Below are positions 1 through 64,000 of a stretch of DNA of 64,000 nucleotides, in pieces. How positions within the stretch are numbered: the first letter of the stretch is position 1; every line of letters starts with the position of its first letter. The notes beneath the pieces were generated by a model that was given only the letters and a program-made list of their open reading frames with translations, was not told the origin of the DNA and did no database searches. The position numbers and the translations under genes were made by a program. Location of the stretch: assembly GCF_014205155.1 (NCBI RefSeq), contig NZ_JACHMX010000001.1:992001-1056000 (forward strand). The letters run 5' to 3'. This DNA is from Amycolatopsis umgeniensis. Lineage in GTDB: Bacteria > Actinomycetota > Actinomycetes > Mycobacteriales > Pseudonocardiaceae.

Positions 1-2
1 TC

Positions 3-2672
3 GCGGCGGCTGAGCCGGAAGACCGGCCGCGCGACATCTCGACGACGTCGTTCACCACCTTGCGCGCCCAGGCCGCGATCCAGGTCCGGCAGGACGCCAC
101 CGGGCAGATCGCCTACGAGATCATCGATCCGGACGCGCTGGCCACACTGCCGCCGCCCGAGCCCGGCGACGTCTTCTTCGACATGGAAGGCGATCCCTAC
201 GCGCTGGCGGGCGAGGGACTCGAATACCTTTTCGGCGCGGTGACAGCCGGGGAAGACACGAAGTTCACGCCTTTCTGGGCGCACAACCGATCACAGGAGA
301 AGCGGGCCTTCGAGGAGTTCGTCGACTTCGCCACCGCGAGGCTCGCCGAACACCCCGGCTCGCACGTCTACCACTACGCCCCGTACGAGGTCACCGCGAT
401 CAAACGGCTCGCCGCCGTGCACGGGACCCGCGAGGACGCCGTCGACCACCTGCTGCGCAGCGGCGGACTCGTCGATCTGTATGCCGTGGTGCGCAAGGCA
501 CTCCGGGTCTCGCAGCGGTCGTACTCCATCAAGTACCTCGAGCCGCTGTACATGCCCGAGGCCCGCGACGGCGACGTGAAGACCGCGGTTTCGAGCATCG
601 AGGCCTACGAGGAATACCTGACGCTGACAGCCTCCGGCGAGACCGAGCACGCGGACGAAATACTGCGCGGCATCAGCGACTACAACGAATACGACTGCGT
701 CTCCACGCTCCGGCTTTTCGAGTTCCTCCACAAGATCCGCGTGGCGGAAGGGATCGCGCTCGCCGAGCCGCCCGAAGAGTCCGATGTGGACGCTCTGCTG
801 CGCCAGACCGAAGAGGACGTCGCCGCTCAGAAACGCGCCGAACGCGCCGCGCAACTGGCCGCGCTGGTCGATCCGCTGCTGGACGGGCTGCCCGACGATC
901 CGGCCGAGTTCACTGGTGAGGACCGCGCACGCGCGCTGCTGGCCGCGTCTGTCGGCTACCACCGCCGCGAGACGAATCCGGCGTGGTGGGAGTACTTCCG
1001 CCAGCTGGCCGCCCCGCTCGGAGATCTGGAGACCGACAACGCCTGCACCGTCCCGGTGGCCATGGAGGCCGGGGAATGGGTGCCGCCCTCGGGCCGGGTC
1101 CGCAAGGCGAAGCGGTCTTTAAGCCTTCGCTGCGACCCGGACCGGCCGCATCCCTTCGCCCCCGGCGACGACGTCCGCCTGCGCTACGGCGCCGCCGCGC
1201 GCGACGCCAAGGTCGTCTCGGCCACCGCCGTCGAACTGATCCTCGAGGAAAGCTGCCCTCCCGACGAGACCAGCGCCGACCGGCCCGTCGCGGTGCTGCC
1301 CGGGAGCCCGGTGCGGCCCTCCCCCAAGGACGACGCCGTCGCGGATCTCGCCCGCTTGGTCGTCGACGCACTGCCGACGCTGCCCGCTCATCCCGGTGTC
1401 GACCTGCTCCGGCGCACGACGCCCCGGCTGCGTGACGACCGGACCCTGCCCGAGCCCGGCCCGGATCTGGTGAGCACGGTGATCGAGGCCGTCGAGGCGC
1501 TCGACGGCTCCGCGCTCGCCGTCCAGGGCCCGCCGGGCGCGGGCAAGACGTACCTGGCCGGCAGGCTGATCGCGAAGCTGGTCCGCGCGGGCAAGACGAT
1601 CGCGGTCACCTCGACCAGCCACAAGGCCGTGGAGAACGTACTGTCCGCCGCGTTGAAGAACGCGCCGGATCTGCCGTGCGCCAAACGTGCCAAGCGGACC
1701 CCGGATCCCGCGGCGCCGTGGGAGCAGCCGAAGACCAATCCCGCCCTGGTGAAATGGCGCGAAGAGCACGACACCGGCCATCTCGTCGGCGGGACCGCGT
1801 GGACTTTCGCGAACGCCGCGATCCGGGAAGAGCCGTTCGACCTGCTGATCATCGACGAAGCAGGCCAATTCGCCCTCGCCGACGCGCTCGCGGTCTCGAT
1901 GTGCGCCAAGAACCTCCTGCTGCTGGGCGATCCGCAGCAGTTGCCGCAGGTCGTGCAGGGCACGCATCCCGCGGGCGCCGAGGCCTCCGCGCTCGGGCAT
2001 CTGATCGGCGACGCCGACATCATCCCGGCCGAACTCGGCTACTTCCTCGACGAGACCCGCCGGATGCATCCGGCCGTCTGCGCGCCGGTCTCGCGGCTGT
2101 CCTACGCGGGCCGCCTGCACTCGCATCCCTCGGCCGCCGAGCGGGCGATCGACGGCGTCGAGGCAGGCCTGTACCTCGCCGAAGTCGACCACCACGGCAA
2201 CACGACGCGCTCGGTCGAGGAGGCCGAGGCGGTCACCGCCCTCGTCGCCGAACTCCACGGCCGCGCCTGGACCGATCACGGCGAGCCCCGGCCGCTCGGT
2301 GACGAGGACATCCTGGTCGTGGCGCCGTACAACCTGCAGGCCCGCGTCGTCGCTCGTGCCCTGGACCAGGCCGGGTATCCCGGCGTGCGGGTGGGCACGG
2401 TGGACCGGTTCCAGGGGCAGGAGGCGCCGGTGGTGATCGCCACCATGACCTCGTCTTCGGCGATCGATCTACCGCGTGGCCTGGATTTCCTGCTCTCTCG
2501 CAACCGGCTCAACGTGGCGCTCTCGCGGGCGCAGGCGCTCGCCGTCGTGGTGTGCTCGCCGCGGCTGGTCGAGGCCGACATCCGCACGGTCGACCAGATG
2601 CGGCTGGTTTCGGGCATGCTCGGGTTGATGGCCGAAGCCGTGCCATGGCACGCAGGACGGAGTGGACGATGA
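3..2672 (+). CDS. TM0106-family RecB-like nuclease / SF1 helicase (5' end off window)
   Basis: The reading frame is open from base 3 with no stop before 2672, so this is the C-terminal ~890 residues of a larger protein cut by the window edge. The visible N-terminal part has an RNase H-like exonuclease look (DMEGDP near base 180, then YHYAPYE and SIKYLEPLY). After a linker comes an SF1 DNA2/UPF1-type helicase. Its Walker A is GPPGAGKT near base 1530, its Walker B is IIDEAGQ near 1850, followed by LGDPQQLPQV, a DETRRMH motif, and the helicase motifs V/VI (DRFQGQEA, LSRNRLNVALSRA) near 2405-2525. This order fits the COG2251/TM0106 proteins, which couple a nuclease to a helicase; their cellular role is poorly defined. 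The stop overlaps the next start by ATGA, so the two are probably translationally coupled. Confidence 0.85.
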   Translation, partial: AAAEPEDRPRDISTTSFTTLRAQAAIQVRQDATGQIAYEIIDPDALATLPPPEPGDVFFDMEGDPYALAGEGLEYLFGAVTAGEDTKFTPFWAHNRSQEKRAFEEFVDFATARLAEHPGSHVYHYAPYEVTAIKRLAAVHGTREDAVDHLLRSGGLVDLYAVVRKALRVSQRSYSIKYLEPLYMPEARDGDVKTAVSSIEAYEEYLTLTASGETEHADEILRGISDYNEYDCVSTLRLFEFLHKIRVAEGIALAEPPEESDVDALLRQTEEDVAAQKRAERAAQLAALVDPLLDGLPDDPAEFTGEDRARALLAASVGYHRRETNPAWWEYFRQLAAPLGDLETDNACTVPVAMEAGEWVPPSGRVRKAKRSLSLRCDPDRPHPFAPGDDVRLRYGAAARDAKVVSATAVELILEESCPPDETSADRPVAVLPGSPVRPSPKDDAVADLARLVVDALPTLPAHPGVDLLRRTTPRLRDDRTLPEPGPDLVSTVIEAVEALDGSALAVQGPPGAGKTYLAGRLIAKLVRAGKTIAVTSTSHKAVENVLSAALKNAPDLPCAKRAKRTPDPAAPWEQPKTNPALVKWREEHDTGHLVGGTAWTFANAAIREEPFDLLIIDEAGQFALADALAVSMCAKNLLLLGDPQQLPQVVQGTHPAGAEASALGHLIGDADIIPAELGYFLDETRRMHPAVCAPVSRLSYAGRLHSHPSAAERAIDGVEAGLYLAEVDHHGNTTRSVEEAEAVTALVAELHGRAWTDHGEPRPLGDEDILVVAPYNLQARVVARALDQAGYPGVRVGTVDRFQGQEAPVVIATMTSSSAIDLPRGLDFLLSRNRLNVALSRAQALAVVVCSPRLVEADIRTVDQMRLVSGMLGLMAEAVPWHAGRSGR

Positions 2673-2965
2673 CCGAGAACAGCCCGGACAAGAAGCCGGA
2701 AATCCTCGACGCCGAGATCGTCGAAGACGTACCCACGCCGCCGGTCGAGGTCCCGGAACCGGACTACAGCGAGACCGGGGTGCCCTCGTTCGACCACGTG
2801 CGGGACCGGATCGAGCAGCGGTACACGACCTCGCTGGGCTCGACCGAACTCGCGGGCTTGGGCGGCAAGGAAGACGTGGCCTCGCTGGACAAGAAGATCG
2901 CCGACCGGGACAAGGCGGCCAAGGACAAACTGGCCGAGATCCGCCGCGCCATGCGGGAGCAGTGA
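2669..2965 (+). CDS. small acidic hypothetical protein coupled to the helicase
   Basis: This 98-residue protein has no membrane segment or signal peptide. Residues 1-35 are acidic and proline-rich, and the C-terminal ~35 residues are charged and probably helical (DKKIADRDKAAKDKLAEIRRAM). The start ATG overlaps the helicase stop (ATGA), which decides the start and implies coupled translation. No family was recognised. The context suggests an accessory or partner of the nuclease-helicase, but this is inference only. The stop lies one base from the end of the convergent regulator gene. Confidence 0.75.
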   Translation: MTENSPDKKPEILDAEIVEDVPTPPVEVPEPDYSETGVPSFDHVRDRIEQRYTTSLGSTELAGLGGKEDVASLDKKIADRDKAAKDKLAEIRRAMREQ

Positions 2966-2966
2966 A

Positions 2967-5900
2967 CTAACCCCAGTGCGGTGAACCGGCTCCGACCGCG
3001 ATCGCCCGCGCCCGCCGATAGTGCTCGGCGGCGGCTTCTCGCAGGTCGAGGGCGGTCGCCAACTCACCGAGGTAGTACGCGACCGGGCGAAGGGTGAGCA
3101 TCCCGCTCCCGGCTCCGGCGATCTCGTCGGCGGCGGGGAGGAGTTCGGCGTACAGGCGTTCCATCAGCGTCCGGTCGCCGGTTTCGATCGCGACGACGGC
3201 GTGCAGGCAGGTGCGGGCCTCGTAAAGCAGGTCCCGGGGTGAATCCGGGATCGGGTGCGCAGGGCGGCACCAGCTTTCGTAGGCGCCATAGCTCTCTTCG
3301 GCCGCTTCTCGCGGCAAGCCTCGCTGAATCCGGTCGCAGAACAGGGCGAGGGCGAGGATCCCGTTGTCCACTCCGGACATGGCCGTTCCGGCGAGTCCGG
3401 CGGCCGCGGCACGATAGGCGGCCTCACCGCCGGGGCCGGTCATCGCGGTGCGCATCGCGCGGTACCACCGGGTGAACACGCCGACGAGCGGAAGGCCGTA
3501 CCTCTCCCCGAGTTCGTCCGCCGACGCGGCATGCCGGTCCGCGGCCGCGAACTCCGCGAGCGCGCTGTTCGCCTGCACGAGCACGAGATGCCCGAGCACC
3601 TCGAACGTCACCAACCGGTGCCGTGCGGCGAGATCGACCAGTTCCGCGCCGATCCCCGCCCGCCGGGACGCGAGCCCCGCCCGGTCGAAGGACTGCAGGA
3701 ACCGGGCGTTGAGCGCGAACGCCAGCAACGCGGGATCGTCGAGCCGTCGTGCGAGCTCCTCGGCTTCTCGCGCCGCCTCGCGAGCCCGTTGCCCACCCGC
3801 GTTCCGCAGTTCGACGGCGAGCGTGGCCAGCAGACGGCATCGCTCGGCCGTCCGTCCGGCGGGCAACGCGGCAAGGGTCCGCTCGACGGCGTCCGCGATG
3901 CGGGAAGCCAGTTCCGTGTCGTCGCTTTCGGTCCAGAGGGCGGGGACGTCGAACGCGCCGATCACCCGCGCGGTGAAGAGCGGATCGTCCAGCTTTTCCG
4001 CCAGTTCCAGCGCTTCGGCCCGATGCCGCCGGGATCGGCCGAGTCCGCCGGAAACGGCCGACGCGCGGGCCTTGCCCATGATCAGTTCCAGCCGTTCCGC
4101 CGCGTCGGAGGCGCCGGACCGGTCGTACGCGGTGAGCGCGGCGTCCCAGAGTCTCGCCGCTTCCGCCTGTGCGAAACGGCTTTCGGCCCTTTCCGCAGCG
4201 GCTTTCGTGTAGTGCGCGGCGCGTTCTGCGTGCTCCTCGGACAGCACGTAGTGGTGTGCCAAGGCATCGACGTCGTCCGGGCGGAGCCCTTCCAGCGCTT
4301 CGGCGATCTTGCCGTGCTCGCGGGCGCGCCGCGAACGCGAGAGATCGTGGTAGAGCGTGTCCCGTACGAGAGCGTGCGCGAACCGGAACCGATGCGGTGC
4401 CGTCTCTGTCAGGAATCCGTGCCGGACAGCGGTTTCGACCGCGTCCAGCGCGGTTTCCCCCGACAGGGCTTCGATCAGGCCGAGGTCGGCGTCCGTGCCG
4501 ATCACCGCGGCCCGGCGCACCGCGCCGCGGACGTCGTCCGGCAACGCCTCCAGCCGGTACCGGACGACGTCGCGGACTCCCGGTGGAACCTCGTCCAGGG
4601 CGGAGGCGCCTTCGGCGGCCAGCAGGCGGGCGAGTTCGCGGACGAAGAAGGCGTTCCCGCCGCTGCGCCGGTGGATCACCGCGGCGGTTTCCGGGTCGAC
4701 TTCCTCGCCTGTCGTGACGCGGACCAGGTCGGCGACATCGGCCTCGGGCAGACCTCCGAGGTAGATCCGCGTCGGCTCTGTTCGCGCGGCCCGGCCGAGA
4801 AACGCCGTCAAGGGGGCCGGTGGATCGGTTCCGCGATAGGTCGCGACGATCAGCACCGGCTCGGCGAGCACCGACGTCAGCAGTGCCAACGTCTCCTCAC
4901 CCGCCCAGTGCAGGTCGTCGAGGACGAGCAGGAGAGGCGCGGCACCGGTCAGGTAGGACGCGACCGCCCGATGCCAGCGCCGACGCGCGGTCACGGGATC
5001 CCCGGTTACTGGACCCGCCATCGGCGCGGCGCCGTGTCCGGCGTCGGCGAGCGTGGTCAGGATCCGGCTCCACGCGTAGGCGGGCGGCAGGCCTTCGTCG
5101 TCGGGATTGCTTCCCCACGCCGTGGTCCAGCCCCGTGCGGCGAGGCGGGCGGAGAACGCCTCGATGAGCGCGGTCTTCCCGACCCCGGCGTCACCCGAGA
5201 CGAGAACCAGCCGCGACTGTGTCACGGCTTCCTCGAGCCTCGCCAACTCCGCGTCGCGGCCGATCAGCTGCCGCGCGGCGGGCTTGGGCACGGGTGGCTC
5301 CAGGCGGGGTGCCTGCGCCAGGATGTCGGCTTCCAGCTCCCGCAGGCCGGCGCCCGGATCGAGGCCGAGTTCGTCTGCGAGCAGTTCGCGTGTGGTGCGC
5401 AGCACGGCCAGCGCGTCACCTTGCCGTCCTGACCGGTAGAGCGCCAGCGCGAGCAGGCGGGAACCGTTCTCCCGCAACGGGTGTTCGCGCACCCGCGGTT
5501 CCAGCTCGGGTATCGCCTCGGCGGCTCTCCCGAGCGCGAGGAGAGCCTCGGCGCGGAGTTCTCCCGCCAGCGACCGGAGTTCGGTCAGGCGGGAGACCTC
5601 GCCACGCGCCCAGCCCTCCTCGGCGAACTCGGCATACGCGGGCCCCCGCCAGAGCGTGAGCGCGGTGTCCACTTGCGACAGTGCGGCGTCCGCCCGGCGG
5701 GCGTCGATCAGTTCGCGAGTCGCGGTGACGGCCGACTCGAAGTCCCAGGCGTCGACGGCGTCCGCGCGCAGGGCGTACCCGCGGGCGACCGTGACGAGCA
5801 GCCGCGCGGGCTCGCGGGGAGCGCGATCCGGCTCCAGCGCGCGCCGCAAGGCGCCGACGAACGTCTGGACGGCGCCGACAGCGCCCTCGGGCGGCCGCTC

Positions 5901-6050
5901 CCACAGGTCGTCGACCAGGCGTTCCACCGGCACGACCCGGCCGCGGGCGATCAGAAGCCTCGCCAGCACCGCGCGATGCCGCGGGCCGTGGAGTCCGACG
6001 TCACCCCGCGCGTCCTCGGCCACGAGCGGGCCGAGCACCCCGAACCGCAT
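2967..6050 (-). CDS. SARP-type transcriptional regulator with AAA ATPase domain
   Basis: The 1027-residue protein starts MRFGVLGPL, the usual start of an OmpR-like winged-helix DNA-binding domain of SARP regulators (residues ~1-95), followed by a BTAD helical domain (~95-245). An ATPase domain follows, with Walker A GDAGVGKT near residue 285 and a DDLHW Walker B-like motif. The C-terminal ~500 residues are alanine-rich helical repeats, as in MalT/LuxR-family large ATPases, but no LuxR HTH is visible at the end. ATG 6050 was chosen because AGGAGG lies five bases upstream; an in-frame GTG/ATG further out lacks this. Such proteins usually activate nearby or secondary-metabolite genes. No obvious biosynthetic cluster adjoins, so the target is unknown. 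Confidence 0.85.
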   Translation of the reverse strand: MRFGVLGPLVAEDARGDVGLHGPRHRAVLARLLIARGRVVPVERLVDDLWERPPEGAVGAVQTFVGALRRALEPDRAPREPARLLVTVARGYALRADAVDAWDFESAVTATRELIDARRADAALSQVDTALTLWRGPAYAEFAEEGWARGEVSRLTELRSLAGELRAEALLALGRAAEAIPELEPRVREHPLRENGSRLLALALYRSGRQGDALAVLRTTRELLADELGLDPGAGLRELEADILAQAPRLEPPVPKPAARQLIGRDAELARLEEAVTQSRLVLVSGDAGVGKTALIEAFSARLAARGWTTAWGSNPDDEGLPPAYAWSRILTTLADAGHGAAPMAGPVTGDPVTARRRWHRAVASYLTGAAPLLLVLDDLHWAGEETLALLTSVLAEPVLIVATYRGTDPPAPLTAFLGRAARTEPTRIYLGGLPEADVADLVRVTTGEEVDPETAAVIHRRSGGNAFFVRELARLLAAEGASALDEVPPGVRDVVRYRLEALPDDVRGAVRRAAVIGTDADLGLIEALSGETALDAVETAVRHGFLTETAPHRFRFAHALVRDTLYHDLSRSRRAREHGKIAEALEGLRPDDVDALAHHYVLSEEHAERAAHYTKAAAERAESRFAQAEAARLWDAALTAYDRSGASDAAERLELIMGKARASAVSGGLGRSRRHRAEALELAEKLDDPLFTARVIGAFDVPALWTESDDTELASRIADAVERTLAALPAGRTAERCRLLATLAVELRNAGGQRAREAAREAEELARRLDDPALLAFALNARFLQSFDRAGLASRRAGIGAELVDLAARHRLVTFEVLGHLVLVQANSALAEFAAADRHAASADELGERYGLPLVGVFTRWYRAMRTAMTGPGGEAAYRAAAAGLAGTAMSGVDNGILALALFCDRIQRGLPREAAEESYGAYESWCRPAHPIPDSPRDLLYEARTCLHAVVAIETGDRTLMERLYAELLPAADEIAGAGSGMLTLRPVAYYLGELATALDLREAAAEHYRRARAIAVGAGSPHWG

Positions 6051-6170
6051 CGCCACCTCCTCGTTCACCGACGGTGATCATCGTGCCCCGGCCGCTCGGT
6101 CGTCGCTGACCGGGTGCTGATTCGGGCCGGGGACGCTGGCGGTCACCTCGAAACGACCAGGAAGGTATCC

Positions 6171-7043
6171 ATGCGCATCACCGGATTCGACTACCAGCGC
6201 GTGCCCGTGTCCGACGACGTGGCACTCAACGTCGCCGTCGCCGGGACGGGCAGCCCGATCGTGCTGCTGCACGGTTTCCCCGAGACCCACCTCATGTGGC
6301 GGCACGTGGCGACGGATCTGACGGCCGACCACACCGTCCTCTGCCCTGACCTGCGAGGATACGGCGAAAGCGACAAGCCCGCCGATACCGGCGAGACCTA
6401 CTCGAAGCGATCGATGGCGGCCGACGTCGTCGCCGTCGCGAAGGCTTTCGGCCACGACCGGTTCGCCCTCGCCGGGCACGACCGGGGCGCGCTGGTGGCC
6501 CTGCGGGCCGGACTCGACCACCCGGGCGAGGTGAGCCACCTCGCGATCCTCGACGTGCTGCCGACCCTGGACATGTGGGACGTGCTGCACGGCACCAGCG
6601 CCGCCGTCGGCTTCCATCTCTACCTGATGGCCCAGCCGCCCGGGCTGCCCGAACAGCTGATCGGTGCCGCGCCCGACGCGTTCTTCGGCCACTTCCTCGA
6701 CGCGTGGACGCGGCCCGGCGACGCGATCCCGGCCGACGTCCGGGCCGCGTACCTGGAGGCTTCACGGAACGCGGTGACCTCGATCGTCGCCGACTATCGC
6801 GCGTCGGCGGGCATCGACGTCGAGCACGACACGGCGGATCGTGAAGCGGGCAACCGGCTCACCATGCCGCTCACCGTGCTCCAGCAGGACTGGGGCGCCG
6901 CCCTCGGCTACGACGCCGTCGCGCTCTGGCGGGCATGGGCGACGGACCTCGACCACCGGACGGTCACCTCGGGCCACTTCATGGCCGAGGAATCACCTTC
7001 GGAGGTGGTGAAGGCACTGCGAGAGTTGCTGACGCGCTCGTGA
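6171..7043 (+). CDS. alpha/beta hydrolase, haloacetate dehalogenase / epoxide hydrolase type
   Basis: The 290-residue cytoplasmic alpha/beta-hydrolase has the oxyanion motif LLHGFPET (residues ~33-40) and the nucleophile elbow GHDRG (~residue 102). The nucleophile is therefore Asp, as in haloalkane/haloacetate dehalogenases and epoxide hydrolases, not the Ser of esterases. The catalytic His is likely in SGHFMAEE near the C-terminus. ATG 6171 is preceded by AGGAAGG with good spacing; a longer frame starting at 6114 would overlap the regulator promoter region. The substrate cannot be told from the sequence. The 3' end overlaps the convergent phosphotransferase gene by 65 bp. Confidence 0.88.
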   Translation: MRITGFDYQRVPVSDDVALNVAVAGTGSPIVLLHGFPETHLMWRHVATDLTADHTVLCPDLRGYGESDKPADTGETYSKRSMAADVVAVAKAFGHDRFALAGHDRGALVALRAGLDHPGEVSHLAILDVLPTLDMWDVLHGTSAAVGFHLYLMAQPPGLPEQLIGAAPDAFFGHFLDAWTRPGDAIPADVRAAYLEASRNAVTSIVADYRASAGIDVEHDTADREAGNRLTMPLTVLQQDWGAALGYDAVALWRAWATDLDHRTVTSGHFMAEESPSEVVKALRELLTRS

Positions 7044-7884
7044 GGCGCCACCCTGCATAGTCACGTGCGATCCGTGCCAGCCTGGCGGTGGTGGCGGCCT
7101 TGTAACTCCAGAGCCCCGCGACGTACACGGCGAACGCGGTGATCTCCTCTTCGGTGGCCTCGCTCCAGCGCGTGTTCGTCTTCGCCCAGGTCTCGGCGTC
7201 CATCTCCTGATGACCTGCACCGATGAGGCGAAGCACCATAAAGGCCGGATCGATCCAAGCCGCACCTCGAGCGGGCCAGCCCCAGTCGATGACGCGGATA
7301 TCTCCGGTCGCCGGGATGAGGAACTGGTCGGCGTGAAGATCCGTATGCAGGAGGGAGCCTCCGGCCGTGAGCGCCGGGGCCTTCCGCTCCCATGCCGTCA
7401 ACTCGTCGATGTCCCAGTCGCCGACGATCTCCGGCCGTTCCTGCGCGAGTTCAGGCCACCAAGAGGACTTCCAGCGCTGTTCCAGGGGCTTGAGATCGGG
7501 TGCCTCGATATCACCGATTCTATTGACCGTCTCGGCGATTCGCGCGAGATCCGGCGAGCCCGGTCGGAGCTGGGCTCGTCGGCCGGTCACGTACTCGAAG
7601 CCGACGAGCAGCCAGTCCTCGATATCGGCGGAGAAGTGCACGGCCGGAGCGATGCCGGATACAAGCGTGCCGAGGTCGGCCTCGTTCCGAAGCCAGCGCA
7701 TCGCAGGCGACACCCCCTCGACCCCCTTGACGAACATGGGTGCCGATCCGTCGCGATGGAACACGGCGGCGAAGTTGCTGCTCTGGCCGACCTCGATCTC
7801 TCCGACCCTGCCGATTTCGCCCACACGATTCCGGATGGCTTCCCGGACGGGTTCCGGTAACTCGCCCCAGCCGTACTTCTTCAC
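6979..7884 (-). CDS. aminoglycoside phosphotransferase (APH)-fold kinase-like protein
   Basis: The 301-residue protein has the APH/choline-kinase signatures HTDLHADQF (catalytic Asp loop, ~residue 205) and VIDWGWP (metal-binding Asp, ~residue 222). The N-terminal lobe carries MFVKGVEG, a possible nucleotide-binding Lys. GTG 7884 was chosen: it follows the upstream gene's stop by 19 bp and has a GGACAAGG leader. A start at 7971 would add a Thr/Ala/Lys-rich tail lying inside the upstream gene. It is in an apparent operon with the small protein at 7904-8380. Resistance, metabolite phosphorylation, or a role tied to that partner are all possible; nothing here proves a substrate. Confidence 0.8.
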   Translation of the reverse strand: MKKYGWGELPEPVREAIRNRVGEIGRVGEIEVGQSSNFAAVFHRDGSAPMFVKGVEGVSPAMRWLRNEADLGTLVSGIAPAVHFSADIEDWLLVGFEYVTGRRAQLRPGSPDLARIAETVNRIGDIEAPDLKPLEQRWKSSWWPELAQERPEIVGDWDIDELTAWERKAPALTAGGSLLHTDLHADQFLIPATGDIRVIDWGWPARGAAWIDPAFMVLRLIGAGHQEMDAETWAKTNTRWSEATEEEITAFAVYVAGLWSYKAATTARLARIARDYAGWRLTSASATLAVPSPPPKVIPRP

Positions 7885-7903
7885 CCTTGTCCTGCCCCTG
7901 GTA

Positions 7904-8380
7904 CTACTTGCCGTTGGTGTCGGTGTTTTCGTTGCCGTCTTTGCCCGAGGCCCGGCAACCGTCGTCGCCATCGCTGCACTTGACCAGGAAAGTCAACCAA
8001 AGGTCGTCATCGACCGCGAACCCGAGCGACCGGATGGCCTCGGTGGTCCGGGCGATCAGCTCTTCCGGATCCTTCTCACCCTCGCCGTCGTCGTTGGGGG
8101 TGTGGTGGATGAACCGGCCCGCCACCCGTTCACAGAAGGACGCGTAGTCACGGGTGTAGAGAATGAAGGTGTGCCACCCGATGTCCACGAGTTCCGACGG
8201 ACCTAGCGGCGCACGGTCACTTTCACCGCATGCCCGAAGGAACGCCAGTGCTTGATCCATGATTCTGACCGCGAACTCGCGCGGCATGTCGTGTTCCTTG
8301 GCGATACGGTTCACGAGCCGTCCGAACAACTCGCCGGGGATGAGTCCCTGGCCGGTGAAGCCTTCAACGGCGATTGTCAT
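7904..8380 (-). CDS. small glycine-rich-domain (GRDP)-like protein with Cys-containing tail
   Basis: The 158-residue soluble protein has a well-conserved-looking core, VDIGWHTFILYTRDYASFC followed by RFIHHTPND (residues ~65-100), recalling the proteins annotated as glycine-rich domain-containing in actinomycetes. The last ~25 residues are low-complexity, with Asp, Gly and Asn and two Cys (KCSDGDDGCRASG), quite unlike the helical core. ATG 8380 is preceded by AAAAGGAG; the longer frame upstream has no such site. It is the first gene of a two-gene operon with the phosphotransferase-like gene. The function is unknown. The pairing and the Cys-bearing tail are discussed in the findings. Confidence 0.75.
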   Translation of the reverse strand: MTIAVEGFTGQGLIPGELFGRLVNRIAKEHDMPREFAVRIMDQALAFLRACGESDRAPLGPSELVDIGWHTFILYTRDYASFCERVAGRFIHHTPNDDGEGEKDPEELIARTTEAIRSLGFAVDDDLWLTFLVKCSDGDDGCRASGKDGNENTDTNGK

Positions 8381-8530
8381 ACCCACTCCTTTTCGGTTTG
8401 TGTTCGGAGCCACCGAGACCGCGCTCGCACCCTCGATCAATAGGCTGCCGCACGCTCCGGGCCCGACGGAGCGCCCGAAGCGCAACTCCACCTGAGTGGC
8501 CCTGTCAGGTAGCCAGGTCGTTACCGCCGA

Positions 8531-8881
8531 TCACGCGGTGACGTGGGAAAGCACCTTGTCCCGGAAGGCCTCGTCGAAGAGGAACCGGTCCGACAGCTTG
8601 TTGAGCACCGCGTCCCGCAGAGCGCGCAGGATTCGGCGCCTGCCACGGTATTTCGGCTCCAGCCAGGCGACCCCTTGGAGTTTCGACCGGCGGAACAGCG
8701 GGGTCACGACCGTGTCCAGCCAGTGCGTGACGGCGAGGGAGATCGTCCCGAGGAGGTACGCGGCGAAGGTGGCGGCCGCGTACCTCGCGGCCTTGCCCGC
8801 CCAGGAACCGAGATCCAGCAGATCCCGGTAGACGCCGGAAGCCTGCCCCGGCGGGGCAGCCCTGGCCGGAAGGCGAGCCAA
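8531..8881 (-). CDS. short putative membrane-associated hypothetical protein (start uncertain)
   Basis: The C-terminal ~100 residues look genuinely coding: one hydrophobic helix (AATFAAYLLGTISLAV) followed by a basic, amphipathic C-terminus (RRSKLQGVAWLEPKYRGRRR and RALRDAVLNKL). The start is not clear. No ATG is available in the likely region, and TTG 8881 is offered as the most plausible. The frame stays open upstream, but that part is antisense to the gene at 9056 and reads as non-coding. No family was recognised. It stands alone between the small GRDP-like gene and the divergent gene at 9056. Confidence 0.4.
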   Translation of the reverse strand: MARLPARAAPPGQASGVYRDLLDLGSWAGKAARYAAATFAAYLLGTISLAVTHWLDTVVTPLFRRSKLQGVAWLEPKYRGRRRILRALRDAVLNKLSDRFLFDEAFRDKVLSHVTA

Positions 8882-9055
8882 AAGCCGAGAAGCCAGACGT
8901 AGCCCGCGCTCGCCGTTACAGAACCGTCTGATCCCGCTACGGTGAGCCGAACGGCTCAATCGGCGCCCCCACCCGCCCCAATCCGACAGAGCTTCATGTT
9001 TAGCCTTCTCCGCGCGGGGTATCGGTTGTCGGCACGACAAAACGAGGGGCCCGAA

Positions 9056-9553
9056 ATGAAACCCACTCCCGTACGCGCGCACACCGTCGCCCGCGATCTT
9101 CTTTCCCTCACCAGATCGGGCGAGGCCGACAGGCTCGCCTCCGCACTGGTGTCCATCGCTTCGACCACCCGTCAGGGGCCGGCGCTCGACGACGTCGTCG
9201 GACGACTGGTCGACACCTTCTCCCTGGCCGCCAAGGATCGCCGCCGTTCGCTGCGGATCCGTGAACCTTTCACGCTGCGCCTGCGGGATCCCGCGGGCAT
9301 GACGGTCCGGCCCGACAAACTCGAGCCCGGCGTGGCCGCGATCGTGCGTGCCATCGCCGCCAGCGTCCGCGACGACCGGGACACGTGCGCCAACCAGATC
9401 GGCGCGGCGTGCGGGAACGCCGACCTCGACCAGCGGATCCGGGTGCTCGCGCATTGCCTGGTCTGGACGTCGGACTTCCTCAGCACCGACACCACCGCCT
9501 ATCCCCCGGTGCTGTCCTGTCTCAAGGGATCACAACCCAACCGTCCACAGTAG
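9056..9553 (+). CDS. hypothetical protein, ~165 residues
   Basis: This is a soluble, mostly helical protein without signal peptide or membrane segment. It has a hydrophobic helical core (RDLLSLTRSGEADRLASAL) and a second half with two scattered Cys (CANQIGAACGNADLDQ). ATG 9056 was chosen because GAGGGG lies about nine bases upstream; the longer frame from 8942 has no such site. No family was recognised. It lies just upstream of the sigma-factor gene (145 bp gap), so it might belong to the same regulatory unit, but no anti-sigma signature was seen. Confidence 0.65.
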   Translation: MKPTPVRAHTVARDLLSLTRSGEADRLASALVSIASTTRQGPALDDVVGRLVDTFSLAAKDRRRSLRIREPFTLRLRDPAGMTVRPDKLEPGVAAIVRAIAASVRDDRDTCANQIGAACGNADLDQRIRVLAHCLVWTSDFLSTDTTAYPPVLSCLKGSQPNRPQ

Positions 9554-9697
9554 ACATTGCGCGGTTCGGATGACTTCCCGTCGAACGTGTGGACATCACT
9601 TGCGCGGCACGGCAGGCTGGACTACCGCGCACGAAGTCCGAGTCCCCGATGTCGGGCGCACCCTGGCGGCCAGTTCCCCTGAACCTGGAGTGCAGAC

Positions 9698-10387
9698 TTG
9701 GACGAGGTAGCGCCCTCGACGGTACCCGCGGACTCCCGAGCAGCCGCCACGGCGGGGCGGCTGCCCAACCCGGAGAGCAGATTGGTCCGGGCGGCCGTCG
9801 CGGGCGACCCGGACGCGGTCCGGGATTTGGCTCGATTCCTTTCCCCGCACGTGTTCCGCTACTGCGCCGGAAGGCTCGGCGGCACCGGAACGGGTGTCTG
9901 CGACGCGCAGGACTGCGCGCAGGAGGTGTTGCAGGCCGTCCTGATCGCCCTGCCCCGCTACCGGTATCGCCCGGACCGCTTCCTCGCGTTCGTCCTGGGG
10001 ATCGCCGGGCACAAGGTGGCCGATCTCCACCGGCGACGCTCACGCGAACCGGTCGCCTCCGTCCCGGAGATCGCCGACGGCCTGACCCTCTGGGCCCGCC
10101 GCGACCCGGACGAGATCGAACGGCTCGAACACCGGATGCAGGCCGGGGTCCTGCTGGCCAGGCTCCCGATGCCGCACCGGCAGGTCCTCGCCCTCCGGTT
10201 CGTGTTCGGCCTTTCGGCCGAGGAGACGGCCGAAAGGCTCGGCCTGCCCAGCGCCGGCGCGGTCCGCGCAGCCCAGTTCCGGGCATTGACGCGGCTTCGC
10301 GACCTGCTCACCGAGCGGAATGCCCGTTACGTACCCGATGTCCCGGACCTCGAAAAGATGCCCGTCCCCGAGCTCGTCCCGGTATAG
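9698..10387 (+). CDS. sigma-70 family sigma factor, SigD/ShbA type
   Basis: The 229-residue protein has ECF-length architecture. Region 2 covers about residues 30-115 (DAQDCAQEVLQAVL, ALPRYRYRPDRFLAFVLGIAGHKVADLHRR) and region 4 about 145-205 (LPMPHRQVLALRFVFGLSAEETAERLGL). The phrases around PRYR, FLAFVxGIAxHKVAD and GLSAEETA resemble mycobacterial SigD and streptomycete ShbA. The start is TTG, with GGAG eight bases upstream. A run of Cys in and near region 2 (YCAGRLG, CDAQDCAQ) is unusual. No anti-sigma gene adjoins. The downstream secreted hydrolase may be a target. Confidence 0.85.
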   Translation: MDEVAPSTVPADSRAAATAGRLPNPESRLVRAAVAGDPDAVRDLARFLSPHVFRYCAGRLGGTGTGVCDAQDCAQEVLQAVLIALPRYRYRPDRFLAFVLGIAGHKVADLHRRRSREPVASVPEIADGLTLWARRDPDEIERLEHRMQAGVLLARLPMPHRQVLALRFVFGLSAEETAERLGLPSAGAVRAAQFRALTRLRDLLTERNARYVPDVPDLEKMPVPELVPV

Positions 10388-10412
10388 AACCGTCCACTTC
10401 GGACCTTCGTTT

Positions 10413-10431
10413 CTTGTACGCCACTTGTACG
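10413..10431 (+). promoter_or_regulatory. direct repeat CTTGTACG, 11-bp phase
   Basis: CTTGTACG occurs at 10413-10420 and 10424-10431, exactly 11 bp apart, about 50 bp upstream of the secreted hydrolase start. Direct repeats at 11-bp spacing close to a promoter are the arrangement known for SARP binding sites, and two SARP-type regulators are in this window. The link is inference; TTGTAC could equally be a -35 element. Confidence 0.35.
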
Positions 10432-10481
10432 AGGATCTTGCATTCTGTCCACCTATCTGGGGAAACCACTGGAGGACAGCA

Positions 10482-11252
10482 ATGAAGATCCGATCGAGGA
10501 TCGTCGGAAGCGCCATGGGCGCGATCGCGATGGCCGGGGCGATCATGCTCGGCGGGGCGGGCGAGGCGCTGGCGGCGACGGGCACGGTGAACACCGACTC
10601 CGGGGTCGCGGTGACCGTCCGGTCGACCCCGAGCACCGGCGGCAGCGCGGTCGGCACGGTCGCGAGCGGCACCGCCGTCACGATCGACTGCCAGACGAAC
10701 GGCTCGACGGTGACCGGGAAGTACGGCACCACCGACATCTGGGACTACGTGCCGTCCAAGGGCGGCTACATCAGCGACGCCTACGTCTACACCGGTTCCG
10801 ACGGCCGGGTCGCCCCGGACTGCGCCGGCAGCACCCTCTCCTGCTCCACCGCCGGCACCGGCAACCCTCGGACCTGCGCCGAAGCCGTCGCGTGGGCGAA
10901 GGCGCACGTGCACACCAACAACGACCCGGACTACTACCGCTGGTGCGACCGGATCAACTCGTGGGCCTACGGTTGGACCGCGAGCGGTTCGGAAACCGCC
11001 TACGTGCACTGGACCCAGCTCCCGAGTTCGTACAAGCACCCCGGTGACACCCAGGTCCCCGCGGGCGGGCTCGCCTTCTTCAGCAACGGCGGCACCGGGC
11101 ACACGATGATCTCCATCGGCGGCGGCAAGTTCCTGTCGAACGACATCAACGGCCCCGGCAGCTTCACCGAGACCACGATCGCGCAGATCAAGAGCAAGTG
11201 GAACTACACCTATCTCGGCTGGTCGCAGCCGTGGTTCAAGATCAACCACTGA
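10482..11252 (+). CDS. secreted SH3-like / papain-fold (CHAP or NlpC/P60-like) cell-wall hydrolase
   Basis: The 256-residue preprotein has a signal peptide (MKIRSRIVGSAMG, hydrophobic core, LAA cleavage near residue 33). Residues ~35-105 look like a bacterial SH3 domain (GVAVTVRSTPSTGGSAVGTV). The C-terminal ~130 residues resemble a papain-fold hydrolase, with a candidate catalytic Cys in YYRWCDRI and a candidate His in GTGHTMISIGGGKF. Four further Cys in the linker (SCSTAG, RTCAEA) may form disulfides. GGAGGA lies five bases before the ATG. It is followed by a strong hairpin terminator. It is likely to cleave or remodel peptidoglycan outside the cell; the exact bond is unknown. Confidence 0.75.
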   Translation: MKIRSRIVGSAMGAIAMAGAIMLGGAGEALAATGTVNTDSGVAVTVRSTPSTGGSAVGTVASGTAVTIDCQTNGSTVTGKYGTTDIWDYVPSKGGYISDAYVYTGSDGRVAPDCAGSTLSCSTAGTGNPRTCAEAVAWAKAHVHTNNDPDYYRWCDRINSWAYGWTASGSETAYVHWTQLPSSYKHPGDTQVPAGGLAFFSNGGTGHTMISIGGGKFLSNDINGPGSFTETTIAQIKSKWNYTYLGWSQPWFKINH

Positions 11253-11268
11253 CCATCCGAGTCACCTC

Positions 11269-11310
11269 GGAGCGCCGCCGGACGAAGGGGTCCTCGTCCG
11301 GCGGCGCTCC
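11269..11310 (+). terminator. hairpin terminator after the secreted hydrolase
   Basis: A perfect 17-bp GC-rich stem (GGAGCGCCGCCGGACGA at 11269-11285 pairing with 11294-11310) with an 8-nt loop is followed by TTCTTG. It sits 16 bp past the stop at 11252. Confidence 0.85.
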
Positions 11311-11385
11311 TTCTTGTCAGGCTCGCCCAGCACCGGAAAGAGCCCTTTCGTCGCATCGTGATAAAAATCGGCCACTCTGTCGGGT

Positions 11386-11391
11386 TAGAGT
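11386..11391 (+). promoter_or_regulatory. -10 box (TAGAGT) of predicted leaderless PucR gene
   Basis: TAGAGT ends six bases before the ATG at 11398, which would place transcription start at or next to the start codon. No Shine-Dalgarno sequence is visible, which agrees with a leaderless mRNA. Confidence 0.5.
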
Positions 11392-11397
11392 TGACGG

Positions 11398-12576
11398 ATG
11401 GGCACCGAGGCTCTCGCTACTCCCGCACCCAGGGAGCAGCGTGTGCTCATGCAGGCGATGCTCACCCGGCTGCCCGAGTTCAGCGACCGCCTCGCCCAGC
11501 TGCTCAGCGATGAGGACGAGTTCTATCACCAGGTGGACAGCACCGCGCCGGACGAGTTGCGCAAGGTCTGCCGGGCGAATCTCGAGAGGGCGCTGACAGC
11601 GCTCGTCGAAGGCCGGGGGCTCCCCCTCGACGCGGCCCGCAAGACCGGCCTGGCACAGGCCCGGCAGGGTATCCCGTTACCGTCCGTGCTCCGCGCGTTC
11701 CGGATCGGCGGGATCTTCGTCTACGAGCGCCTGCTGGAGCTGGCGGGCCCCGGTTTCATCAACCCCGCGCGCACGGTGGAGATCAATTCCAACGTGTGGA
11801 AGACCATCGACCTCTACTCCGACGCGCTGACCACCGCGTACAGCGAGGTCGCCGCCGAACTTTCCCACGAGAAGCTCGCCCTGCTCGACGGCCTGTTGCA
11901 GGGCCGGTTCGCCACCCAGGCGGAACTCGAGAACGCCGCGAAGGAGCTCGACCTCCCGGCGGCGGGCACGTTCGTCGCCGTCGTGACCGAGACCGTCGAG
12001 CCGAAAGAGCGTCCCGGCGTCGAGGCGCTGCTACGGGCGCGGCGCTGGAAGTCGGCCTGGCGGCCGGGCGCCGAAATCGGGCTGGTCGTGATCGACCGTG
12101 TCGAGGACGTCCGGCGGCTGCGCGACGTACTGGGCGCCCTGCCGCTGGCGGTGGGGATGAGCAGGCCGTTCAACGGCTTCCTCGAGGTGCCGGACGCGGT
12201 GCACCGGGCCCGGATCGCCCGCCGTTCGCTGACCACCGGCACCACCGGTGTCGCCGTCTTCGGCGACTCCCCGGTCACCACGCTGGTCGCGAGCGCGCCC
12301 GCGATGTCGCGGGACGTCGTGCGCTCGGTGCTCACCGGGATCCTCGTGCTGCCCAAGGCCGAACGGCACGTCCTGCTCGACACCCTGGTCGCGTGGTTCG
12401 CCGGGCACGGCTCGGCGAAGGAGGCAGCGGACAGGCTGATCGTCCACCCGAACACGGTCCGCTACCGGCTGCGACGGGTGCAGGAACTGACCAGACGCGA
12501 CCTGTCCGATCCGGTCGACGTCGGCGAACTCTACGTCGCGCTGGAGGCCGTCCGGCTGGCGGACGACGCACGCTAG
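11398..12576 (+). CDS. PucR/CdaR-family transcriptional regulator
   Basis: The 392-residue protein ends in the typical PucR C-terminal helix-turn-helix (GSAKEAADRLIVHPNTVRYRLRRVQELTRRD, about residues 338-368). A GGDEF-like mid-domain lies upstream and a helical N-terminal domain (residues ~15-160) that in relatives is called RsbR-like. No ligand or target can be inferred. The start ATG lacks an upstream ribosome site but has a TAGAGT box six bases before it, so the mRNA is probably leaderless. It is followed, with a 3-bp gap, by the convergent gene at 12580. Confidence 0.88.
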   Translation: MGTEALATPAPREQRVLMQAMLTRLPEFSDRLAQLLSDEDEFYHQVDSTAPDELRKVCRANLERALTALVEGRGLPLDAARKTGLAQARQGIPLPSVLRAFRIGGIFVYERLLELAGPGFINPARTVEINSNVWKTIDLYSDALTTAYSEVAAELSHEKLALLDGLLQGRFATQAELENAAKELDLPAAGTFVAVVTETVEPKERPGVEALLRARRWKSAWRPGAEIGLVVIDRVEDVRRLRDVLGALPLAVGMSRPFNGFLEVPDAVHRARIARRSLTTGTTGVAVFGDSPVTTLVASAPAMSRDVVRSVLTGILVLPKAERHVLLDTLVAWFAGHGSAKEAADRLIVHPNTVRYRLRRVQELTRRDLSDPVDVGELYVALEAVRLADDAR

Positions 12577-12579
12577 GCG

Positions 12580-12960
12580 CTACACCCTGTCCGGCGCCAT
12601 GTCGGCGTCGATGATCCTCGCGAGGTCCAGCAGCGTGTGCCCGAGACCGGGCCGCGCGGTGAGCCGCACCGCGAGCGTGCGGCCACGCGCGGTCGTGGCG
12701 ACCGGCAGGGTCACTTCGGGGTTCGCGGATCTCGTCCACTGTGGACGGCGGCCCGCCGCGGACAGGACGATGTCGGGATGCGGGGACCGCCGCCCGGGCC
12801 GCCACCGTGATCTCCTGGCGTCGAGGTCGCGGATGACGTTGCCGTGCAACGAAAGCAGCGCGGCCACGTCCGCGACGGCGTCACGGAGTTCGACGTCGGT
12901 GATGGAATCCGAGTACGCGCCGATGTCCAGCGCGCGGGGATCGTTCGGGTCCTGCGGCAC
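12580..12960 (-). CDS. hypothetical protein, ~126 residues
   Basis: The N-terminal half has a regular helical pattern (ITDVELRDAVADVAALLSLHGNVIRDLD) and the C-terminal half ends LARIIDADMAPDRV. No signal peptide or membrane segment was seen. GTG 12960 was chosen since AAAGGAA stands five bases upstream; the frame can be extended five codons to 12975 but without a site. No family was recognised. Two palindromes lie about 50-75 bp upstream of the start. The gene ends 3 bp from the convergent PucR gene. Confidence 0.55.
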   Translation of the reverse strand: MPQDPNDPRALDIGAYSDSITDVELRDAVADVAALLSLHGNVIRDLDARRSRWRPGRRSPHPDIVLSAAGRRPQWTRSANPEVTLPVATTARGRTLAVRLTARPGLGHTLLDLARIIDADMAPDRV

Positions 12961-13010
12961 AAAATTCCTTTCCACGCACCGGAAGTCGTCCGATGGTGGT
13001 CCCGCTCACG

Positions 13011-13035
13011 TTGTTCCCGGGAACAAACATGTTTG
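13011..13035. promoter_or_regulatory. two overlapping palindromes (possible operator)
   Basis: TTGTTCCCGGGAACAA (13011-13026) is a perfect 16-bp palindrome. CAAACATGTTTG (13024-13035) is a perfect 12-bp palindrome overlapping it by three bases. They lie upstream of the minus-strand gene at 12960, within the divergent region shared with the DUF3068 gene. The binding protein is unknown. Confidence 0.45.
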
Positions 13036-13089
13036 GCTGCTTGCGCCGAATGGCGGCACCGGTACCACCTTCCGGGCGCACGGCGTGCC

Positions 13090-13106
13090 TGTGACCGTCG
13101 GTCACA
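13090..13106. promoter_or_regulatory. 17-bp dyad TGTGACCGTCGGTCACA
   Basis: This is a perfect dyad with 8-bp arms and a single central base. It resembles a CRP/FNR-type site (TGTGA..TCACA) but with a seven-base rather than six-base spacer. It lies about 80 bp upstream of the DUF3068 gene start. The regulatory role is unproven. Confidence 0.35.
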
Positions 13107-13184
13107 CCTTTGACGCTGACCGGTCCGCCAGCCAGTATCTGGCGACTGATTACCGATGGGTAATGTGTCTCACCAGGAGGACCG

Positions 13185-14219
13185 TTGCGACGTGCGTTGA
13201 GCCTGATCTTCTTGGCCTTAGGGGTGTTCGCCATCGCCGGCGCGGTGTTGCTGCCGACCTATGTGAAACCCGAACTCGCCAAAGTGCCGCTGAACCAGGA
13301 ATCGACGTCGGTCCTCGAAGGAACCGCGTCCAAGGTGCTCGCGGTCAAGACCGAAGACGGCAAGACCGTCACGGAGATCCGTGACGACGCCAAACTGAAG
13401 GCGACAGCCCACGTGGTGGCGAACTTCGCGCCGCCGGAGATGCAGGAGGGCACGGACGTCGCCGTCTGGCTGCTGGCCGTCTCGGTCGTCGATACCCGTG
13501 ACGACACCGTGGTCAGCGCGAGCAAGCGCCAGGTCTGCTTCGACCGCCGCACCGCGGAGGGCTACGTGCCGCCGGGCGGCGACCAGGAGTCGAAGTGCTC
13601 CGACAACAGCAGCTTCGTCACCAAGCTCAAGGAGAAGGCCGAGAAGGAGAACGAGAAGCCCGAGGAGATCCAGGAGTACAAACCGCAGCCCGGTCTGAAC
13701 TTCAAGTTCCCCTTCGGTACCGAGCAGAAGGATTACCAGGTCTACGACGACAACACCGGGCGTGCCGTCCAGGCCCGTTTCAAGGGTGTCGAAGACATCA
13801 AGGGCGTCGAGGTCTACAAGTTCGTCCAGGAGATCCCCGACACGAAGATCTCGACGAAGAAGGTGCCCGGCTCGCTCATCGGCGCCACCGGGGACTCTGT
13901 CGAGGCGGGCCAGTTCTACCAGGGCACCATCACAAGCTGGATCGAGCCGGTGACCGGGATCCAGGTCAAGCAGGAGCAGCGGTCGCACCAGGAACTGCGG
14001 TCCGCCGCGAATCCGACGCCCACCGTGGTCTTCGACGGCAAGCTGACCTTCACCGACGCAACCGTCGACGCGATGGTCAAGCAGGTCGGCGAGAACAAGG
14101 GCAAGCTCGACTTCATCGGGAGCACCGGGCCGATCGTGCTCGGGATCGGCGGGGCGGCCTTCCTGGCGCTCGGAGTCTTCCTGCTGGTGAAGCGCCGCCC
14201 CGCCCCTTCGCGGCACTAG
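13185..14219 (+). CDS. DUF3068 (PorA-like) envelope protein
   Basis: The 344-residue protein has an N-terminal hydrophobic segment (residues ~3-25), a long extracytoplasmic domain and a C-terminal transmembrane helix (GPIVLGIGGAAFLALGVFLLV) ending in a basic tail. This is the usual layout of DUF3068 proteins, the family of Rv0227c of M. tuberculosis. The central part has a strongly charged stretch (KLKEKAEKENEKPEEIQ). The start is TTG at 13185 with AGGAGG five bases upstream. Its stop overlaps the convergent methyltransferase stop by CTAG. It is the first gene of the envelope-polysaccharide locus; the molecular role of the family is not established. Confidence 0.85.
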   Translation: MRRALSLIFLALGVFAIAGAVLLPTYVKPELAKVPLNQESTSVLEGTASKVLAVKTEDGKTVTEIRDDAKLKATAHVVANFAPPEMQEGTDVAVWLLAVSVVDTRDDTVVSASKRQVCFDRRTAEGYVPPGGDQESKCSDNSSFVTKLKEKAEKENEKPEEIQEYKPQPGLNFKFPFGTEQKDYQVYDDNTGRAVQARFKGVEDIKGVEVYKFVQEIPDTKISTKKVPGSLIGATGDSVEAGQFYQGTITSWIEPVTGIQVKQEQRSHQELRSAANPTPTVVFDGKLTFTDATVDAMVKQVGENKGKLDFIGSTGPIVLGIGGAAFLALGVFLLVKRRPAPSRH

Positions 14220-14974
14220 CGCTTGCGCAGCACCATCACCAAATTCCACGACGCGACTTCCCGGACGCCGGGAACACGCACGATCCATTGGGCCCAGGAG
14301 GGGTGGTAGCGCGGATAGACCTCCTGGAGATCGGCGAGCGGCGTGGCCTTCCCCCACCGGATGGCCGCGCCGACCGAAAAGGCGAAAAGGCTCTCCCCGA
14401 ATTTGTTCTTCGGCTCCTTCCCGTTCTTTTCGAGATAACGCCGCCGGGCGTAGGAACCACCGAGGAAATGCCACGGTGCCGTCTCGTGCCCGCCCCACGG
14501 TGAATACCACGGCGTGAACGAGGCGAAAATCGTCCCGCCCGGTTTGGTCACCCGGCACATCTCCGCCAGCATGACCTCGGGTTCGGAAACGTGTTCGAGC
14601 ACGTTCGACGAATAGCAGATGTCCACGGAGCCGGTGCGCACCGGCAGTTCCGTCCCGCTGCCGCGGACCATGTTCTCCCCGGCCTCGCCCCGCGCCGTCA
14701 GCTCGCCGACATCGGGATCCACCCCGAGATAGGTGGCGCCCGCGGCGCGGAACGCGTCCGAGAAATAACCGGGGCCACCGCCGACGTCGACGATGGTTCG
14801 GCCGTTCAACGGAGCGTGCTGGGCCACTTGCGAGACGGAGTCCCCGGCGAGCACCGAGTAGAAACCGTCAGGATCCGTCTGCTCCGTGAGAAAAGCGCGG
14901 AACAACGTCACCGATCTGCGCAGAGTGGCGCGATGAGGCGGCACCGAGAGTGTCACTGACCGATTACCGACCAT
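14216..14974 (-). CDS. class I SAM-dependent methyltransferase (Rv0224c-like)
   Basis: The 252-residue protein has SAM-binding motif I VDVGGGPGYFSD (residues ~63-74), motif II LGVDPD and a post-motif region VDICYSSNVLEHVSEPE typical of the Methyltransf_11 fold. Its size and its position back-to-back with a glycosyltransferase match the Rv0224c/Rv0225 pair of mycobacteria. The target is likely an envelope glycan or lipid precursor, but this is inference. The start ATG has GGAAAG about ten bases upstream. The 85-bp gap to the divergent glycosyltransferase carries the CACCGGTAA motif. Confidence 0.87.
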   Translation of the reverse strand: MVGNRSVTLSVPPHRATLRRSVTLFRAFLTEQTDPDGFYSVLAGDSVSQVAQHAPLNGRTIVDVGGGPGYFSDAFRAAGATYLGVDPDVGELTARGEAGENMVRGSGTELPVRTGSVDICYSSNVLEHVSEPEVMLAEMCRVTKPGGTIFASFTPWYSPWGGHETAPWHFLGGSYARRRYLEKNGKEPKNKFGESLFAFSVGAAIRWGKATPLADLQEVYPRYHPSWAQWIVRVPGVREVASWNLVMVLRKR

Positions 14975-15009
14975 CGAACCATCGCTTTCCGAGAATGATT
15001 CATCTACCG

Positions 15010-15032
15010 TGTACGCACCGGTAACCTAGCAT
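15010..15032 (+). promoter_or_regulatory. shared motif TGTACGCACCGGTAAC with -10 TAGCAT
   Basis: The 16-mer at 15010-15025 lies almost centrally between two divergent starts (14974 and 15060) and just upstream of TAGCAT (15027-15032), a plausible -10 for the glycosyltransferase gene. The same 16 bases recur at 17455-17470, and CACCGGTAA also recurs at 19155-19163. Confidence 0.45.
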
Positions 15033-15059
15033 TGTCGCTAACAGGTTGGGAGAACCACG

Positions 15060-16307
15060 ATGGAACGGCCACGTGTGCTGCTCGTCAACTGGCGCGACAC
15101 CGGCCATCCGGAAGGCGGCGGTTCCGAAAGATACGTCGAGCGGATGGCCGAGGGACTCGCCAAGGCCGGATACCGGGTGGAGATCCAGTGCGCGGCCTAT
15201 CCGGGCGCGAACGCCGGGGAATGGCGCGACGGGGTCCGCTATCGCCGTCGCGGCAACAAGTTCGGTGTCTACCTCCACGCGCTGCGGGCGATCCGGAAGG
15301 CGCACGCGGATCTCGTGGTCGACGTCCAGAACGGGATGCCGTTCTTCGCCAGGCTGGTGGCGGGCTGTCCCGTCCTCGTGCTCGTGCACCACGTCCACAA
15401 GGAACAGTGGATCAGCGCGCTCGGCGAGACGGCGGGCCGGATCGGCTGGTGGATCGAGTCGCGGCTGGCGCCGTGGCTGTTCCGGCACTGCCGCTACGTC
15501 ACGGTTTCCGAGATCACCAAGGGCGAACTCGCCGGCCTCGGCATCGAAGGTTCACGCGTCACCGTGGTACCCAACGGCCTCGACGCTCCCCCGCGCGGCA
15601 AGGCCGTCCGGGAGCCGGAACCGACGCTGGTCGCGGTCAGCAGGCTGGTGCCGCACAAGCGGATCGAGCACGCGATCGACGTCGTAGCCGCGCTGGCACC
15701 GCGCTGGCCGACGTTGCGGCTCGAGGTCGTCGGGCAGGGCCCATGGGAAGAGGTCCTGCGCAAGCACGCCCGTGACCGCGGCGTCGAGGATCGTGTGCGG
15801 CTGCACGGCTGGGTGGACGAGGCCGGGAAACACGAGATCTTGGAACGGTCCTGGCTGCACCTGTGCCCGTCGGTCAAGGAGGGCTGGGGCATCGTCATCA
15901 TGGAGGCCGCCGCGCACGGCGTGCCGTCGGTGGCCTATCGCGCGGCGGGTGGGGTGGCCGAATCCATTGTGGAGGGCAAGACCGGCCTGCTGGCCGACGA
16001 CTTCGCCGAGTTCACCGCGAAGGTGGACGGACTGCTCGCCGATCGGGCGCGCCGGAGCGAAATGGGCCAGGCGGGGGTCACCTGGGCGGGTCTGTTCGAC
16101 TGGGAACACAGCGTGAACCGCTTCGAATCACTCGTGCGCGACGTAGCCGGGGTGGCCATCCCCCATCCGAGGGTCCTGACGCCGCAAGGCTTCCACGATC
16201 CCGTCGGCCAGCCCGGCCGTGGCGGCGTCGTCGAAGTCCTTGCGGCGTGCGCGCACGGTGACGGTGCTCGTGTCCCCGACGGTCGCCGCGCCGAACGCCA
16301 CGCCTGA
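15060..16307 (+). CDS. family 4-type glycosyltransferase (Rv0225-like)
   Basis: This is a GT-B fold glycosyltransferase. The N-terminal acceptor domain begins VLLVNWRDTGHPEGGGSERYVE, with the glycine-rich loop of GT4 enzymes. The nucleotide-sugar domain has PNGLDAPP (~residue 175), SRLVPHKRIEHAID, and the catalytic-site signature CPSVKEGWGIVIMEAAAHGVPSVAY (residues ~270-294, with the EX7E pattern). A normal C-terminus would fall near residue 360. The last ~55 codons (16128-16307) are antisense to the convergent acyltransferase gene and read as non-native, so a frameshift or read-through is suspected. GGGAGA lies before the ATG. It likely adds a sugar to an envelope glycan at the inner membrane face. 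Confidence 0.85.
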   Translation: MERPRVLLVNWRDTGHPEGGGSERYVERMAEGLAKAGYRVEIQCAAYPGANAGEWRDGVRYRRRGNKFGVYLHALRAIRKAHADLVVDVQNGMPFFARLVAGCPVLVLVHHVHKEQWISALGETAGRIGWWIESRLAPWLFRHCRYVTVSEITKGELAGLGIEGSRVTVVPNGLDAPPRGKAVREPEPTLVAVSRLVPHKRIEHAIDVVAALAPRWPTLRLEVVGQGPWEEVLRKHARDRGVEDRVRLHGWVDEAGKHEILERSWLHLCPSVKEGWGIVIMEAAAHGVPSVAYRAAGGVAESIVEGKTGLLADDFAEFTAKVDGLLADRARRSEMGQAGVTWAGLFDWEHSVNRFESLVRDVAGVAIPHPRVLTPQGFHDPVGQPGRGGVVEVLAACAHGDGARVPDGRRAERHA

Positions 16308-17228
16308 GCGGCCGCTGGCGGCGGGATAGAACGCGATCGAGGTGACCGCGTCCGCCACCGAAACGACGCCGAGGTTGGAAACCAGGTAGGTCGAGCCGAG
16401 CCTGCCCGCCAGCAGCCGCGTGCCCAGCCGGGCGATCCTGCTGCTGCCGGCGGGGAAATCGGGTTCCGGCGGCTGCGCGGCCAGTAGCGCGCCCACGTCG
16501 GCCGCGGACGGCCGCGCACCGAGCCGCAACCGGAAGAACGCGCTGTCGTGCTCGGGTTCCGGCGCGGCGCCGCCTCGCCACGACGCGCCGACAGCGGCCA
16601 CCACCCGTGCGGTTTCCTCGCCGTGCCGGGCGTTCCAGTTCTCGGTCAACTGGGCGGCCGCCGCCGCGAAAGCCGAGGAGCCGAACCGCGAGCGAGGGAG
16701 GATCCTGGCGCCGAACACGTCTCCTGGGCGACTTTCGGCCCGTTCCGGGGTGATCCTCGCCGGAGGCGCGAAAATCGCTTCAGCGAGCCTGTGGACGGCC
16801 GAAGTGAAGAAGGAACGATCCGCCGTCCGCGCGCCGATTCCCTTGGCGGCGGACGAGATCGGGACGTCGAGGACGAGTCCGAGGACGGCGAGCAGACCGA
16901 GGCCGTCGAGCGCGCCGTGATGCGCGGCGATCAGCACGACCGGTTCGTCGGTGCCGACAGCGACGCGGAGCAGCGGCGCACCGCGTTCGTACGACGCTTC
17001 GGCGAAACGGTCACGGATCGCCGAGAGTTCCTTGCCCGAAACGGCTTCGACGTCGGGAGCGGCCCCGAGCCAGGGCCGCTCCTCGACCGCGACCGCCAGC
17101 CGCATCCGCGCCTTTTCCGGCGTCAGCACCGAAGACAGCCCGGCTTCCAGGAGAATGCTCCAGGAAACGGTGGGGTCGCCGTAGAGCCCGACGACACGGC
17201 GCGCGTGGTCGGAGGCGAGCTGGGACAC
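16128..17228 (-). CDS. condensation-domain-like acyltransferase
   Basis: The 366-residue protein carries the chloramphenicol acetyltransferase/condensation superfamily signature HHGALDG (HHxxxDG, residues ~102-108) in IAAHHGALDGLGLLAVLG. A second half (SNLGVVSVADAVTSIAFYP, about residue 290) resembles the DFGWG-side strand region, though without that exact motif. No carrier-protein or adenylation domain is attached. It starts with GTG four bases after the DUF2613 stop, so it is in one operon with the DUF2613 gene and the large membrane protein. A role in acylating an envelope glycan or lipid is a fair inference from context. Its 3' end overlaps the convergent glycosyltransferase frame by 180 bp. 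Confidence 0.7.
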   Translation of the reverse strand: MSQLASDHARRVVGLYGDPTVSWSILLEAGLSSVLTPEKARMRLAVAVEERPWLGAAPDVEAVSGKELSAIRDRFAEASYERGAPLLRVAVGTDEPVVLIAAHHGALDGLGLLAVLGLVLDVPISSAAKGIGARTADRSFFTSAVHRLAEAIFAPPARITPERAESRPGDVFGARILPRSRFGSSAFAAAAAQLTENWNARHGEETARVVAAVGASWRGGAAPEPEHDSAFFRLRLGARPSAADVGALLAAQPPEPDFPAGSSRIARLGTRLLAGRLGSTYLVSNLGVVSVADAVTSIAFYPAASGRSGVAFGAATVGDTSTVTVRARRKDFDDAATAGLADGIVEALRRQDPRMGDGHPGYVAHE

Positions 17229-17232
17229 CGGC

Positions 17233-17412
17233 TCAGCGGTTGCCGTAGATGACGCTTTCGGGACCCATGTTCGGGTTGTACTGCTCCTTGATCTTCGCCT
17301 GCACCTGAGGTGCGGCGTCCGGATCGGCGGAGTTCGTCAGCGCGTAACTCCCCCCTGCCGCCGTTGCGAGCCCGATGATGACGGCTGCGGCCGCGCCGAT
17401 GAGGGTGCCCAA
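17233..17412 (-). CDS. DUF2613-family small membrane/secreted protein
   Basis: This 59-residue protein has one N-terminal hydrophobic segment (LIGAAAAVIIGLATAAGGSYAL) followed by a short polar tail ending YNPNMGPESVIYGNR. Length, layout and the tail match DUF2613, the family of the small protein Rv0236A next to aftD in M. tuberculosis (from memory). The start is TTG 17412. Its ribosome site AAGGAGT overlaps the stop codon of the upstream membrane-protein gene, so translation is very likely coupled. It is probably anchored in the cytoplasmic membrane. Its function is unknown. Confidence 0.8.
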   Translation of the reverse strand: MGTLIGAAAAVIIGLATAAGGSYALTNSADPDAAPQVQAKIKEQYNPNMGPESVIYGNR

Positions 17413-17415
17413 GAC

Positions 17416-19107
17416 CTACTCCTTCCGCGACAGGGAATTCCTGCGTCGGCTCAATGTACGCACCGGTAACTTAAGGCACAACAGTGCGGCCGCGATCGAT
17501 AGCAGCGCTACTCCGTTTGCCAGCACCACGGGGATCGGTGATCCCGTCTCGGTCACGACCGGTGCACCGGGAGTGCGGTAAAGCGTGAGCCAGTCGCCGG
17601 ACCACACCGTTTCGGCGCCCGCCAGCAACCGCGGATCGATCCTCCCCGGCGTCCCGTGTTCGACCAGGATCCAGCCGATTCCCGCCGCCGTCAGGTCTTC
17701 CGGCGACTTCGCGGCGCGGACACGGTCCATTCTGGAATCTTCGCCGGAGATCTCCTCGCCGCCGACCCGCAATGTGTCGTCGACGAGAACGGTTTCGGGT
17801 AACGCCCTCGGCGCCGGGTCCAGCTGCGTCCGATGGTCGTTCCAGGCGAACCTGCGGAACGTGGACAGCGGCAGCGCGACGACGTCGCCAGGCCTGCCGT
17901 CTTCCGCGAGCACGCGGTGGACGGCGTTCCAGTCCTCCGGGTAACGCACCGCTTCGATCTTCCCCCAGCCGTCCCAGGCGAGATCGGGCATGGTGAGCAG
18001 GGGGAAGAGCGCGGCGGCCACGACGAGCATCACGCGCGCCGCGCCGGTCCGCAGCCGGGAAGCGGCGGCTTCCACCGCGAGCGCGAACCCGAGCGCGACG
18101 GGAAGTGCCCACCACGCCACCCATTTCTGGGCGTCCCGCAGCAGTCCCGCGCCGGGAACGTGGCCCATCGCCCAGGACAGCGCGGGTTCGCCGAGCGGCA
18201 ACGTCGCCAGCGCGGCGAGCACGACACCGAGAACTCCCAGCAGCAGCAACGCTCTCGCCGGCGGTGTCCCCCACCTTCGCGCCAGGGGGCGGAGTCCGGC
18301 CATGGCCACGGCGACCGTGACGAGGATCAGCACCGGCGCCATCGGCGCGCCCCTGCTGCCGGGGACGACGTCGCCGTTCCAGATTCCGCCGAGCCCGAGC
18401 ACGCTCAGGATCGCCGGGCCCCAGCTTTCCGCGCGAGCGCTGAACGCGGCCACCCCGGCGGGGTCGGACAGCGAGCCGCCTTCATGCAGGAGCGTCGGCA
18501 CGAGCCACGGCAGATTGAGCACCACGGCGAGACCGAGGGTGTGGCCGAGCTTTCGGGGCCCGGCAAGGACGATCGCGGTGAGCGCGGCCAAGACCCCGCC
18601 CGGCGGCGTGAGCACGGCGGGCGCGCAGGCCAGCACCAACCGCGCGAGCGCCCTCGGCTCGCTTTCGCGCAGGGAAAGCGCGGCGCGCACGATCCACGGG
18701 AGACAGGCGTAAGTGAGCAAGAGCGGCCAATGGCCGATGAACAACCGCTCCGCGAAATAGGCCGTCCACGCGTACCCGGTGGCGGCGACGATCCGCGTAC
18801 CGAGTTGCTCTGTCGGCACCAGCCGCGCTGCGCCGTATGCCGCTCCGAAGAGGGCGAGCAACAGAACGATTTTCTGGACGATGTCGCCGGGAACGATCGT
18901 GGTCGCCAGCGCGATCACGGCGTCCGCGGGAACCGAACGCGGCAGGGCGGAACCGAGGCCGAGCGCGTCCGGGACGAGGGACTGACGCTGGGCGAACACC
19001 ATGTCGTAGCTCAGGACGAAGCCGCGTCCGAGCACCGGCAGGAACACCAGCAACGCCAGCCCCGCCGACACCGCGACCAGGACCGAACGTTCGGCACGTG
19101 CGCCCAA
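17416..19107 (-). CDS. large polytopic membrane protein (Rv0226c-like)
   Basis: The 563-residue protein has about 10-12 hydrophobic helices in the first ~370 residues (VLVAVSAGLALLVFLPVLG, VLILVTVAVAMAGL and others). An extracytoplasmic C-terminal domain follows, and a last helix ends in a basic tail. This GT-C-like layout and length resemble Rv0226c (576 residues). It is probably a glycosyltransferase or polysaccharide-assembly component, but no catalytic motif could be assigned. The start is TTG with AAAGGAAAG upstream. A rare TTA leucine codon lies at 17467-17469 in the last 20 codons, inside a copy of the TGTACGCACCGGTAAC sequence. Confidence 0.78.
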   Translation of the reverse strand: MGARAERSVLVAVSAGLALLVFLPVLGRGFVLSYDMVFAQRQSLVPDALGLGSALPRSVPADAVIALATTIVPGDIVQKIVLLLALFGAAYGAARLVPTEQLGTRIVAATGYAWTAYFAERLFIGHWPLLLTYACLPWIVRAALSLRESEPRALARLVLACAPAVLTPPGGVLAALTAIVLAGPRKLGHTLGLAVVLNLPWLVPTLLHEGGSLSDPAGVAAFSARAESWGPAILSVLGLGGIWNGDVVPGSRGAPMAPVLILVTVAVAMAGLRPLARRWGTPPARALLLLGVLGVVLAALATLPLGEPALSWAMGHVPGAGLLRDAQKWVAWWALPVALGFALAVEAAASRLRTGAARVMLVVAAALFPLLTMPDLAWDGWGKIEAVRYPEDWNAVHRVLAEDGRPGDVVALPLSTFRRFAWNDHRTQLDPAPRALPETVLVDDTLRVGGEEISGEDSRMDRVRAAKSPEDLTAAGIGWILVEHGTPGRIDPRLLAGAETVWSGDWLTLYRTPGAPVVTETGSPIPVVLANGVALLSIAAALLCLKLPVRTLSRRRNSLSRKE

Positions 19108-19150
19108 CGGCCTTTCCTTTCCGACTCGATCGCGGTTATGGTCCCTTGAT

Positions 19151-19164
19151 TACTCACCGGTAAT
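19151..19164. promoter_or_regulatory. CACCGGTAA motif in divergent promoter region
   Basis: TACTCACCGGTAAT lies in the 69-bp gap between the divergent membrane-protein and flippase genes. It matches the motif at 15010 (TAC, one base, CACCGGTAA). It overlaps the likely promoter of one or both genes. Operator function is inferred. Confidence 0.4.
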
Positions 19165-19176
19165 AGGAGAACGCCT

Positions 19177-20373
19177 TTGAGCGTAGACGTCGAGGTCGAT
19201 CAGGCCAGGACCGACAAGCGTGTCGCGGCGATCCTCGTCTCCCTCGCGCTGGCGGCCAACAACGCCGGCGCCTACGCGCTGAGCATCATCGCCGCCCGGC
19301 TGCTCGCGCCGAGCGCTTTCGGTGAGCTGAGCTCGCTGCTGGCGGTGTTGGTGATCGGCGTCGTCCCCGCGATGGGCCTGCAGACCGTCGTCGCTCTACG
19401 CGTCGCACGCAAACCTCAAGACACGGGAACGCTGCTGGCGCTCGGCCTCACGACGAGCGCGATCGTCGCGACCATCGGCCTGATCCTGGCGCCGGTACTG
19501 GTCTTCGTGCTGCATCTGGATTCCGTACTGCCCGCGCTGCTGCTCGCCGTCACCTTGGGCCCGCTGACCCTGCTCGGCCTCTTCCACGGTCTGCTGCAGG
19601 GCAGCGGCCGGTTCGCGCTGCTGGCCGGGCTCATGGCGCTCGAGGGCGCGGGCAAGGTCGGCGGATCCCTGATCGGTCTCCTGATCGGCGGCAACGCCAC
19701 CGGCGCGCTGGCCGGGACCGCGATCGGCTCGTACCTGGTGATCTTCTGCGGCTGGCTCCTCTGTGGACGGCAGCGGCCGAGGAAGGCGGGATGGCAGGCG
19801 GGCGACGTCCTGCACGCGGCGCAGGCGATGCTGGCGCTGGTCCTGTTGGTGAACCTCGACCTGGTACTGGCACGCCACACCCTCCCCGCGAGCGAAGCGG
19901 GCGAATACGCGCTCGGCGCGATCGTCACGAAAATCGCGTACTGGCTCCCCCAAGCCGTCGGTGTCCTCGTGCTCCCCCGATTCGCGAACGGCGACGACCG
20001 GCGCCGAATCCTGCCCGCCGCGCTGGCCGTCTGCGCCGCCCTCGACGCCTTGGTCCTCCTCGTCTCCCTCGTCGTCGGCCCGCGCCTGCTCTCCTTCATC
20101 GGCGGCCCCGGCTACGCCGCCAGCACCATGCCGGTCTGGCCGTTCGCCCTCGCCGGCTCGATGCTCGCGCTCGTGCAGATCCTGCTGTTCTCGCGCCTCG
20201 CCGCCGGCGACCGCCGGGTGACCGTGCTGATGTGGGCGACCGTGCTGGTGGAGACGGTGCTGGTGACCACCTGGCTGCACTCGTCGGCCACGCAGGTCGT
20301 GACTGTCGCGGCTTGTTGCGCGGGGGCTCTGGCGCTTTCCGGCGCTGTACTCGAACTGCGGTCGCGCCGCTGA
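19177..20373 (+). CDS. polysaccharide flippase (Wzx/MOP-type membrane transporter)
   Basis: The 398-residue protein is almost entirely hydrophobic, with about 12 transmembrane helices. The N-terminal region (NNAGAYALSIIAARLLAPSAFGELSSLLA) has the layout of the oligosaccharide-flippase family of the MOP superfamily. The early motif RLLAPSAFGE is typical. It is likely to translocate a lipid-linked glycan made by the neighbouring transferases. The start is TTG 19177 with AGGAG seven bases upstream. The 69-bp divergent gap carries the motif at 19151. Confidence 0.8.
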   Translation: MSVDVEVDQARTDKRVAAILVSLALAANNAGAYALSIIAARLLAPSAFGELSSLLAVLVIGVVPAMGLQTVVALRVARKPQDTGTLLALGLTTSAIVATIGLILAPVLVFVLHLDSVLPALLLAVTLGPLTLLGLFHGLLQGSGRFALLAGLMALEGAGKVGGSLIGLLIGGNATGALAGTAIGSYLVIFCGWLLCGRQRPRKAGWQAGDVLHAAQAMLALVLLVNLDLVLARHTLPASEAGEYALGAIVTKIAYWLPQAVGVLVLPRFANGDDRRRILPAALAVCAALDALVLLVSLVVGPRLLSFIGGPGYAASTMPVWPFALAGSMLALVQILLFSRLAAGDRRVTVLMWATVLVETVLVTTWLHSSATQVVTVAACCAGALALSGAVLELRSRR

Positions 20374-20381
20374 CTGTGTGG

Positions 20382-21323
20382 TCACCGGAGGTGCACATCG
20401 GGCCGTGGGCGTCCCCGGGCACTTCTGAACGCCGCATGGAGCTCGGTCATGACCGCATCCGGTTCAGACCTCAGCCGGGACGGCAACGTCTGGAGGACGA
20501 CGATCCCGGCAGCGGCATAGCGGGCGTTTCGCGCAAGGGTGGCGCGGAAGTGGTCGCCCTCGGAGTGATAGCCGAGAGAATCGATCTCCCAGGCGAACGC
20601 GATCTCGTCGCACCAGCCGTCCGGTTTCGCCACGAACCGGCCCGCCGAATCGAAGACCTTCACATTCCACTGGAACTCCGGCAGTCCCGAACGCTTCCAC
20701 AGGTTCCAAGCATCGGCTTCGGCGACCGACTGCGCGCCGCCCAGAATCGGCTCCAGCCCCGGAAGCAAGGCCCGTGTTTCCGCACGGTGCTGCTGGTCGA
20801 GTTCCTCGGCCAAGGCCCACGGTAGGCAGAACCGTCGCTGCACGGCTTCGGCGGCCATCGCCACGACCAAGTCCGGATCCGCCGTTCGGCGCGCCGCGTC
20901 GATCACCGCGCGGGGGATCGGAGCTGTCGGGACCCCGGATCTGATCAGCGGTGAGGGCAATCGTCGCGTCCGTTCGATGTGGACGAACCCGGTACTGGCG
21001 GTCGCGCGTTCAGCCGGGACGAGAACATGGACCTCGTCGGTGAGCGGAAGATTGCGCAGGCCGTAGCGCCTGAGCGCGTGGACACCAGTGAGTATCGAAC
21101 CATCACGTCCATGAAGCAGGGCGGCTTCGACGCGCTGCTCAGCGGACGGCTCGCCGTTTCCGAGCAGCACCACACCAGGCAGCAGCATCCGCCAGACCCC
21201 GCCGGGCTCACACCGGCGCCAGATCGTTCTCCTGGGCACGCCCAGTTCTTCGAGTCGCTTGACGCCCGCAACGGCCGGGCCGTTCGTCAACAGTGGGTGC
21301 CGTGCCCACTCCCCTCTTCGCAC
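20382..21323 (-). CDS. AbiEi-like N-terminal / DUF559-like C-terminal protein (paralogue 1)
   Basis: The 313-residue protein has an N-terminal winged-helix-like region (GVKRLEELGVPRRTIWRRCEPGGVWRMLLPGVVLL), as in proteins labelled AbiEi antitoxin-domain regulators in actinomycetes. The C-terminal ~90 residues (FVAKPDGWCDEIAFAWEIDS, then GYHSEGDHFRATLARNARYAAAGIVVLQTLP) resemble the Vsr/DUF559 endonuclease-like fold. Exactly the same length and layout occur in the gene at 59447-60388. The start is GTG at 21323, giving MRRGEW, which aligns with VRTGEW of the paralogue. No toxin partner adjoins. It lies in a plus-minus gap of the polysaccharide locus and is likely an insertion there. Confidence 0.65.
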   Translation of the reverse strand: MRRGEWARHPLLTNGPAVAGVKRLEELGVPRRTIWRRCEPGGVWRMLLPGVVLLGNGEPSAEQRVEAALLHGRDGSILTGVHALRRYGLRNLPLTDEVHVLVPAERATASTGFVHIERTRRLPSPLIRSGVPTAPIPRAVIDAARRTADPDLVVAMAAEAVQRRFCLPWALAEELDQQHRAETRALLPGLEPILGGAQSVAEADAWNLWKRSGLPEFQWNVKVFDSAGRFVAKPDGWCDEIAFAWEIDSLGYHSEGDHFRATLARNARYAAAGIVVLQTLPSRLRSEPDAVMTELHAAFRSARGRPRPDVHLR

Positions 21324-21396
21324 CCGCCCAGGTTCCGCCGGGGTATCGACAAGAATGGGCGCGGCGGAGTCGTGACCGGTCCTCTCACGTCAGGCC

Positions 21397-21435
21397 GTGT
21401 GGAAATAGGGACGTTGAGTGTCCCTATTTCCACAC
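21397..21435 (-). terminator. perfect 16-bp hairpin at the aftD 3' end
   Basis: GTGTGGAAATAGGGAC (21397-21412) pairs perfectly with 21420-21435 across a 7-nt loop. The right arm overlaps the aftD stop codon at 21424. There is no U-tract, and its sequence is not GC-rich like its surroundings. Confidence 0.55.
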
Positions 21436-24400
21436 AGCCCCTTCCTGCCCATCGCGTCCAGCGAACCAAGGCACACACATCGCCACCATCGCCGCGGCCG
21501 CCAGCAGCAGCGAAGCCTGCGTCACCGGACCATAAGCCCACTCCTGACCGTGCCCCAGCAGCCGTCCCACCACCGCGACGGCCGTTCCCACGGCCATCCC
21601 GCCGAAAGCGAGATAGCGCGGCGCGCGGTCGGTGAACTGGCGGGCCAGCAGGACGGCGATCAGCAGCACGATCGGCAGCATCCCGCCGAGCACGGCCAGC
21701 AGGCCGATGAGGACGACGGGGACGACGGCGCCGGAACCCGCCTCGACGGACACGGGACGACGGCGGATTGGCCACAGCACGCCGATCAGCACCACCAGGA
21801 TCGCGACGGCGCCGATCAGCAGGCCGGAGCGGTATTTCCAGTCCGGGGTGAACTCGAGCCGCACGACACCGCCGGACCCGGCGGGCAGGATCCACGCCTG
21901 TTGCCAGCCGTCGACGCGCGTCTTCACCAGCGGAGTCCCGTTCAGGGAAGCGGTCCAGCCCGCGTTGGCGTTCTCCGGAACGGCCAGAATGGACTCATCG
22001 CCGCCCGCGACGGTGACCGTCCTGGACGTCGCGTCCCAGGAATCCACGGACACGTCCCGGTGGCCGGCAGGCGCGACCGTCTGCCCGGCGGGTTTGAGCC
22101 ACAGGTCTTGGACCACAAAGGACTCGGATCGGTCGGTCCGCAGTTCGTGTCCGCCCGCCGCCAGGTCGACACCGCCTTGGGAATCCGGGCAGGCCGAAAG
22201 CGTCAGTGGCCGGTGCGCGGCGAAATCGGCGAGTGTGCCGCGCACGGACGTGTCGTACTCGAAGCCGTTCAGGCGGACGTTCGGACCCGACCCGCAGGGC
22301 ACGGTGAATTCCGCCGCCGGAGTGGGAAGTTCGGCACCGGTCAGGGACAGGCTCCCGATCCCCAGCGAGTTCCGGGTCCGCTGGTCGTCGTCGAGACCGG
22401 CGAAAGCGATCTTCAGCTGCGAAGTCTCCAGGGGCGGGAACGTCGCCGCGCCGGAAGCGTCGACTTCGACGGAGCGGCTCGACGTCGGTGTCGTCAGCTC
22501 CAGCCGCGCGGGCGCCCGGGCCGTCCCGCCCGGATCGACGGCGACGCGGAGTCCGGAGATCGTCTGCGGTTTCGCCCAGTCCAGCGTCAACGTCGGCCGC
22601 AGGTCGGTGACGTCGGGTAGCCACGCGGTCGCGGGATTCCCGTCCGCGGCGGCGAAAGCACCCGCCGAGGGGTCCCCGCCCAGTTGCGAAGTCGCCGACA
22701 CCCGCACGCCAGGCAGGTCTACCGGGAACCGGCCGCCCCCGGCGGGAAGCACGGTGCCGCCGAACTCGTAAGCGCTCTGCGACGTCGTCGAGAACAGCCG
22801 CCGGATCCCGTCCGGTTCTTCACCGTCGCGGGCGGCGGAAGCTCCACAACGGACATGCCCGCCGTCCGGCACGCACGCGTACCTCGGCTGCTGGCCTCGC
22901 GTGAAAGCGAACCCCGGTGCCGCACCGGCGGGCAGGTCCGCGGGGACTTCGAGTGCACGTTGCGGTTCCGCGCCGGGGATCTTCAGCTCCGCGATGCCGA
23001 CGTTCCCGTCCTGCCTGCCGACCACGAGCGAAAGCAGCGTGATCCGCACCTTGCGCGTCACCCCCGCCGGCGCCGGGTACGTGTGCGCCCCTTCGCCCCG
23101 GACGACCTGGTGATCGACCGAACCGTTGTCCGTGGTGATCCGGATCCGGGTCGGCGGCCAGCCGACGCGGATGTCGTCGACCATCGCGAGATCGACCGTG
23201 TTCACCAGCCTCGGGGTGTCCAGTTCGACTTCGAGCCATTCCCCGATCGGCCCGGTGAAACTCGAGGAATGCCAAGCGGTCCGCGGATCCCCGTCCAGCG
23301 CGGCGAACGGCTGATGGCTCGGGTCCGAACCGCCGAAAGCGTCCGCGAACGACGCCGCCGTCGACGCGTTGACCGAGCGGATCCCCCGGTACGCGGCCAC
23401 GGTCTGGTGCTGCTCCCCCGGGAACGGCAGGACGTCCAGCGCGGCCCGTTGCTGTCTCGGCGCTTCCCCGGCGGTCAGCGTCTGGCTCAGGTTGTCCCGC
23501 ACGCCGCCGACGTTGCGTTCGGCGCGGCGCAGCCCGTCGGTGACCAGCCTCGGCCCGGACGGCGAGCCGCCGTCCCCGGTCAGCACCGTCGGCGTCCCGG
23601 GGTCGAGCTGCCCGGAGTTCATCAGCGGCAGCAGGTTCTCCGGGCCGCCGCTCACCGTCGGAACGTCCTTCGCGGACGTCGCGGTGACGAGCGGCACCGG
23701 CCTTTTCACCTCGAAGATCTCGAGCGGCCCGAACTGGGCCGACTTCTCGATCCCCGGCGACCCCGCCAGTCCGGCCCGCAACGTGGTGAAGTCGGGGGCG
23801 CCGACCTTGGCGCGGTCGATGTCCCCGCGCAGCACCAGGAACCGGTAGCCCGACCGCGCGAGCAGCGCGGCGAGCCCGGGATCCCCTCTGCCGTCGGCCA
23901 AAGCCGCGTCGACCGAGTCCATCAGACGGGTGTTGCCCTCCGAGCCCAGCGGGACCTGGTTGCGCACGGCCCACGGACTGTCCGCGATGGCCTGCGCCGG
24001 TTCGTCCACCGTGCGACCCCAGTCGTACTCACCGAATCCGGTCGCGGGCAGCAGCAGTGTGCGCGCCGTCGCGTCGGTCTTGGCGACGTAGCCCATCGCG
24101 TCGTACCAATGGGCGGGCACCTCGTCCCAGCCCGGCCCCGGCCGCAGCGTCAGCAGCCAGACCGGCGCGGCCATCACGACGACCAGCACCGCGCCCAGCG
24201 CGGGCCGCAGATTCCGTCGCACCGCGGGCGCGGCGCTCGTGATGCCATGCACGAAGGCGAGCATCAACGGCAGCCGCAGCACCGGCTCGAACTTGTGCAC
24301 ATTGCGCAGCGGTGCGAGCGGGCCGTCGAGCAGATGCCGCACGGGTTCCGCCAGCGGGCTGTCGAGCGTCCCGACATAGCCGACGGTCAGCAGCGTCAGC

Positions 24401-25371
24401 CCCACCAGGACACCGAGCGCCAGGAACCGCCGTTCGGGCAGGCCACGCCGCGCGAGGCCGAGCAGCCCGACCGCGGCCACCAGCCCGGTGGCCGCCATCA
24501 GCACGGGATTGTCGATCAGCGCCCAGCCCGAAGGCCACCACGGCGTGCCCTGCACGACGTAGGCGACCCACTGGTTCGTCCCGCGCAGCACCTCGTACAG
24601 CGACATCGGCGCCGTCGTGTTCGTCGCGGACTCGATGTAGTCGAGGAACGGCAGGCTGTACTGGCCGAGCAGCACCAGCGGCAGGATCCACCACAGCACC
24701 ACACCCGAGACGAAGACGAACCACCAGATCACGAGCTCGACGTGCGTGCTCCGCCATTTCCGGGTCAGCAGCCACAGCCCCGGCAGCACGAGCGCCATCA
24801 CGACCATCGCGCCGTTGATCCCGCCCATGCACAGCACGGCGAGCGCGGACAGCCCGGCGGCACGGCGCGGCGAGCCGATGCGGTCGGCGAGGATCAGCGG
24901 CAGCAGCACCCACGGAAGCAGGACGGCGGGCAGCATCTCCGACGAAAGCGAACCGATTTCGGTGACCATCCGCGGTGCGAGGGCATATCCGACTGCTCCG
25001 ATCAGCCGAGTCCGTTCGTTCCCTATCTTGAGCGCGCGGGCCACCAGGAGTGCGCCCCCGAAAGCGACCGAGAGCAGGAGCGCGCACCACAACCGCTGCG
25101 CGATCCACACCGGCATCCCGACGGCTTGGCACACCGCGAAGAACGGCCCCATGGGGAACAGATAGCCATACGCCTGGTTCTGCAGTTCCCCCGCCGTCGC
25201 CTGGGGATTCCACAGGTGCAGCGCCCGGCCGAGGAAGGCCAGCGGATCCACGGCGAGGTCGAGTTTGGTGTCGAACGTCGTCCTGCCGGGACGCTGCAAA
25301 AAGGACAGCACCGTCAGCGCCAGCACGATCCACGTGCTCGGCTTCTTCGCGAGGGCGCCGGGGGTTACCAT
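21424..25371 (-). CDS. aftD: alpha-(1->3)-arabinofuranosyltransferase (AftD family)
   Basis: The 1315-residue membrane protein transfers arabinofuranose from the decaprenyl donor to cell-wall arabinan, on the outer face of the cytoplasmic membrane. The N-terminal ~430 residues are GT-C type helices and loops with the family phrases DTKLDL, FLGRALHLWNP and NQAYGYLFPMGPFF (Mtb AftD has close counterparts). A large extracytoplasmic part follows, with discoidin/CBM-like regions (WHSSSFTGPIGEWLEVELD; TAWLPDVTDL). Three or four helices lie at the C-terminus. Mtb AftD is about 1400 residues, so this is slightly shorter. ATG 25371 has no ribosome site but a TAGTAT box seven bases upstream, suggesting a leaderless mRNA. 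The frame is also open far upstream, but only as antisense of the neighbour. Confidence 0.88.
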   Translation of the reverse strand: MVTPGALAKKPSTWIVLALTVLSFLQRPGRTTFDTKLDLAVDPLAFLGRALHLWNPQATAGELQNQAYGYLFPMGPFFAVCQAVGMPVWIAQRLWCALLLSVAFGGALLVARALKIGNERTRLIGAVGYALAPRMVTEIGSLSSEMLPAVLLPWVLLPLILADRIGSPRRAAGLSALAVLCMGGINGAMVVMALVLPGLWLLTRKWRSTHVELVIWWFVFVSGVVLWWILPLVLLGQYSLPFLDYIESATNTTAPMSLYEVLRGTNQWVAYVVQGTPWWPSGWALIDNPVLMAATGLVAAVGLLGLARRGLPERRFLALGVLVGLTLLTVGYVGTLDSPLAEPVRHLLDGPLAPLRNVHKFEPVLRLPLMLAFVHGITSAAPAVRRNLRPALGAVLVVVMAAPVWLLTLRPGPGWDEVPAHWYDAMGYVAKTDATARTLLLPATGFGEYDWGRTVDEPAQAIADSPWAVRNQVPLGSEGNTRLMDSVDAALADGRGDPGLAALLARSGYRFLVLRGDIDRAKVGAPDFTTLRAGLAGSPGIEKSAQFGPLEIFEVKRPVPLVTATSAKDVPTVSGGPENLLPLMNSGQLDPGTPTVLTGDGGSPSGPRLVTDGLRRAERNVGGVRDNLSQTLTAGEAPRQQRAALDVLPFPGEQHQTVAAYRGIRSVNASTAASFADAFGGSDPSHQPFAALDGDPRTAWHSSSFTGPIGEWLEVELDTPRLVNTVDLAMVDDIRVGWPPTRIRITTDNGSVDHQVVRGEGAHTYPAPAGVTRKVRITLLSLVVGRQDGNVGIAELKIPGAEPQRALEVPADLPAGAAPGFAFTRGQQPRYACVPDGGHVRCGASAARDGEEPDGIRRLFSTTSQSAYEFGGTVLPAGGGRFPVDLPGVRVSATSQLGGDPSAGAFAAADGNPATAWLPDVTDLRPTLTLDWAKPQTISGLRVAVDPGGTARAPARLELTTPTSSRSVEVDASGAATFPPLETSQLKIAFAGLDDDQRTRNSLGIGSLSLTGAELPTPAAEFTVPCGSGPNVRLNGFEYDTSVRGTLADFAAHRPLTLSACPDSQGGVDLAAGGHELRTDRSESFVVQDLWLKPAGQTVAPAGHRDVSVDSWDATSRTVTVAGGDESILAVPENANAGWTASLNGTPLVKTRVDGWQQAWILPAGSGGVVRLEFTPDWKYRSGLLIGAVAILVVLIGVLWPIRRRPVSVEAGSGAVVPVVLIGLLAVLGGMLPIVLLIAVLLARQFTDRAPRYLAFGGMAVGTAVAVVGRLLGHGQEWAYGPVTQASLLLAAAAMVAMCVPWFAGRDGQEGAVWK

Positions 25372-25378
25372 CCGGTAG

Positions 25379-25404
25379 ATACTAGGCGGAAACGTGGCTA
25401 CTAT
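25379..25404. promoter_or_regulatory. divergent -10 boxes of two leaderless genes
   Basis: On the minus strand TAGTAT (25379-25384) ends seven bases before the aftD ATG. On the plus strand TACTAT (25399-25404) ends six bases before the methyltransferase ATG. Only 14 bp separate the two boxes, so each -35 region falls on the other promoter. Confidence 0.55.
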
Positions 25405-25410
25405 GCGCCC

Positions 25411-26115
25411 ATGACAGACGGTTTCGCAGAAGCGTGGTCGCACGCCGAGCCCGTCAAAGGCTGGATGACGCGGGATCAGGGCCTTGCCCTGTGGAACGCG
25501 GCGTGCCGCCTGGACAAGGGCGACCTCGTCGTCGAAATCGGCAGCCACCAAGGCCGTTCGACGATCGTGCTCGCCATGGCGGCCCGGACAGTCGGCGCCG
25601 TGGTGGTCGCGGTCGACCCGTTCGTCGACGGGCGGCTGTTCGGCGGATCGCCGACACGCCAACGGTTCGAGGCGAACATGAGATCGGCGGGCGTCGAAGA
25701 CGTCGTGGAACTCGTAGCCGAGTACAGCACGAAGCTCCGGCCACACTGGGATCGCCCGATCCACTTGCTCTACATCGACGGCAAACACGACTACTGGACC
25801 TACACCGACGATCTGCGCTGGTCGACGAACTTGATCGACGGTGGGGAAATCCTGGTCCACGACTGTTTTTCCTCGATCGGCGTCACACTTGGCACGATCG
25901 CGAAAGTCCTCTTCGGACGGCGCTACACCTACCTCGACCGCGCGACGTCGATGGCCCGGTTCCGGCTCACCCCGCCGTCGACGAAGGACAGGCTGCGCGT
26001 ACTCGCCCAGCTGCCGTGGTTCCTGCGCAACGTCGGGATCAAGATCCTGCTGCGGCTGCGGTTGGCCCCCGTGGCGAAGATCTTCGGCCACGACAGCCCG
26101 TACGACCCCTACTGA
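25411..26115 (+). CDS. class I SAM-dependent methyltransferase
   Basis: The 234-residue protein has motif I VVEIGSHQGRSTIVLA (residues ~40-55), motif II VVAVDPFVDGRLFGG and a motif IV-like region IHLLYIDGKHDYWTYTDDLRW. This is the Methyltransf_24 type, common in polysaccharide clusters (for example in O-methylation of sugars). ATG 25411 is preceded by a TACTAT box six bases away, with no ribosome site; it is likely leaderless and divergent from aftD. The C-terminus is basic and hydrophobic (FLRNVGIKILLRLRLAPVAK), which may bind the membrane. The target is likely an envelope glycan. The last 7 bp overlap the convergent membrane-protein gene. Confidence 0.82.
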   Translation: MTDGFAEAWSHAEPVKGWMTRDQGLALWNAACRLDKGDLVVEIGSHQGRSTIVLAMAARTVGAVVVAVDPFVDGRLFGGSPTRQRFEANMRSAGVEDVVELVAEYSTKLRPHWDRPIHLLYIDGKHDYWTYTDDLRWSTNLIDGGEILVHDCFSSIGVTLGTIAKVLFGRRYTYLDRATSMARFRLTPPSTKDRLRVLAQLPWFLRNVGIKILLRLRLAPVAKIFGHDSPYDPY

Positions 26116-27842
26116 GTGAGCGGCCTGCCGACGTCGACCTTCGCGAGGCAGACGGGAGCGCCCTTCGCGGACAACCGGAAGTCGATCTTGTCGAACAGGC
26201 CCTCGATCGGCAGGTACATCGTGTGCAGGCCGGGCTGGAACCAGACCGGCACGCGGTCGACGACACCCTCGCCGCCATCCGCGGTGAAGTAGTCGATCCG
26301 CAACAGGTGGCGGCCGAGAACGGGTGTGTCCAAGGGAACCCGGACAGGGTTCTCGCCGATGGTGTACCCGCAGCCCGCCACCGGACCGGGCAGGCCGCGA
26401 GAAATCGATTCCACGCCGGTGATCGTCCTCGCGGTACCCGAGTCGTCCAAAAGGGACATCCGGCTCGTCGGCTGGTCGAACAGGAAGCCCGGGATCAAGC
26501 CCACCACCCGGGACGTGCGGGCGTTCTCGCCGAACCAGCCGTGCAGGACGTCGTTCGGCACCGCCGTGTCGTACAGGACGAGATCGGGATCCCGTTCGAT
26601 CGAGGCCCGCGCGTTGGCGAGGAACTCCCGGGAGTGCTCGAACCGCAATCCCGGTGCCAGCCTGGAGAAACCCACGGCGGAACTCGCGATCAGGGCGAGG
26701 CACAACGCCAGGGCGAGTGGACGTTTCGCCTTGGACGGCACCGGATCCGATACCCGGTCGAACGGTTTGGGCTCCAGGAAGGCGAAAGCGAGACACAACG
26801 CGGCGACGAGCGCCAGATCCGCGACATAGCGCGGATCACTGCCCAGTTCGGGGCCGACTTCGGTGAGCCGGGTGGCAGCCGAAAGCCCGATGTCCGCCAC
26901 GAACACCAGGCCCAGCAGCAGCCACGCCTTCCGCGCCCGGAGCCCGCCCGCCCGGACCCCGGCGATCAGCACCGCCACGGCCGCGAGCAGCAGCAGAATC
27001 CGCACCACGACAGGGGACGCGGCGAACGTCGCGCCGGGACCCGGCCCCGACCACGGTCCGCCCGCGAGCCCCGGCACCAGGGTGTCGCCGAGCATCCGCC
27101 CCGTCATGTCCGCGACCGTGCCGACGGTGACCGGCCCGCCGCCCTGCCCGACCTGACTCGTGGTCAGCGCCAGGAAAGCGGCCGCGTAGCCGACGAGTAC
27201 GGCGACGAGAACTCCCCAGAGCACGACATGACGACGCAGGGAAACCCCGAGCAGCACGGTGATCCCGGCCAGCAGCAGCGGGATGAACACCGCCTTTTCG
27301 TAGAAGGCGAGCCCGAAAACGGTCCAGGCCACGGTGGCGATCGCCCAGCGCCCGCCGTCGGCGAGATACCGCACGTGCGCGTGCAGGGCCGCGGTGGTGG
27401 CCAGCAGCACGGGCGCGATCTGGATGGCGTACGCCCACCACAGCGTCGGGACGAGCAGCAAGGTCGACGTCGTGAACAGCGTGAACGGGACGAGAATCCC
27501 CCAGCGGCGCCCGAAACAGCGCACGAGCACCGTCCACAACAGCACCGAGGCGGCCGCCTGCATCGCCAGGACCGGCGCCATCAGCACGGCGAAGTTCAGG
27601 GGCGCCCAGGCTGTCAGCACATCGGCGAGCAGGAATCCGCCCGGCGCGAGATGGCCGTGGTAGTCCTGGAAGTAGTAGCCGAAGTCGAACGGGCCCGCTT
27701 TCGCGGCGTGGTAGGTGATGACGAAATCGTCTTGCGCCAGGCTGCCGCGCAGCGCGGCCCACGCGTGCAGGACGAACGGGATCACGCCGGCGACGATCGC
27801 GGCGATCGTGACCGGCGAAGGTCTCTTCCCCCGGACAACCAC
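26109..27842 (-). CDS. GT39-like polytopic membrane protein
   Basis: The 577-residue protein has about ten hydrophobic helices over residues 10-400 and a soluble C-terminal domain. The first extracytoplasmic loop has SLAQDDFVITYHAAK, with paired acidic residues where GT-C enzymes place the catalytic Asp/Glu. It is therefore a candidate glycosyltransferase or arabinan-assembly protein, by fold only. GTG 27842 was chosen: GAGGAAAG lies just upstream and overlaps the stop of the previous gene (27851), which implies coupling. A longer frame to 27878 would overlap that gene. It shares an operon with the VWA protein. Confidence 0.68.
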   Translation of the reverse strand: MVVRGKRPSPVTIAAIVAGVIPFVLHAWAALRGSLAQDDFVITYHAAKAGPFDFGYYFQDYHGHLAPGGFLLADVLTAWAPLNFAVLMAPVLAMQAAASVLLWTVLVRCFGRRWGILVPFTLFTTSTLLLVPTLWWAYAIQIAPVLLATTAALHAHVRYLADGGRWAIATVAWTVFGLAFYEKAVFIPLLLAGITVLLGVSLRRHVVLWGVLVAVLVGYAAAFLALTTSQVGQGGGPVTVGTVADMTGRMLGDTLVPGLAGGPWSGPGPGATFAASPVVVRILLLLAAVAVLIAGVRAGGLRARKAWLLLGLVFVADIGLSAATRLTEVGPELGSDPRYVADLALVAALCLAFAFLEPKPFDRVSDPVPSKAKRPLALALCLALIASSAVGFSRLAPGLRFEHSREFLANARASIERDPDLVLYDTAVPNDVLHGWFGENARTSRVVGLIPGFLFDQPTSRMSLLDDSGTARTITGVESISRGLPGPVAGCGYTIGENPVRVPLDTPVLGRHLLRIDYFTADGGEGVVDRVPVWFQPGLHTMYLPIEGLFDKIDFRLSAKGAPVCLAKVDVGRPLTQ

Positions 27843-27850
27843 GTCTTTCC

Positions 27851-29434
27851 TCAATTCTTGCAGGTCGGCGGCTGGCACATGATCTTGCTCAGCGCCTGGT
27901 AGAAGACGTCCGAGATCTTCCGCGGATCGGGGGTGGTGAACGAATCCCCGCCGGTGGCGGTGGAAACCTGCCGCAGTTCGGACGCGTCGATATCCGGTCC
28001 GATGCCGATCCCGATGACGGGCAACGGTTTCCGCGGATCCTGGAGTTTCCCCAGCTCTTCCAGCAGCCGCGGCAGCCCGATCGTGTCGCTGTCTTCGTTG
28101 CGGCCGTCGGTGAGGACGACGACCAGGTTGATCCGGCCGGGTTTCCAGTTCTGCCTGGCGTTCTGATACGCGGCGAGGATGGAGTCGTAGAGCCCTGTCG
28201 CCCCGCCGGATTTCGGCCGCACCGCCTGGAGCTGTCCGACACCGCCCGAGGTCGTCTGTTCGGCGATGGTCTTCATCGGCAACAGGACGCGGTAGTCCTT
28301 GTCACCGTCCAATTTGGTCGAGAACAGCCACAAGCCCAGTTCCGTGGTGGGTTTGAACAGCCCGAGCCCCTGCGTCGCGGCCTGCAACGTGAGTTCCATC
28401 CGGCTCTTCCCCGCACCCGGGACGGCGGCGGCCATCGAACCGGAGACGTCGAGCAGCACCTGGACCCGGGCGCTCAGGTTCGTCCCCGCCCACGCCTGCA
28501 ACGCGGCGTACATCTCCGTCACGGGCGGGGCACCGGGCGGCTGCGGCGCCGGATCGGTCCGGCCGTCCTGTGCCCGCGGGACGGCGAACTGCCCGGTGGG
28601 GGCGCGGAATCCCGCGTCGGCGAAAGTCGCGCCCGCCATCGGATCGAGCAGCAGCCGCAGAAAGCGTTCCGCCGCTCCCCGGGAAGCCTCCGACGCCTTG
28701 GGCAGCACGACGTACGGATAGTCGAACCCCTGCACCGGGACACCCGGGTAGGCCGCCACCAGATTCCGGGCGAGGACGGCCTGTTCGGTCACCGGGAAGG
28801 CGGCGGGGAACTGTCCGGGCGCCGGGTTCAGCTTCCGCAGGACGGCGGTGAAGGCCGCGGCGGGATCGGCCGCCTTCTCGGTCAGCTTCCGCAGGCCGAG
28901 AAGCGTGGCGATCCCCAGTGGATCGCGGGCCGGATCCGGCATCCCGACCGGGGAACCGTCGAGGATCTCTTGCCACGCCGGGGTTTTCCCCGGCCAGCCG
29001 AAGCGGCGCGCGGTCTCGTCGGGAAGTCCCAGCACGACCGGGGAATTCGCCACCGACTGACCGGATTCGGGCAGGTTCCATGCGCCTGCGTCCCTGGCCT
29101 GCGACAACATCGTGCTGGACTCGGGGATCCAGACGTCGGGACCGCCGGAAGTGGTGGTCCCGAGCAGGTCGGCGGTCTCGGCCGACTCGCTCGCCGTCAC
29201 GTTGACACTGAAGCATTCCTCTTGCGGCACTGTCGCCGCGAGCCGCGTGAGCACCGGCGCCACGTCGGGCGCGGCGGTGATCTCGACAGGCGTCAGCGCG
29301 TCACAACCGTTACCCGCCAACCGGGCCCGCAGATAGTCGACACCCCACCAAGCGCCGAGCGCGACCACCAGCAGGAGGCTCAAGACGACGACGGGCGCGT
29401 TGGAACGCCGTCCACGCCTCGGGCCGACCTGCAT
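27851..29434 (-). CDS. substrate-binding-like and VWA-domain membrane-anchored protein
   Basis: The 527-residue protein has an N-terminal membrane anchor (APVVVLSLLLVVALGAWWGV). An extracytoplasmic type II solute-binding-like domain follows (residues ~45-290; GPDVWIPESSTMLSQARDAG and VTEQAVLARN). The last ~200 residues are a von Willebrand A domain with the MIDAS motif DVSGSM (~residue 330), a Thr/Asp pair (TDGRNEDSDT) and a C-terminal Cys pair (CQPPTC). It is not tied to a permease gene, so transport is unlikely; metal-dependent protein binding at the envelope is more plausible. GGAGG lies seven bases before ATG 29434. Its stop is coupled to the next gene's start. Confidence 0.8.
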   Translation of the reverse strand: MQVGPRRGRRSNAPVVVLSLLLVVALGAWWGVDYLRARLAGNGCDALTPVEITAAPDVAPVLTRLAATVPQEECFSVNVTASESAETADLLGTTTSGGPDVWIPESSTMLSQARDAGAWNLPESGQSVANSPVVLGLPDETARRFGWPGKTPAWQEILDGSPVGMPDPARDPLGIATLLGLRKLTEKAADPAAAFTAVLRKLNPAPGQFPAAFPVTEQAVLARNLVAAYPGVPVQGFDYPYVVLPKASEASRGAAERFLRLLLDPMAGATFADAGFRAPTGQFAVPRAQDGRTDPAPQPPGAPPVTEMYAALQAWAGTNLSARVQVLLDVSGSMAAAVPGAGKSRMELTLQAATQGLGLFKPTTELGLWLFSTKLDGDKDYRVLLPMKTIAEQTTSGGVGQLQAVRPKSGGATGLYDSILAAYQNARQNWKPGRINLVVVLTDGRNEDSDTIGLPRLLEELGKLQDPRKPLPVIGIGIGPDIDASELRQVSTATGGDSFTTPDPRKISDVFYQALSKIMCQPPTCKN

Positions 29435-29538
29435 GTGAATGCCTCCGAGACACGGTGTGAGGACCTGGGATGTTGCCCAATCCACCCGCGCACGTCAACC
29501 CTCGGGTAACTTAGCGCCGCGCCACTGCGGCAAACGGC

Positions 29539-31707
29539 CTAACCGAAGTACCGGCCCGCCCCGATGTGGGCACCGACGGACTGCCACCAGCCTGCGTCGC
29601 CGGTCGAGTCGATCCCGTCCGCGATCACCGTCGCGCCCGCCATGTTCGCGGTCTCGATCAGGTTCCGCAGCGACCGTTCGGCCAGCGGTTCCGTCCGCCG
29701 TTCCGCCAGCCGTGGAGCGATCCGGACCGTCCGCACGGGCACGTCCACGAGACAGACGACGTCACCGGCCACACCGAAGTCCTGCAGTTCGGCGTCCACG
29801 CCGATCTCCTCGAGGAGGTGCAGGTTGTCGACGGTCTCCCCGAGGTCGGCGAGCACGGCACCGGCGGGGAAGCCCAGCCGCAGCCGTGACGGCCCCAGAC
29901 CGGTCGCGGCGAGCACGCTCCGCACCGAGCCGACGAGATCCGGATCCGCGGCCTGGTGCGGGGTGAGTCCCACGACCATCGTGAGCCTGTCGTCCGCCTC
30001 CTCGCACGCCGTGCGGATGAGCCATTCGCCGAGCGGCACGATGAGACCGGTCTCGTCGGCGAAGCGGACACAGGTGTCGTGACCGATCCGGCCGTGACGG
30101 GGATGGTTCCAGGCGAGTCGCGCCTCGATGCCCGCGGGCCTGCTGTCCGCCAGCCAGGTCAACGGTCGGAAGTTGACCTCGAGTTCGCCGATCTCCCAGG
30201 CACCCGCCATGGAGACGGCCAGGCTGAACTCGTGCCGTTCCCTGGTGTCGAGGGCGGAGTCGGACAGTGCCCACTGCCGGTAGCCGTTGGCCTGCGCCCG
30301 GCGCAGCGTCATGTCGGAGACGCGCAGCAGTTCGGTCGGCGGCATGTCCCTCGGCGGCCGGTGCACGACCCCGACGCACGCCGACACCGCGACCCCGCTC
30401 CCGCCTTCGAGGTAGACCGGTTCGGACAGCTCCTGGTTGATCATGCCGATGACGGTGGCGACGTCCGGGCTGGCGGCGGTGTTCTGGATGAGGATGCCGA
30501 ACTCGTCGCCGCCGAGCCTGGCGACGAGCGCGTCTTCGCCGCCCACGACGACCCGCAGTTTCGCGGCGACGTTCTTCAGCAGGTCGTCGCTCTGTTTCTG
30601 GCCGAGCCCGCCCGCGATCAGGGAGAACCCGTCGAGGTCGAGGTGGAAGACCGTGACGCCGAAGGCCGGGTCGGCGTGCCGCAGCGCCTTCTCGAGGCGG
30701 GTGCCGAAGAACTGCCGGTTCGGCAGGCCGGTCAGCGGATCGTGCAGCGCCTGGCGGCTCAGCTGCCGTTGGAGCAGGGAGACGTCGGTGTCGCCGTCGA
30801 CCAGCGTGATCAACTGCTGGGCCTCGCCCGCCGGATCGCGGATGACCGAACCGGTGAAACCCGCCCACGTCGGCTCTTCGTCGTCTGTCACGAGTCTTCG
30901 TGACAGCTCGAGCCGCTGGCTCTCGCCTTCGAGCAGCTTCCGGTAACCCTCGCGCAGGCCTTCGGCGTCTTCCGGGTGGACCAGGTCGTAGAGATTGAGC
31001 CCGATCAGATCCGCGACGGGCCGGTTCAGCAGTTCGGCGAACTTCGGGTTCACGCGCTGGACACGGCCGTCCACCCTGGTGACGGCCACCCCGGTCGCCG
31101 AACCCGTGAACAACTGCTCGAAGCGCGCCTGCGTGAGCACCAGTTCACGCCGGGTCTCCCGTTCGAGCGTGACCAGCGTGCGGCTCAGATCCTCCTGCTG
31201 CGTCTGGATGCTCTCGCGTAAGGCCTCGCCGTAGCCGGACGCGAGCGCGCCGAGCACCTGCAACACCCGTTCGGGGAGCGACTTCACGCTCCGCAACTCC
31301 GGTTCGTGCAAGAGCCCCTTGCCGAGTACCTCCATCGTGCGACGCAGGCTGTCCGGCCCGACGCATCTGAGCGCGACGAGCCGCGCGCCGGCCTCGGTGG
31401 CCTGCGCGGGCTCGGCGTCGTCGCTGAGCACCGCCGCGAACACCTCGTCGAGCAGCGCGGCGAAATGCTCTTCGATCTGGGCGTGGGTATACGGAAGATA
31501 CGCCGTGCTGGTGACCAGGTACGCCCACTTGCGCGCGAGCGTGGCCCGGGTCGGCGCGGCATTCTTCCGCTTCGGCGACGCCGAGGATGCAGTTCTCTTC
31601 GGGGCGTCCGGCGATACGGAGAACTCATCGCCGTCCGGAAGTGGGGCTGTCACGTCCGCCGGTCCTGGGGTCGTTTTCGTATTCCGTGGTGGAGAAACAT
31701 CCTCCAC
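29539..31707 (-). CDS. PAS-GGDEF-EAL protein with degenerate EAL domain
   Basis: The 722-residue cytoplasmic protein has a Pro/Ser-rich N-terminus, a helical region, a PAS domain (LFTGSATGVAVTRVDGRVQRVNP, ~residues 205-320), a GGDEF domain with intact active site GGDEF (~residue 400) and a C-terminal EAL-like domain. The GGDEF half can therefore plausibly make cyclic di-GMP. In the EAL half, the ExLxR motif reads EARLAW, and the later DDFG motif reads QDFG. Two catalytic motifs are altered, so phosphodiesterase activity is doubtful. The start is uncertain: GTG 31707 is given, but a GTG about 18 codons downstream is also plausible. It likely controls development, as in related streptomycete proteins. 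Confidence 0.82.
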   Translation of the reverse strand: MEDVSPPRNTKTTPGPADVTAPLPDGDEFSVSPDAPKRTASSASPKRKNAAPTRATLARKWAYLVTSTAYLPYTHAQIEEHFAALLDEVFAAVLSDDAEPAQATEAGARLVALRCVGPDSLRRTMEVLGKGLLHEPELRSVKSLPERVLQVLGALASGYGEALRESIQTQQEDLSRTLVTLERETRRELVLTQARFEQLFTGSATGVAVTRVDGRVQRVNPKFAELLNRPVADLIGLNLYDLVHPEDAEGLREGYRKLLEGESQRLELSRRLVTDDEEPTWAGFTGSVIRDPAGEAQQLITLVDGDTDVSLLQRQLSRQALHDPLTGLPNRQFFGTRLEKALRHADPAFGVTVFHLDLDGFSLIAGGLGQKQSDDLLKNVAAKLRVVVGGEDALVARLGGDEFGILIQNTAASPDVATVIGMINQELSEPVYLEGGSGVAVSACVGVVHRPPRDMPPTELLRVSDMTLRRAQANGYRQWALSDSALDTRERHEFSLAVSMAGAWEIGELEVNFRPLTWLADSRPAGIEARLAWNHPRHGRIGHDTCVRFADETGLIVPLGEWLIRTACEEADDRLTMVVGLTPHQAADPDLVGSVRSVLAATGLGPSRLRLGFPAGAVLADLGETVDNLHLLEEIGVDAELQDFGVAGDVVCLVDVPVRTVRIAPRLAERRTEPLAERSLRNLIETANMAGATVIADGIDSTGDAGWWQSVGAHIGAGRYFG

Positions 31708-31727
31708 GATTCTCTGGCCATACTCAC

Positions 31728-31758
31728 GGTTTACCGGTCACCCAATCGGGTGGTAACC
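31728..31758. terminator. imperfect inverted repeat between hydrolase and GGDEF gene
   Basis: GGTTTACCGGTCACCC (31728-31743) pairs with bulges to GGGTGGTAACC (31748-31758) across AATC. It lies directly after the stop of the secreted hydrolase gene on the minus strand. It is perhaps a terminator or a regulatory dyad. Confidence 0.3.
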
Positions 31759-32814
31759 CTACGGTACTGCAACACCGACCTTGTCCCTCAGCCATTCGCG
31801 GGTGGCGTCCCGATACTGGGACGCGTTGCGATGTAACGCCAGCGAATGTCCGGCACCGGGCAGAACATACGTGGAAAGTTCGGCTTCGGGCCGGTAGTAC
31901 GGAGCTTCCGCCGGACGCAGCGTCTCTCCGCTCGAGCAGTTCCGGAGCGCGAACAGGCCGCAGAACAGGATGTCCTTACCCCCGACAGCCTGGAAAACCG
32001 GAACCCTGATCGCTTTCGTCGCGGGCAGCACGATGCCGAACACGGCGACCGTTCCCATTCCCGGGACCGAAACCTGGTCCTTGGTCGCTTCATCGGCCTC
32101 GATGACGCCCGGGTCGGTATTTTCCGTCGCGTAGAACAGTCCGGCGCGCGCCCCCGGTTTGGTCGTGAAATAGAGCGGATCGCTGCCGAGTGAACCGAGC
32201 CGGTCGTCCGCGAAAGCGGGCTGCAGGCCGAAAAGCACACCGAGGGTCAGCGCGGGCACCGACGGCAGATGCGTCATACCGGTGAGGATGACGCCGTCCA
32301 CGTCCTGATACGTCGCCGCCTCGGCCGCGACGATGCCCGAACCGACCGAATGCCCGACGATCACGACCTTCCCGAACGGCGTGCCGCCGACCCGTCCCGC
32401 GCGCAGGTGGCCGATCACTTCGTGCATCGAGCGCGCCAGCACCGGCAGCAGGAGCGGGAGGCTGAACGGTTTGCTGCTCCCGCCCGACCCGAGCTGATCC
32501 GCGGCGAACGTCGCGTAGCCGTGCTTGGCCATGTCGCGCTGGTACGAGTAGCGATCCGGGTCGTAGGGCAGGTCCCAGTAGGCGCTGTTGTAGGTGCCGC
32601 CGTGCACCAGTAGCTGGACCGCCTCCGGCGTCGGACCGTCCGGCAGGCAGAACCGGCCGTGCACCGTGGCCGGTTCCCCGAGCGGGCCGGTGACCGGCAG
32701 ATCCAGGTCGGAACAGCGGATCTCGACGGCCGCGGCCGGGGCGGCGACCAGGAAGCCACCGAGGAGCGCGCAGCAGGCGGCCACCGCCGTGGCCAGTTTG
32801 AGCGGCATTCTCAC
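31759..32814 (-). CDS. secreted alpha/beta hydrolase (lipase/esterase-like)
   Basis: The 351-residue preprotein has an N-terminal signal peptide (MRMPLKLATAVAACCALLGGFLVAAPAAAVE). The alpha/beta-hydrolase fold carries LLVHGGTYNS (oxyanion) and the nucleophile elbow GHSVGSG (~residue 150). The catalytic His is likely in LPGAGHSLALH near residue 325. Three further Cys sites (RCSDL, RFCLP, FCGLFALRNCSSG) could form disulfides outside the cell. GTG 32814 has GGAGAGGA four bases upstream; an ATG two codons later is also possible. The substrate is unknown. It lies downstream of the P450 gene in the same orientation (70-bp gap). Confidence 0.85.
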   Translation of the reverse strand: MRMPLKLATAVAACCALLGGFLVAAPAAAVEIRCSDLDLPVTGPLGEPATVHGRFCLPDGPTPEAVQLLVHGGTYNSAYWDLPYDPDRYSYQRDMAKHGYATFAADQLGSGGSSKPFSLPLLLPVLARSMHEVIGHLRAGRVGGTPFGKVVIVGHSVGSGIVAAEAATYQDVDGVILTGMTHLPSVPALTLGVLFGLQPAFADDRLGSLGSDPLYFTTKPGARAGLFYATENTDPGVIEADEATKDQVSVPGMGTVAVFGIVLPATKAIRVPVFQAVGGKDILFCGLFALRNCSSGETLRPAEAPYYRPEAELSTYVLPGAGHSLALHRNASQYRDATREWLRDKVGVAVP

Positions 32815-32884
32815 AGAATCCTCTCCGGAATCGGAACGCTCGGAAGGAGCACGAACCCTACACCTGGTAGTCGGACGCTCACCG

Positions 32885-34228
32885 TCAGCCCGAGGTTCGC
32901 GGCAGCACGGTCATCGGCAACCGGTTCGGCTGCATCGTCGCTTTGATCTTGGGAAAGACCTTCACCCCCGGTACCGGTTCCAGCCGCCACCGGGCGCCGA
33001 TCGTCGCCGCCACCAAGGCGATTTCCGTGGGAGCGAACTGGTGGCCCGGGCACAACCGGGGGCCGGCGCCGAACGGGATGAACGCGCCCTTCGGCACCTC
33101 GGCCGCCCGCTCCGGCTCCCAGCGGTCCGGGTCGAACCGCCCGGGTTCGGGGAACCAGCGGGGATCGCGGTGCAGCGTGTGCTGGCTGACCGCGACCTCG
33201 GTACCGGCGGGAAGGCGCACCCCGCCGAGTTCGACGTCCTCCCGCGCGCGCCGCATCAGGATCACCGGCGGGGTCCGGCGGACGACCTCGTTGATGATCC
33301 GCTGCGTGTAGACCAGGCGTGGCAGGTGTTCGAACCGCGCGGGGCCGCCGTCCAGCACCTCGTCGACCTCGGCGTGGAACCTGCGCTCGACGTCCGGCCG
33401 CTGTCCGATCTCGTGGAAGAACCACGCCAGCGCGACGGCGGTGGTCTCGGCGCCGGTGGTGAGGATCGTGATGACCTCGTCCTCCACCTGCCGGTCGGTC
33501 ATCGTCTCGCCGGTCTCGTCGTCCTTGGCCAGCAACAACATCGACAGCAGATCCCCCTGATCGCCGCCCTTCTCGCGCGCCTTGAGGACCGCGTCGCCGA
33601 TGACCCGCCTGAGCCGCGCGGCCGCGGCGTCGAACTCGCGGTTCGCCGGGATCGGCAGCCGCTCCACGAACTTCGGGGAGAACGCCCGGACCATGACGTA
33701 CTTCAGCATGATCGGGATCGACCGCTGGATTTCGGCGAGCGCGTCGTCGCCGAGTTCGGTGGAGAACAGCGTGCGCCCGGAGATGGTCAGCGCGAGATCC
33801 TGCATCCGCCGGTCGAATTCGACCACCTCGCCCGGTTTCCACGAGTCGGCAAGGTCTACAGCGATCTTCGTCATCGTCGTCTCGGCGTAGAGTTCGATAC
33901 GGCTTCGCTGGAAGGCGGGCAACATCATCCGCCGTTGCCGCTGGTTGAAGGCACCGTTGGAAGTCGCGAGACCGTCGCCGAACAACGGCCGCATTTTGTC
34001 GAACACGATTCCTTTGTCGAACTTCCCCGCTTCGACGGCGAGCAGCCGCCAAGCCAGTTCCGGGGTCGTGACCAGGTAGACCGGCATCGGGCCGAAGTCG
34101 AGGCGGACGACGTCGCCGTGCGATCGCAGTGACGACAGCAGTTTCAGCGGGTCGCGGAGCATCGGCACGGTGTGCCCCAACAGGGGCCATCGGCCCGGTG
34201 CGACAGCGACCTCCGGAGTTGGTGCCAT
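32885..34228 (-). CDS. cytochrome P450
   Basis: The 447-residue soluble bacterial P450 has I-helix motif TTGAETTAVA (~residue 248-257, AGxxT-like), K-helix ExxR (EVVRRTPP) and the haem-binding loop FGAGPRLCPGHQ (~residues 385-396) with the axial Cys. The N-terminus is short, with no membrane anchor. No ferredoxin or reductase gene adjoins, so it must use partners from elsewhere. Its substrate is unknown. It is divergent from a DUF574 methyltransferase (172-bp gap), and the pair might form a small tailoring unit. Start ATG 34228 has GGGAGA upstream. Confidence 0.92.
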   Translation of the reverse strand: MAPTPEVAVAPGRWPLLGHTVPMLRDPLKLLSSLRSHGDVVRLDFGPMPVYLVTTPELAWRLLAVEAGKFDKGIVFDKMRPLFGDGLATSNGAFNQRQRRMMLPAFQRSRIELYAETTMTKIAVDLADSWKPGEVVEFDRRMQDLALTISGRTLFSTELGDDALAEIQRSIPIMLKYVMVRAFSPKFVERLPIPANREFDAAAARLRRVIGDAVLKAREKGGDQGDLLSMLLLAKDDETGETMTDRQVEDEVITILTTGAETTAVALAWFFHEIGQRPDVERRFHAEVDEVLDGGPARFEHLPRLVYTQRIINEVVRRTPPVILMRRAREDVELGGVRLPAGTEVAVSQHTLHRDPRWFPEPGRFDPDRWEPERAAEVPKGAFIPFGAGPRLCPGHQFAPTEIALVAATIGARWRLEPVPGVKVFPKIKATMQPNRLPMTVLPRTSG

Positions 34229-34400
34229 CGTGCTCGTCTCCCGGTGCCTCGGCGCTGAACCCGGTCACCTTAGGACCGCCGGGCGGCGAACGGGGTTCCA
34301 CCGCCGCACATCCACACGATCGGACGATGGCAACCCGGCCGCGGGTGCCCGCTAGACTCCTGTGCCCCAACGGTTTCCCAACGGAACGGCGGCGACGACG

Positions 34401-35213
34401 GTGACTTCGAACCTGAGCTGGGTACCCCCCGAGGTCGACACGACGGTGCCGAATCCCGCCCGGGTCTACGACTACTGGCTCAACGGCGACCACAACTTCC
34501 AGGCCGACCGTGACCTGGGCGAACAGATCCTGAAGATCATGCCGGGGATCCGCGACGCGGCCCGGCTCAACCGCGCCTTCCTGCGGCGGGCCGCGCTGCA
34601 CATGGTGGAAGCGGGTGTGCGGCAGTTCCTCGACATCGGCTCCGGTATCCCGACCGTCGGGAACCTCCACGAGATCGTCCAGCAGATCGACCCGTCCTGC
34701 CGGGTGGTCTACGTCGACCGCGAATCGGTCGCCGTCGCGCACGCCAAACTGCTGCTGCGCGGCAACGACCGGTGCGCGGCGATCCAGGCCGACCTCCGCG
34801 ACGCCAACGACATCCTCGACGCCCCCGAGACCAGGGAACTGCTGGACCTCGACCAGCCGATCGGGCTGTTCATGTTGCTGCTGCTGCATTTCGTGCCGGA
34901 CTCCTGGGAGCCGAACGCGATCTTGGCCCGCTACCGGGACCGGATCGCCCCCGGCAGTTTCCTCGCCATCTCGCACGTCGCGGCCGACGCGGACTCCAGC
35001 GGCCTCGACGAGGCCATCGAGGCGTACAAGAGCACCCAGAACGACCCCATCCCCCGGACCCACGACGAGGTGGAGGCGTTCTTCACCGGATTCGACCTCA
35101 TCGAACCCGGTGTCGTCGGCTGCGCGATGTGGAACCCCCAAGGGGCGGGCGACATGTCGAACGACCCGGAGATCAATTCACTCCCGTACGCGGGCGTGGG
35201 CCGCAAGCCGTAG
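34401..35213 (+). CDS. DUF574-family SAM-dependent methyltransferase
   Basis: The protein is ~270 residues and belongs to the actinomycete S-adenosyl methyltransferase family (Methyltransf_19/DUF574). The signature is VPPEVDTTVPNPARVYDYWLNGDHNF at the N-terminus, followed by motif I FLDIGSGIPTVGN and VVYVDRESVAVAHA. GTG 34401 was preferred: a TAGACT -10 box at 34353-34358 predicts a transcript starting near 34365, just after the other candidate GTG at 34362. The ribosome site is weak. Substrates of this large family are mostly unknown. It is divergent from the P450 gene. Confidence 0.75.
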   Translation: MTSNLSWVPPEVDTTVPNPARVYDYWLNGDHNFQADRDLGEQILKIMPGIRDAARLNRAFLRRAALHMVEAGVRQFLDIGSGIPTVGNLHEIVQQIDPSCRVVYVDRESVAVAHAKLLLRGNDRCAAIQADLRDANDILDAPETRELLDLDQPIGLFMLLLLHFVPDSWEPNAILARYRDRIAPGSFLAISHVAADADSSGLDEAIEAYKSTQNDPIPRTHDEVEAFFTGFDLIEPGVVGCAMWNPQGAGDMSNDPEINSLPYAGVGRKP

Positions 35214-35222
35214 GGGTACTCC

Positions 35223-35711
35223 TCAGGGCAGGACGTCGGTCACGGTGTCCTTGATGACCTGCCACCTACCGTGCTCGCGGACCAGCGTCAGGCTGATCGT
35301 GTAGTGCCTGTCGATGTTCTGCGACGGCGCCTTGTAGTAGGCGTCGAGGATCGCGAAGCCCATCGCGCAGTTCTCGACGACGGTGTGGGTCACCGTCCAC
35401 GGCATGCTGTACTCGTACGGGAGCTTGAACTGCACGTCGACCACCGGCTGCACGTTGGCGTCGTAGCCGATGAACAGCTGCCCCTTGCGCCCCACGGTGA
35501 CCATGTTCCGGTGGATGATCGCCCGGTAGCGGGCCTCGTCGCGTTTGTTGTAGCTGTCCATGTCCTCCCAGACGGCCCGGTCGAACGAGCGCTGGCAGGC
35601 CTGCCGCTCGCTCTCGGCCTTCTGCTCGCCCGCGGCCGCCGCGGCGGGCACACCGATTCCCGCCGCCGCCACGACCACACCGGCCAACGCCGCGTAATAC
35701 CGCTTGCGCAT
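35223..35711 (-). CDS. secreted NTF2/SnoaL-like hypothetical protein
   Basis: The 162-residue preprotein has a signal peptide (MRKRYYAALAGVVVAAAGIGVPAAAAA). The rest has the pattern of an NTF2-like fold: an N-terminal helix (AVWEDMDSYNKRDEARYRAIIHRNMVTVG) and a C-terminal sheet (HYTISLTLVREHGRWQVIKDTVTDVLP). Two Cys (QACQ, ENCAMG) may pair outside the cell. GAGGAG lies upstream of ATG 35711. It ends 10 bp from the convergent DUF574 gene. No substrate or partner could be inferred. Confidence 0.7.
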   Translation of the reverse strand: MRKRYYAALAGVVVAAAGIGVPAAAAAGEQKAESERQACQRSFDRAVWEDMDSYNKRDEARYRAIIHRNMVTVGRKGQLFIGYDANVQPVVDVQFKLPYEYSMPWTVTHTVVENCAMGFAILDAYYKAPSQNIDRHYTISLTLVREHGRWQVIKDTVTDVLP

Positions 35712-35836
35712 GGGATTCTCCTCATCACGTCCTGTGTTCCGTCCACCAGCAGGTTCACCGGACGGCGCATCACAGCTGCATCACTTCCGCACCGGCGCGA
35801 GCGCGCGGCCGGTTAACCTCCCGGGAGGGGGTGCCG

Positions 35837-38536
35837 ATGGAGTTTCGGATTCTGGGGCCCGTGCAGTGCCGGATCGGCGCACGGCCGCTGAAACTGGCAG
35901 GCGCACGGCAAGAGCGGATCCTGGCCGCGTTGCTGCTCGGCGCCGATCGCGTCGTCTCGGTTTCGCGGCTGGTGGACGTCGTCTGGGACGAGGAGCCACC
36001 CGCGACGGCCACCCGCCAGATCCGCAACCTCACCACCGCGCTGAAACGCGCCCTCGTCGCCGCGGGTGCCGAGGAAGACGTCCTGACCGCCGAAGGACCC
36101 GGTTTCGTCCTGCGCCCGCGCGCTTTCGACCTTCGTTCGTTCGAAGAGCACGTCTCGCGCGGCGAGTTCCGCGAGGCGCTCGAGTGCTGGCACGGACCGG
36201 CTCTGTCCGGTGTGGACAGTATCGCTCTACGCGGGGAAGCCGACGAGCTCGACGAACGACGTCTGTCCGTTGTGGAGCGTTGCCTCGACGAGGACATCGC
36301 CGCCGGCGAGGATTCCGTCGCGGAACTGACGGCACTGGTCGCCGAACACCCGCTCCGGGAGCCGTTCGCCGGACTGCTCATGCGCGCGCTGCACCAGCAG
36401 GGCAGGCAGGCCGACGCGCTGAACGTCTACCGGGCAGCGCGGTCGCGATTGGTGGACGAACTCGGGATCGACCCCGGCCCGAAGTTGCGCGAACTCTACG
36501 AGCGGATCCTCCGCGACGAGCCGGAATACGGCAAGGCTCGTTGCTTTCTCCCTTACGACGTCCCGGATTTCACCGGCCGGGAGGAGGAGATCCGCCGTCT
36601 CCTCGACGCCGTCAGGCTCGGCCGCCCGGTGGCTGTCGACGGGATGGCGGGCGTCGGCAAGACCTCGCTCGCCGTCCACGCCGCGCATCGGCTCGCCGCA
36701 GATTTCCCCGACGGGCAACTGTTCGTGGATCTGCACGGCCATTCCCCCGCCCGCGAACCGCTCCCGCCCGAGACCGCGCTCGAAGCCCTGCTCGGGCAGC
36801 TGGACATCCCGGCGAGCCGCCTCCCCGGCGGCGTGGACCGGCGAGCCGAGCTGTGGCGGACGAGGACGGCGGGCCGGTCGCTGCTCGTGGTACTCGACAA
36901 CGCCGCGGACGCCGAGCAGGTGCGACCGCTTCTTCCCGGTTCGGCCACGGTCGCCCTCGTGGTCACCGGCAGGCGGCGGCTGGCGGCCGTCGACGGTGCC
37001 GCGTCGATCAGTCTCGAAGTCCTGCCGGACGAACAGGCGGGCGCCCTGTTCGCGGCGGCGTCGGGGAGACCGGACTCGGGGGTGGCCACGTTGTGCGGGA
37101 ACCTGCCGCTGGCGATCCGGATCGCGGCCGCCCGGCTACAGAATCGTCCACAGTGGACCGTGGAGACGCTCGCCGAACGGCTGGGCTCCGAACACGACAG
37201 GCTGGCCGAGCTGAAAGTCGCCGGACGTGACGTGGCGGCGGCGTTCGCGCTGTCCTATCGGGAACTCGACGCCGGGCGACAACGGATGTTCCGGCTGCTG
37301 GGCCGGAACCCCGGCGCCGACATCGGCGTGCCCGCGGCCGCCGCGCTGGCCGGAATCGGCGAACGCGAAGCCGAGAGCCTGCTGGAAGATCTGCTCGACG
37401 CGCATCTGCTCAGACAGCCTTCACTGGGCCGGTACTCGTTCCACGACCTGATCGCCGAACACGCCCGCACCTTGTCGGTCGACAAGGAATCGGTTCCCGC
37501 GGTGAGCAGGCTGCTCGATCACTACCGCGACGGCGTCGGCTCGGGCTGGTACGAGACGGAACGGGCCAACCTGGTCGCGGTGACCCGCCACGCCCTCGGC
37601 ACCGGTCACGAAGACCACGCCTGGCGGATCGCCGCGGCCACCGCGGAACACCTCCGGGAGAGCGGGCACCTCGACGAACTGCTCGCCGTGGCGGGCACCG
37701 GTGTCACCGCTGCCCGCCGGACCGGCGACGCGCACGCGATCCAGCTGAGCCTGGCGAGCCTCACCCTGGCGTTGTGGGAGAACGGGCGGCTCACCGAGGG
37801 AATGGACTGCGCACTGGAGCGGTTGGCCGTCGTGCGTGCGTCCGGCGACCGCGCGGCCGAGGCGATCGCGCTGTCCAGAGTGGGCGCTCTGCACGGCATG
37901 CTCGGCCGCTACCCCGAAGCGATCCGGTTCTACCGCGACGGCCTCGCCGTCGCGGACGAGACCGCCTGCCTCGATGCCGCCGCCACGCTCTGGACCAACC
38001 TCAGCAACGCGCAGGAGGTCCTCGGCAGGCTGGACGACGCGCTGGCCGCCGCCCGGCGGTCGGTGGAGCTGCGCGAAGAACCTCGCGGCATGATCCTGAG
38101 CTCGGCCCAGCTCGGCCTGGTCCTCGCCCGGCTCGGCCGGTTCGAGGAGGCTTTCGAGGTCATCGGAGGCTCGACCACAGCCTCGCGGGATCTCGGGTAT
38201 CCGTTCGGCGAGGCGTGGAGCCGGATCGACCACGCCGACGCGCTGTTGCTCGCCGATCGGCCGGGCGACGCGCGCGAGCAGGCCGAGCGTGCGTGCGAGA
38301 TCCTCACCCGGCTCAACCATCCGCTGCTGCTGGCCATGGCGGCCAACAGCCTCGGCACCGCCTGCCGCGCGCTCGGCGAGACGTCGGCGGGGCTCAGGCA
38401 GCATCGCCTCGCGCTCGAAACGGCGAGACGGATCGGCTACCGGTTGCAGGAAGCCCGCGCGCTGGCCGGGATCGGACAGCCCGACGCGGCGCGCGACCAC
38501 TACGCCGCGATGGGCCTGCTGGAAGTCGTCACCTGA
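35837..38536 (+). CDS. AfsR/DnrI/RedD-family SARP regulator with NB-ARC and TPR domains
   Basis: The 899-residue regulator starts MEFRILGPV, the usual start of the OmpR-like winged helix (residues ~1-95). A BTAD domain (~95-240) ends LRELYERILRDEP. An NB-ARC ATPase follows: P-loop GMAGVGKTS (~residue 270), LLVVLDNAAD Walker B-like, and LPLAIRIAAARL of the GLPL region. The C-terminal ~300 residues are TPR-like repeats (AIRFYRDGLAVADE, LAAARRSVEL). This is the AfsR layout. ATG 35837 follows GGAGGGGG with suitable spacing. The 3' end overlaps the convergent hydrolase by 8 bp. It is probably a pathway-specific or global activator; the target is not visible here. Confidence 0.9.
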   Translation: MEFRILGPVQCRIGARPLKLAGARQERILAALLLGADRVVSVSRLVDVVWDEEPPATATRQIRNLTTALKRALVAAGAEEDVLTAEGPGFVLRPRAFDLRSFEEHVSRGEFREALECWHGPALSGVDSIALRGEADELDERRLSVVERCLDEDIAAGEDSVAELTALVAEHPLREPFAGLLMRALHQQGRQADALNVYRAARSRLVDELGIDPGPKLRELYERILRDEPEYGKARCFLPYDVPDFTGREEEIRRLLDAVRLGRPVAVDGMAGVGKTSLAVHAAHRLAADFPDGQLFVDLHGHSPAREPLPPETALEALLGQLDIPASRLPGGVDRRAELWRTRTAGRSLLVVLDNAADAEQVRPLLPGSATVALVVTGRRRLAAVDGAASISLEVLPDEQAGALFAAASGRPDSGVATLCGNLPLAIRIAAARLQNRPQWTVETLAERLGSEHDRLAELKVAGRDVAAAFALSYRELDAGRQRMFRLLGRNPGADIGVPAAAALAGIGEREAESLLEDLLDAHLLRQPSLGRYSFHDLIAEHARTLSVDKESVPAVSRLLDHYRDGVGSGWYETERANLVAVTRHALGTGHEDHAWRIAAATAEHLRESGHLDELLAVAGTGVTAARRTGDAHAIQLSLASLTLALWENGRLTEGMDCALERLAVVRASGDRAAEAIALSRVGALHGMLGRYPEAIRFYRDGLAVADETACLDAAATLWTNLSNAQEVLGRLDDALAAARRSVELREEPRGMILSSAQLGLVLARLGRFEEAFEVIGGSTTASRDLGYPFGEAWSRIDHADALLLADRPGDAREQAERACEILTRLNHPLLLAMAANSLGTACRALGETSAGLRQHRLALETARRIGYRLQEARALAGIGQPDAARDHYAAMGLLEVVT

Positions 38537-39326
38537 GGAACTCGGTGAGCAGGCCGCGCAGAACGTCCGGCTGCTGGAGGACGCCGTGGTCCTGACCCTC
38601 GACGCTGACATACCGGGCACCGGGGACGGCATCGGCGACAGCGCGGGCGGCGGCCCTCATCCAGGCGTCGCTCTCCCCGCCGTCCATGACCAGCGTCGGC
38701 ACCGCGACCTTGGCCAGCTTGTCGGCGGGAAAGACGTTGCCGGGGCCGCAAAGGGCCAGATCGTAGGGCAGCGTGTGGGCGAGGCCGGTGAACCAAGCCC
38801 AAAAAGGGTCGTCCCGCATGCCCTTGACGACCTCGGCCGGCGTGGCCGTCCCCTCGACCAGGAAGAGTTCCGCCGCGCCGTCACGGTCACCGGCGGCGAC
38901 CAGCGCGCGGACGCGGTCGAAGAGGTCGGTCGCGGGCCTCGGACGGCTGTCGTCGACGACGAACGGCGGCTCGTACACGGCGAGGCTGGTCATGGCGACG
39001 CCCCTGGCGGCGGCCTCCAGCCCCAGCACCGCTCCCGACGAGTGCCCGAAGACCGCGGCCGTACCGCCCACGTGGTCGATCAGCGTGGCGAGGTCCTCGA
39101 CCTCGCGTTCCACCGAATAGACCGCGCCCGCGCCACTGTCGCCCCGCCCGCGCCGGTCGTAAGCGACCACGGCGAAGTTCGGGGCCAGTGTCGAAGCCAG
39201 GCCGGCGACGGTCGTCCGGTCGTTGAACGCGCCGCCGACCAGGATCACCGGCGCGCCTTCCCCCGCGCGCTCGAAGGCGATCGGGGTGCCGTCGGCCGAG
39301 GTCACGGTCTCGAACGAGGTGGTCAT
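38529..39326 (-). CDS. alpha/beta hydrolase
   Basis: The 265-residue cytoplasmic alpha/beta-hydrolase has YDRRGRGDSG, the nucleophile elbow GHSSGAV (~residue 92) and the likely catalytic His in VEGQDHGVL (~residue 248). A cap region lies between. The oxyanion loop reads LVGGAFNDR rather than the common HGxxG, as in several actinomycete hydrolases of this type. GGAGG lies five bases before ATG 39326, which is preferred to the longer frame at 39386. Its substrate is unknown. It is followed upstream by the epoxide hydrolase gene in the same direction. Confidence 0.82.
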   Translation of the reverse strand: MTTSFETVTSADGTPIAFERAGEGAPVILVGGAFNDRTTVAGLASTLAPNFAVVAYDRRGRGDSGAGAVYSVEREVEDLATLIDHVGGTAAVFGHSSGAVLGLEAAARGVAMTSLAVYEPPFVVDDSRPRPATDLFDRVRALVAAGDRDGAAELFLVEGTATPAEVVKGMRDDPFWAWFTGLAHTLPYDLALCGPGNVFPADKLAKVAVPTLVMDGGESDAWMRAAARAVADAVPGARYVSVEGQDHGVLQQPDVLRGLLTEFLR

Positions 39327-39395
39327 CAGGTCCTCCATGGGGTCACTTGACTTTAGCTTCGTCCCAGGGTCGGAGCCGACGACCACCTCTCGACA

Positions 39396-40544
39396 TCACC
39401 GCCGGAGATTTCCGAAGAACTCCCGGAGTTCGGCGACCACGTCGTCCGGGACGGCCATCGCCACCATGTGGCTGGGGCTTTCGTGATCCGCCCAGCGCAC
39501 GACGTCGTTCTTGCGCGAGGCGATCTTGCGCAGGACCGACGGCCCGCCGTGCGAAACGCCGGTCGGCACCACGGTCTGGTCGATCGGCATCGCGGCCGCG
39601 CCTTCGTAGTACGGCCACAGCGAAGAGCCGCCGGTCGCGGTCAGCCAGTACAGCGTCGCGTTGGTGAGCAGGAGATCGCGGTCGATCGGCTCGACGGGAA
39701 CGGTGCCCTCCGGCCAGCCGTCGAACTCCTTGAACCGTTCGACCAGGTAGGCCAGCTGCGCTACCGGCGAATCGAGGAAGCCGAAACTCAGCGTCTGCGG
39801 CCTGTTCGTCAGATACGGCGCATACCCGCTGCCGCCCGCGAAGCGCTCCATCAGACCCGTCAGATCGGCCTGGTCCTGCTCGGTGAGCCCTTCGAAATCG
39901 GCCGGATCGCCCATCGGCACGCCGAGCCCGGACGTGATGTGGGAACCGATGACGTGCTCAGGCGCGTGCACGGCCAGGCAGGGCGTCACCAACGCGCCGG
40001 CGTCGTTCCCGTGTGCGCCATAGCGTTCATAGCCGAGACGGCTCATCAACTCGGCCCAGGTCCGCGCCACCCTCGCGATGTCCCACGGCCGCTCGTCGGC
40101 CGGTTCCGGGAACGACGAGAAACCGAAGCCGGGCAACGACGGCGCGACGACGTGGAACGCCGTCGAGGGGTCGAGGCCATGCGCACGGGGATCGGTGAGC
40201 GGTCCCAGCACGTTCAGGAACTCGGCGACCGAGTTCGGCCAGCTGTGCGTCATGATCAGCGGGATCGCGTCCGGTTCCGGCGAGCGGACGTGGAGGAAGT
40301 GCACACGCTGGCCGTCGATCTCGGTGACGTACTGCGGAAACTCGTTGAGCTGCTTCTCCCACGCGCGCCAGTCGTAGCCGTCCCGCCAGTACTCGGCCAG
40401 CTCCTCGAGGTACGAGACAGGCACTCCCCGGCTCCACTCGGCTCCGGGCAGCGCCGACGGCCAGCGGGTGCGGCCCAGCCTGTCGGTCAGGTCGTCCAGA
40501 TCGGACTGCGGGATGTCGATACGGAACTGCTCGATGTCGGTCAT
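39396..40544 (-). CDS. epoxide hydrolase (EHN-type)
   Basis: The 382-residue protein has an N-terminal EHN domain (FRIDIPQSDLDDLTDRLGRTRWP) and an alpha/beta-hydrolase domain with HSWPNSVAEF (oxyanion HxxP), a nucleophile elbow of the form GAHGNDAGA (Asp) and a C-terminal His in SPSHMVA. This is the microsomal/juvenile-hormone epoxide hydrolase type. No gene-specific substrate can be inferred. ATG 40544 has no ribosome site but a TACGGT box seven bases upstream (40552-40557), so a leaderless mRNA is likely. An in-frame ATG at 40565 is possible but less typical for the family start. Confidence 0.85.
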   Translation of the reverse strand: MTDIEQFRIDIPQSDLDDLTDRLGRTRWPSALPGAEWSRGVPVSYLEELAEYWRDGYDWRAWEKQLNEFPQYVTEIDGQRVHFLHVRSPEPDAIPLIMTHSWPNSVAEFLNVLGPLTDPRAHGLDPSTAFHVVAPSLPGFGFSSFPEPADERPWDIARVARTWAELMSRLGYERYGAHGNDAGALVTPCLAVHAPEHVIGSHITSGLGVPMGDPADFEGLTEQDQADLTGLMERFAGGSGYAPYLTNRPQTLSFGFLDSPVAQLAYLVERFKEFDGWPEGTVPVEPIDRDLLLTNATLYWLTATGGSSLWPYYEGAAAMPIDQTVVPTGVSHGGPSVLRKIASRKNDVVRWADHESPSHMVAMAVPDDVVAELREFFGNLRR

Positions 40545-40551
40545 GAGGTGG

Positions 40552-40557
40552 ACCGTA
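40552..40557 (-). promoter_or_regulatory. -10 box (TACGGT) of predicted leaderless epoxide hydrolase gene
   Basis: TACGGT on the minus strand ends seven bases before ATG 40544, and no ribosome site precedes that ATG. Confidence 0.35.
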
Positions 40558-40598
40558 CGAGCCATTCAGGCCAGATCCTGACCTAAACGAACATGTCT

Positions 40599-40630
40599 TG
40601 GTCGCGGGTGTCGCCCGACACCCGCGACCA
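40599..40630 (-). terminator. perfect 15-bp hairpin after the PL8 lyase gene
   Basis: TGGTCGCGGGTGTCG (40599-40613) pairs perfectly with 40616-40630, leaving only CC between. The stem ends six bases past the lyase stop (40636). There is no U-tract. Confidence 0.6.
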
Positions 40631-40635
40631 GTCGA

Positions 40636-42987
40636 CTAAACGCGGACGACCTGCGTAGCGCCGAAGGTGCCCTTCACCGGCACCTCGAAGGTCTTGCGCC
40701 GCACCGTCACCTTGATGACGTCCTGCCGCTGCGTCGGGTCCGAAACGGCCAGCTGCCAGCCGTTGTTCCCCCGTCCCAGCGCCACCGACGCCGGACCGGA
40801 CACCGACACCTCGTCGACCGACCCGGCGGCGAAGAAGTTCGCGAGCAGCGTCGCGTCCCACAGCCGGACGGCCTGCACGGTCGCGGTGTTGGACCGCACG
40901 CGCCACGCCCAGGCCGTCGCGATCGTCTCCAACACCGACGCGGTGGGCAGGACGGCGTACGCGTAGCTCGCGCCCGAAGGCTTGGCGCCGTGCTCGATCA
41001 CCAGCTTCTGATAGCGCCGGGTGTACGGCACCGTGGTGCCCTTGGTGTTGGCGCCCTTGTCGACGTCGCGCCAGCTCCCCGTCCGGTCCTCGCGCAGCGC
41101 TGTCACGTCCGCGTCGTCGAGCAGGATGTATCCGCCGACCTTCTCCAGATGCAGCCATCGCTTGCGCCGCAACGATTCCGTGTCGCCGACCAGGCGACCG
41201 TCGGCCAGCAGGACACCCGAACCGTTCTCGCCGAGGTTGCGGTTCTCGATCGTGGTGCGGATCCGCTCACCGGAGGTGTCGGTGATCCCGGCGCCGAGGC
41301 AGACCACCCCCGAAGGCGTGAAGAACCACGACTTCTTCGCGGTCAGCGTGCCGTCCTGCGAGACGAAGTCGAGCGCGTGCGCGCCATGGCGCGCGTCCCA
41401 GCGGACACCGCCGCTGTGGTCCTTGCTCGTCAGCGGCACCTGCTCCAGGGCCGGAGTCGCGCCGGTCTTGGTGGTCGTGCCGGGCAGCAACAGCGGGTCG
41501 ACGGTCGGCCAGTAGGCGTCGGTGAAGTGTCCTTTGGCCTTGGGCAGGAACAGGTACAGCGAACCGTCGCCGGTGTACCAGCCGTGCAGGTTCATCGAGT
41601 TGACCGACTCGTAGCGCGAGATCCGCGTGGAGGCGACACCGAGCGAAGCCGACCAGCCTTCGGTGACGTGCACCATCCGGTCCTGCTGACCGAAAACGCG
41701 GTGCGTCGCGACCGTGGGTGTCGGCCGGATCTTCGTCGCCAGCAACTCCTGCGCGAACTCGATACCGGGGATGCCGACGAGGTCGGGGCCCGGCGCGAAC
41801 CGTTCGGGGTCGGGGATCTTCAGGTACGGCGCGAACGTGTCCTCGGTGATCCACTTCGCGGCGAGCCCGCCGAGTTCCTCCTTGCGTTTCCCGCTCGCCG
41901 ACCGCGCCAGCAGCACGACAGCGCCGGTGAGCTGATGTCCGATGTCGTGCGCGGATTCCCCTTGCCGGGAGAGAAAGCGGCCGCGGACCGACTCCATCAG
42001 CGCGCCCGCGTAGACGAACGGCGCGAACGTGTCGGACACCAGGCCGTACGCCGCCTCGCGCACCTCGGCCGCCAGTTCGAACTCCGTGCCCTTGGTGACA
42101 TGGATGGCGGACGCGACGGCGGTGAGCAGGACGATCCCGTAGTGCCCGGGGTACGGCACCGAATCGTGCTGGATGAAGGAGCCGTCGGTGTGGAAGCCGT
42201 CACCCGCCGCGCGGTGGAGTTTGGCGATGACACTCGCCACTCCCCCGCCTTCGACGTCGGTGAACGCCCCGACGCCGCGGGTGATCCGCTCGGTGTCGCC
42301 GAGCATCGCGCCGGAGACGATGGAGATCGTCGACTTGTCCGCGCGGTTGGCGCCCGTCTCGACGACGCTCGGGTTGTTCGTGCGGAGGTTCGGGTTGCCG
42401 GAGAACTTCAGCACCGGCTTCAGGTACTTGGCGAGTTCGTCCTGGGTCAGCTCGTCCGCGACCGTCGACAGGATGTGCAGCAGGTAGAGCGGAATGCCGA
42501 TCTCGTAGGTGTACCAGTTACCGATCTCGGCGGTCTTCTCACTGTACTGATCGCTGGTGTACAACAGTTCCAGCGCCGCCTTGATCCGGCCGAGCACAGC
42601 CGCGTCGCCCGCCAGCGCACCGCCCGGGGTGCCCCAGTTGACCGCGATCGCGCGAAGCCGCGCGTACATCGACGTCGTGAACTCGCTACCCGGCCCGAGC
42701 GGGAGATCCTTCCACAGTGGACCGCCGCCGGACGTCATGCTGTCGTAGTAGGACTTCGCGACCCTGTCCAGATTCGCCAGCGCGGCCGCGCGTTCCGCCG
42801 ACGGCCGGTTGATCCCGGTCTGCAGTTCGCGGTAGCCGGTGACGATGGCGGACGTACCCGACGGCACCGGAGACGCGGGCTGGGCTGACGAAGGGCTCGC
42901 GAGAGCGGTCGTGAGCGCCACCGAAGCGGCCGCGGCCGCGCCTCCACGCAACGCCGTTCTCCTGTCCACGTAACCGAATCCGGGCAT
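40636..42987 (-). CDS. Tat-secreted polysaccharide lyase family 8 protein (hyaluronate/chondroitin/xanthan lyase-like)
   Basis: The 783-residue preprotein has a Tat-type N-terminus (DRRTALRGGAAAAASVALTTALA). The (alpha/alpha) toroid N-terminal half has NWYTYEIGIP (catalytic Asn region, ~residue 160), DGSFIQHDSVPYPGHYG (~residues 275-291, with His and Tyr as the usual catalytic pair) and HGWYTGDGSLYLF (~residue 460). A beta-sandwich half follows. PL8 enzymes cleave uronic-acid polysaccharides by beta-elimination outside the cell. ATG 42987 has GGGAGG upstream. It is separated from the uronate operon by a hairpin (43047-43092), so it is probably transcribed on its own, though it is likely linked in function. 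Confidence 0.87.
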   Translation of the reverse strand: MPGFGYVDRRTALRGGAAAAASVALTTALASPSSAQPASPVPSGTSAIVTGYRELQTGINRPSAERAAALANLDRVAKSYYDSMTSGGGPLWKDLPLGPGSEFTTSMYARLRAIAVNWGTPGGALAGDAAVLGRIKAALELLYTSDQYSEKTAEIGNWYTYEIGIPLYLLHILSTVADELTQDELAKYLKPVLKFSGNPNLRTNNPSVVETGANRADKSTISIVSGAMLGDTERITRGVGAFTDVEGGGVASVIAKLHRAAGDGFHTDGSFIQHDSVPYPGHYGIVLLTAVASAIHVTKGTEFELAAEVREAAYGLVSDTFAPFVYAGALMESVRGRFLSRQGESAHDIGHQLTGAVVLLARSASGKRKEELGGLAAKWITEDTFAPYLKIPDPERFAPGPDLVGIPGIEFAQELLATKIRPTPTVATHRVFGQQDRMVHVTEGWSASLGVASTRISRYESVNSMNLHGWYTGDGSLYLFLPKAKGHFTDAYWPTVDPLLLPGTTTKTGATPALEQVPLTSKDHSGGVRWDARHGAHALDFVSQDGTLTAKKSWFFTPSGVVCLGAGITDTSGERIRTTIENRNLGENGSGVLLADGRLVGDTESLRRKRWLHLEKVGGYILLDDADVTALREDRTGSWRDVDKGANTKGTTVPYTRRYQKLVIEHGAKPSGASYAYAVLPTASVLETIATAWAWRVRSNTATVQAVRLWDATLLANFFAAGSVDEVSVSGPASVALGRGNNGWQLAVSDPTQRQDVIKVTVRRKTFEVPVKGTFGATQVVRV

Positions 42988-43046
42988 GACAGAGCCTCCC
43001 AAGGGGGTCGAAAGACGGTAACTGGGGCGGCGGCGTGTGATGATGA

Positions 43047-43092
43047 CTCGTGAGTGGCAAGGACGGTTCCCGCCATCCTTGCCACTCACGAG
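43047..43092 (-). terminator. perfect 17-bp hairpin after the uronate operon
   Basis: CTCGTGAGTGGCAAGGA (43047-43063) pairs perfectly with 43076-43092 across a 12-nt loop. It begins five bases past the aldehyde dehydrogenase stop (43097). There is no U-tract. Confidence 0.6.
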
Positions 43093-43096
43093 GTTT

Positions 43097-44554
43097 CTAG
43101 CGTTTCCCGTCGGTCCTGCGGGGCAGGCTCCACGGGTTGTTCTCCTGCAACGGTTCCGGCAGCAGCGCGTCGGGGAAGCCCTGCCAGGCGATCGGCCGGA
43201 GGAACCGCTCGATCGCCGCGGTGCCGACCGAAGTGCTGGTCGGCGCGGTGGTCGCCGGGTAGGGACCACCGTGTTCCTGCGCCCAGGTGACCGTGACGCC
43301 GGTCGGCCAGTCGTTCCACAGCAGACGGCCGGCGACGCGCGTCAGCGACGGGAGCACCGGGCGGATCCAGTCCACATCGGACTCTTCACCCTGGATGGTC
43401 GCGGTGAGCCCGGGTTCCATCACGCCGAGCAGGCTGATCAGCTCGTCCTGATCGGCGTAGGTGACGATCAGCGAGGCCGGGCCGAAGCACTCCTCGCGGA
43501 CCGTGTCGCCGTCGGCCAGGAAGGCCTTGGCGGTGGTGGCGAGCAGGGTCGCGCCGTGCGAGATCCCTTCCGCGCCACCGGACTCCGACAACACCTCGAC
43601 GCCCGCGACCTCACTCAGCTTCGCCAGCCCGTCGGCGAAACCGGCCGCGATGCGCTCGTTGAGCATCGGCTGCGCCGGGATGGCCGAAACGGCCTCGCGC
43701 AGCGTGTCCTCGAGCCCGTGGCCCTCCGGCAGGAACAGCAGCCCCGGCTTGGTGCAGAACTGCCCAGCGCCGAGGGTGAACGAACCCGCGTACGCCTTGG
43801 CGATCGCCTCGCCGCGCGCGTCGATCGCGGTCTGGGTCACGACGACGGGGTTGACGCTGCCGAGTTCGCCGTAGAACGGGATCGGCGACGGCCGCGAGGT
43901 CGCGATGTCGAACAGCGCGCGCCCACCCGGCACGGAACCGGTGAAGGACGCCGCCTGGATCCGCGGGTCCTTCAGCGCGGTCACGCCGTTTTGCTGGCCG
44001 AAGACGACCGCGAAGATTCCTTCCGGCGCACCGGCCTTGACCAGCGCCTCCCGCAGGACCTCACCGGTGCGGGCGGACAGCTCCGGATGGCCGGAGTGCG
44101 CCTTGAGCACGACCGGGCACCCGGCGGCGAGCGCCGAAGCGGTGTCACCGCCCGCGACACTGAACGCGAACGGGAAGTTGCTGGCGGCGAACACCAGCAC
44201 GGGTCCGATCGGGGTGAGCAGCCGCCGGATGTCCGGACGCGGCCCCATCGGCCACGCGGCGTCCGCGTGATCGACGGTCGCGCCGAGGAACGAACCGTCG
44301 GCCAGCACCTCGCCGAACAGGCGCAGCTGGAACGTCGTGCGCTTCAGTTCCCCCTGCAGACGCGGGGAGGCCGGGAGGTGCGTCTCCTGGTTGGCCAGCG
44401 CGATCAGCTCGTCGGCGGACGCGTCGAGGGCGTCCGCGGCCGCGTTCAGCCACTCGGCCCGCTGGGCTGGGGTCGCGGCCGCCGCCGTGCCTGCCGCAGC
44501 GGCGGCGGCCGCGAGGATCTGTTCGAGCGTGGCGGGTTCCGTTGCCTGGCTCAT
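43097..44554 (-). CDS. aldehyde dehydrogenase, 2-oxoglutarate semialdehyde (2,5-dioxovalerate) type
   Basis: The 485-residue NAD(P)-dependent aldehyde dehydrogenase has the catalytic Cys in GAGQFCTKPG (~residue 258) and the general-base Glu in YGELGSVNP (~residue 225). The GxGxxxG-like cofactor loop is SFTGSVPGG. In this operon the expected substrate is 2-oxoglutarate semialdehyde, the product of KdgD; the product would be 2-oxoglutarate. The family of such enzymes matches by length and motifs, but the substrate is inferred from context. It is the last gene of the operon that begins with the transporter. A perfect hairpin follows the stop. Confidence 0.85.
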   Translation of the reverse strand: MSQATEPATLEQILAAAAAAAGTAAAATPAQRAEWLNAAADALDASADELIALANQETHLPASPRLQGELKRTTFQLRLFGEVLADGSFLGATVDHADAAWPMGPRPDIRRLLTPIGPVLVFAASNFPFAFSVAGGDTASALAAGCPVVLKAHSGHPELSARTGEVLREALVKAGAPEGIFAVVFGQQNGVTALKDPRIQAASFTGSVPGGRALFDIATSRPSPIPFYGELGSVNPVVVTQTAIDARGEAIAKAYAGSFTLGAGQFCTKPGLLFLPEGHGLEDTLREAVSAIPAQPMLNERIAAGFADGLAKLSEVAGVEVLSESGGAEGISHGATLLATTAKAFLADGDTVREECFGPASLIVTYADQDELISLLGVMEPGLTATIQGEESDVDWIRPVLPSLTRVAGRLLWNDWPTGVTVTWAQEHGGPYPATTAPTSTSVGTAAIERFLRPIAWQGFPDALLPEPLQENNPWSLPRRTDGKR

Positions 44555-44569
44555 GTGGTTCTCTTTCTC

Positions 44570-45718
44570 CTAAACGAGTTCTTGTGCGGCGCTGACGGCG
44601 GCGATGAGGTCCGCCCAGCGCCCCGGGCCGGCGAGGCCGAGGTGGTACAGGTGCAATTCGGTGGCGCCGGCTTTGCCGAGCTCGAGGGTGTAGGCCTCGA
44701 TGTCGGGAACCGGACTCGCCGCCACCGCGGTGATGTAGCTGCCGACGGCGACCTTCTGCGGCAGCTTCGCCCGCGCCGTCCCGACGGCGCCCACGCTGGG
44801 GCGGCCGGGTGCCCAGTTCTGCAGGACCACCGCGTCGACGTCGTCGGGCACCGACGGCGTCAGCCCGGGCAGCGCGCCGGTGACCCACGGGTCCATCGCG
44901 CCGTGCAGCACGATCCGGATCCCCGACGGGATCTTCGCGAGCACTTCACGCCGAAGCGCGTCCGTCGCCTTCTGCCGCGTGTCGAGCAGGACCTGCCGCA
45001 GGGTGGGCAGGATCTTGTCCTCGGTGGCGCGGAGGTCACCGCTGTCGATCAGCCGCCGGACCTCGGCACGCAGCTTGCCCAGCGCCTTCGCCGGATCCTT
45101 GCCCGCCTCGGCCCAGGAGTCGAGGCACGCGTCGCAGCAGCAGACCGACAGCAGCCGCGCCACCGCGGGCGACCAGACGCCGTCGGTCTTCTCGTGCTGG
45201 TGCTGGTGGATGGCGCCGAGCGGGCCGCACGCCTCGAGGATGACCGAGGCGAAATCGAGCCCCGCGAGGCTTTCCGCGGTCACGTTCGCCGCGTACTCGC
45301 GGACCGCCTGCTGGCCGGGGCACAGCGCCCACGGGTACCGCTCGCCGAAGCAGTTGCGCACGGTGAAGTCCGGGAACTCCGTGCCCAGCTGCGAGTTGTG
45401 CGTCAGCACGATCCACGCCGCGGCCGGGATACCCGCCTCGTTCAGCAGCCGGACGGCGTCGCCCGCGCTGTCGCGGCTCTCCACCCAATCCGGTTCGGCG
45501 GGCTTCAGCTCACCCCAGGCCTCGTCGCGCACCGGCCGGTACAGCGCCGCGTGGCGCGCGACGACCGAGGTGCGCTCGGGCGACCAGGGCGTCGCCGCGC
45601 GGGCGCTGTGGTACGACACGGCGACGGCGACCTCGTCGACGCCGAGTTCCCGTACGCGCTCGACGAACCCGGGATCGTCGACGACGTCCCAGGGGTAGGC
45701 GTATCCGGTGACCTTCAC
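44570..45718 (-). CDS. uncharacterised TIM-barrel-like protein in uronate operon
   Basis: The 382-residue soluble protein has no signal peptide. The pattern suggests a TIM-barrel: KVTGYAYPWDVVD at the start, VDEVAVAVSYHS, AAWIVLTHNS, FASVILEACGPLG, VDAVVLQNWAPG. A Cys cluster VCCCDACLDSW (~residue 190) recalls the CxCxxC metal or structural motif of hypothetical TIM-barrel glycosidase-like proteins. Acidic residues fall in positions compatible with hydrolase chemistry, but none could be assigned. It sits between aldehyde dehydrogenase and glucarate dehydratase with gaps of only 15 and 4 bp, so a role in uronate or sugar-acid use is probable. No established function is known to me. Confidence 0.75.
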   Translation of the reverse strand: MKVTGYAYPWDVVDDPGFVERVRELGVDEVAVAVSYHSARAATPWSPERTSVVARHAALYRPVRDEAWGELKPAEPDWVESRDSAGDAVRLLNEAGIPAAAWIVLTHNSQLGTEFPDFTVRNCFGERYPWALCPGQQAVREYAANVTAESLAGLDFASVILEACGPLGAIHQHQHEKTDGVWSPAVARLLSVCCCDACLDSWAEAGKDPAKALGKLRAEVRRLIDSGDLRATEDKILPTLRQVLLDTRQKATDALRREVLAKIPSGIRIVLHGAMDPWVTGALPGLTPSVPDDVDAVVLQNWAPGRPSVGAVGTARAKLPQKVAVGSYITAVAASPVPDIEAYTLELGKAGATELHLYHLGLAGPGRWADLIAAVSAAQELV

Positions 45719-45722
45719 CCCG

Positions 45723-46979
45723 TCACCACCGTGCCGTGTTCGGTTCGAAGTTTCCGACGAACTTCCGCATATAGGTCACGTCATCCCGTTTGGTCTGTCC
45801 ACTTCGGACATAGTCTTCATGGGCCCGTGCCAGCGCGTCGGGGTCGAGTTCGACCCCCAGCCCCGGCTTGTCGGGCACCGCGACCGCACCGTCGACGAAC
45901 TCCAGCGCACCCGGGGCGATGACGTCGGCCGTCTTCCACGGCCAGTGGGTGTCGCAGGCGTAGGTCAGGTGCGGCGTCGCCGCGGCCACGTGCACCATAG
46001 CGGCCAGACTGATCCCGAGATGACTGTTCGAATGCATGGAAAGCCCCACGTCGAAGCATTCCGCCGTGGTGGAGAGGGCTTGCGTGTCCCGCAGGCCACC
46101 CCAGTAATGATGGTCCGAAAGTATTACGCCGACCGCTCGCTGCCGGAAGGCGGGCTCGATGTCCGCGAAGCGCACGACGCACATGTTCGTGGCCAGCGGC
46201 ATGTTCGCCTTCTCGGCGACCCTGGCCATGCCCTCAATGCCCGGAGTCGGGTCCTCGAGGTACTCCAGGACACCGTCGAGCTCCTCGGCCACCCGGATCC
46301 CGGTTTCGGGAGTCCAGGCAGCGTTCGGGTCGATGCGGAGCGGGTGGTCCGGGAACGCCTCGGCGAGCGCGCGGATGCCGTCCATCTCCTGGTCGGGGTC
46401 GAAGGCACCGCCCTTGAGCTTGATGGAGCGGAAGCCGTACTCCTCGACCATCCGCCGCGCCTCGCCGACGAGCGCCTCCGGCGTGGTCACCTCGCCCCAC
46501 GAGTCCTCCTCGGCGCCGATGTGGGCACCGAACTTGTAGAACAGGTAGGCGGAGAAGTCGACGGCGTCGCGCGCCTTGCCGCCGAGCAGGTCCACCACCG
46601 GCCTGCCGAGGTAGTGACCCTGGGCGTCGAGCGCGGCGACCTCGAACAGCGAGTACACGCTGGCGACCGTCTTGCTGACGGAGAATCCGCCGGTGAGCCC
46701 GTGAGCGTCGGCGAAGACGACCTCGCCCAGCGTGGTGGCGACCTTCCGACGGAGGCCGGGCAGGTCGAACACGTCCTGTCCCTTGAGTTCCGGCAGCACC
46801 TTGCGAACCTGCTCGAGAAACGCGAGGTCACCGTAGGACTCACCGAGGCCGACCACACCGTCCTCGCAGATCAGCTGGACGACACCGCGCAGCGCGAAGG
46901 GCTCGTGCACGCCCATCGCGTTGAGCAGCGGCGGGTCGGCGAAGGCGACCGGGGTCAGGACGACGTCGAGAACCTTCAT
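45723..46979 (-). CDS. glucarate dehydratase-type enolase-superfamily enzyme
   Basis: The 418-residue protein has the enolase-superfamily capping domain, then a barrel with the KxK motif SIKLKGG (~residue 205), RIDPNAAW (metal Asp), EDPTPGIEG (metal Glu), ILSDHHYWGG and the His of MHSNSHLG (~residue 340), as in glucarate/galactarate dehydratases. It likely removes water from D-glucarate (or galactarate) to give 5-dehydro-4-deoxy-D-glucarate. The ATG lies two bases past the kdgD stop, so the genes are coupled. It follows the pathway order between uronate dehydrogenase and KdgD. Which sugar acid is preferred cannot be told. Confidence 0.86.
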   Translation of the reverse strand: MKVLDVVLTPVAFADPPLLNAMGVHEPFALRGVVQLICEDGVVGLGESYGDLAFLEQVRKVLPELKGQDVFDLPGLRRKVATTLGEVVFADAHGLTGGFSVSKTVASVYSLFEVAALDAQGHYLGRPVVDLLGGKARDAVDFSAYLFYKFGAHIGAEEDSWGEVTTPEALVGEARRMVEEYGFRSIKLKGGAFDPDQEMDGIRALAEAFPDHPLRIDPNAAWTPETGIRVAEELDGVLEYLEDPTPGIEGMARVAEKANMPLATNMCVVRFADIEPAFRQRAVGVILSDHHYWGGLRDTQALSTTAECFDVGLSMHSNSHLGISLAAMVHVAAATPHLTYACDTHWPWKTADVIAPGALEFVDGAVAVPDKPGLGVELDPDALARAHEDYVRSGQTKRDDVTYMRKFVGNFEPNTARW

Positions 46980-46981
46980 CT

Positions 46982-47926
46982 TCAGGCACCGGTCCCGACG
47001 GACTTGAGGACGGCGAATCCGTCGTCGACGATCTTCTCCAGCCGCGCGATCTGGTCCGCCGTCGGCTCGACCAGCGGCGGCCGGACCGAGCCGACCTTGT
47101 CGCCACGCAGCCGCGCGGCGGCCTTGACCAGCGACACGGCGAAGCCCTGTCCCTCGTCGCGCAACGCCACCAGCGGCAGGTAGAACCCGGCGAGCAGCGC
47201 CTCCATGACGGCGTCGTCGTTCTCCGCGAGCGCGCGGTGGAACCGGGCCGCGATCTCGGGGGCGAAACAGTGCACGGCCGAGGAGTACCGCGCCACGCCG
47301 ACCGCCGCGTAGGCGCGCGCGGAGACTTCCGCGGTGGGAAGACCGTTGAAGAACAGGAACTCCCGGGCCCGGTCGGTGTCGACCGACCGGATCGTGGTGA
47401 TGATCCGGCTCATCAGCTCGACGTCGCCGAAGCCGTCCTTGAGACCGACCACCGACGGGATGTCGAGCAGCTCCACGGCCGAGTTCGGGGTGAACACGCC
47501 GGTGGAACGGTGGTACACGATCACCGGGATCGACGAATCCCCGACGGCGTACCGGACGTGGTCGACCAGCCCGGACGGCGGACCGGTCACCAGGTAGGGC
47601 GGCAGGAGGAGGACGCCGTCCGCGCCGCCCGCCTCCGCCGCCGCGATCCCGGCACGGGCCGACGCGGCACCGCCGCCCGCCCCGACCCACACGGGCACAC
47701 GCCCGGAAACGACCTCACGAGCCTTACGCAGGATCGCTGCGTGCTCTTCCGGGGACAGCGAGCTGAATTCGCCCGTACCGCAGGCGACGAACAGCGCGCC
47801 GGCTCCGGCGGCCACATGGCTCTCGACGTTTTCCGCGAACGCGTCGAGGTTGAGTTCCAGTCCCTCGGTGAAGGGGGTCAGGGGGAACGCCAGTAGGCCG
47901 TCGAGTTCGATCTTGGGCTGTGCCAT
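46982..47926 (-). CDS. kdgD: 5-dehydro-4-deoxyglucarate dehydratase (KdgD)
   Basis: The 314-residue protein belongs to the DapA/NAL family, with the Schiff-base Lys in VVGLKDGFGD (~residue 183), the Tyr of VIVYHR (~residue 156) and the CGTGEFSSLS loop (~residue 48). The phrases FPLTPF and CGTGEFSSL are typical of KdgD, which converts 5-dehydro-4-deoxy-D-glucarate to 2-oxoglutarate semialdehyde with loss of water and CO2. The start MAQPKIELDG was preferred over a longer frame to 48028, which would overlap the transporter gene. It is encoded just upstream of glucarate dehydratase, two bases apart. Confidence 0.88.
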   Translation of the reverse strand: MAQPKIELDGLLAFPLTPFTEGLELNLDAFAENVESHVAAGAGALFVACGTGEFSSLSPEEHAAILRKAREVVSGRVPVWVGAGGGAASARAGIAAAEAGGADGVLLLPPYLVTGPPSGLVDHVRYAVGDSSIPVIVYHRSTGVFTPNSAVELLDIPSVVGLKDGFGDVELMSRIITTIRSVDTDRAREFLFFNGLPTAEVSARAYAAVGVARYSSAVHCFAPEIAARFHRALAENDDAVMEALLAGFYLPLVALRDEGQGFAVSLVKAAARLRGDKVGSVRPPLVEPTADQIARLEKIVDDGFAVLKSVGTGA

Positions 47927-47972
47927 GGATTTCTCTTTCGTTCTTTGTGGATGGTCCCGGGTACGGGCCCGG

Positions 47973-49484
47973 TCAGGCGGGCACGGTGGTGCCGTCCTGC
48001 GACTTGCTGGATGTGACGTCGTCGTCACGGTCGATCGTGTCGATGATCTCGTCGGTGGTGGCCTTGCGCTCGGGCATGAGGTAGCCGAGCCCGATGAACA
48101 GCGCCAGCGAGACCAAAATCGGGGTGGACACGGTGACCGCGAGAGTGGCGTTGTAGCCGTAGTAAGCGATCGCGTAAGCGAGCAGACCGCCCGCCCAGGA
48201 GATCAGCGCCGCGCGGGAACCGGATCGGCGGAACGCGGGCAGCATCCCCAGCAGCAGCGGTACCGAGATCGGGCCCATCAGCGCCGCGACCCAGAGCACC
48301 ACGATACCCAGCACACCACCGAGTTTCTCGGCCTGTGTGGCCACCGCCATGGTGAGCACGACGAAGACCACCGTCGAGATCCGCGCCGCGAGCAGCCCCT
48401 GGGAATCGGTGAAGTTGCGGGCCTTCTTCCACAGCACCGGCATCATGTCGCGGGTGATGACCGCGGAGATCGCGTTGGCGTCGGAGGAGACCATCGCCAT
48501 GGTGTGCGAGAAGATCCCGGCCAGCACCAGCCCGACCAGACCCGGCGGGAGGAACGTCGTGGTCATGATCGCGTAGGCGTTGTTGGGGTTCGAGATGTTC
48601 GGGATGAGCAGCGGGGCGGCGAACATCGGGAACATCATCACCAGCGGCCACACCAGGTACAGGATCGAGGAGAGCCGTGCGCCGCGACGGGCTTCGTAGG
48701 TGTTCGGCGCGGCCATGTAGCGCTGCGCCAGGTTCCACATACCGCCGTTGTACTCCAGCGTCTTCACCAGCACGTAGACGAGCAACACCACGGTGGTGAA
48801 CTTCGACGTGGTCGGGTTCAGGTGAGCGGGCGGGAGGTCGCCCCATACGGTCCACAGTCCGGAGACGCCGCCGAGCTTGTCCAGCACGACCCACAGCATC
48901 ACGATCGCCGCGATGGCCTGGATGACGAACTGGCCGAAGTCGGTGAGCGCGTCGGCCCAGAGACCGCCGACGGTGCAGTAGATCAGCGTGATCGTGCCGG
49001 TGATGATGATGCCCCAGGTGTAGGGCACGCCCGCGAAGACGTTGAGGATCGTCGCGACCGCGAACCACTTGGCCGCGATGTCGAAGATCTTCAGGAGGCT
49101 GCCGCTCCAGGCCAGGGCCTGCTGGGTGGGCACGTTGAAGCGTTTCGCCAGGTACTCGAGCGGCGAGGCGACACCGAGTTTCGAGCGCAGGCGGTTCCAC
49201 CGCGAGGCGAACAGCCAGCTGCCGATGCCGACGCCGATCCCGATGCTGGCCATGCCCCAGAAGTAGACGGTGATGCCGTCCGTGTAGGCGACGCCCGCGT
49301 ACGCGACGAAGAGAACCGCGCTGTAGCCGGACATGTGGTGGGAAATACCGGCCAGCCACCACGGCATCTTCCCGCCGGCGGTGAAGAAGTCACTGACCGT
49401 GTTGACCCGGCTGTGCGACCACAGTCCGATCACCACCATCAGCACGAAATACGCGGACACCATGATCCAGTCCAGCAAATGCAC
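47973..49484 (-). CDS. sodium:solute symporter family transporter
   Basis: The 503-residue membrane protein has about 13 transmembrane helices. Features of the SSS family are FFTAGGKMPWWLAGISHHMSGYSA in the first loop (~residues 33-56), WADALTDFGQFVIQ (~residue 180) and the C-terminal half with FSHTMAMVSSDANAIS (~residue 325). It likely imports uronate or a sugar acid with sodium, from its place at the head of the catabolic operon. The start is GTG 49484 with AAAGGAG seven bases upstream. It is divergent from the IclR gene, with the dyads in between. Confidence 0.85.
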   Translation of the reverse strand: MHLLDWIMVSAYFVLMVVIGLWSHSRVNTVSDFFTAGGKMPWWLAGISHHMSGYSAVLFVAYAGVAYTDGITVYFWGMASIGIGVGIGSWLFASRWNRLRSKLGVASPLEYLAKRFNVPTQQALAWSGSLLKIFDIAAKWFAVATILNVFAGVPYTWGIIITGTITLIYCTVGGLWADALTDFGQFVIQAIAAIVMLWVVLDKLGGVSGLWTVWGDLPPAHLNPTTSKFTTVVLLVYVLVKTLEYNGGMWNLAQRYMAAPNTYEARRGARLSSILYLVWPLVMMFPMFAAPLLIPNISNPNNAYAIMTTTFLPPGLVGLVLAGIFSHTMAMVSSDANAISAVITRDMMPVLWKKARNFTDSQGLLAARISTVVFVVLTMAVATQAEKLGGVLGIVVLWVAALMGPISVPLLLGMLPAFRRSGSRAALISWAGGLLAYAIAYYGYNATLAVTVSTPILVSLALFIGLGYLMPERKATTDEIIDTIDRDDDVTSSKSQDGTTVPA

Positions 49485-49530
49485 CGCTGACTCCTTTCCG
49501 CGTCCACGACGATGCGGTCCAGCCCGACCT

Positions 49531-49583
49531 GTTCACATCCATGAACGGAGTCTGTTATAGTGATTATGTTCATCCATAAGAAC
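49531..49583. promoter_or_regulatory. two 16-bp dyads and -10 TATAGT: IclR-type operator region
   Basis: Box 1 GTTCACATCCATGAAC (49531-49546) has GTTCA/TGAAC arms. Box 2 GTTCATCCATAAGAAC (49568-49583) shares GTTC..ATCCAT..GAAC. TATAGT (49556-49561) is a likely -10 for the IclR gene. With a transcription start near 49568, box 2 covers +1 and box 1 overlaps the -35 region. This fits autoregulation and control of the divergent transporter operon. Confidence 0.6.
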
Positions 49584-49643
49584 GCTGTTCGGGACGCTAA
49601 TATGGCCGGAGTCACAAGTCAACGGCCGGATGGAGGAGCACGG

Positions 49644-50459
49644 ATGCCGCAGCAGGAAGCCGCTGTCACCGTGGCGAACGGCGCGTCCGGCGCGCCCGAA
49701 CCCGCCGGGGTGAAATCGGCACGGCGGGCCATCGACCTCATCGAGACCTTCGCCGCGAATGACGTCTGGCTCTCCCTGTCGGATCTCCACGCGCGGACCG
49801 GTTTCCCCAGGTCGAGCCTGCACGGACTGCTCCGCACCCTGCTCGAAGCCGGCTGGCTGGAGGTGGACACCAACACCGCCCGCTACCGGCTCGGCGTCCG
49901 CGCGCTGATCTGCGGCACGGCCTATCTGGACCGCGACCCGGTCGTCCCGTACGCGACCGAGGCGTTGGAGCGGATCCGGGAGAAGACCGGGTTCACCGCG
50001 CACTTCGCGCGCCGTGAGGGCACCGACGTCGTCTACCTGGAGACGCGCGAATCACGGCACTCGACACACCTCGTGTCGCGCGTCGGGCGCACCCTGCCCA
50101 CCCACGCCACCGCGCTGGGGAAGGCGTTGCTCGCCGAACTGACGCACGACGAGATCAGCGAACTCCTGACCGGAGAGCTGTCCGCGCTGACCCCGAACAC
50201 CATCACCTCGGCCGAAGCCCTGCACGCCGAATGCGCGAAGACCCGCGAACGCGGCTATGCGGCGGAAATCGAGGAAGGCAGCCTCGGCGTCCGGTGCGTC
50301 GCGGCCGTGATCCCGTACCGCATCCCCGGCACGGACGCGATCAGCTGCTCCATGCCGGTCACCGAAGTCACCGACGCCGACGCCCAGCGCGTCGGTGAGC
50401 TCCTCGCCGAAATCACCGCGGAACTCGGCCAGCAACTGCGCCGCGCCGGCATCCGCTGA
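49644..50459 (+). CDS. IclR-family transcriptional regulator of uronate catabolism
   Basis: The 271-residue protein has an N-terminal winged helix (RAIDLIETFAANDVWLSLSDLHARTGFPRSSLHGLLRTL, ~residues 25-65) and a C-terminal IclR ligand domain (VVYLETRESRHSTHLVSRVGRTLPTHATALGKALLAEL and EEGSLGVRCVAAVI). ATG 49644 has GGAGGA six bases upstream; a longer frame exists to 49560 but overlaps the operator. Likely ligands are a uronate or its sugar-acid product. It is divergent from the transporter-kdgD operon and co-directional with uronate dehydrogenase (36-bp gap), so it probably controls both. Confidence 0.88.
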   Translation: MPQQEAAVTVANGASGAPEPAGVKSARRAIDLIETFAANDVWLSLSDLHARTGFPRSSLHGLLRTLLEAGWLEVDTNTARYRLGVRALICGTAYLDRDPVVPYATEALERIREKTGFTAHFARREGTDVVYLETRESRHSTHLVSRVGRTLPTHATALGKALLAELTHDEISELLTGELSALTPNTITSAEALHAECAKTRERGYAAEIEEGSLGVRCVAAVIPYRIPGTDAISCSMPVTEVTDADAQRVGELLAEITAELGQQLRRAGIR

Positions 50460-50495
50460 TCCTTCCCGTTCTTCCTTTACCGACAAGGGGTTCCC

Positions 50496-51320
50496 ATGGC
50501 AGACCAGCGCGTCCTGATCACCGGCTCGGCGGGCATCGTCGGCACCCTGATGCGGCCGCGGCTGCGCCGTTCCGGCCGGGTGCTGCGCCTGCTCGACCTG
50601 GCAGCGCAGCCCGAAGCCTCGGGTGGCGAGGACGTCGAGCTGATCACCGCGTCGGTGACCGACCCGGAGGCGATGGCGAAGGCGTGTACCGGCGTCGACG
50701 CGGTGATCCACTTGGGCGGGCACAGCCGCGAGAACTCGTGGGAAGCCACGCTCGACGTCAACATCAACGGCACCCACACCGTCCTCGAAGCCGCGCGGGC
50801 GGCCGGCGTGCCGCGTGTGATCCTGGCTTCCAGCAACCACTCCGTCGGCTTCCGCCGCAACGACGAGGCGGGTGAAACCGGCCTCCCCGCCGACTCCACG
50901 CCTCGTCCCGACACCTACTACGGCGTCAGCAAGGCGGCCATCGAATCGCTCGGCAGCCTGTACCACTCACGGTTCGGCATGGACGTGATCGTCATCCGGA
51001 TCGGCTCGTGCTTCGAAGATCCGCTCGTCCTCGGCCCGCGCGGCCTGACCACCTGGCTCTCCCCCGACGACGGCGCCCGTCTGTTCGAGGCCTGCCTGAG
51101 CTACCCCTCCCCCGGCTACCGGCTGATCTGGGGCGTCTCCGACAACACCCGCCGGATCTACTCGCTCGCCGAAGCCGAGGAACTGGGCTACAAATCGCTC
51201 GACAACGCCGAGACCTACGCCGATCAGCTGGCGGACAGGCCGGCGCCGACCGGGGCGGCGGCGGAGTACGTCGGCGGACCGTTCTGCACCGCTCCGCTGG
51301 GGGCCTACAACCCGCTCTGA
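50496..51320 (+). CDS. udh: uronate dehydrogenase (NAD-dependent SDR/epimerase fold)
   Basis: The 274-residue extended-SDR protein has the Rossmann motif GSAGIVG (~residues 10-16), the Asp of LLDLAAQPE for NAD(H) preference, and the catalytic YYGVSK (~residue 145) with a preceding Ser in LASSNHSVGF. The last two thirds match uronate dehydrogenases, which oxidise D-glucuronate or D-galacturonate to the aldarolactone with NAD. Within this cluster it supplies the first step of the oxidative uronate route. ATG 50496 follows AAGGGG. Symbol confidence is moderate, since related epimerases share much of the fold. Confidence 0.82.
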   Translation: MADQRVLITGSAGIVGTLMRPRLRRSGRVLRLLDLAAQPEASGGEDVELITASVTDPEAMAKACTGVDAVIHLGGHSRENSWEATLDVNINGTHTVLEAARAAGVPRVILASSNHSVGFRRNDEAGETGLPADSTPRPDTYYGVSKAAIESLGSLYHSRFGMDVIVIRIGSCFEDPLVLGPRGLTTWLSPDDGARLFEACLSYPSPGYRLIWGVSDNTRRIYSLAEAEELGYKSLDNAETYADQLADRPAPTGAAAEYVGGPFCTAPLGAYNPL

Positions 51321-51330
51321 GCCGGCCGGG

Positions 51331-51466
51331 ACTCGCGTGCTCAGAGACCGCACTCGCGTGATCGGACCCGGAACTCGCGTGACTGGACGCCGCACTCAAG
51401 TGTTCCGCCCGTGATCACGCGAGTTCCGTCCCTGATCACGCGAGTTCCGGGTCCAGTCACGTGAGT
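51331..51466. repeat. 21-bp-phased ACTCGCGTG array with orientation switch
   Basis: ACTCGCGTG or a close variant begins at 51331, 51352, 51373 and 51394 on the plus strand. The reverse-complement core begins at 51416, 51437 and 51458. Both halves step by exactly 21 bp. Unit ends such as GGACCCGGA are also conserved. The array fills the gap between the convergent uronate dehydrogenase and TetR genes, and its last unit overlaps the TetR stop codon. It can fold into a large stem. Confidence 0.85.
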
Positions 51467-52041
51467 TCCGGGTCGGGCTCGACGATCGCGGTGAGGACGC
51501 GGGTGATCTGGGCCGTCAGCTGGTCAGGATCGGCTTCACGCAGTGCGGGCGTGCCGATGATCCGGCGCATCAGCCAAGTGCCCGCCAGTAAGGCCAATCC
51601 CAGCTCGGCACGTTGCCCGGCGTGATCGCCGCGCAGAGCGTCGGCGAACCGGGCGCCGACGTTCTCGAGGATCCCCTCCCGCATGATCTCCGCCGCCCTC
51701 GGATTGGCCGCCGACTTGAGCATCAGCTCGAACGGGCCGAGATGCTCGGCCTCCGGGGCAGTGCGGTCGACGAGCGCGCGGGCGGTCCGGGCGGCGAGGT
51801 CGGCCGGTTCGGTCGGGACCATCGTGGGCTGCGCAAAGGAAACGGCGACGACCTCGGTGAACAACGCTTCCTTGGAGCCGAAGTAGCGGTTGATCAGGAT
51901 CGCCGTCACGCCCGCCGCGGCCGCGATCTCACGGAGGCCGACGCCGTCGTATCCGTGGCGGGTGAACGCCGTGATCGCCGAGTCGAGAATGGCCTGCCGG
52001 GTCGCGGCCGCGTTGCGGGCGCGGGGTGTGGTGCGGCTCAT
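51457..52041 (-). CDS. TetR-family transcriptional regulator
   Basis: The 194-residue protein has an N-terminal TetR helix-turn-helix (TRQAILDSAITAFTRHGYDGVGLREIAAAAGVTAILINRYFGSKEALF, ~residues 13-60) and a helical ligand domain with PFELMLKSAANPRA. ATG 52041 lacks a ribosome site but has TAGACT ending seven bases upstream on the minus strand, so its mRNA is likely leaderless. It is divergent from an SDR gene (80-bp gap). The dyad in that gap covers both -10 boxes. It likely represses itself and the SDR; its ligand is unknown. The stop codon lies in the last unit of the 21-bp array. Confidence 0.87.
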   Translation of the reverse strand: MSRTTPRARNAAATRQAILDSAITAFTRHGYDGVGLREIAAAAGVTAILINRYFGSKEALFTEVVAVSFAQPTMVPTEPADLAARTARALVDRTAPEAEHLGPFELMLKSAANPRAAEIMREGILENVGARFADALRGDHAGQRAELGLALLAGTWLMRRIIGTPALREADPDQLTAQITRVLTAIVEPDPELT

Positions 52042-52048
52042 GCGGCTA

Positions 52049-52095
52049 AGTCTACAGGTGGATACATAACCGAGCGTAGTATACAGCTGCAGACA
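52049..52095. promoter_or_regulatory. dyad operator overlapping both divergent -10 boxes
   Basis: An 18-bp half-site at 52049-52066 and its inverted partner at 52078-52095 match at 13 of 18 positions, with an 11-bp spacer. TAGACT (52049-52054, minus strand) and TAGTAT (52077-52082, plus strand) are the likely -10 boxes for TetR and SDR. Each half-site therefore covers one promoter, as a TetR-type operator would. Confidence 0.55.
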
Positions 52096-52120
52096 TAGCG
52101 CCGACCCGGAAGGATTTCTC

Positions 52121-52921
<801 letters not shown>

Positions 52922-52933
52922 CGTCTCGGCGGT

Positions 52934-53833
52934 TCAGCCCACCGCGATCGACTGGAACGTCACCGGGATCCGCGGCGGGCCTGTCCCGTCACCGGTGCCC
53001 TTCGCGTCGTCGACGCCACCGCGCGCGACCTTGTCGAGTGTCTGCAGGCCCGCGTCCGAGATGCTCCCGAACACCGTGTACTCCGGCGGCAGTTCTGCTT
53101 CGCCGAAGACCATGAAGAACTGGCTACCGCCCGAGTCCGGGTCCTGGGTCTTCGCCATGGCGAGGATCCCGCGGCCGTACCGGAGTTCCGGGAAGATCTC
53201 GTCCGGGATGGTGTACCCCGGCCCGCCCGTCCCGTTGCCCGCCGGGTCGCCGCACTGGAGCATCTGCAGCCCCGAGGTACCGAGACGGTGGCACGAGGTC
53301 CCGTCGTAGTAACCCTGCTGCGCCAGCGAAAGGAAGTTCGCCACGGTGCACGGCGCGAGCGCGCGGTCCAGTGTCAACCCGATGTCGCCCGCCGTCGTCT
53401 TGACCGTGAGCGCCGTCGTGCCGGACGCCGGAGTCGGGCCCGCCGCGGGCGGGGTGGCCTTTTTGGGCACCTCACCATCGGACTTCGCCGGGTAGGCGCA
53501 GTTCGCCGGATCCGCCAACGGCGTGGTGCGTTTCGGCATCGCAAGACGGTCCGTGGGGATCTGCGCCTGGCTCTGCGGAGTCGTCGTGTCCTGGGCACTC
53601 GACGTCGGCGTCTGCGACGACGACGCGATCGCGCTCTTGCCCTTCGAGTCCGAAAGGAAGAACCCCGGCGCCACGAAGCCGGTGATCGCCACGACGGCGA
53701 CCACCACGACCAGTCCCAGCACGCCCAGCCCGATCCAGAGCGCCGTCTTGTTCGAGGGCGGCGGCTGGGGCGGCTGTTGCGGTGCGCCGTACCAGCCCGG
53801 CTGCTGATACGGCTGTTGCGGCGGCTGGGACAT
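52934..53833 (-). CDS. membrane-anchored cyclophilin-type peptidyl-prolyl isomerase
   Basis: The 299-residue protein has a Pro/Gln/Tyr-rich N-terminal tail (PPQQPYQQPGWYGAPQQPPQP), one transmembrane helix (ALWIGLGVLGLVVVVAVVAITGFVA), a Ser/Thr/Pro linker and a C-terminal cyclophilin domain. Its motifs are FLSLAQQGYYDGTSCHRL (~residue 180) and GSQFFMVFG (~residue 240). The domain would lie outside the cytoplasm and help fold secreted proteins. Two Cys in the domain (SCHRL, LQCGDP) are unusual and may pair. AGGAG lies before ATG 53833. It is downstream of the GH95-like genes on the same strand (60-bp gap). Confidence 0.88.
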   Translation of the reverse strand: MSQPPQQPYQQPGWYGAPQQPPQPPPSNKTALWIGLGVLGLVVVVAVVAITGFVAPGFFLSDSKGKSAIASSSQTPTSSAQDTTTPQSQAQIPTDRLAMPKRTTPLADPANCAYPAKSDGEVPKKATPPAAGPTPASGTTALTVKTTAGDIGLTLDRALAPCTVANFLSLAQQGYYDGTSCHRLGTSGLQMLQCGDPAGNGTGGPGYTIPDEIFPELRYGRGILAMAKTQDPDSGGSQFFMVFGEAELPPEYTVFGSISDAGLQTLDKVARGGVDDAKGTGDGTGPPRIPVTFQSIAVG

Positions 53834-53893
53834 CCGTGCTCCTGTCATCCTGCGGAAGTACAGGGCCACTCTTGCGTATCACCGCCCGCGAAG

Positions 53894-56176
53894 TCACGGC
53901 ATCCCCCACGACGCGCCGTCTCCGTTCGCGGGCACGGGCCGGATCTCGAGGTCGGGCTTGTCGCCCTCGCGGTGCACGACGGCCTCTTCGCCGCGCCGCA
54001 GGTCGATCCGGACGTCCCCGTTCGGCAGCCGCCGCCAGCGTTTCGGCCTCCCCCACCGGTCGCGGACGGTCAACTCTCCTTCCAGATCCGTCCGCAGCAC
54101 GCACGGCGCCCCCGCCTCACTGGTGATCTTGATCCAGCGCGTCTTCCCGCCCTGCCGCGAGGCGCTGAGCAGGAACGCGCCCTCCGTCCGGAAGTCGCGC
54201 AGCGCGGCGTCCGCCCATCGGGCGGGTACGGCCGGGAAGAGCCGGATGACCCCGCCCCAGCTCTGCACGAGCATGTCGTGCAGCGACTGCGCGGCCGAAA
54301 GCGGCGTCTCGATGACCGGTCCGGATTCCTTGTACATCGTGTTCGGCTGGATGTAGCGCCGCTGCAGTTCCCCGAGGTAGAACTCGGCCTTGTCGCCACG
54401 CAGCATCTGCGCCGACATCGAGGCGGCGCCCGTGAACGTGTAGCCCTGCAACGCACCCTCGAAGCCCACCCAGTGGTCGAGTGAGGTCTCGATGATCCGC
54501 CGGTGCTCCGGCCGCTCCCAGGTGATCTCGTACAGCGGGTACACCTGCAGCAGATGCGAATAGTGCCGATGCGATTTCGCGAACGGCACGCCCGCGCCGA
54601 TCATGAAGCCGTTGGCGTCGGCGGGATACGGGACCAGCGTGGCCAGCACTTCCCGCCATCGCCGCGCGAGCGGGTCCTCGATCCGCAGGTCCGCCGCCGA
54701 CTCCAGGAGGGTTTTGCAGCCCCAGCGGATCAGCGCGAGGTCGTAGTTGCAGTCGGGGGCGTTGACGCCGTATTCCGGGGAGAACGTCGCGGGCAGGTGC
54801 AGCTTCCCGTCCGCGCCGGGCGTGAGGAAGTGGAGATAGTAGTTGATCGCCTTGCGCAGCAAGGGGAACAGAGTGTCCCGCAGGAGTCGCGAGTCCATCG
54901 TGTGCCGATAGGACAGCCAGACGTTGTGCAGCGCCCAGGTGAGGTTGCCGACCTCCGGCGTCGGCGTCTCCTTCCCGGGGACGCCGACCGGGAAGCCGGA
55001 GTTCGTCCCGGCCGCTCCGTTGAGCAGGTTCATGTCGGTCGTACGCGGGATCCCCGCGGAATCGTGCTGGTACGGCTCGGCGATCTGGCTCGTCAGATTC
55101 GCGCGGCACTTGCCGAGCGCGTGGCCGACGGCGTCCAGTTCGAGGTGGTTCGAGCCGTGGATGAGCCAGTACTCCAGCTGGACGTTGAGGTTCCACCACG
55201 TCGCGGGCCACGGGGTCGGTTCGAGCCACGGTCCGCAGGTCGCCATGACGGGAGCTTCTTTTCGCGCCGCCGAAGCGATCTTGTACAGCTGGATCCAGTA
55301 GAAGCTCTGGAGCCGGGTGTCCGGAATGGACAGGAAGCCGTGCCGGTAGTAGTCGTGCCACCAGCGGCGATGCTCGATCGTGAGGACGTTGAACGACTCG
55401 GCCCGGCGGACCGTCTTAAGCGCCTCTCGTGCGGCCGTCTTGGTGGGGTACGACCAGGCGACCGACGTGTACAACGTCCGCTTCGATCCCCGAGTGGTCT
55501 CGCGCCAGGCCGTCACGTGCTCGCCGCCGGCCAGCAGACCCTGCACGGAAAGCCTGATGTCACCGCTGGTTTCCCGGGTCGCGGGCGGGTTGGCGACGTA
55601 ACCGGCGGGCGGCGGCTTCCCGAACTTCGGATCCGTTCTCGGGCTCACCGCCTCGGCCGGATGGAAGATCCACTCGAAGCCGCGTTCGCCCTCGGTCGGT
55701 TCGATCTCGACGGCCAGCAAAGACTGTCCGGTGTGGACGATCGCCCGCAGCGAAAGACTGCCCGCCGCCGTGGTGATGACGCCCCGGAGTTCGGCGTTCC
55801 ACAGGTCCATCCGCCAGTCGATCCCGGTGATGGCACCGACCGGTTCGAGGGTGAAATGGCCGATCGGCAACCGCGCGAGGCCGAACAGGGAGCCGAACTC
55901 GGGGCGATGGTCCTGCACTTCACTGTGCTGGACGTTGAACCGGATGGCGTTGCGGCCCGGTTCGGCGTAGACGCCCGAGCCGAGGAAACCGTTTCCGAGG
56001 AAAGGACCTTCGTACCAGGTCTTCGGCATTCTGCGCCAAACCAGGTCCGCCGCGCCGAGGAAACCGGGCCAGTCGAGGCCGCTGTCGACCTCCGCCGCCG
56101 ACGCGGACGGCGCGAACCCGGCCGCCGCCACGCCCGCCAGCGCTCCGCCGAGCATCGTCCTGCGGGTGATGTCCAT
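53894..56176 (-). CDS. Tat-secreted GH95-like glycoside hydrolase (paralogue A)
   Basis: The 760-residue preprotein has a Tat signal (DITRRTMLGGALAGVAAAGF). The (alpha/alpha)6 barrel region has WWNLNVQ (~residue 327, matching the N-x-N pair of GH95 alpha-L-fucosidases), FSPEYG (~residue 466, matching the catalytic SPE Glu) and HRHYSHLLQVYPL (~residue 536). The N-terminal sandwich and C-terminal strands complete the usual layout. Activity on alpha-L-fucosides or galactosides is the family norm; the true substrate here is unknown. ATG 56176 follows AGGAGG, and the upstream gene's stop lies two bases before it, so the pair is coupled. It is about 40% like its neighbour by eye. Confidence 0.78.
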   Translation of the reverse strand: MDITRRTMLGGALAGVAAAGFAPSASAAEVDSGLDWPGFLGAADLVWRRMPKTWYEGPFLGNGFLGSGVYAEPGRNAIRFNVQHSEVQDHRPEFGSLFGLARLPIGHFTLEPVGAITGIDWRMDLWNAELRGVITTAAGSLSLRAIVHTGQSLLAVEIEPTEGERGFEWIFHPAEAVSPRTDPKFGKPPPAGYVANPPATRETSGDIRLSVQGLLAGGEHVTAWRETTRGSKRTLYTSVAWSYPTKTAAREALKTVRRAESFNVLTIEHRRWWHDYYRHGFLSIPDTRLQSFYWIQLYKIASAARKEAPVMATCGPWLEPTPWPATWWNLNVQLEYWLIHGSNHLELDAVGHALGKCRANLTSQIAEPYQHDSAGIPRTTDMNLLNGAAGTNSGFPVGVPGKETPTPEVGNLTWALHNVWLSYRHTMDSRLLRDTLFPLLRKAINYYLHFLTPGADGKLHLPATFSPEYGVNAPDCNYDLALIRWGCKTLLESAADLRIEDPLARRWREVLATLVPYPADANGFMIGAGVPFAKSHRHYSHLLQVYPLYEITWERPEHRRIIETSLDHWVGFEGALQGYTFTGAASMSAQMLRGDKAEFYLGELQRRYIQPNTMYKESGPVIETPLSAAQSLHDMLVQSWGGVIRLFPAVPARWADAALRDFRTEGAFLLSASRQGGKTRWIKITSEAGAPCVLRTDLEGELTVRDRWGRPKRWRRLPNGDVRIDLRRGEEAVVHREGDKPDLEIRPVPANGDGASWGMP

Positions 56177-56178
56177 CC

Positions 56179-58470
56179 TCAGACCTCCTGGTCGAGTCCC
56201 CATGCCGGAGTCTCGCGGTCGCCGGGCACGTCACGCGGTTCCAGCGCCGGACGCGCGCCGCGCCGAGTGACGACGGCCGTCCCGCCGCGGCCGAGCCGGA
56301 CCGAGATCATGCCCGGACCTTCGGCACGCCAAGGGAGCCGCCTCCCGCGCGCGTCGCGGACCTCGATGTCGCCGGGGATCCCGTGCTGGAGCGTGAGCGG
56401 CTCCCCCGCCTCGCTACGGACGCGGATCCACTCGGTCGCACCGTTCCTGCGGGAAGCGTCCACGAGAAAGGCACCTTCCGTGCGCAGGCTCTCGAAGGAC
56501 GCGTCCCGCCAAGACGACGACACCGACGGGAAGACCTTCAGCACGCCGTGATCACCTTGCAGGAGCATGTCCACAACGGACTGCGCGGCGGTGATGGGAC
56601 TTTCGATGGCGAGATTCGATCCTTCGCGGTACATCGTGTTCGGCGTCAGCTGGGTGTCGGCCACGACCGTGCCGTCGAGGAAGATCTTCAAGTACCGCAA
56701 GGCTTCTTCGGGCGCGTCCATCACGGAACTCATCGACGATGCGGCCGCGAAGCTGTACCCGTGCCATTTGTCCTGGATACCCGACCAATGCGCGAACGTG
56801 CGGCGCATGAGGTCCCGGTCGGCGGGACGATCCCAAAGCTTCTCGCGCAGCGGGTAGAGCCAGAGCAGATGCGAGAAGTGCCGGTGTGATTCGGCCAGCG
56901 GGACACCGTCGCCGATCAGCGCTCCCTGAACGGGATCCTGGTGATAAGGCACCAGTTTCTCGCCGATCTCCCGCCACGCGGGCACGCGCGGATCGTCGAT
57001 GCGCAGCTTGGCCGCCGAGTCGACGAGGGTGCGCGCGGCCCAGCGGATCAGTGACAGGTCGTAGGTGCAGTCGGCCGCGTCGGCGTACTCGGGCGAGCGC
57101 GTCATCGGCAGATGCAGGAAACCGTCCGGTCCGGTGACGAGGAAATGGCGGTAGTAGTTGAGCGCCTTGGCGAGCGTCGGATACAGGACATCGCGCAGAA
57201 TGCGGACGTCCATGCAGTGCCGGTACGCGAGCCAGACGTTGTGCAGGCCCCAGATCAAGTTGCCGGTCTGGTCGTTCTTGGTGGCCGGGCCGGGAATCCC
57301 GACCGCGCGGGTGCCGCCGGGGCGCAGCCGCCAGTCCCCCGGATGCGAAAGGGCGTACGTGTCGCCGTCCCGGTGAGCGGGAGGGACCGAGAGCTCGAGA
57401 TTCGCGTGGTCGCGACGGAAGGTCTCGGTGACCGCGTCGAGTTCGGGATGGTTGCTGCTGTTGACGATCGGGTACGTGACCTGGACGTTGAGGTTCCACC
57501 ACACCGCCGTCCAGCTGTTGCCGACCTCCGGGAACCACGGCCCCCATTCGGCGACGACCGGTCCGTTCGCGCGAGTGGCGCAAGCGGTCTTGTACAGCTG
57601 GATCCAGTAGAACCGCTGGACGCGCTTGTCCGGAACGGACACCAGGCTGCGCCGGTAGAAGGCGTTCCACCAACGCCGATGGTCCGCGACGAGCACGTCC
57701 GGAATCGCCGCCGACGCCCACTGGACTCGCTTGATCGCTTCGGCGGTATGGGTCGGCTTCGGAAACCCGTACGCGACCGTCGCCGCGAGCAGCCGTCGCG
57801 TACCGATGGTCCGCTCACGCCACGCCGTCGTGTACCCGCCACCTGCGTGAAGCGGCTGCTCGCAGTACTGGACCGCGCCCACGGCGGCGATCTTCGGATC
57901 AGGATTGGCCGTGTACTCCGGCGGTTTGCGGATCGTCCGGGTCGTCGCCGATTTGAGCGGCGTGAACCCCCAGTCCGCGGCCGCCTCCCCGGCGAGCGAG
58001 ACGAGGAGGAGGTCCTGGTCGTTGTGGATCAGCGCGGAAAACCGCACCGACCCCTGGGTCGTGGTGATCGTGCCGCCGAGCTCGGCGTTGTACAGGTCGA
58101 GGTGCCAGTCGACCGCCGTGATCGCTCCCGCGAACGTGAGCGTGAGGTACCCGATCGGAAGCCGCGAGTACCCGATGCCCGCTTCCCACTGTCCGCGCTG
58201 GTCCTGGACCTGGGAATGACTGAGCATCACCTTGAGGACGTTCGGCCGCGCCCCCGCGTAGACCTGGACGCCCAGGAAGCCGTTCGCGAGGAACGGACCG
58301 TCCTGCCAGCTCTTCGGTAAGCGCTTCCACACCATGCGCGCGTCGTCGACGATCCGGCGGTGTACGTCCTGCCCGGCGAACGCCGGCGGAGCCCCCTGAG
58401 CCCAGAGCCCGCCGAAAGCCGCCGCCCCCGCCGCGACCCTCAGCATCGATCGCCTGGACAGCTCGGCCAT
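56179..58470 (-). CDS. Tat-secreted GH95-like glycoside hydrolase (paralogue B)
   Basis: The 763-residue preprotein has a Tat signal (LSRRSMLRVAAGAAAFGGLW). Its motifs correspond to those of the downstream paralogue: WWNLNVQ, RSPEYAD and HRHFSHLLWLYPL, as in GH95. Both genes share length and order throughout and probably arose by tandem duplication, with divergence in the N-terminal half. Two Cys sites (CATR, CMDV) differ between them. It is probably exported folded and acts outside the cell on a plant or microbial polysaccharide. GGAGG lies before ATG 58470, and a TAGTAT box stands at 58488-58493. Confidence 0.78.
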   Translation of the reverse strand: MAELSRRSMLRVAAGAAAFGGLWAQGAPPAFAGQDVHRRIVDDARMVWKRLPKSWQDGPFLANGFLGVQVYAGARPNVLKVMLSHSQVQDQRGQWEAGIGYSRLPIGYLTLTFAGAITAVDWHLDLYNAELGGTITTTQGSVRFSALIHNDQDLLLVSLAGEAAADWGFTPLKSATTRTIRKPPEYTANPDPKIAAVGAVQYCEQPLHAGGGYTTAWRERTIGTRRLLAATVAYGFPKPTHTAEAIKRVQWASAAIPDVLVADHRRWWNAFYRRSLVSVPDKRVQRFYWIQLYKTACATRANGPVVAEWGPWFPEVGNSWTAVWWNLNVQVTYPIVNSSNHPELDAVTETFRRDHANLELSVPPAHRDGDTYALSHPGDWRLRPGGTRAVGIPGPATKNDQTGNLIWGLHNVWLAYRHCMDVRILRDVLYPTLAKALNYYRHFLVTGPDGFLHLPMTRSPEYADAADCTYDLSLIRWAARTLVDSAAKLRIDDPRVPAWREIGEKLVPYHQDPVQGALIGDGVPLAESHRHFSHLLWLYPLREKLWDRPADRDLMRRTFAHWSGIQDKWHGYSFAAASSMSSVMDAPEEALRYLKIFLDGTVVADTQLTPNTMYREGSNLAIESPITAAQSVVDMLLQGDHGVLKVFPSVSSSWRDASFESLRTEGAFLVDASRRNGATEWIRVRSEAGEPLTLQHGIPGDIEVRDARGRRLPWRAEGPGMISVRLGRGGTAVVTRRGARPALEPRDVPGDRETPAWGLDQEV

Positions 58471-58487
58471 GGGTCGCCTCCAGATTC

Positions 58488-58493
58488 ATACTA
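58488..58493 (-). promoter_or_regulatory. -10 box (TAGTAT) for the GH95-like operon
   Basis: TAGTAT on the minus strand ends 17 bases before ATG 58470. The ribosome site GGAGG lies between. No clear -35 was seen. Confidence 0.35.
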
Positions 58494-58589
58494 CGTTTAC
58501 CGCAGATCAAGTCCTGGCGACCGGCATGTTTCCAGAGATAGTCCCGCTTTGACCAGAGCGCTCACCCGTAAAGCCGTAGATACATCCGA

Positions 58590-58607
58590 CCTATCGGTCA
58601 AGATAGG
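58590..58607 (-). terminator. short inverted repeat at the recombinase-like gene end
   Basis: CCTATC (58590-58595) pairs with GATAGG (58602-58607) across six bases and overlaps the stop at 58591. It is weak, with no U-tract. Confidence 0.3.
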
Positions 58608-59385
58608 CGCGAGTGGCATCAGCCGACACATGCCCGAGCAGCACAGCCGCGTCGTCGAGATCGACGCCCGACCGGAGCAGGTTGACGGCGAAGGTCTTGC
58701 GCAGCGTCCGCGCCGACAAGCCGGGCCGTCCGATCAACACCCCGAAGACCGCCACGAGACGGTTGACCGTCGCAGGCGGCACACGACGACCGCAGGTGCT
58801 GAGAAAGAACGCCGGCCCGTCGTCTGCGCGCTCCCGAAGGTAGGCGTCCAGCAACGGCCGAAGCTCGGCCGGGATCGGGACCACGCGACGCCGCGGTCCG
58901 CGCACGACGACCGCGTCGACGGACACGTCCCGCAAGTCCAGCGCGGAAAGCTCACCGGCGCGAAGCCCGGCGTAGTACAGAAAATGAAGGATCGCCGCGT
59001 CCCTGAGCGGCAGGAGATGCACCGCGGCCGCCAGCGTTTCGCGCAGTTCGTCGTCGCCCAACGGCGACAAGGTCTCCGCCTCGAACGACCTCAGGTTTTC
59101 CGTTCTCGTCAGCTTCCACCCGACTGTCGCGCCGAGAGTGGCGTCAGGCCACTTCTGCCACCGCTGGGGCCGGACCCTCAGCAGGCTTTCCTCGGCGTCC
59201 GCGGCGCTCTCGACATTCACCACTCCGCCGAGCACCTGCTGCTCCCGATGCCGGTTCGCCCGGTTCACTCGCCGCTTGTGGCGCGGAATGTTCTTACGCG
59301 AGGACTTGTCGTTCACGCCGTAGCGGTTACGGCGATCTTTGGCGTAGCTCAGCCGTTTCTTCTCCTGCGGACTCTTCCGCCCCAT
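58591..59385 (-). CDS. basic N-terminal module fused to degenerate tyrosine-recombinase domain
   Basis: In this 264-residue protein, residues ~1-110 are a very basic module (MGRKSPQEKKRLSYAKDRR; PRHKRRVNRANRHREQ). To my memory this resembles a stand-alone actinomycete family. Residues ~125-264 resemble the catalytic half of a tyrosine recombinase. GLRAGEL carries the first Arg; the HxxR box reads ARTLRKTF, with His replaced by Arg; LLGH and the terminal AYLD Tyr are kept. No core-binding domain is present. It may be a domesticated, probably non-catalytic DNA-binding protein. ATG 59385 follows GAGGAGG. No att site or phage gene is nearby. Confidence 0.65.
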   Translation of the reverse strand: MGRKSPQEKKRLSYAKDRRNRYGVNDKSSRKNIPRHKRRVNRANRHREQQVLGGVVNVESAADAEESLLRVRPQRWQKWPDATLGATVGWKLTRTENLRSFEAETLSPLGDDELRETLAAAVHLLPLRDAAILHFLYYAGLRAGELSALDLRDVSVDAVVVRGPRRRVVPIPAELRPLLDAYLRERADDGPAFFLSTCGRRVPPATVNRLVAVFGVLIGRPGLSARTLRKTFAVNLLRSGVDLDDAAVLLGHVSADATRAYLDR

Positions 59386-59446
59386 CGCCCCTCCTCGGCG
59401 TCGACAGGAAGACGGTAGCGAGATGCTTTGGTGGCGGACCACCGAT

Positions 59447-60388
59447 TTATCGGAGGCTCAGGCGGGCTTCGGCAGCGCTGTGCGCGGCCACGAGTTCAGC
59501 GGCCACCCTCGCGGGCTCGGTTCGCAACCGGCCCGGAAGCGTCTGCAGCACCATGATGCCTTCGGCGGTGTACCGGCTGTTCCTCTCGAGCGTGCCGGCG
59601 TACTGCGCCCGCGCGAAGTGGAAGTCGTACGAGTCGATCTCCCAAACCAGCCGGACCTTCCTGAAGTACCCATCCGGAGTCCCGATGTAGCGACCGGCGA
59701 CATCCCTCAGTTCCTGATTCCACACCGGTTCGGGAAGACCGGTCCGGCGCCAGACGGCCATCGCGTCGATCTCCGCGACCGACCTCGCGCCTCGCAGGAC
59801 GTCACGCAATACCTCGCGGGGTAGTGCGCTGCCGCGGTCGCTACCGTCTTCGAGTTCCTTCATGAGGGCCTCGGGGTTCAGCCCGCCGCGCTGAACCGCT
59901 TCGGTCAGCAACGCCCGAATCGGATCTAGCGTGGTGAAGCGGCGGCTTTCGTCGAGGACTGCCCGGACGAGCGGAGCCACGGCGACTCCGTCGATGACCG
60001 TGGGCCGGGGCATCCTTGTGGTCCGCTCCACCGTGACGTACCCGGCGCTGCTGACCTTGCAGGAAGCAGGCACCAACAGATGGATGGCACCAGACGCGAT
60101 TTTCAGCCCTCTCAAGCCTTGGCGACGACAAGCCTCAAGACCGGTGACGAGCGCGTCCGGCCCACCATAGAGCAAGGCTCCGTCGACCAACTGCCTTCGT
60201 GTCGGCTGCCCTGGCCCGAGCAAGAGCACTCCCGGGAGCAGACGTTGCCATGGCTGGCCGGGACGGCATCGCCGGTAACACGTCTTCCTCGGGACACCGA
60301 GTTCCACCAGCCGCGCGACAGTGATCACTCCTCCGCGACTGTGCGCGAAGAGCGCCTCGCGCTCACGGTTCCATTCGCCAGTTCGCAC
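59447..60388 (-). CDS. AbiEi-like / DUF559-like protein (paralogue 2)
   Basis: The 313-residue protein has an N-terminal winged-helix-like region (GVITVARLVELGVPRKTCYRRCRPGQPWQRLLPGVLLL) and a C-terminal Vsr/DUF559-like region (GTPDGYFRKVRLVWEIDS; FARAQYAGTLERNSRYTAEGIMVLQTLP). Length and layout equal the gene at 20382-21323. GTG 60388 gives VRTGEW, matching MRRGEW of the paralogue; a longer frame reaches 60493. A perfect 16-bp palindrome lies four bases upstream of the start codon, so autoregulation is possible. No toxin gene adjoins. Base and codon use look slightly less GC-biased than in the flanks. Confidence 0.65.
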   Translation of the reverse strand: MRTGEWNREREALFAHSRGGVITVARLVELGVPRKTCYRRCRPGQPWQRLLPGVLLLGPGQPTRRQLVDGALLYGGPDALVTGLEACRRQGLRGLKIASGAIHLLVPASCKVSSAGYVTVERTTRMPRPTVIDGVAVAPLVRAVLDESRRFTTLDPIRALLTEAVQRGGLNPEALMKELEDGSDRGSALPREVLRDVLRGARSVAEIDAMAVWRRTGLPEPVWNQELRDVAGRYIGTPDGYFRKVRLVWEIDSYDFHFARAQYAGTLERNSRYTAEGIMVLQTLPGRLRTEPARVAAELVAAHSAAEARLSLR

Positions 60389-60391
60389 CAC

Positions 60392-60407
60392 ATCCACGAT
60401 CGTGGAT
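60392..60407. promoter_or_regulatory. perfect palindrome ATCCACGATCGTGGAT at the start of paralogue 2
   Basis: This perfect 16-bp palindrome ends four bases upstream of GTG 60388. It occupies the place where the ribosome site would be, so it could be an operator or a translational hairpin. Confidence 0.5.
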
Positions 60408-60444
60408 CGCGCGATTACCTCGCACCAGTCCCCTTTGACACCCC

Positions 60445-60481
60445 TGTGGACAACTCGCCACACCAGCCCCACTGTGGATAA
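60445..60481. other. two DnaA-box-like sequences
   Basis: TGTGGACAA (60445-60453, complement TTGTCCACA) and TGTGGATAA (60473-60481, complement TTATCCACA) match known DnaA boxes and lie 28 bp apart. They lie upstream of the DUF559-like gene. With only two boxes and no dnaA/dnaN genes, this is not an origin. Confidence 0.4.
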
Positions 60482-60504
60482 CTTGCGGGGCAACTCGCGC
60501 GCGA

Positions 60505-60559
60505 GGTTCCCAATGTCGCATTTGAGTCGCTGAGCGTCTCAAATGCGACATTGGGAACC
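60505..60559 (-). terminator. perfect 22-bp hairpin after the metallopeptidase gene
   Basis: Arms at 60505-60526 and 60538-60559 are perfectly complementary (22 bp, starting GGTTCCCAATGTCG) across an 11-nt loop. The right arm ends two bases before the stop codon at 60562. There is no U-tract. Confidence 0.65.
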
Positions 60560-60561
60560 CC

Positions 60562-61977
60562 TCAAGGCAGCGGAGGGAGAGGGGGTAGCGCCGGAGCGTC
60601 CAGCCAGGCGGCGAAGAAGAAGCTCAGCGAGCGGCCGGCGAACCGCTCAGCGAGAGCAACGAAAGCAGCGGTGGTCACCAAACCGTGCCGGTTCTCCACC
60701 GCCCAAGCCTTCACCAGCGGGAAGAAAACCGCGTCGCCGAGATCAGAACGCAAGGCGTGCAACAGAAGGCCGCCGCGTTTGTACACCCGCTCGTCGAACA
60801 TCCGCGACACTCCGGGATCGGCGAGGCGCAGATCCGCGGGCTTAGCTTTCATGCGCGCGTGCCACGTCTTCGCCCAGGTGTGCGCGCTCTGCCCGCCGGA
60901 TTCCTCGGACCAGAGCCATTCCGCGTACGTCGCGAAGCCCTCGTTCAGCCAGATGTGCCGCCAGTCGGCGACGGTCAGGCTGTTGCCGAACCACTGATGC
61001 GCCAGTTCGTGCACGACGAGCCGCTCATGGGTGCGCCGTCCGTCGACGTGGTTGGCGCCGAAGATCGACATGCCCTGCGCTTCGATCGGGTCGTCGAGGT
61101 CGTCGTCGGTGACCACGATGACGTATTCGCCGAACGGATACGGGCCGAACAAGCGTTGCAGCGAGTCCATGATCTTGCCCTGCCGCCCGAAATCGCGGGT
61201 GAACGGGCGGCGCAGGCGCGGCGGGACGGCGGCCCGTTGCGGGATCGCGGCGACCACCGAATCACCGTCGAGACTGATCCGGAACGCCGCGACCGAGGGT
61301 TGCGAGAACCAGCCGGGCTGAGGACCGGAGACGAGTTCGACGTCGTCGTACCGTCCGATTTGGACACTCATCAGATACGTCGGCGTCGGCTCCGGGCGTT
61401 CGAAGACCCACCGCGTGGTGCTCGCGCGCGAAAGCCGTGACACCAGGTTCCCGGTGACGGCCACGAGGTACGGCGAAGACGTTGTCAGCGCGACGCGGTA
61501 GGTCGCCTTGTCCGCCGGATGGTCGTTGCACGGGAACCACGATGGCGCCCCGACCGGCTGGCTCGCCACCAGCGAACCGTCGGTCAGTTCGTCCCAGCCG
61601 ATGTCGCCCCACAGCCCGGGAAGCGGACGCGGATTGCCGACGTAGTGGATCTCCACCAGGAACTCGCTACCGAGCGCCACTGACTTCGCGGGCTTCACCT
61701 GCAGCTTGTGCCCGCGCCGCGTGTACTTGGCCGGTTTCCCGTTGACCAGCACCCGGTTGATCCGGAACTCGCCGAAGTCGAGCGTGAAGCGCGACAGCGC
61801 CTGCGTCGCCTCCGCGGTGATGGCCGCGGAGGCCGACAGCCGGTTGGGACCGATCTTGTAGTCCAGCTCCAGATCGTAGTGCCGGACGCGGTAACCGCCG
61901 TTACCGTGATGAGGCAGATAGGAGTCGCCGGAGGTGTCCGCGCCGGGCGAGGGCTGCGCGGAGGCCTTCGAAATCAC
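60562..61977 (-). CDS. M1-family metallopeptidase
   Basis: The 471-residue protein is gluzincin-like: zinc motif HELAHQW (~residue 310) and the third ligand Glu in WLNEGFATYAEW, 18 residues downstream. The N-terminal beta-domain (RVRHYDLELDYKIGPNRLSA) is typical of M1. The aminopeptidase GxMEN motif is changed to IEAQGMS, so true aminopeptidase action is uncertain, though the Glu is kept. It is shorter than most M1 enzymes (800-870 residues), lacking the C-terminal helical domain, as in many actinomycete members. GTG 61977 has GGGAAGCGGGG upstream. It lies 20 bp past the synthetase gene in the same direction, so the two are probably co-transcribed. Confidence 0.82.
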   Translation of the reverse strand: MISKASAQPSPGADTSGDSYLPHHGNGGYRVRHYDLELDYKIGPNRLSASAAITAEATQALSRFTLDFGEFRINRVLVNGKPAKYTRRGHKLQVKPAKSVALGSEFLVEIHYVGNPRPLPGLWGDIGWDELTDGSLVASQPVGAPSWFPCNDHPADKATYRVALTTSSPYLVAVTGNLVSRLSRASTTRWVFERPEPTPTYLMSVQIGRYDDVELVSGPQPGWFSQPSVAAFRISLDGDSVVAAIPQRAAVPPRLRRPFTRDFGRQGKIMDSLQRLFGPYPFGEYVIVVTDDDLDDPIEAQGMSIFGANHVDGRRTHERLVVHELAHQWFGNSLTVADWRHIWLNEGFATYAEWLWSEESGGQSAHTWAKTWHARMKAKPADLRLADPGVSRMFDERVYKRGGLLLHALRSDLGDAVFFPLVKAWAVENRHGLVTTAAFVALAERFAGRSLSFFFAAWLDAPALPPLPPLP

Positions 61978-61997
61978 CCGCGAAAGACCCCGCTTCC

Positions 61998-64000
61998 CTA
62001 CTTCGTCCAGGCCGAGATGGGATTCCCGAGCCAGCGCGAGTCGGCGGGAACCGCGTCGCCCCGGGTCACCAGGGACCCCGGTCCGACGGTCGTCCGCGCG
62101 CCGATGCTCGCACCAGGCAGCACGATACCGTGCGGCCCGAGCGTCGCTCCCTCGTCCAGGGTCACCGGCGACATCGTCATGATCCGGTCGTGGAACAGAT
62201 GCGTCTGCACGACACAGCCGCGGTTGATCGTCGCGCCGTCGCCCAGGCTCACCAGATCCGACTCGGGCAGCCAGTACGTCTCCAGCCACACCCCGCGGCC
62301 GATCTTGACGCCCATGGTGCGCAGCCACGCGGGCAGCAGCGGCGTGCCGCCGAGGGAACCGATCAGCCACGGGACGGCGAGCGCCTCGACGAAGGTGTCG
62401 GCGAGTTCGTTGCGCCAGACGAACGAGCTCCACAACGGATGGTCGATCGCGCGGAACCGGCCGACCAGCAGCCACTTCATCGCGGTGGCGGTCAGCGCGG
62501 CGACGGCTCCGGCGGCGAGCAGCAGCGGCCCGCCGAGCAGCACCGCGACCAAGAACCCGAAGGACGACGCCAGCGCGAAGATCCCGGCGGCGACCAGCAC
62601 GGTCAGCGCGACGCCGCACATCACCGGCACGATCCGGCACAGTTCGACGAGCGCTCGGGCCGCCTTCAGCCGCAGCGGCGGCGTGTAGGTGCGGCTCGTG
62701 TCGGACTCGCCGACCGACCGGCGAACCGGCAGCGGCGGCATCCCGAGGTACGACGAGCCCTTCTTCGCCTTCAGCGGGGCCGACGACAGCACGCCGACCA
62801 GGCCACGCTTGGGCACCGAACGGCCGGGCGCGGCCATCCCCGAGTTGCCGAGGAACGCCTGCTTGCCGATCCGCGCCGGCGCGACGTGCAGCCAGCCGTG
62901 GCCGAGTTCGTAGGTGGCGACCATGGTGTCGTCCGCGAGGAACGCGCCACTGTCCACCTGGGTCATCTTCGGCAGCGCGAGAACGGTGGACGCCTCGACG
63001 TTGCGGCCGACCTTCGCGCCGAGCATCCGCAGCCACACCGGGGTGAACAGGCTGGCGTACAAGGGGAACAAGCCCTCACGCGCCATGCCCATCAGCCGTT
63101 CGGTCGCCCAGACCTGCCACGCGACGCGGCCGTGCACGGGGTGGTAGCCCTCGACCATGCCGATGCTCAGCGACCGGACGCCGACGAGCACGAGCAGGGC
63201 GTAGCTCAGGAAGTACGCGATGGTCGCGAGCGGCGTGAACAGCAACGCCTGGCCGAGCGCGGCGCCCAGCGAGGGCGCTCCGGTGATCGCGTAACCCAGC
63301 ACCGCGACGGCGGGCAGGGCGGCAGCGGCGGGCAGCAGACCCAGCGCGACCGAGGTCGCGCCGTAGACCGTGGCCCAGAACCGCGAACGCGGCGGGCGGC
63401 TCGACGGCCACTTCAGCGCGTCCTTGCTGGCACGGGCCGCGGGCGCACCGGCCCAGCGCTGCCCGGCGGGCACGTTGCCACGGACGGTCGACCCGGCCGC
63501 GATCTCCGCGCCCTTGCCGATCCGCGCGCCGGGGAACAGCGTGCTGCGCGCACCGATCCGCGCGTCGGCGCCGATCCGGATCTTGCCGATGTGCACGAGA
63601 TCGCCGTCCACCCAGTGGCCGGTCAGATCGACCTCGGGTTCGATGGCGGCGCCACGGCCGAGTTTCAGCATGCCGGTGACCGGCGGCGGGGAGTGCAGGT
63701 CGACGTCCTTGGCGATCCGCGCGCCGAGGGCCTTGGCGTACGTCGTCATCCAGGAAGCGCCCGCGACACTGTCCGCGCCGCTGAACTCGGCCAGCTTCTC
63801 GGCCGTCCACAGTCGCAAGTGGACATTCCCGCCACGCGGGTAGCTACCGGGACGAACTCCGCGCAGCAGCAGCCGCGAACCGGTCGCCGAGATGGCGATC
63901 CGGCCCGCCGGGCTGAACAGCGCGACCCACGCGACGGCGATCCACACCCAGTTCAGCGTCGGCGCCCAGGCGAAACCGGCCAGCGACAGGACGTTCGACA
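61998..64000 (-). CDS. Pls/PosA-type nonribosomal peptide synthetase, C-terminal part (5' end off window)
   Basis: The frame is open to the window edge, so only the C-terminal ~667 residues are visible. This part has several transmembrane helices (AVLGYAITGAP, LLFTPLATIAYFLSYALLVLVG and a later pair) alternating with left-handed beta-helix hexapeptide repeats (IGKIRIGADARIGARSTLFPGARIGKGAEIAAG; VSLGDGATINRGCVV; GPHGIVLPGASIGARTTVGPG). That is the C-terminal layout of Pls, the epsilon-polylysine synthetase, and of PosA-like proteins, where three tandem domains join monomers. The adenylation and carrier domains would lie outside the window, so the product cannot be told. The metallopeptidase follows, a pairing that may suit peptide processing. 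Confidence 0.8.
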   Translation of the reverse strand, partial: SNVLSLAGFAWAPTLNWVWIAVAWVALFSPAGRIAISATGSRLLLRGVRPGSYPRGGNVHLRLWTAEKLAEFSGADSVAGASWMTTYAKALGARIAKDVDLHSPPPVTGMLKLGRGAAIEPEVDLTGHWVDGDLVHIGKIRIGADARIGARSTLFPGARIGKGAEIAAGSTVRGNVPAGQRWAGAPAARASKDALKWPSSRPPRSRFWATVYGATSVALGLLPAAAALPAVAVLGYAITGAPSLGAALGQALLFTPLATIAYFLSYALLVLVGVRSLSIGMVEGYHPVHGRVAWQVWATERLMGMAREGLFPLYASLFTPVWLRMLGAKVGRNVEASTVLALPKMTQVDSGAFLADDTMVATYELGHGWLHVAPARIGKQAFLGNSGMAAPGRSVPKRGLVGVLSSAPLKAKKGSSYLGMPPLPVRRSVGESDTSRTYTPPLRLKAARALVELCRIVPVMCGVALTVLVAAGIFALASSFGFLVAVLLGGPLLLAAGAVAALTATAMKWLLVGRFRAIDHPLWSSFVWRNELADTFVEALAVPWLIGSLGGTPLLPAWLRTMGVKIGRGVWLETYWLPESDLVSLGDGATINRGCVVQTHLFHDRIMTMSPVTLDEGATLGPHGIVLPGASIGARTTVGPGSLVTRGDAVPADSRWLGNPISAWTK

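Follow-up and report, generated by a model that had tools for sequence, protein, structure and literature searches.

The short gap between two convergent genes of Amycolatopsis umgeniensis is filled by an array of repeats that advance by 21 bp and reverse their direction half-way, which raises the question of what such an array is and what it does at the ends of genes. The first-pass annotation of this DNA (a stretch of 64,000 nucleotides, here called the window) left a terminator, a site for an architectural protein and a mobile intergenic element side by side, and knew no name for the array. We likewise found no description of a phased 21-bp array family in the open-licence literature; the accessible parts of PMC12306157, PMC3733652, PMC8355165 and PMC4679880 do not describe one. 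In this study, we show that the array of the window is a member of a family of dispersed gene-end elements, whose usual plan is a forward arm, a centre and a reverse arm.

The array in the window and its flanking genes

The whole array, as delimited by an inverted-repeat search and folds, extends over 51326..51471. Its forward arm carries three exact plus-strand copies of the core ACTCGCGTG, namely F1 at 51331..51339, F2 at 51352..51360 and F3 at 51373..51381. The reverse arm carries two exact minus-strand copies, R1 at 51416..51424 and R2 at 51437..51445, and a third, R3 at 51458..51466, which reads CACGTGAGT with one mismatch and lies within the tetR frame. Seven cores at exact 21-bp steps had been claimed: the positions are right and five of the seven are exact, but the letters at 51394, ACTCAAGTG, have two mismatches to the core. 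This element is better read as a palindromic centre, ACTCAAGTGT (51394..51403), than as a fourth forward core, and it holds the hairpin loop of the plus-strand fold. Within each arm the step is 21 bp; across the centre, from 51394 to 51416, it is 22, which puts the reverse arm 1 bp off the forward lattice. That all cores would face one side of the helix is a statement of geometry only, with a putative relevance. The signal in the window is the spacing of the cores, not their abundance; the bare 10-mer with one mismatch was found 10 times against 9.2 expected, which is no enrichment.

The forward and reverse halves form a long stem, as had been proposed. The RNA fold reaches -102.8 kcal/mol (z -8.3) on the plus strand, where F1 opposes R3, F2 opposes R2 and F3 opposes R1, and -99.9 kcal/mol (z -6.6) on the minus strand. 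No T-run terminator and no T-tract after the stem were found in 51200-51700 of the window, and Rfam returned for 51000-52000 three matches to miRNA models only, all far under the gathering score.

Gene calls and profile search place an NAD-dependent epimerase/dehydrogenase gene at 50496..51320 on the plus strand and, convergent to it, a TetR-family regulator gene at 51457..52041 on the minus strand. The left gene had been named udh; the epimerase/dehydrogenase assignment stands and the udh identity is unconfirmed, no NCBIfam equivalog scoring above its cut-off. The genes are convergent as described, but the array does not simply occupy the junction of their stop codons: R3, the final reverse core, runs into the tetR frame, and its end together with the adjacent base makes up the TGA of that gene (51457..51459, minus strand). 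A stop codon inside a core was found at 3 of the 66 gene ends that lie within 70 bases of an array in this genome. By tblastn no tetR homolog was found near udh at 29 other udh loci (about 1.5 kb on each side), so that the junction is not comparable across relatives. The window array is absent from all 26 of these loci that were read, three minus-strand loci being excluded. One udh locus (L222) holds two palindromic-type cores.

A dispersed family with a fixed step of 21 bp

The genome (9.23 Mb, one contig) contains 100 exact core pairs with a gap of 12 bases, while the reversed control has none. Widening the search to all gaps between 0 and 30 bases returned the same 100 pairs, so that 100 of 100 have a step of exactly 21 bp; ten other genomes of the genus gave the 12-base gap in 894 of 899 any-gap pairs. 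The search for 21-bp spacing in the genome and its relatives, which the first-pass annotation had proposed as a check, thus upholds the step. A chance repeat is ruled out by the 100 pairs against none in the control and by the lack of pairs at other gaps from 0 to 30. Exact cores of the same orientation at distances up to 130 bp, counted in 864 kb of the genome, lie 21 (76), 42 (26), 63 (8), 84 (3) or 105 (1) bp apart and at no other distance. From forward to reverse cores the distance is 22 + 21n in 77 of 98 cases, off by one or two in 19 and another in 2.

Around exact core pairs we found at least 66 arrays, a minimum count, as arrays that lack an exact pair came to light only in loci examined closely. 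Some have a single arm. Their spread over the chromosome is weakly uneven (KS p 0.03, 65 sites), and no conclusion is drawn from it. One array (L212:9986-10190) lies between direct copies of AGTCCTCTGGATGCG. The 66 arrays yielded 233 units with a strong 9-base core and a degenerate 12-base linker, roughly ATYRGRSVCSKV, a consensus in which core conservation is favoured because the detection of arrays relies on cores. With this bias removed by scoring the core midway between two exact cores that are 42 bp from each other, 26 of 33 cases in this genome have no mismatch, 5 have one and 2 have two; at all loci examined across genomes the numbers are 117, 19 and 6 of 142. There are 157 different linkers among the 233 units. 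Unit positions 12-13 read CA in 118 and TG in 82 of the 233, with few CG or TA, an alternation for which CpG decay might be a source.

That the array is a product of chance or a local minisatellite without wider meaning has only a very slim probability. Some distant MAGs (L085, L098) do carry 21-bp repeats of the same core with near-identical linkers, but here at least 66 arrays have diverse linkers and other species carry the same family; for the genus this explanation is already refuted.

Arrays lie at the ends of genes

Thirty of the 66 arrays lie between convergent genes, 31 between tandem and 2 between divergent genes; 2 are inside a called ORF and 1 is at a locus edge. Against the 30, 31 and 2 of the 63 classified arrays, intergenic length predicts 11.5, 31.2 and 20.3 (chi-square p 1e-10), where the background is the sequence around arrays rather than the whole genome and the genes come from a purpose-written gene caller. 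In tandem gaps, 27 of 31 arrays are closer to the 3' end of the upstream gene (medians 41 and 145 bases). The arrays are intergenic, situated at 3' ends and rare at divergent genes, which is the placement of REP/BIME elements. Random occurrence in coding sequence, which the first-pass annotation had named as an objection, was not seen (2 of 66 inside an ORF), and the phasing, whose loss in close relatives was the other objection, is kept there.

Folding and the pairing of the two arms

The fold has a z below -3 in 53 of the 66 arrays and above -2 in 10, which hardly fold. The window array and these 53 present a GC-rich hairpin downstream of a stop codon, as a canonical terminator does. Between forward and reverse arms, linkers are complementary at 7.23 of 12 positions within the same array and at 7.22 of 12 in different arrays, and 1005 of 2000 permutations reach the former value. 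In chimeras of arms from different arrays, the linkers face each other as well as in real arrays. The gain in stability of real arrays over chimeras is small (-0.630 kcal/mol per base against -0.610, sd 0.009), and so is that in the matching of cores (8.40 against 8.31, sd 0.05). Linkers brought opposite each other by the predicted fold have more letters in common than non-facing ones (7.81 against 6.92); we discount this, because the fold itself picks the facing linkers and the chimera control gives the same level. No co-evolution was seen between the linkers of the two arms.

Two origins of the units were rejected. Linkers of the same arm are alike at 7.49 of 12 positions against 7.22 for random ones, which speaks against recent tandem duplication as the origin of most units, and conversion between arms is rejected by the linker comparison.

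Exclusion and exchange with other gene-end hairpins

Convergent gaps of this genome usually contain long hairpins, which belong to several families and mostly lack T-runs, and divergent gaps rarely hold strong hairpins (5 of 116). Of the convergent gaps, 8 of the 26 that hold an array also contain a strong hairpin of another kind, against 31 of the 40 that hold no array (p 0.0003); after matching for length, p lies between 0.0014 and 0.16 depending on mask and cut-off. Tandem gaps show no exclusion, with a hairpin in 8 of 19 with an array and 50 of 180 without. Near-perfect long hairpins, mostly T-run-free, of families marked by GTGAAGGCCTCCTT, GTACATGAAGGCCCCC, CGCGTTTAGTCCTCTGGATGCGG, GTTGCGAAAGTGGC and CGTGAGTGGTAAGGACGG recur at gene ends (the window, L179-L218, L325-L334), and these families seem interchangeable.

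Orthologous slots were chosen by gene, not by array, and each search gave 15 to 30 loci from 60 genomes. Behind the gene of the ribonucleotide-reductase beta subunit (nrd beta), 16 close loci including that of this genome hold an array in 7 cases, a GTACATGAAGGCCCCC hairpin in 7 and a canonical terminator in 2; the arrays surround a GC hairpin or a palindromic centre. Of 14 more distant nrd beta loci one is cut off, and the array is absent from the other 13. The number of units at this slot tracks genome-wide array abundance (rho 0.97, n = 7, the species not being independent). At clpC, 12 of 17 close loci carry an array (one of them degenerate) after a kept terminator-like hairpin, 4 carry another hairpin and 1 neither, and none of 13 distant loci has an array. 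Some species have a module near the clpC array site (L142, L044, L285, L298 and others) that may be a toxin-antitoxin pair, which it resembles.

A third slot follows a gene labelled here by its locus, L014. In 15 genomes it holds an array in 9, is array-free with the same flanks in 4 and is too distant to compare in 2; a terminator-like hairpin is retained beside the array, as at clpC. Comparison of filled and array-free L014 sites by eye revealed no target-site duplication, the feature that accompanies the precise ends of a MITE. At L309 and L311-L319 the stop codon of the L014 gene sits in the first array unit; in the present genome a linker change from GTA to GGA removes the TAA, and the TGA of the next core ends the gene three codons later. 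Of the 17 close loci at the L199 gene, 2 are cut, 6 differ in their neighbourhood and 9 retain the right flank; these 9 hold an array in 4 cases, a perfect hairpin in 3 (each of a different family), a decayed hairpin in 1 and nothing in 1. Across the slots that were read, arrays vary in steps of complete 21-bp units or are replaced. Flank blast between loci, biased since most loci were chosen for holding the pattern, was used solely for such changes of unit number.

Among the nine L014 orthologs, mean pairwise identity is 0.975 and 1.000 for two cores and 0.690 and 0.685 for two linkers, while the coding flank reaches 0.933, the non-coding flank beyond the array 0.836 and 0.951, and random linker pairs 0.581. 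The nrd beta slot gives 0.859 and 0.963 for cores and 0.639 and 0.583 for linkers, counted on six of the seven array loci, L251 with its other centre being left out. Judged by these values, the cores and their spacing are held while the linkers turn over within a fixed pattern.

Taxonomic distribution

In a search of relatives, the core pair was present in 12 of 23 other genomes of the genus and in 0 of 16 genomes of other genera. In a sample of the family, 28 of 297 genomes had the pair, and these came from 6 of 46 genera, with this genome counted; in a sample of the phylum the only one of 396 genomes with the pair was this genome. A named scan found at least 120 stretches, and among the matches listed 105 are from Amycolatopsis, 3 from Kutzneria, 3 from Prauserella, 2 from Pseudonocardia and 7 from others. 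The linkers of the 15 non-Amycolatopsis stretches among the matches listed are unlike those of this genome. The arrays of some distant MAGs look like chance minisatellites. A Cyclobacteriaceae MAG (L109) has a 21-bp array of the same core with many cores and varied AT-rich linkers.

Copy number within the genus extends from 0 to 189 core pairs. The nearest sampled relative by three genes (G019; 97.7%, narrowly) has 2 core pairs against 100 here, and its slots are empty, replaced or shortened where other species have arrays. Gains and losses of arrays are not polarised, because a three-gene tree of 16 species failed to place this genome.

Possible function of the arrays

Placement, folding, exclusion and the exchange at slots together argue for a function at gene ends, most simply for bidirectional termination by a symmetrical hairpin. 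We therefore read the array as a modular bidirectional gene-end element, an RNA-hairpin terminator or insulator, with a probability of about 0.48. It would act between two convergent transcription units, each of which would run into the same kind of long GC-rich hairpin, made of core-core helices joined by looser linkers; this hairpin would halt RNA polymerase and cap the mRNA. Transcription of the array, termination by it and activity of the RNA hairpin, as opposed to that of a bound protein, are what we infer. After genes, arrays apparently stand in for signals that stop transcription, and among the three possibilities first named the terminator is the best supported, by placement, by the exclusion of hairpins at convergent gaps and by the swaps with terminators and hairpins at slots. 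Against RNA pairing speak the lack of a T-tract in the window, the 10 of 66 arrays that barely fold and the linkers without apparent co-evolution; nor does pairing account for the absence of steps of 20 or 22. According to the accessible part of PMC8355165, terminators without a U trail or T-run are common in some high-GC bacteria.

The chief rival, possible although doubtful, is that the phased cores bind a sequence-specific protein (a nucleoid factor, a roadblock or a protein that recruits topoisomerase); the ability to form a hairpin would then be a by-product of units in both orientations. Phased cores read by protein would explain the missing linker co-evolution, the one-arm arrays, the hairpins kept alongside and the rigid step, exact in all pairs here and nearly all in ten relatives despite the many linkers. 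The high identity of cores over linkers at a gene-chosen site (L014) and the unit number that follows genome-wide abundance at nrd beta fit as well, but the register is looser across the centre and the binding factor is putative. The architectural-protein site thus accounts better than a terminator for the strict spacing and does not by itself explain the exchange with hairpins at the same slots. A rather unlikely extension is that a family-specific trans-acting protein reads the 21-bp units at gene ends and sets the transcription boundary by coating the DNA; the length and number of arrays would follow the protein, and arrays would compete with hairpin terminators for slots. If true, this would be a new kind of gene-boundary system.

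Unlikely, too, is a selfish REP-like or MITE-like repeat that spreads and then survives after gene ends, where harm is small. The mobile element first suggested is favoured by rapid gain and loss only, that is, by sites filled or free in close species, as at L014, and by the large differences in copy number within the genus. However, a search limited to the Y1/RAYT type (PF01797) found no transposase in 60 genomes of the genus and found it in 5 of 14 control genomes, and arrays had no match in viral contigs (exact pair), plasmids or phages (blastn). The conservation of cores at orthologous sites while linkers diverge and the exclusion with other hairpins at convergent gaps also weigh against selfishness.

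Should the favoured reading as a terminator be true, the arrays would supply antibiotic-producing actinomycetes with a terminator part that is modular and bidirectional, and would record how terminators are swapped at fixed slots in nature. Both the terminator and the protein claims can be tested directly, because some close relatives have arrays and others do not.

Comparison with known systems

Iterons and operator arrays, which have a cognate DNA-binding protein, are direct repeats about two helical turns apart and in helical phase. The arrays share this spacing; unlike iterons and operator arrays, they are scattered along the chromosome at the ends of genes and in most cases have a reverse second arm. 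The hairpin families of the same genomes share slots with the arrays and are apparently interchangeable with them; they have near-perfect stems and, unlike the arrays, no phased units. T-less intrinsic terminators of high-GC bacteria, as far as they are treated in the part of PMC8355165 available, resemble the arrays in a GC-rich hairpin soon after the stop codon and in the lack of a T-run, whereas arrays consist of repeated, sequence-conserved and phased units, with linkers that are not co-evolved and sometimes with one arm. In Beggiatoaceae, short direct repeats of TAACTGA that have no known function occur between genes in many dispersed sets (PMC4679880, in part); these are dispersed as the arrays are but have a 7-base unit and lie mostly just upstream of start codons.

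The closest kind, by the accessible part of PMC3733652, are the REP/BIME elements, which like the arrays are dispersed and intergenic, lie mostly in convergent or same-direction gaps, contain inverted copies that fold and differ in presence between relatives. In E. coli, BIMEs bind DNA gyrase, and REPs of the CGTC class carry a CGTC tag and apparently have no dedicated transposase (PMC3733652, same part). Some outer linkers of the arrays read CGTC; the usual unit does not, and it is not palindromic. REPs of the RAYT type bear a GTAG tag at one end of their palindromic unit; this type was rejected, since PF01797 is missing in the 60 genomes, GTAG does not occur in the consensus of the 233 units and the core lacks palindromic symmetry. 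Unlike the REP/BIME elements of that source, the arrays have a 21-bp unit, a non-palindromic 9-base core and tandem units at a fixed step in each arm, and they occur in a genus without RAYT transposase. Binding and cleavage by DNA gyrase would mark an element as a BIME-2. A near-invariant spacing of cores combined with turnover of the linkers is unusual for a dispersed repeat.
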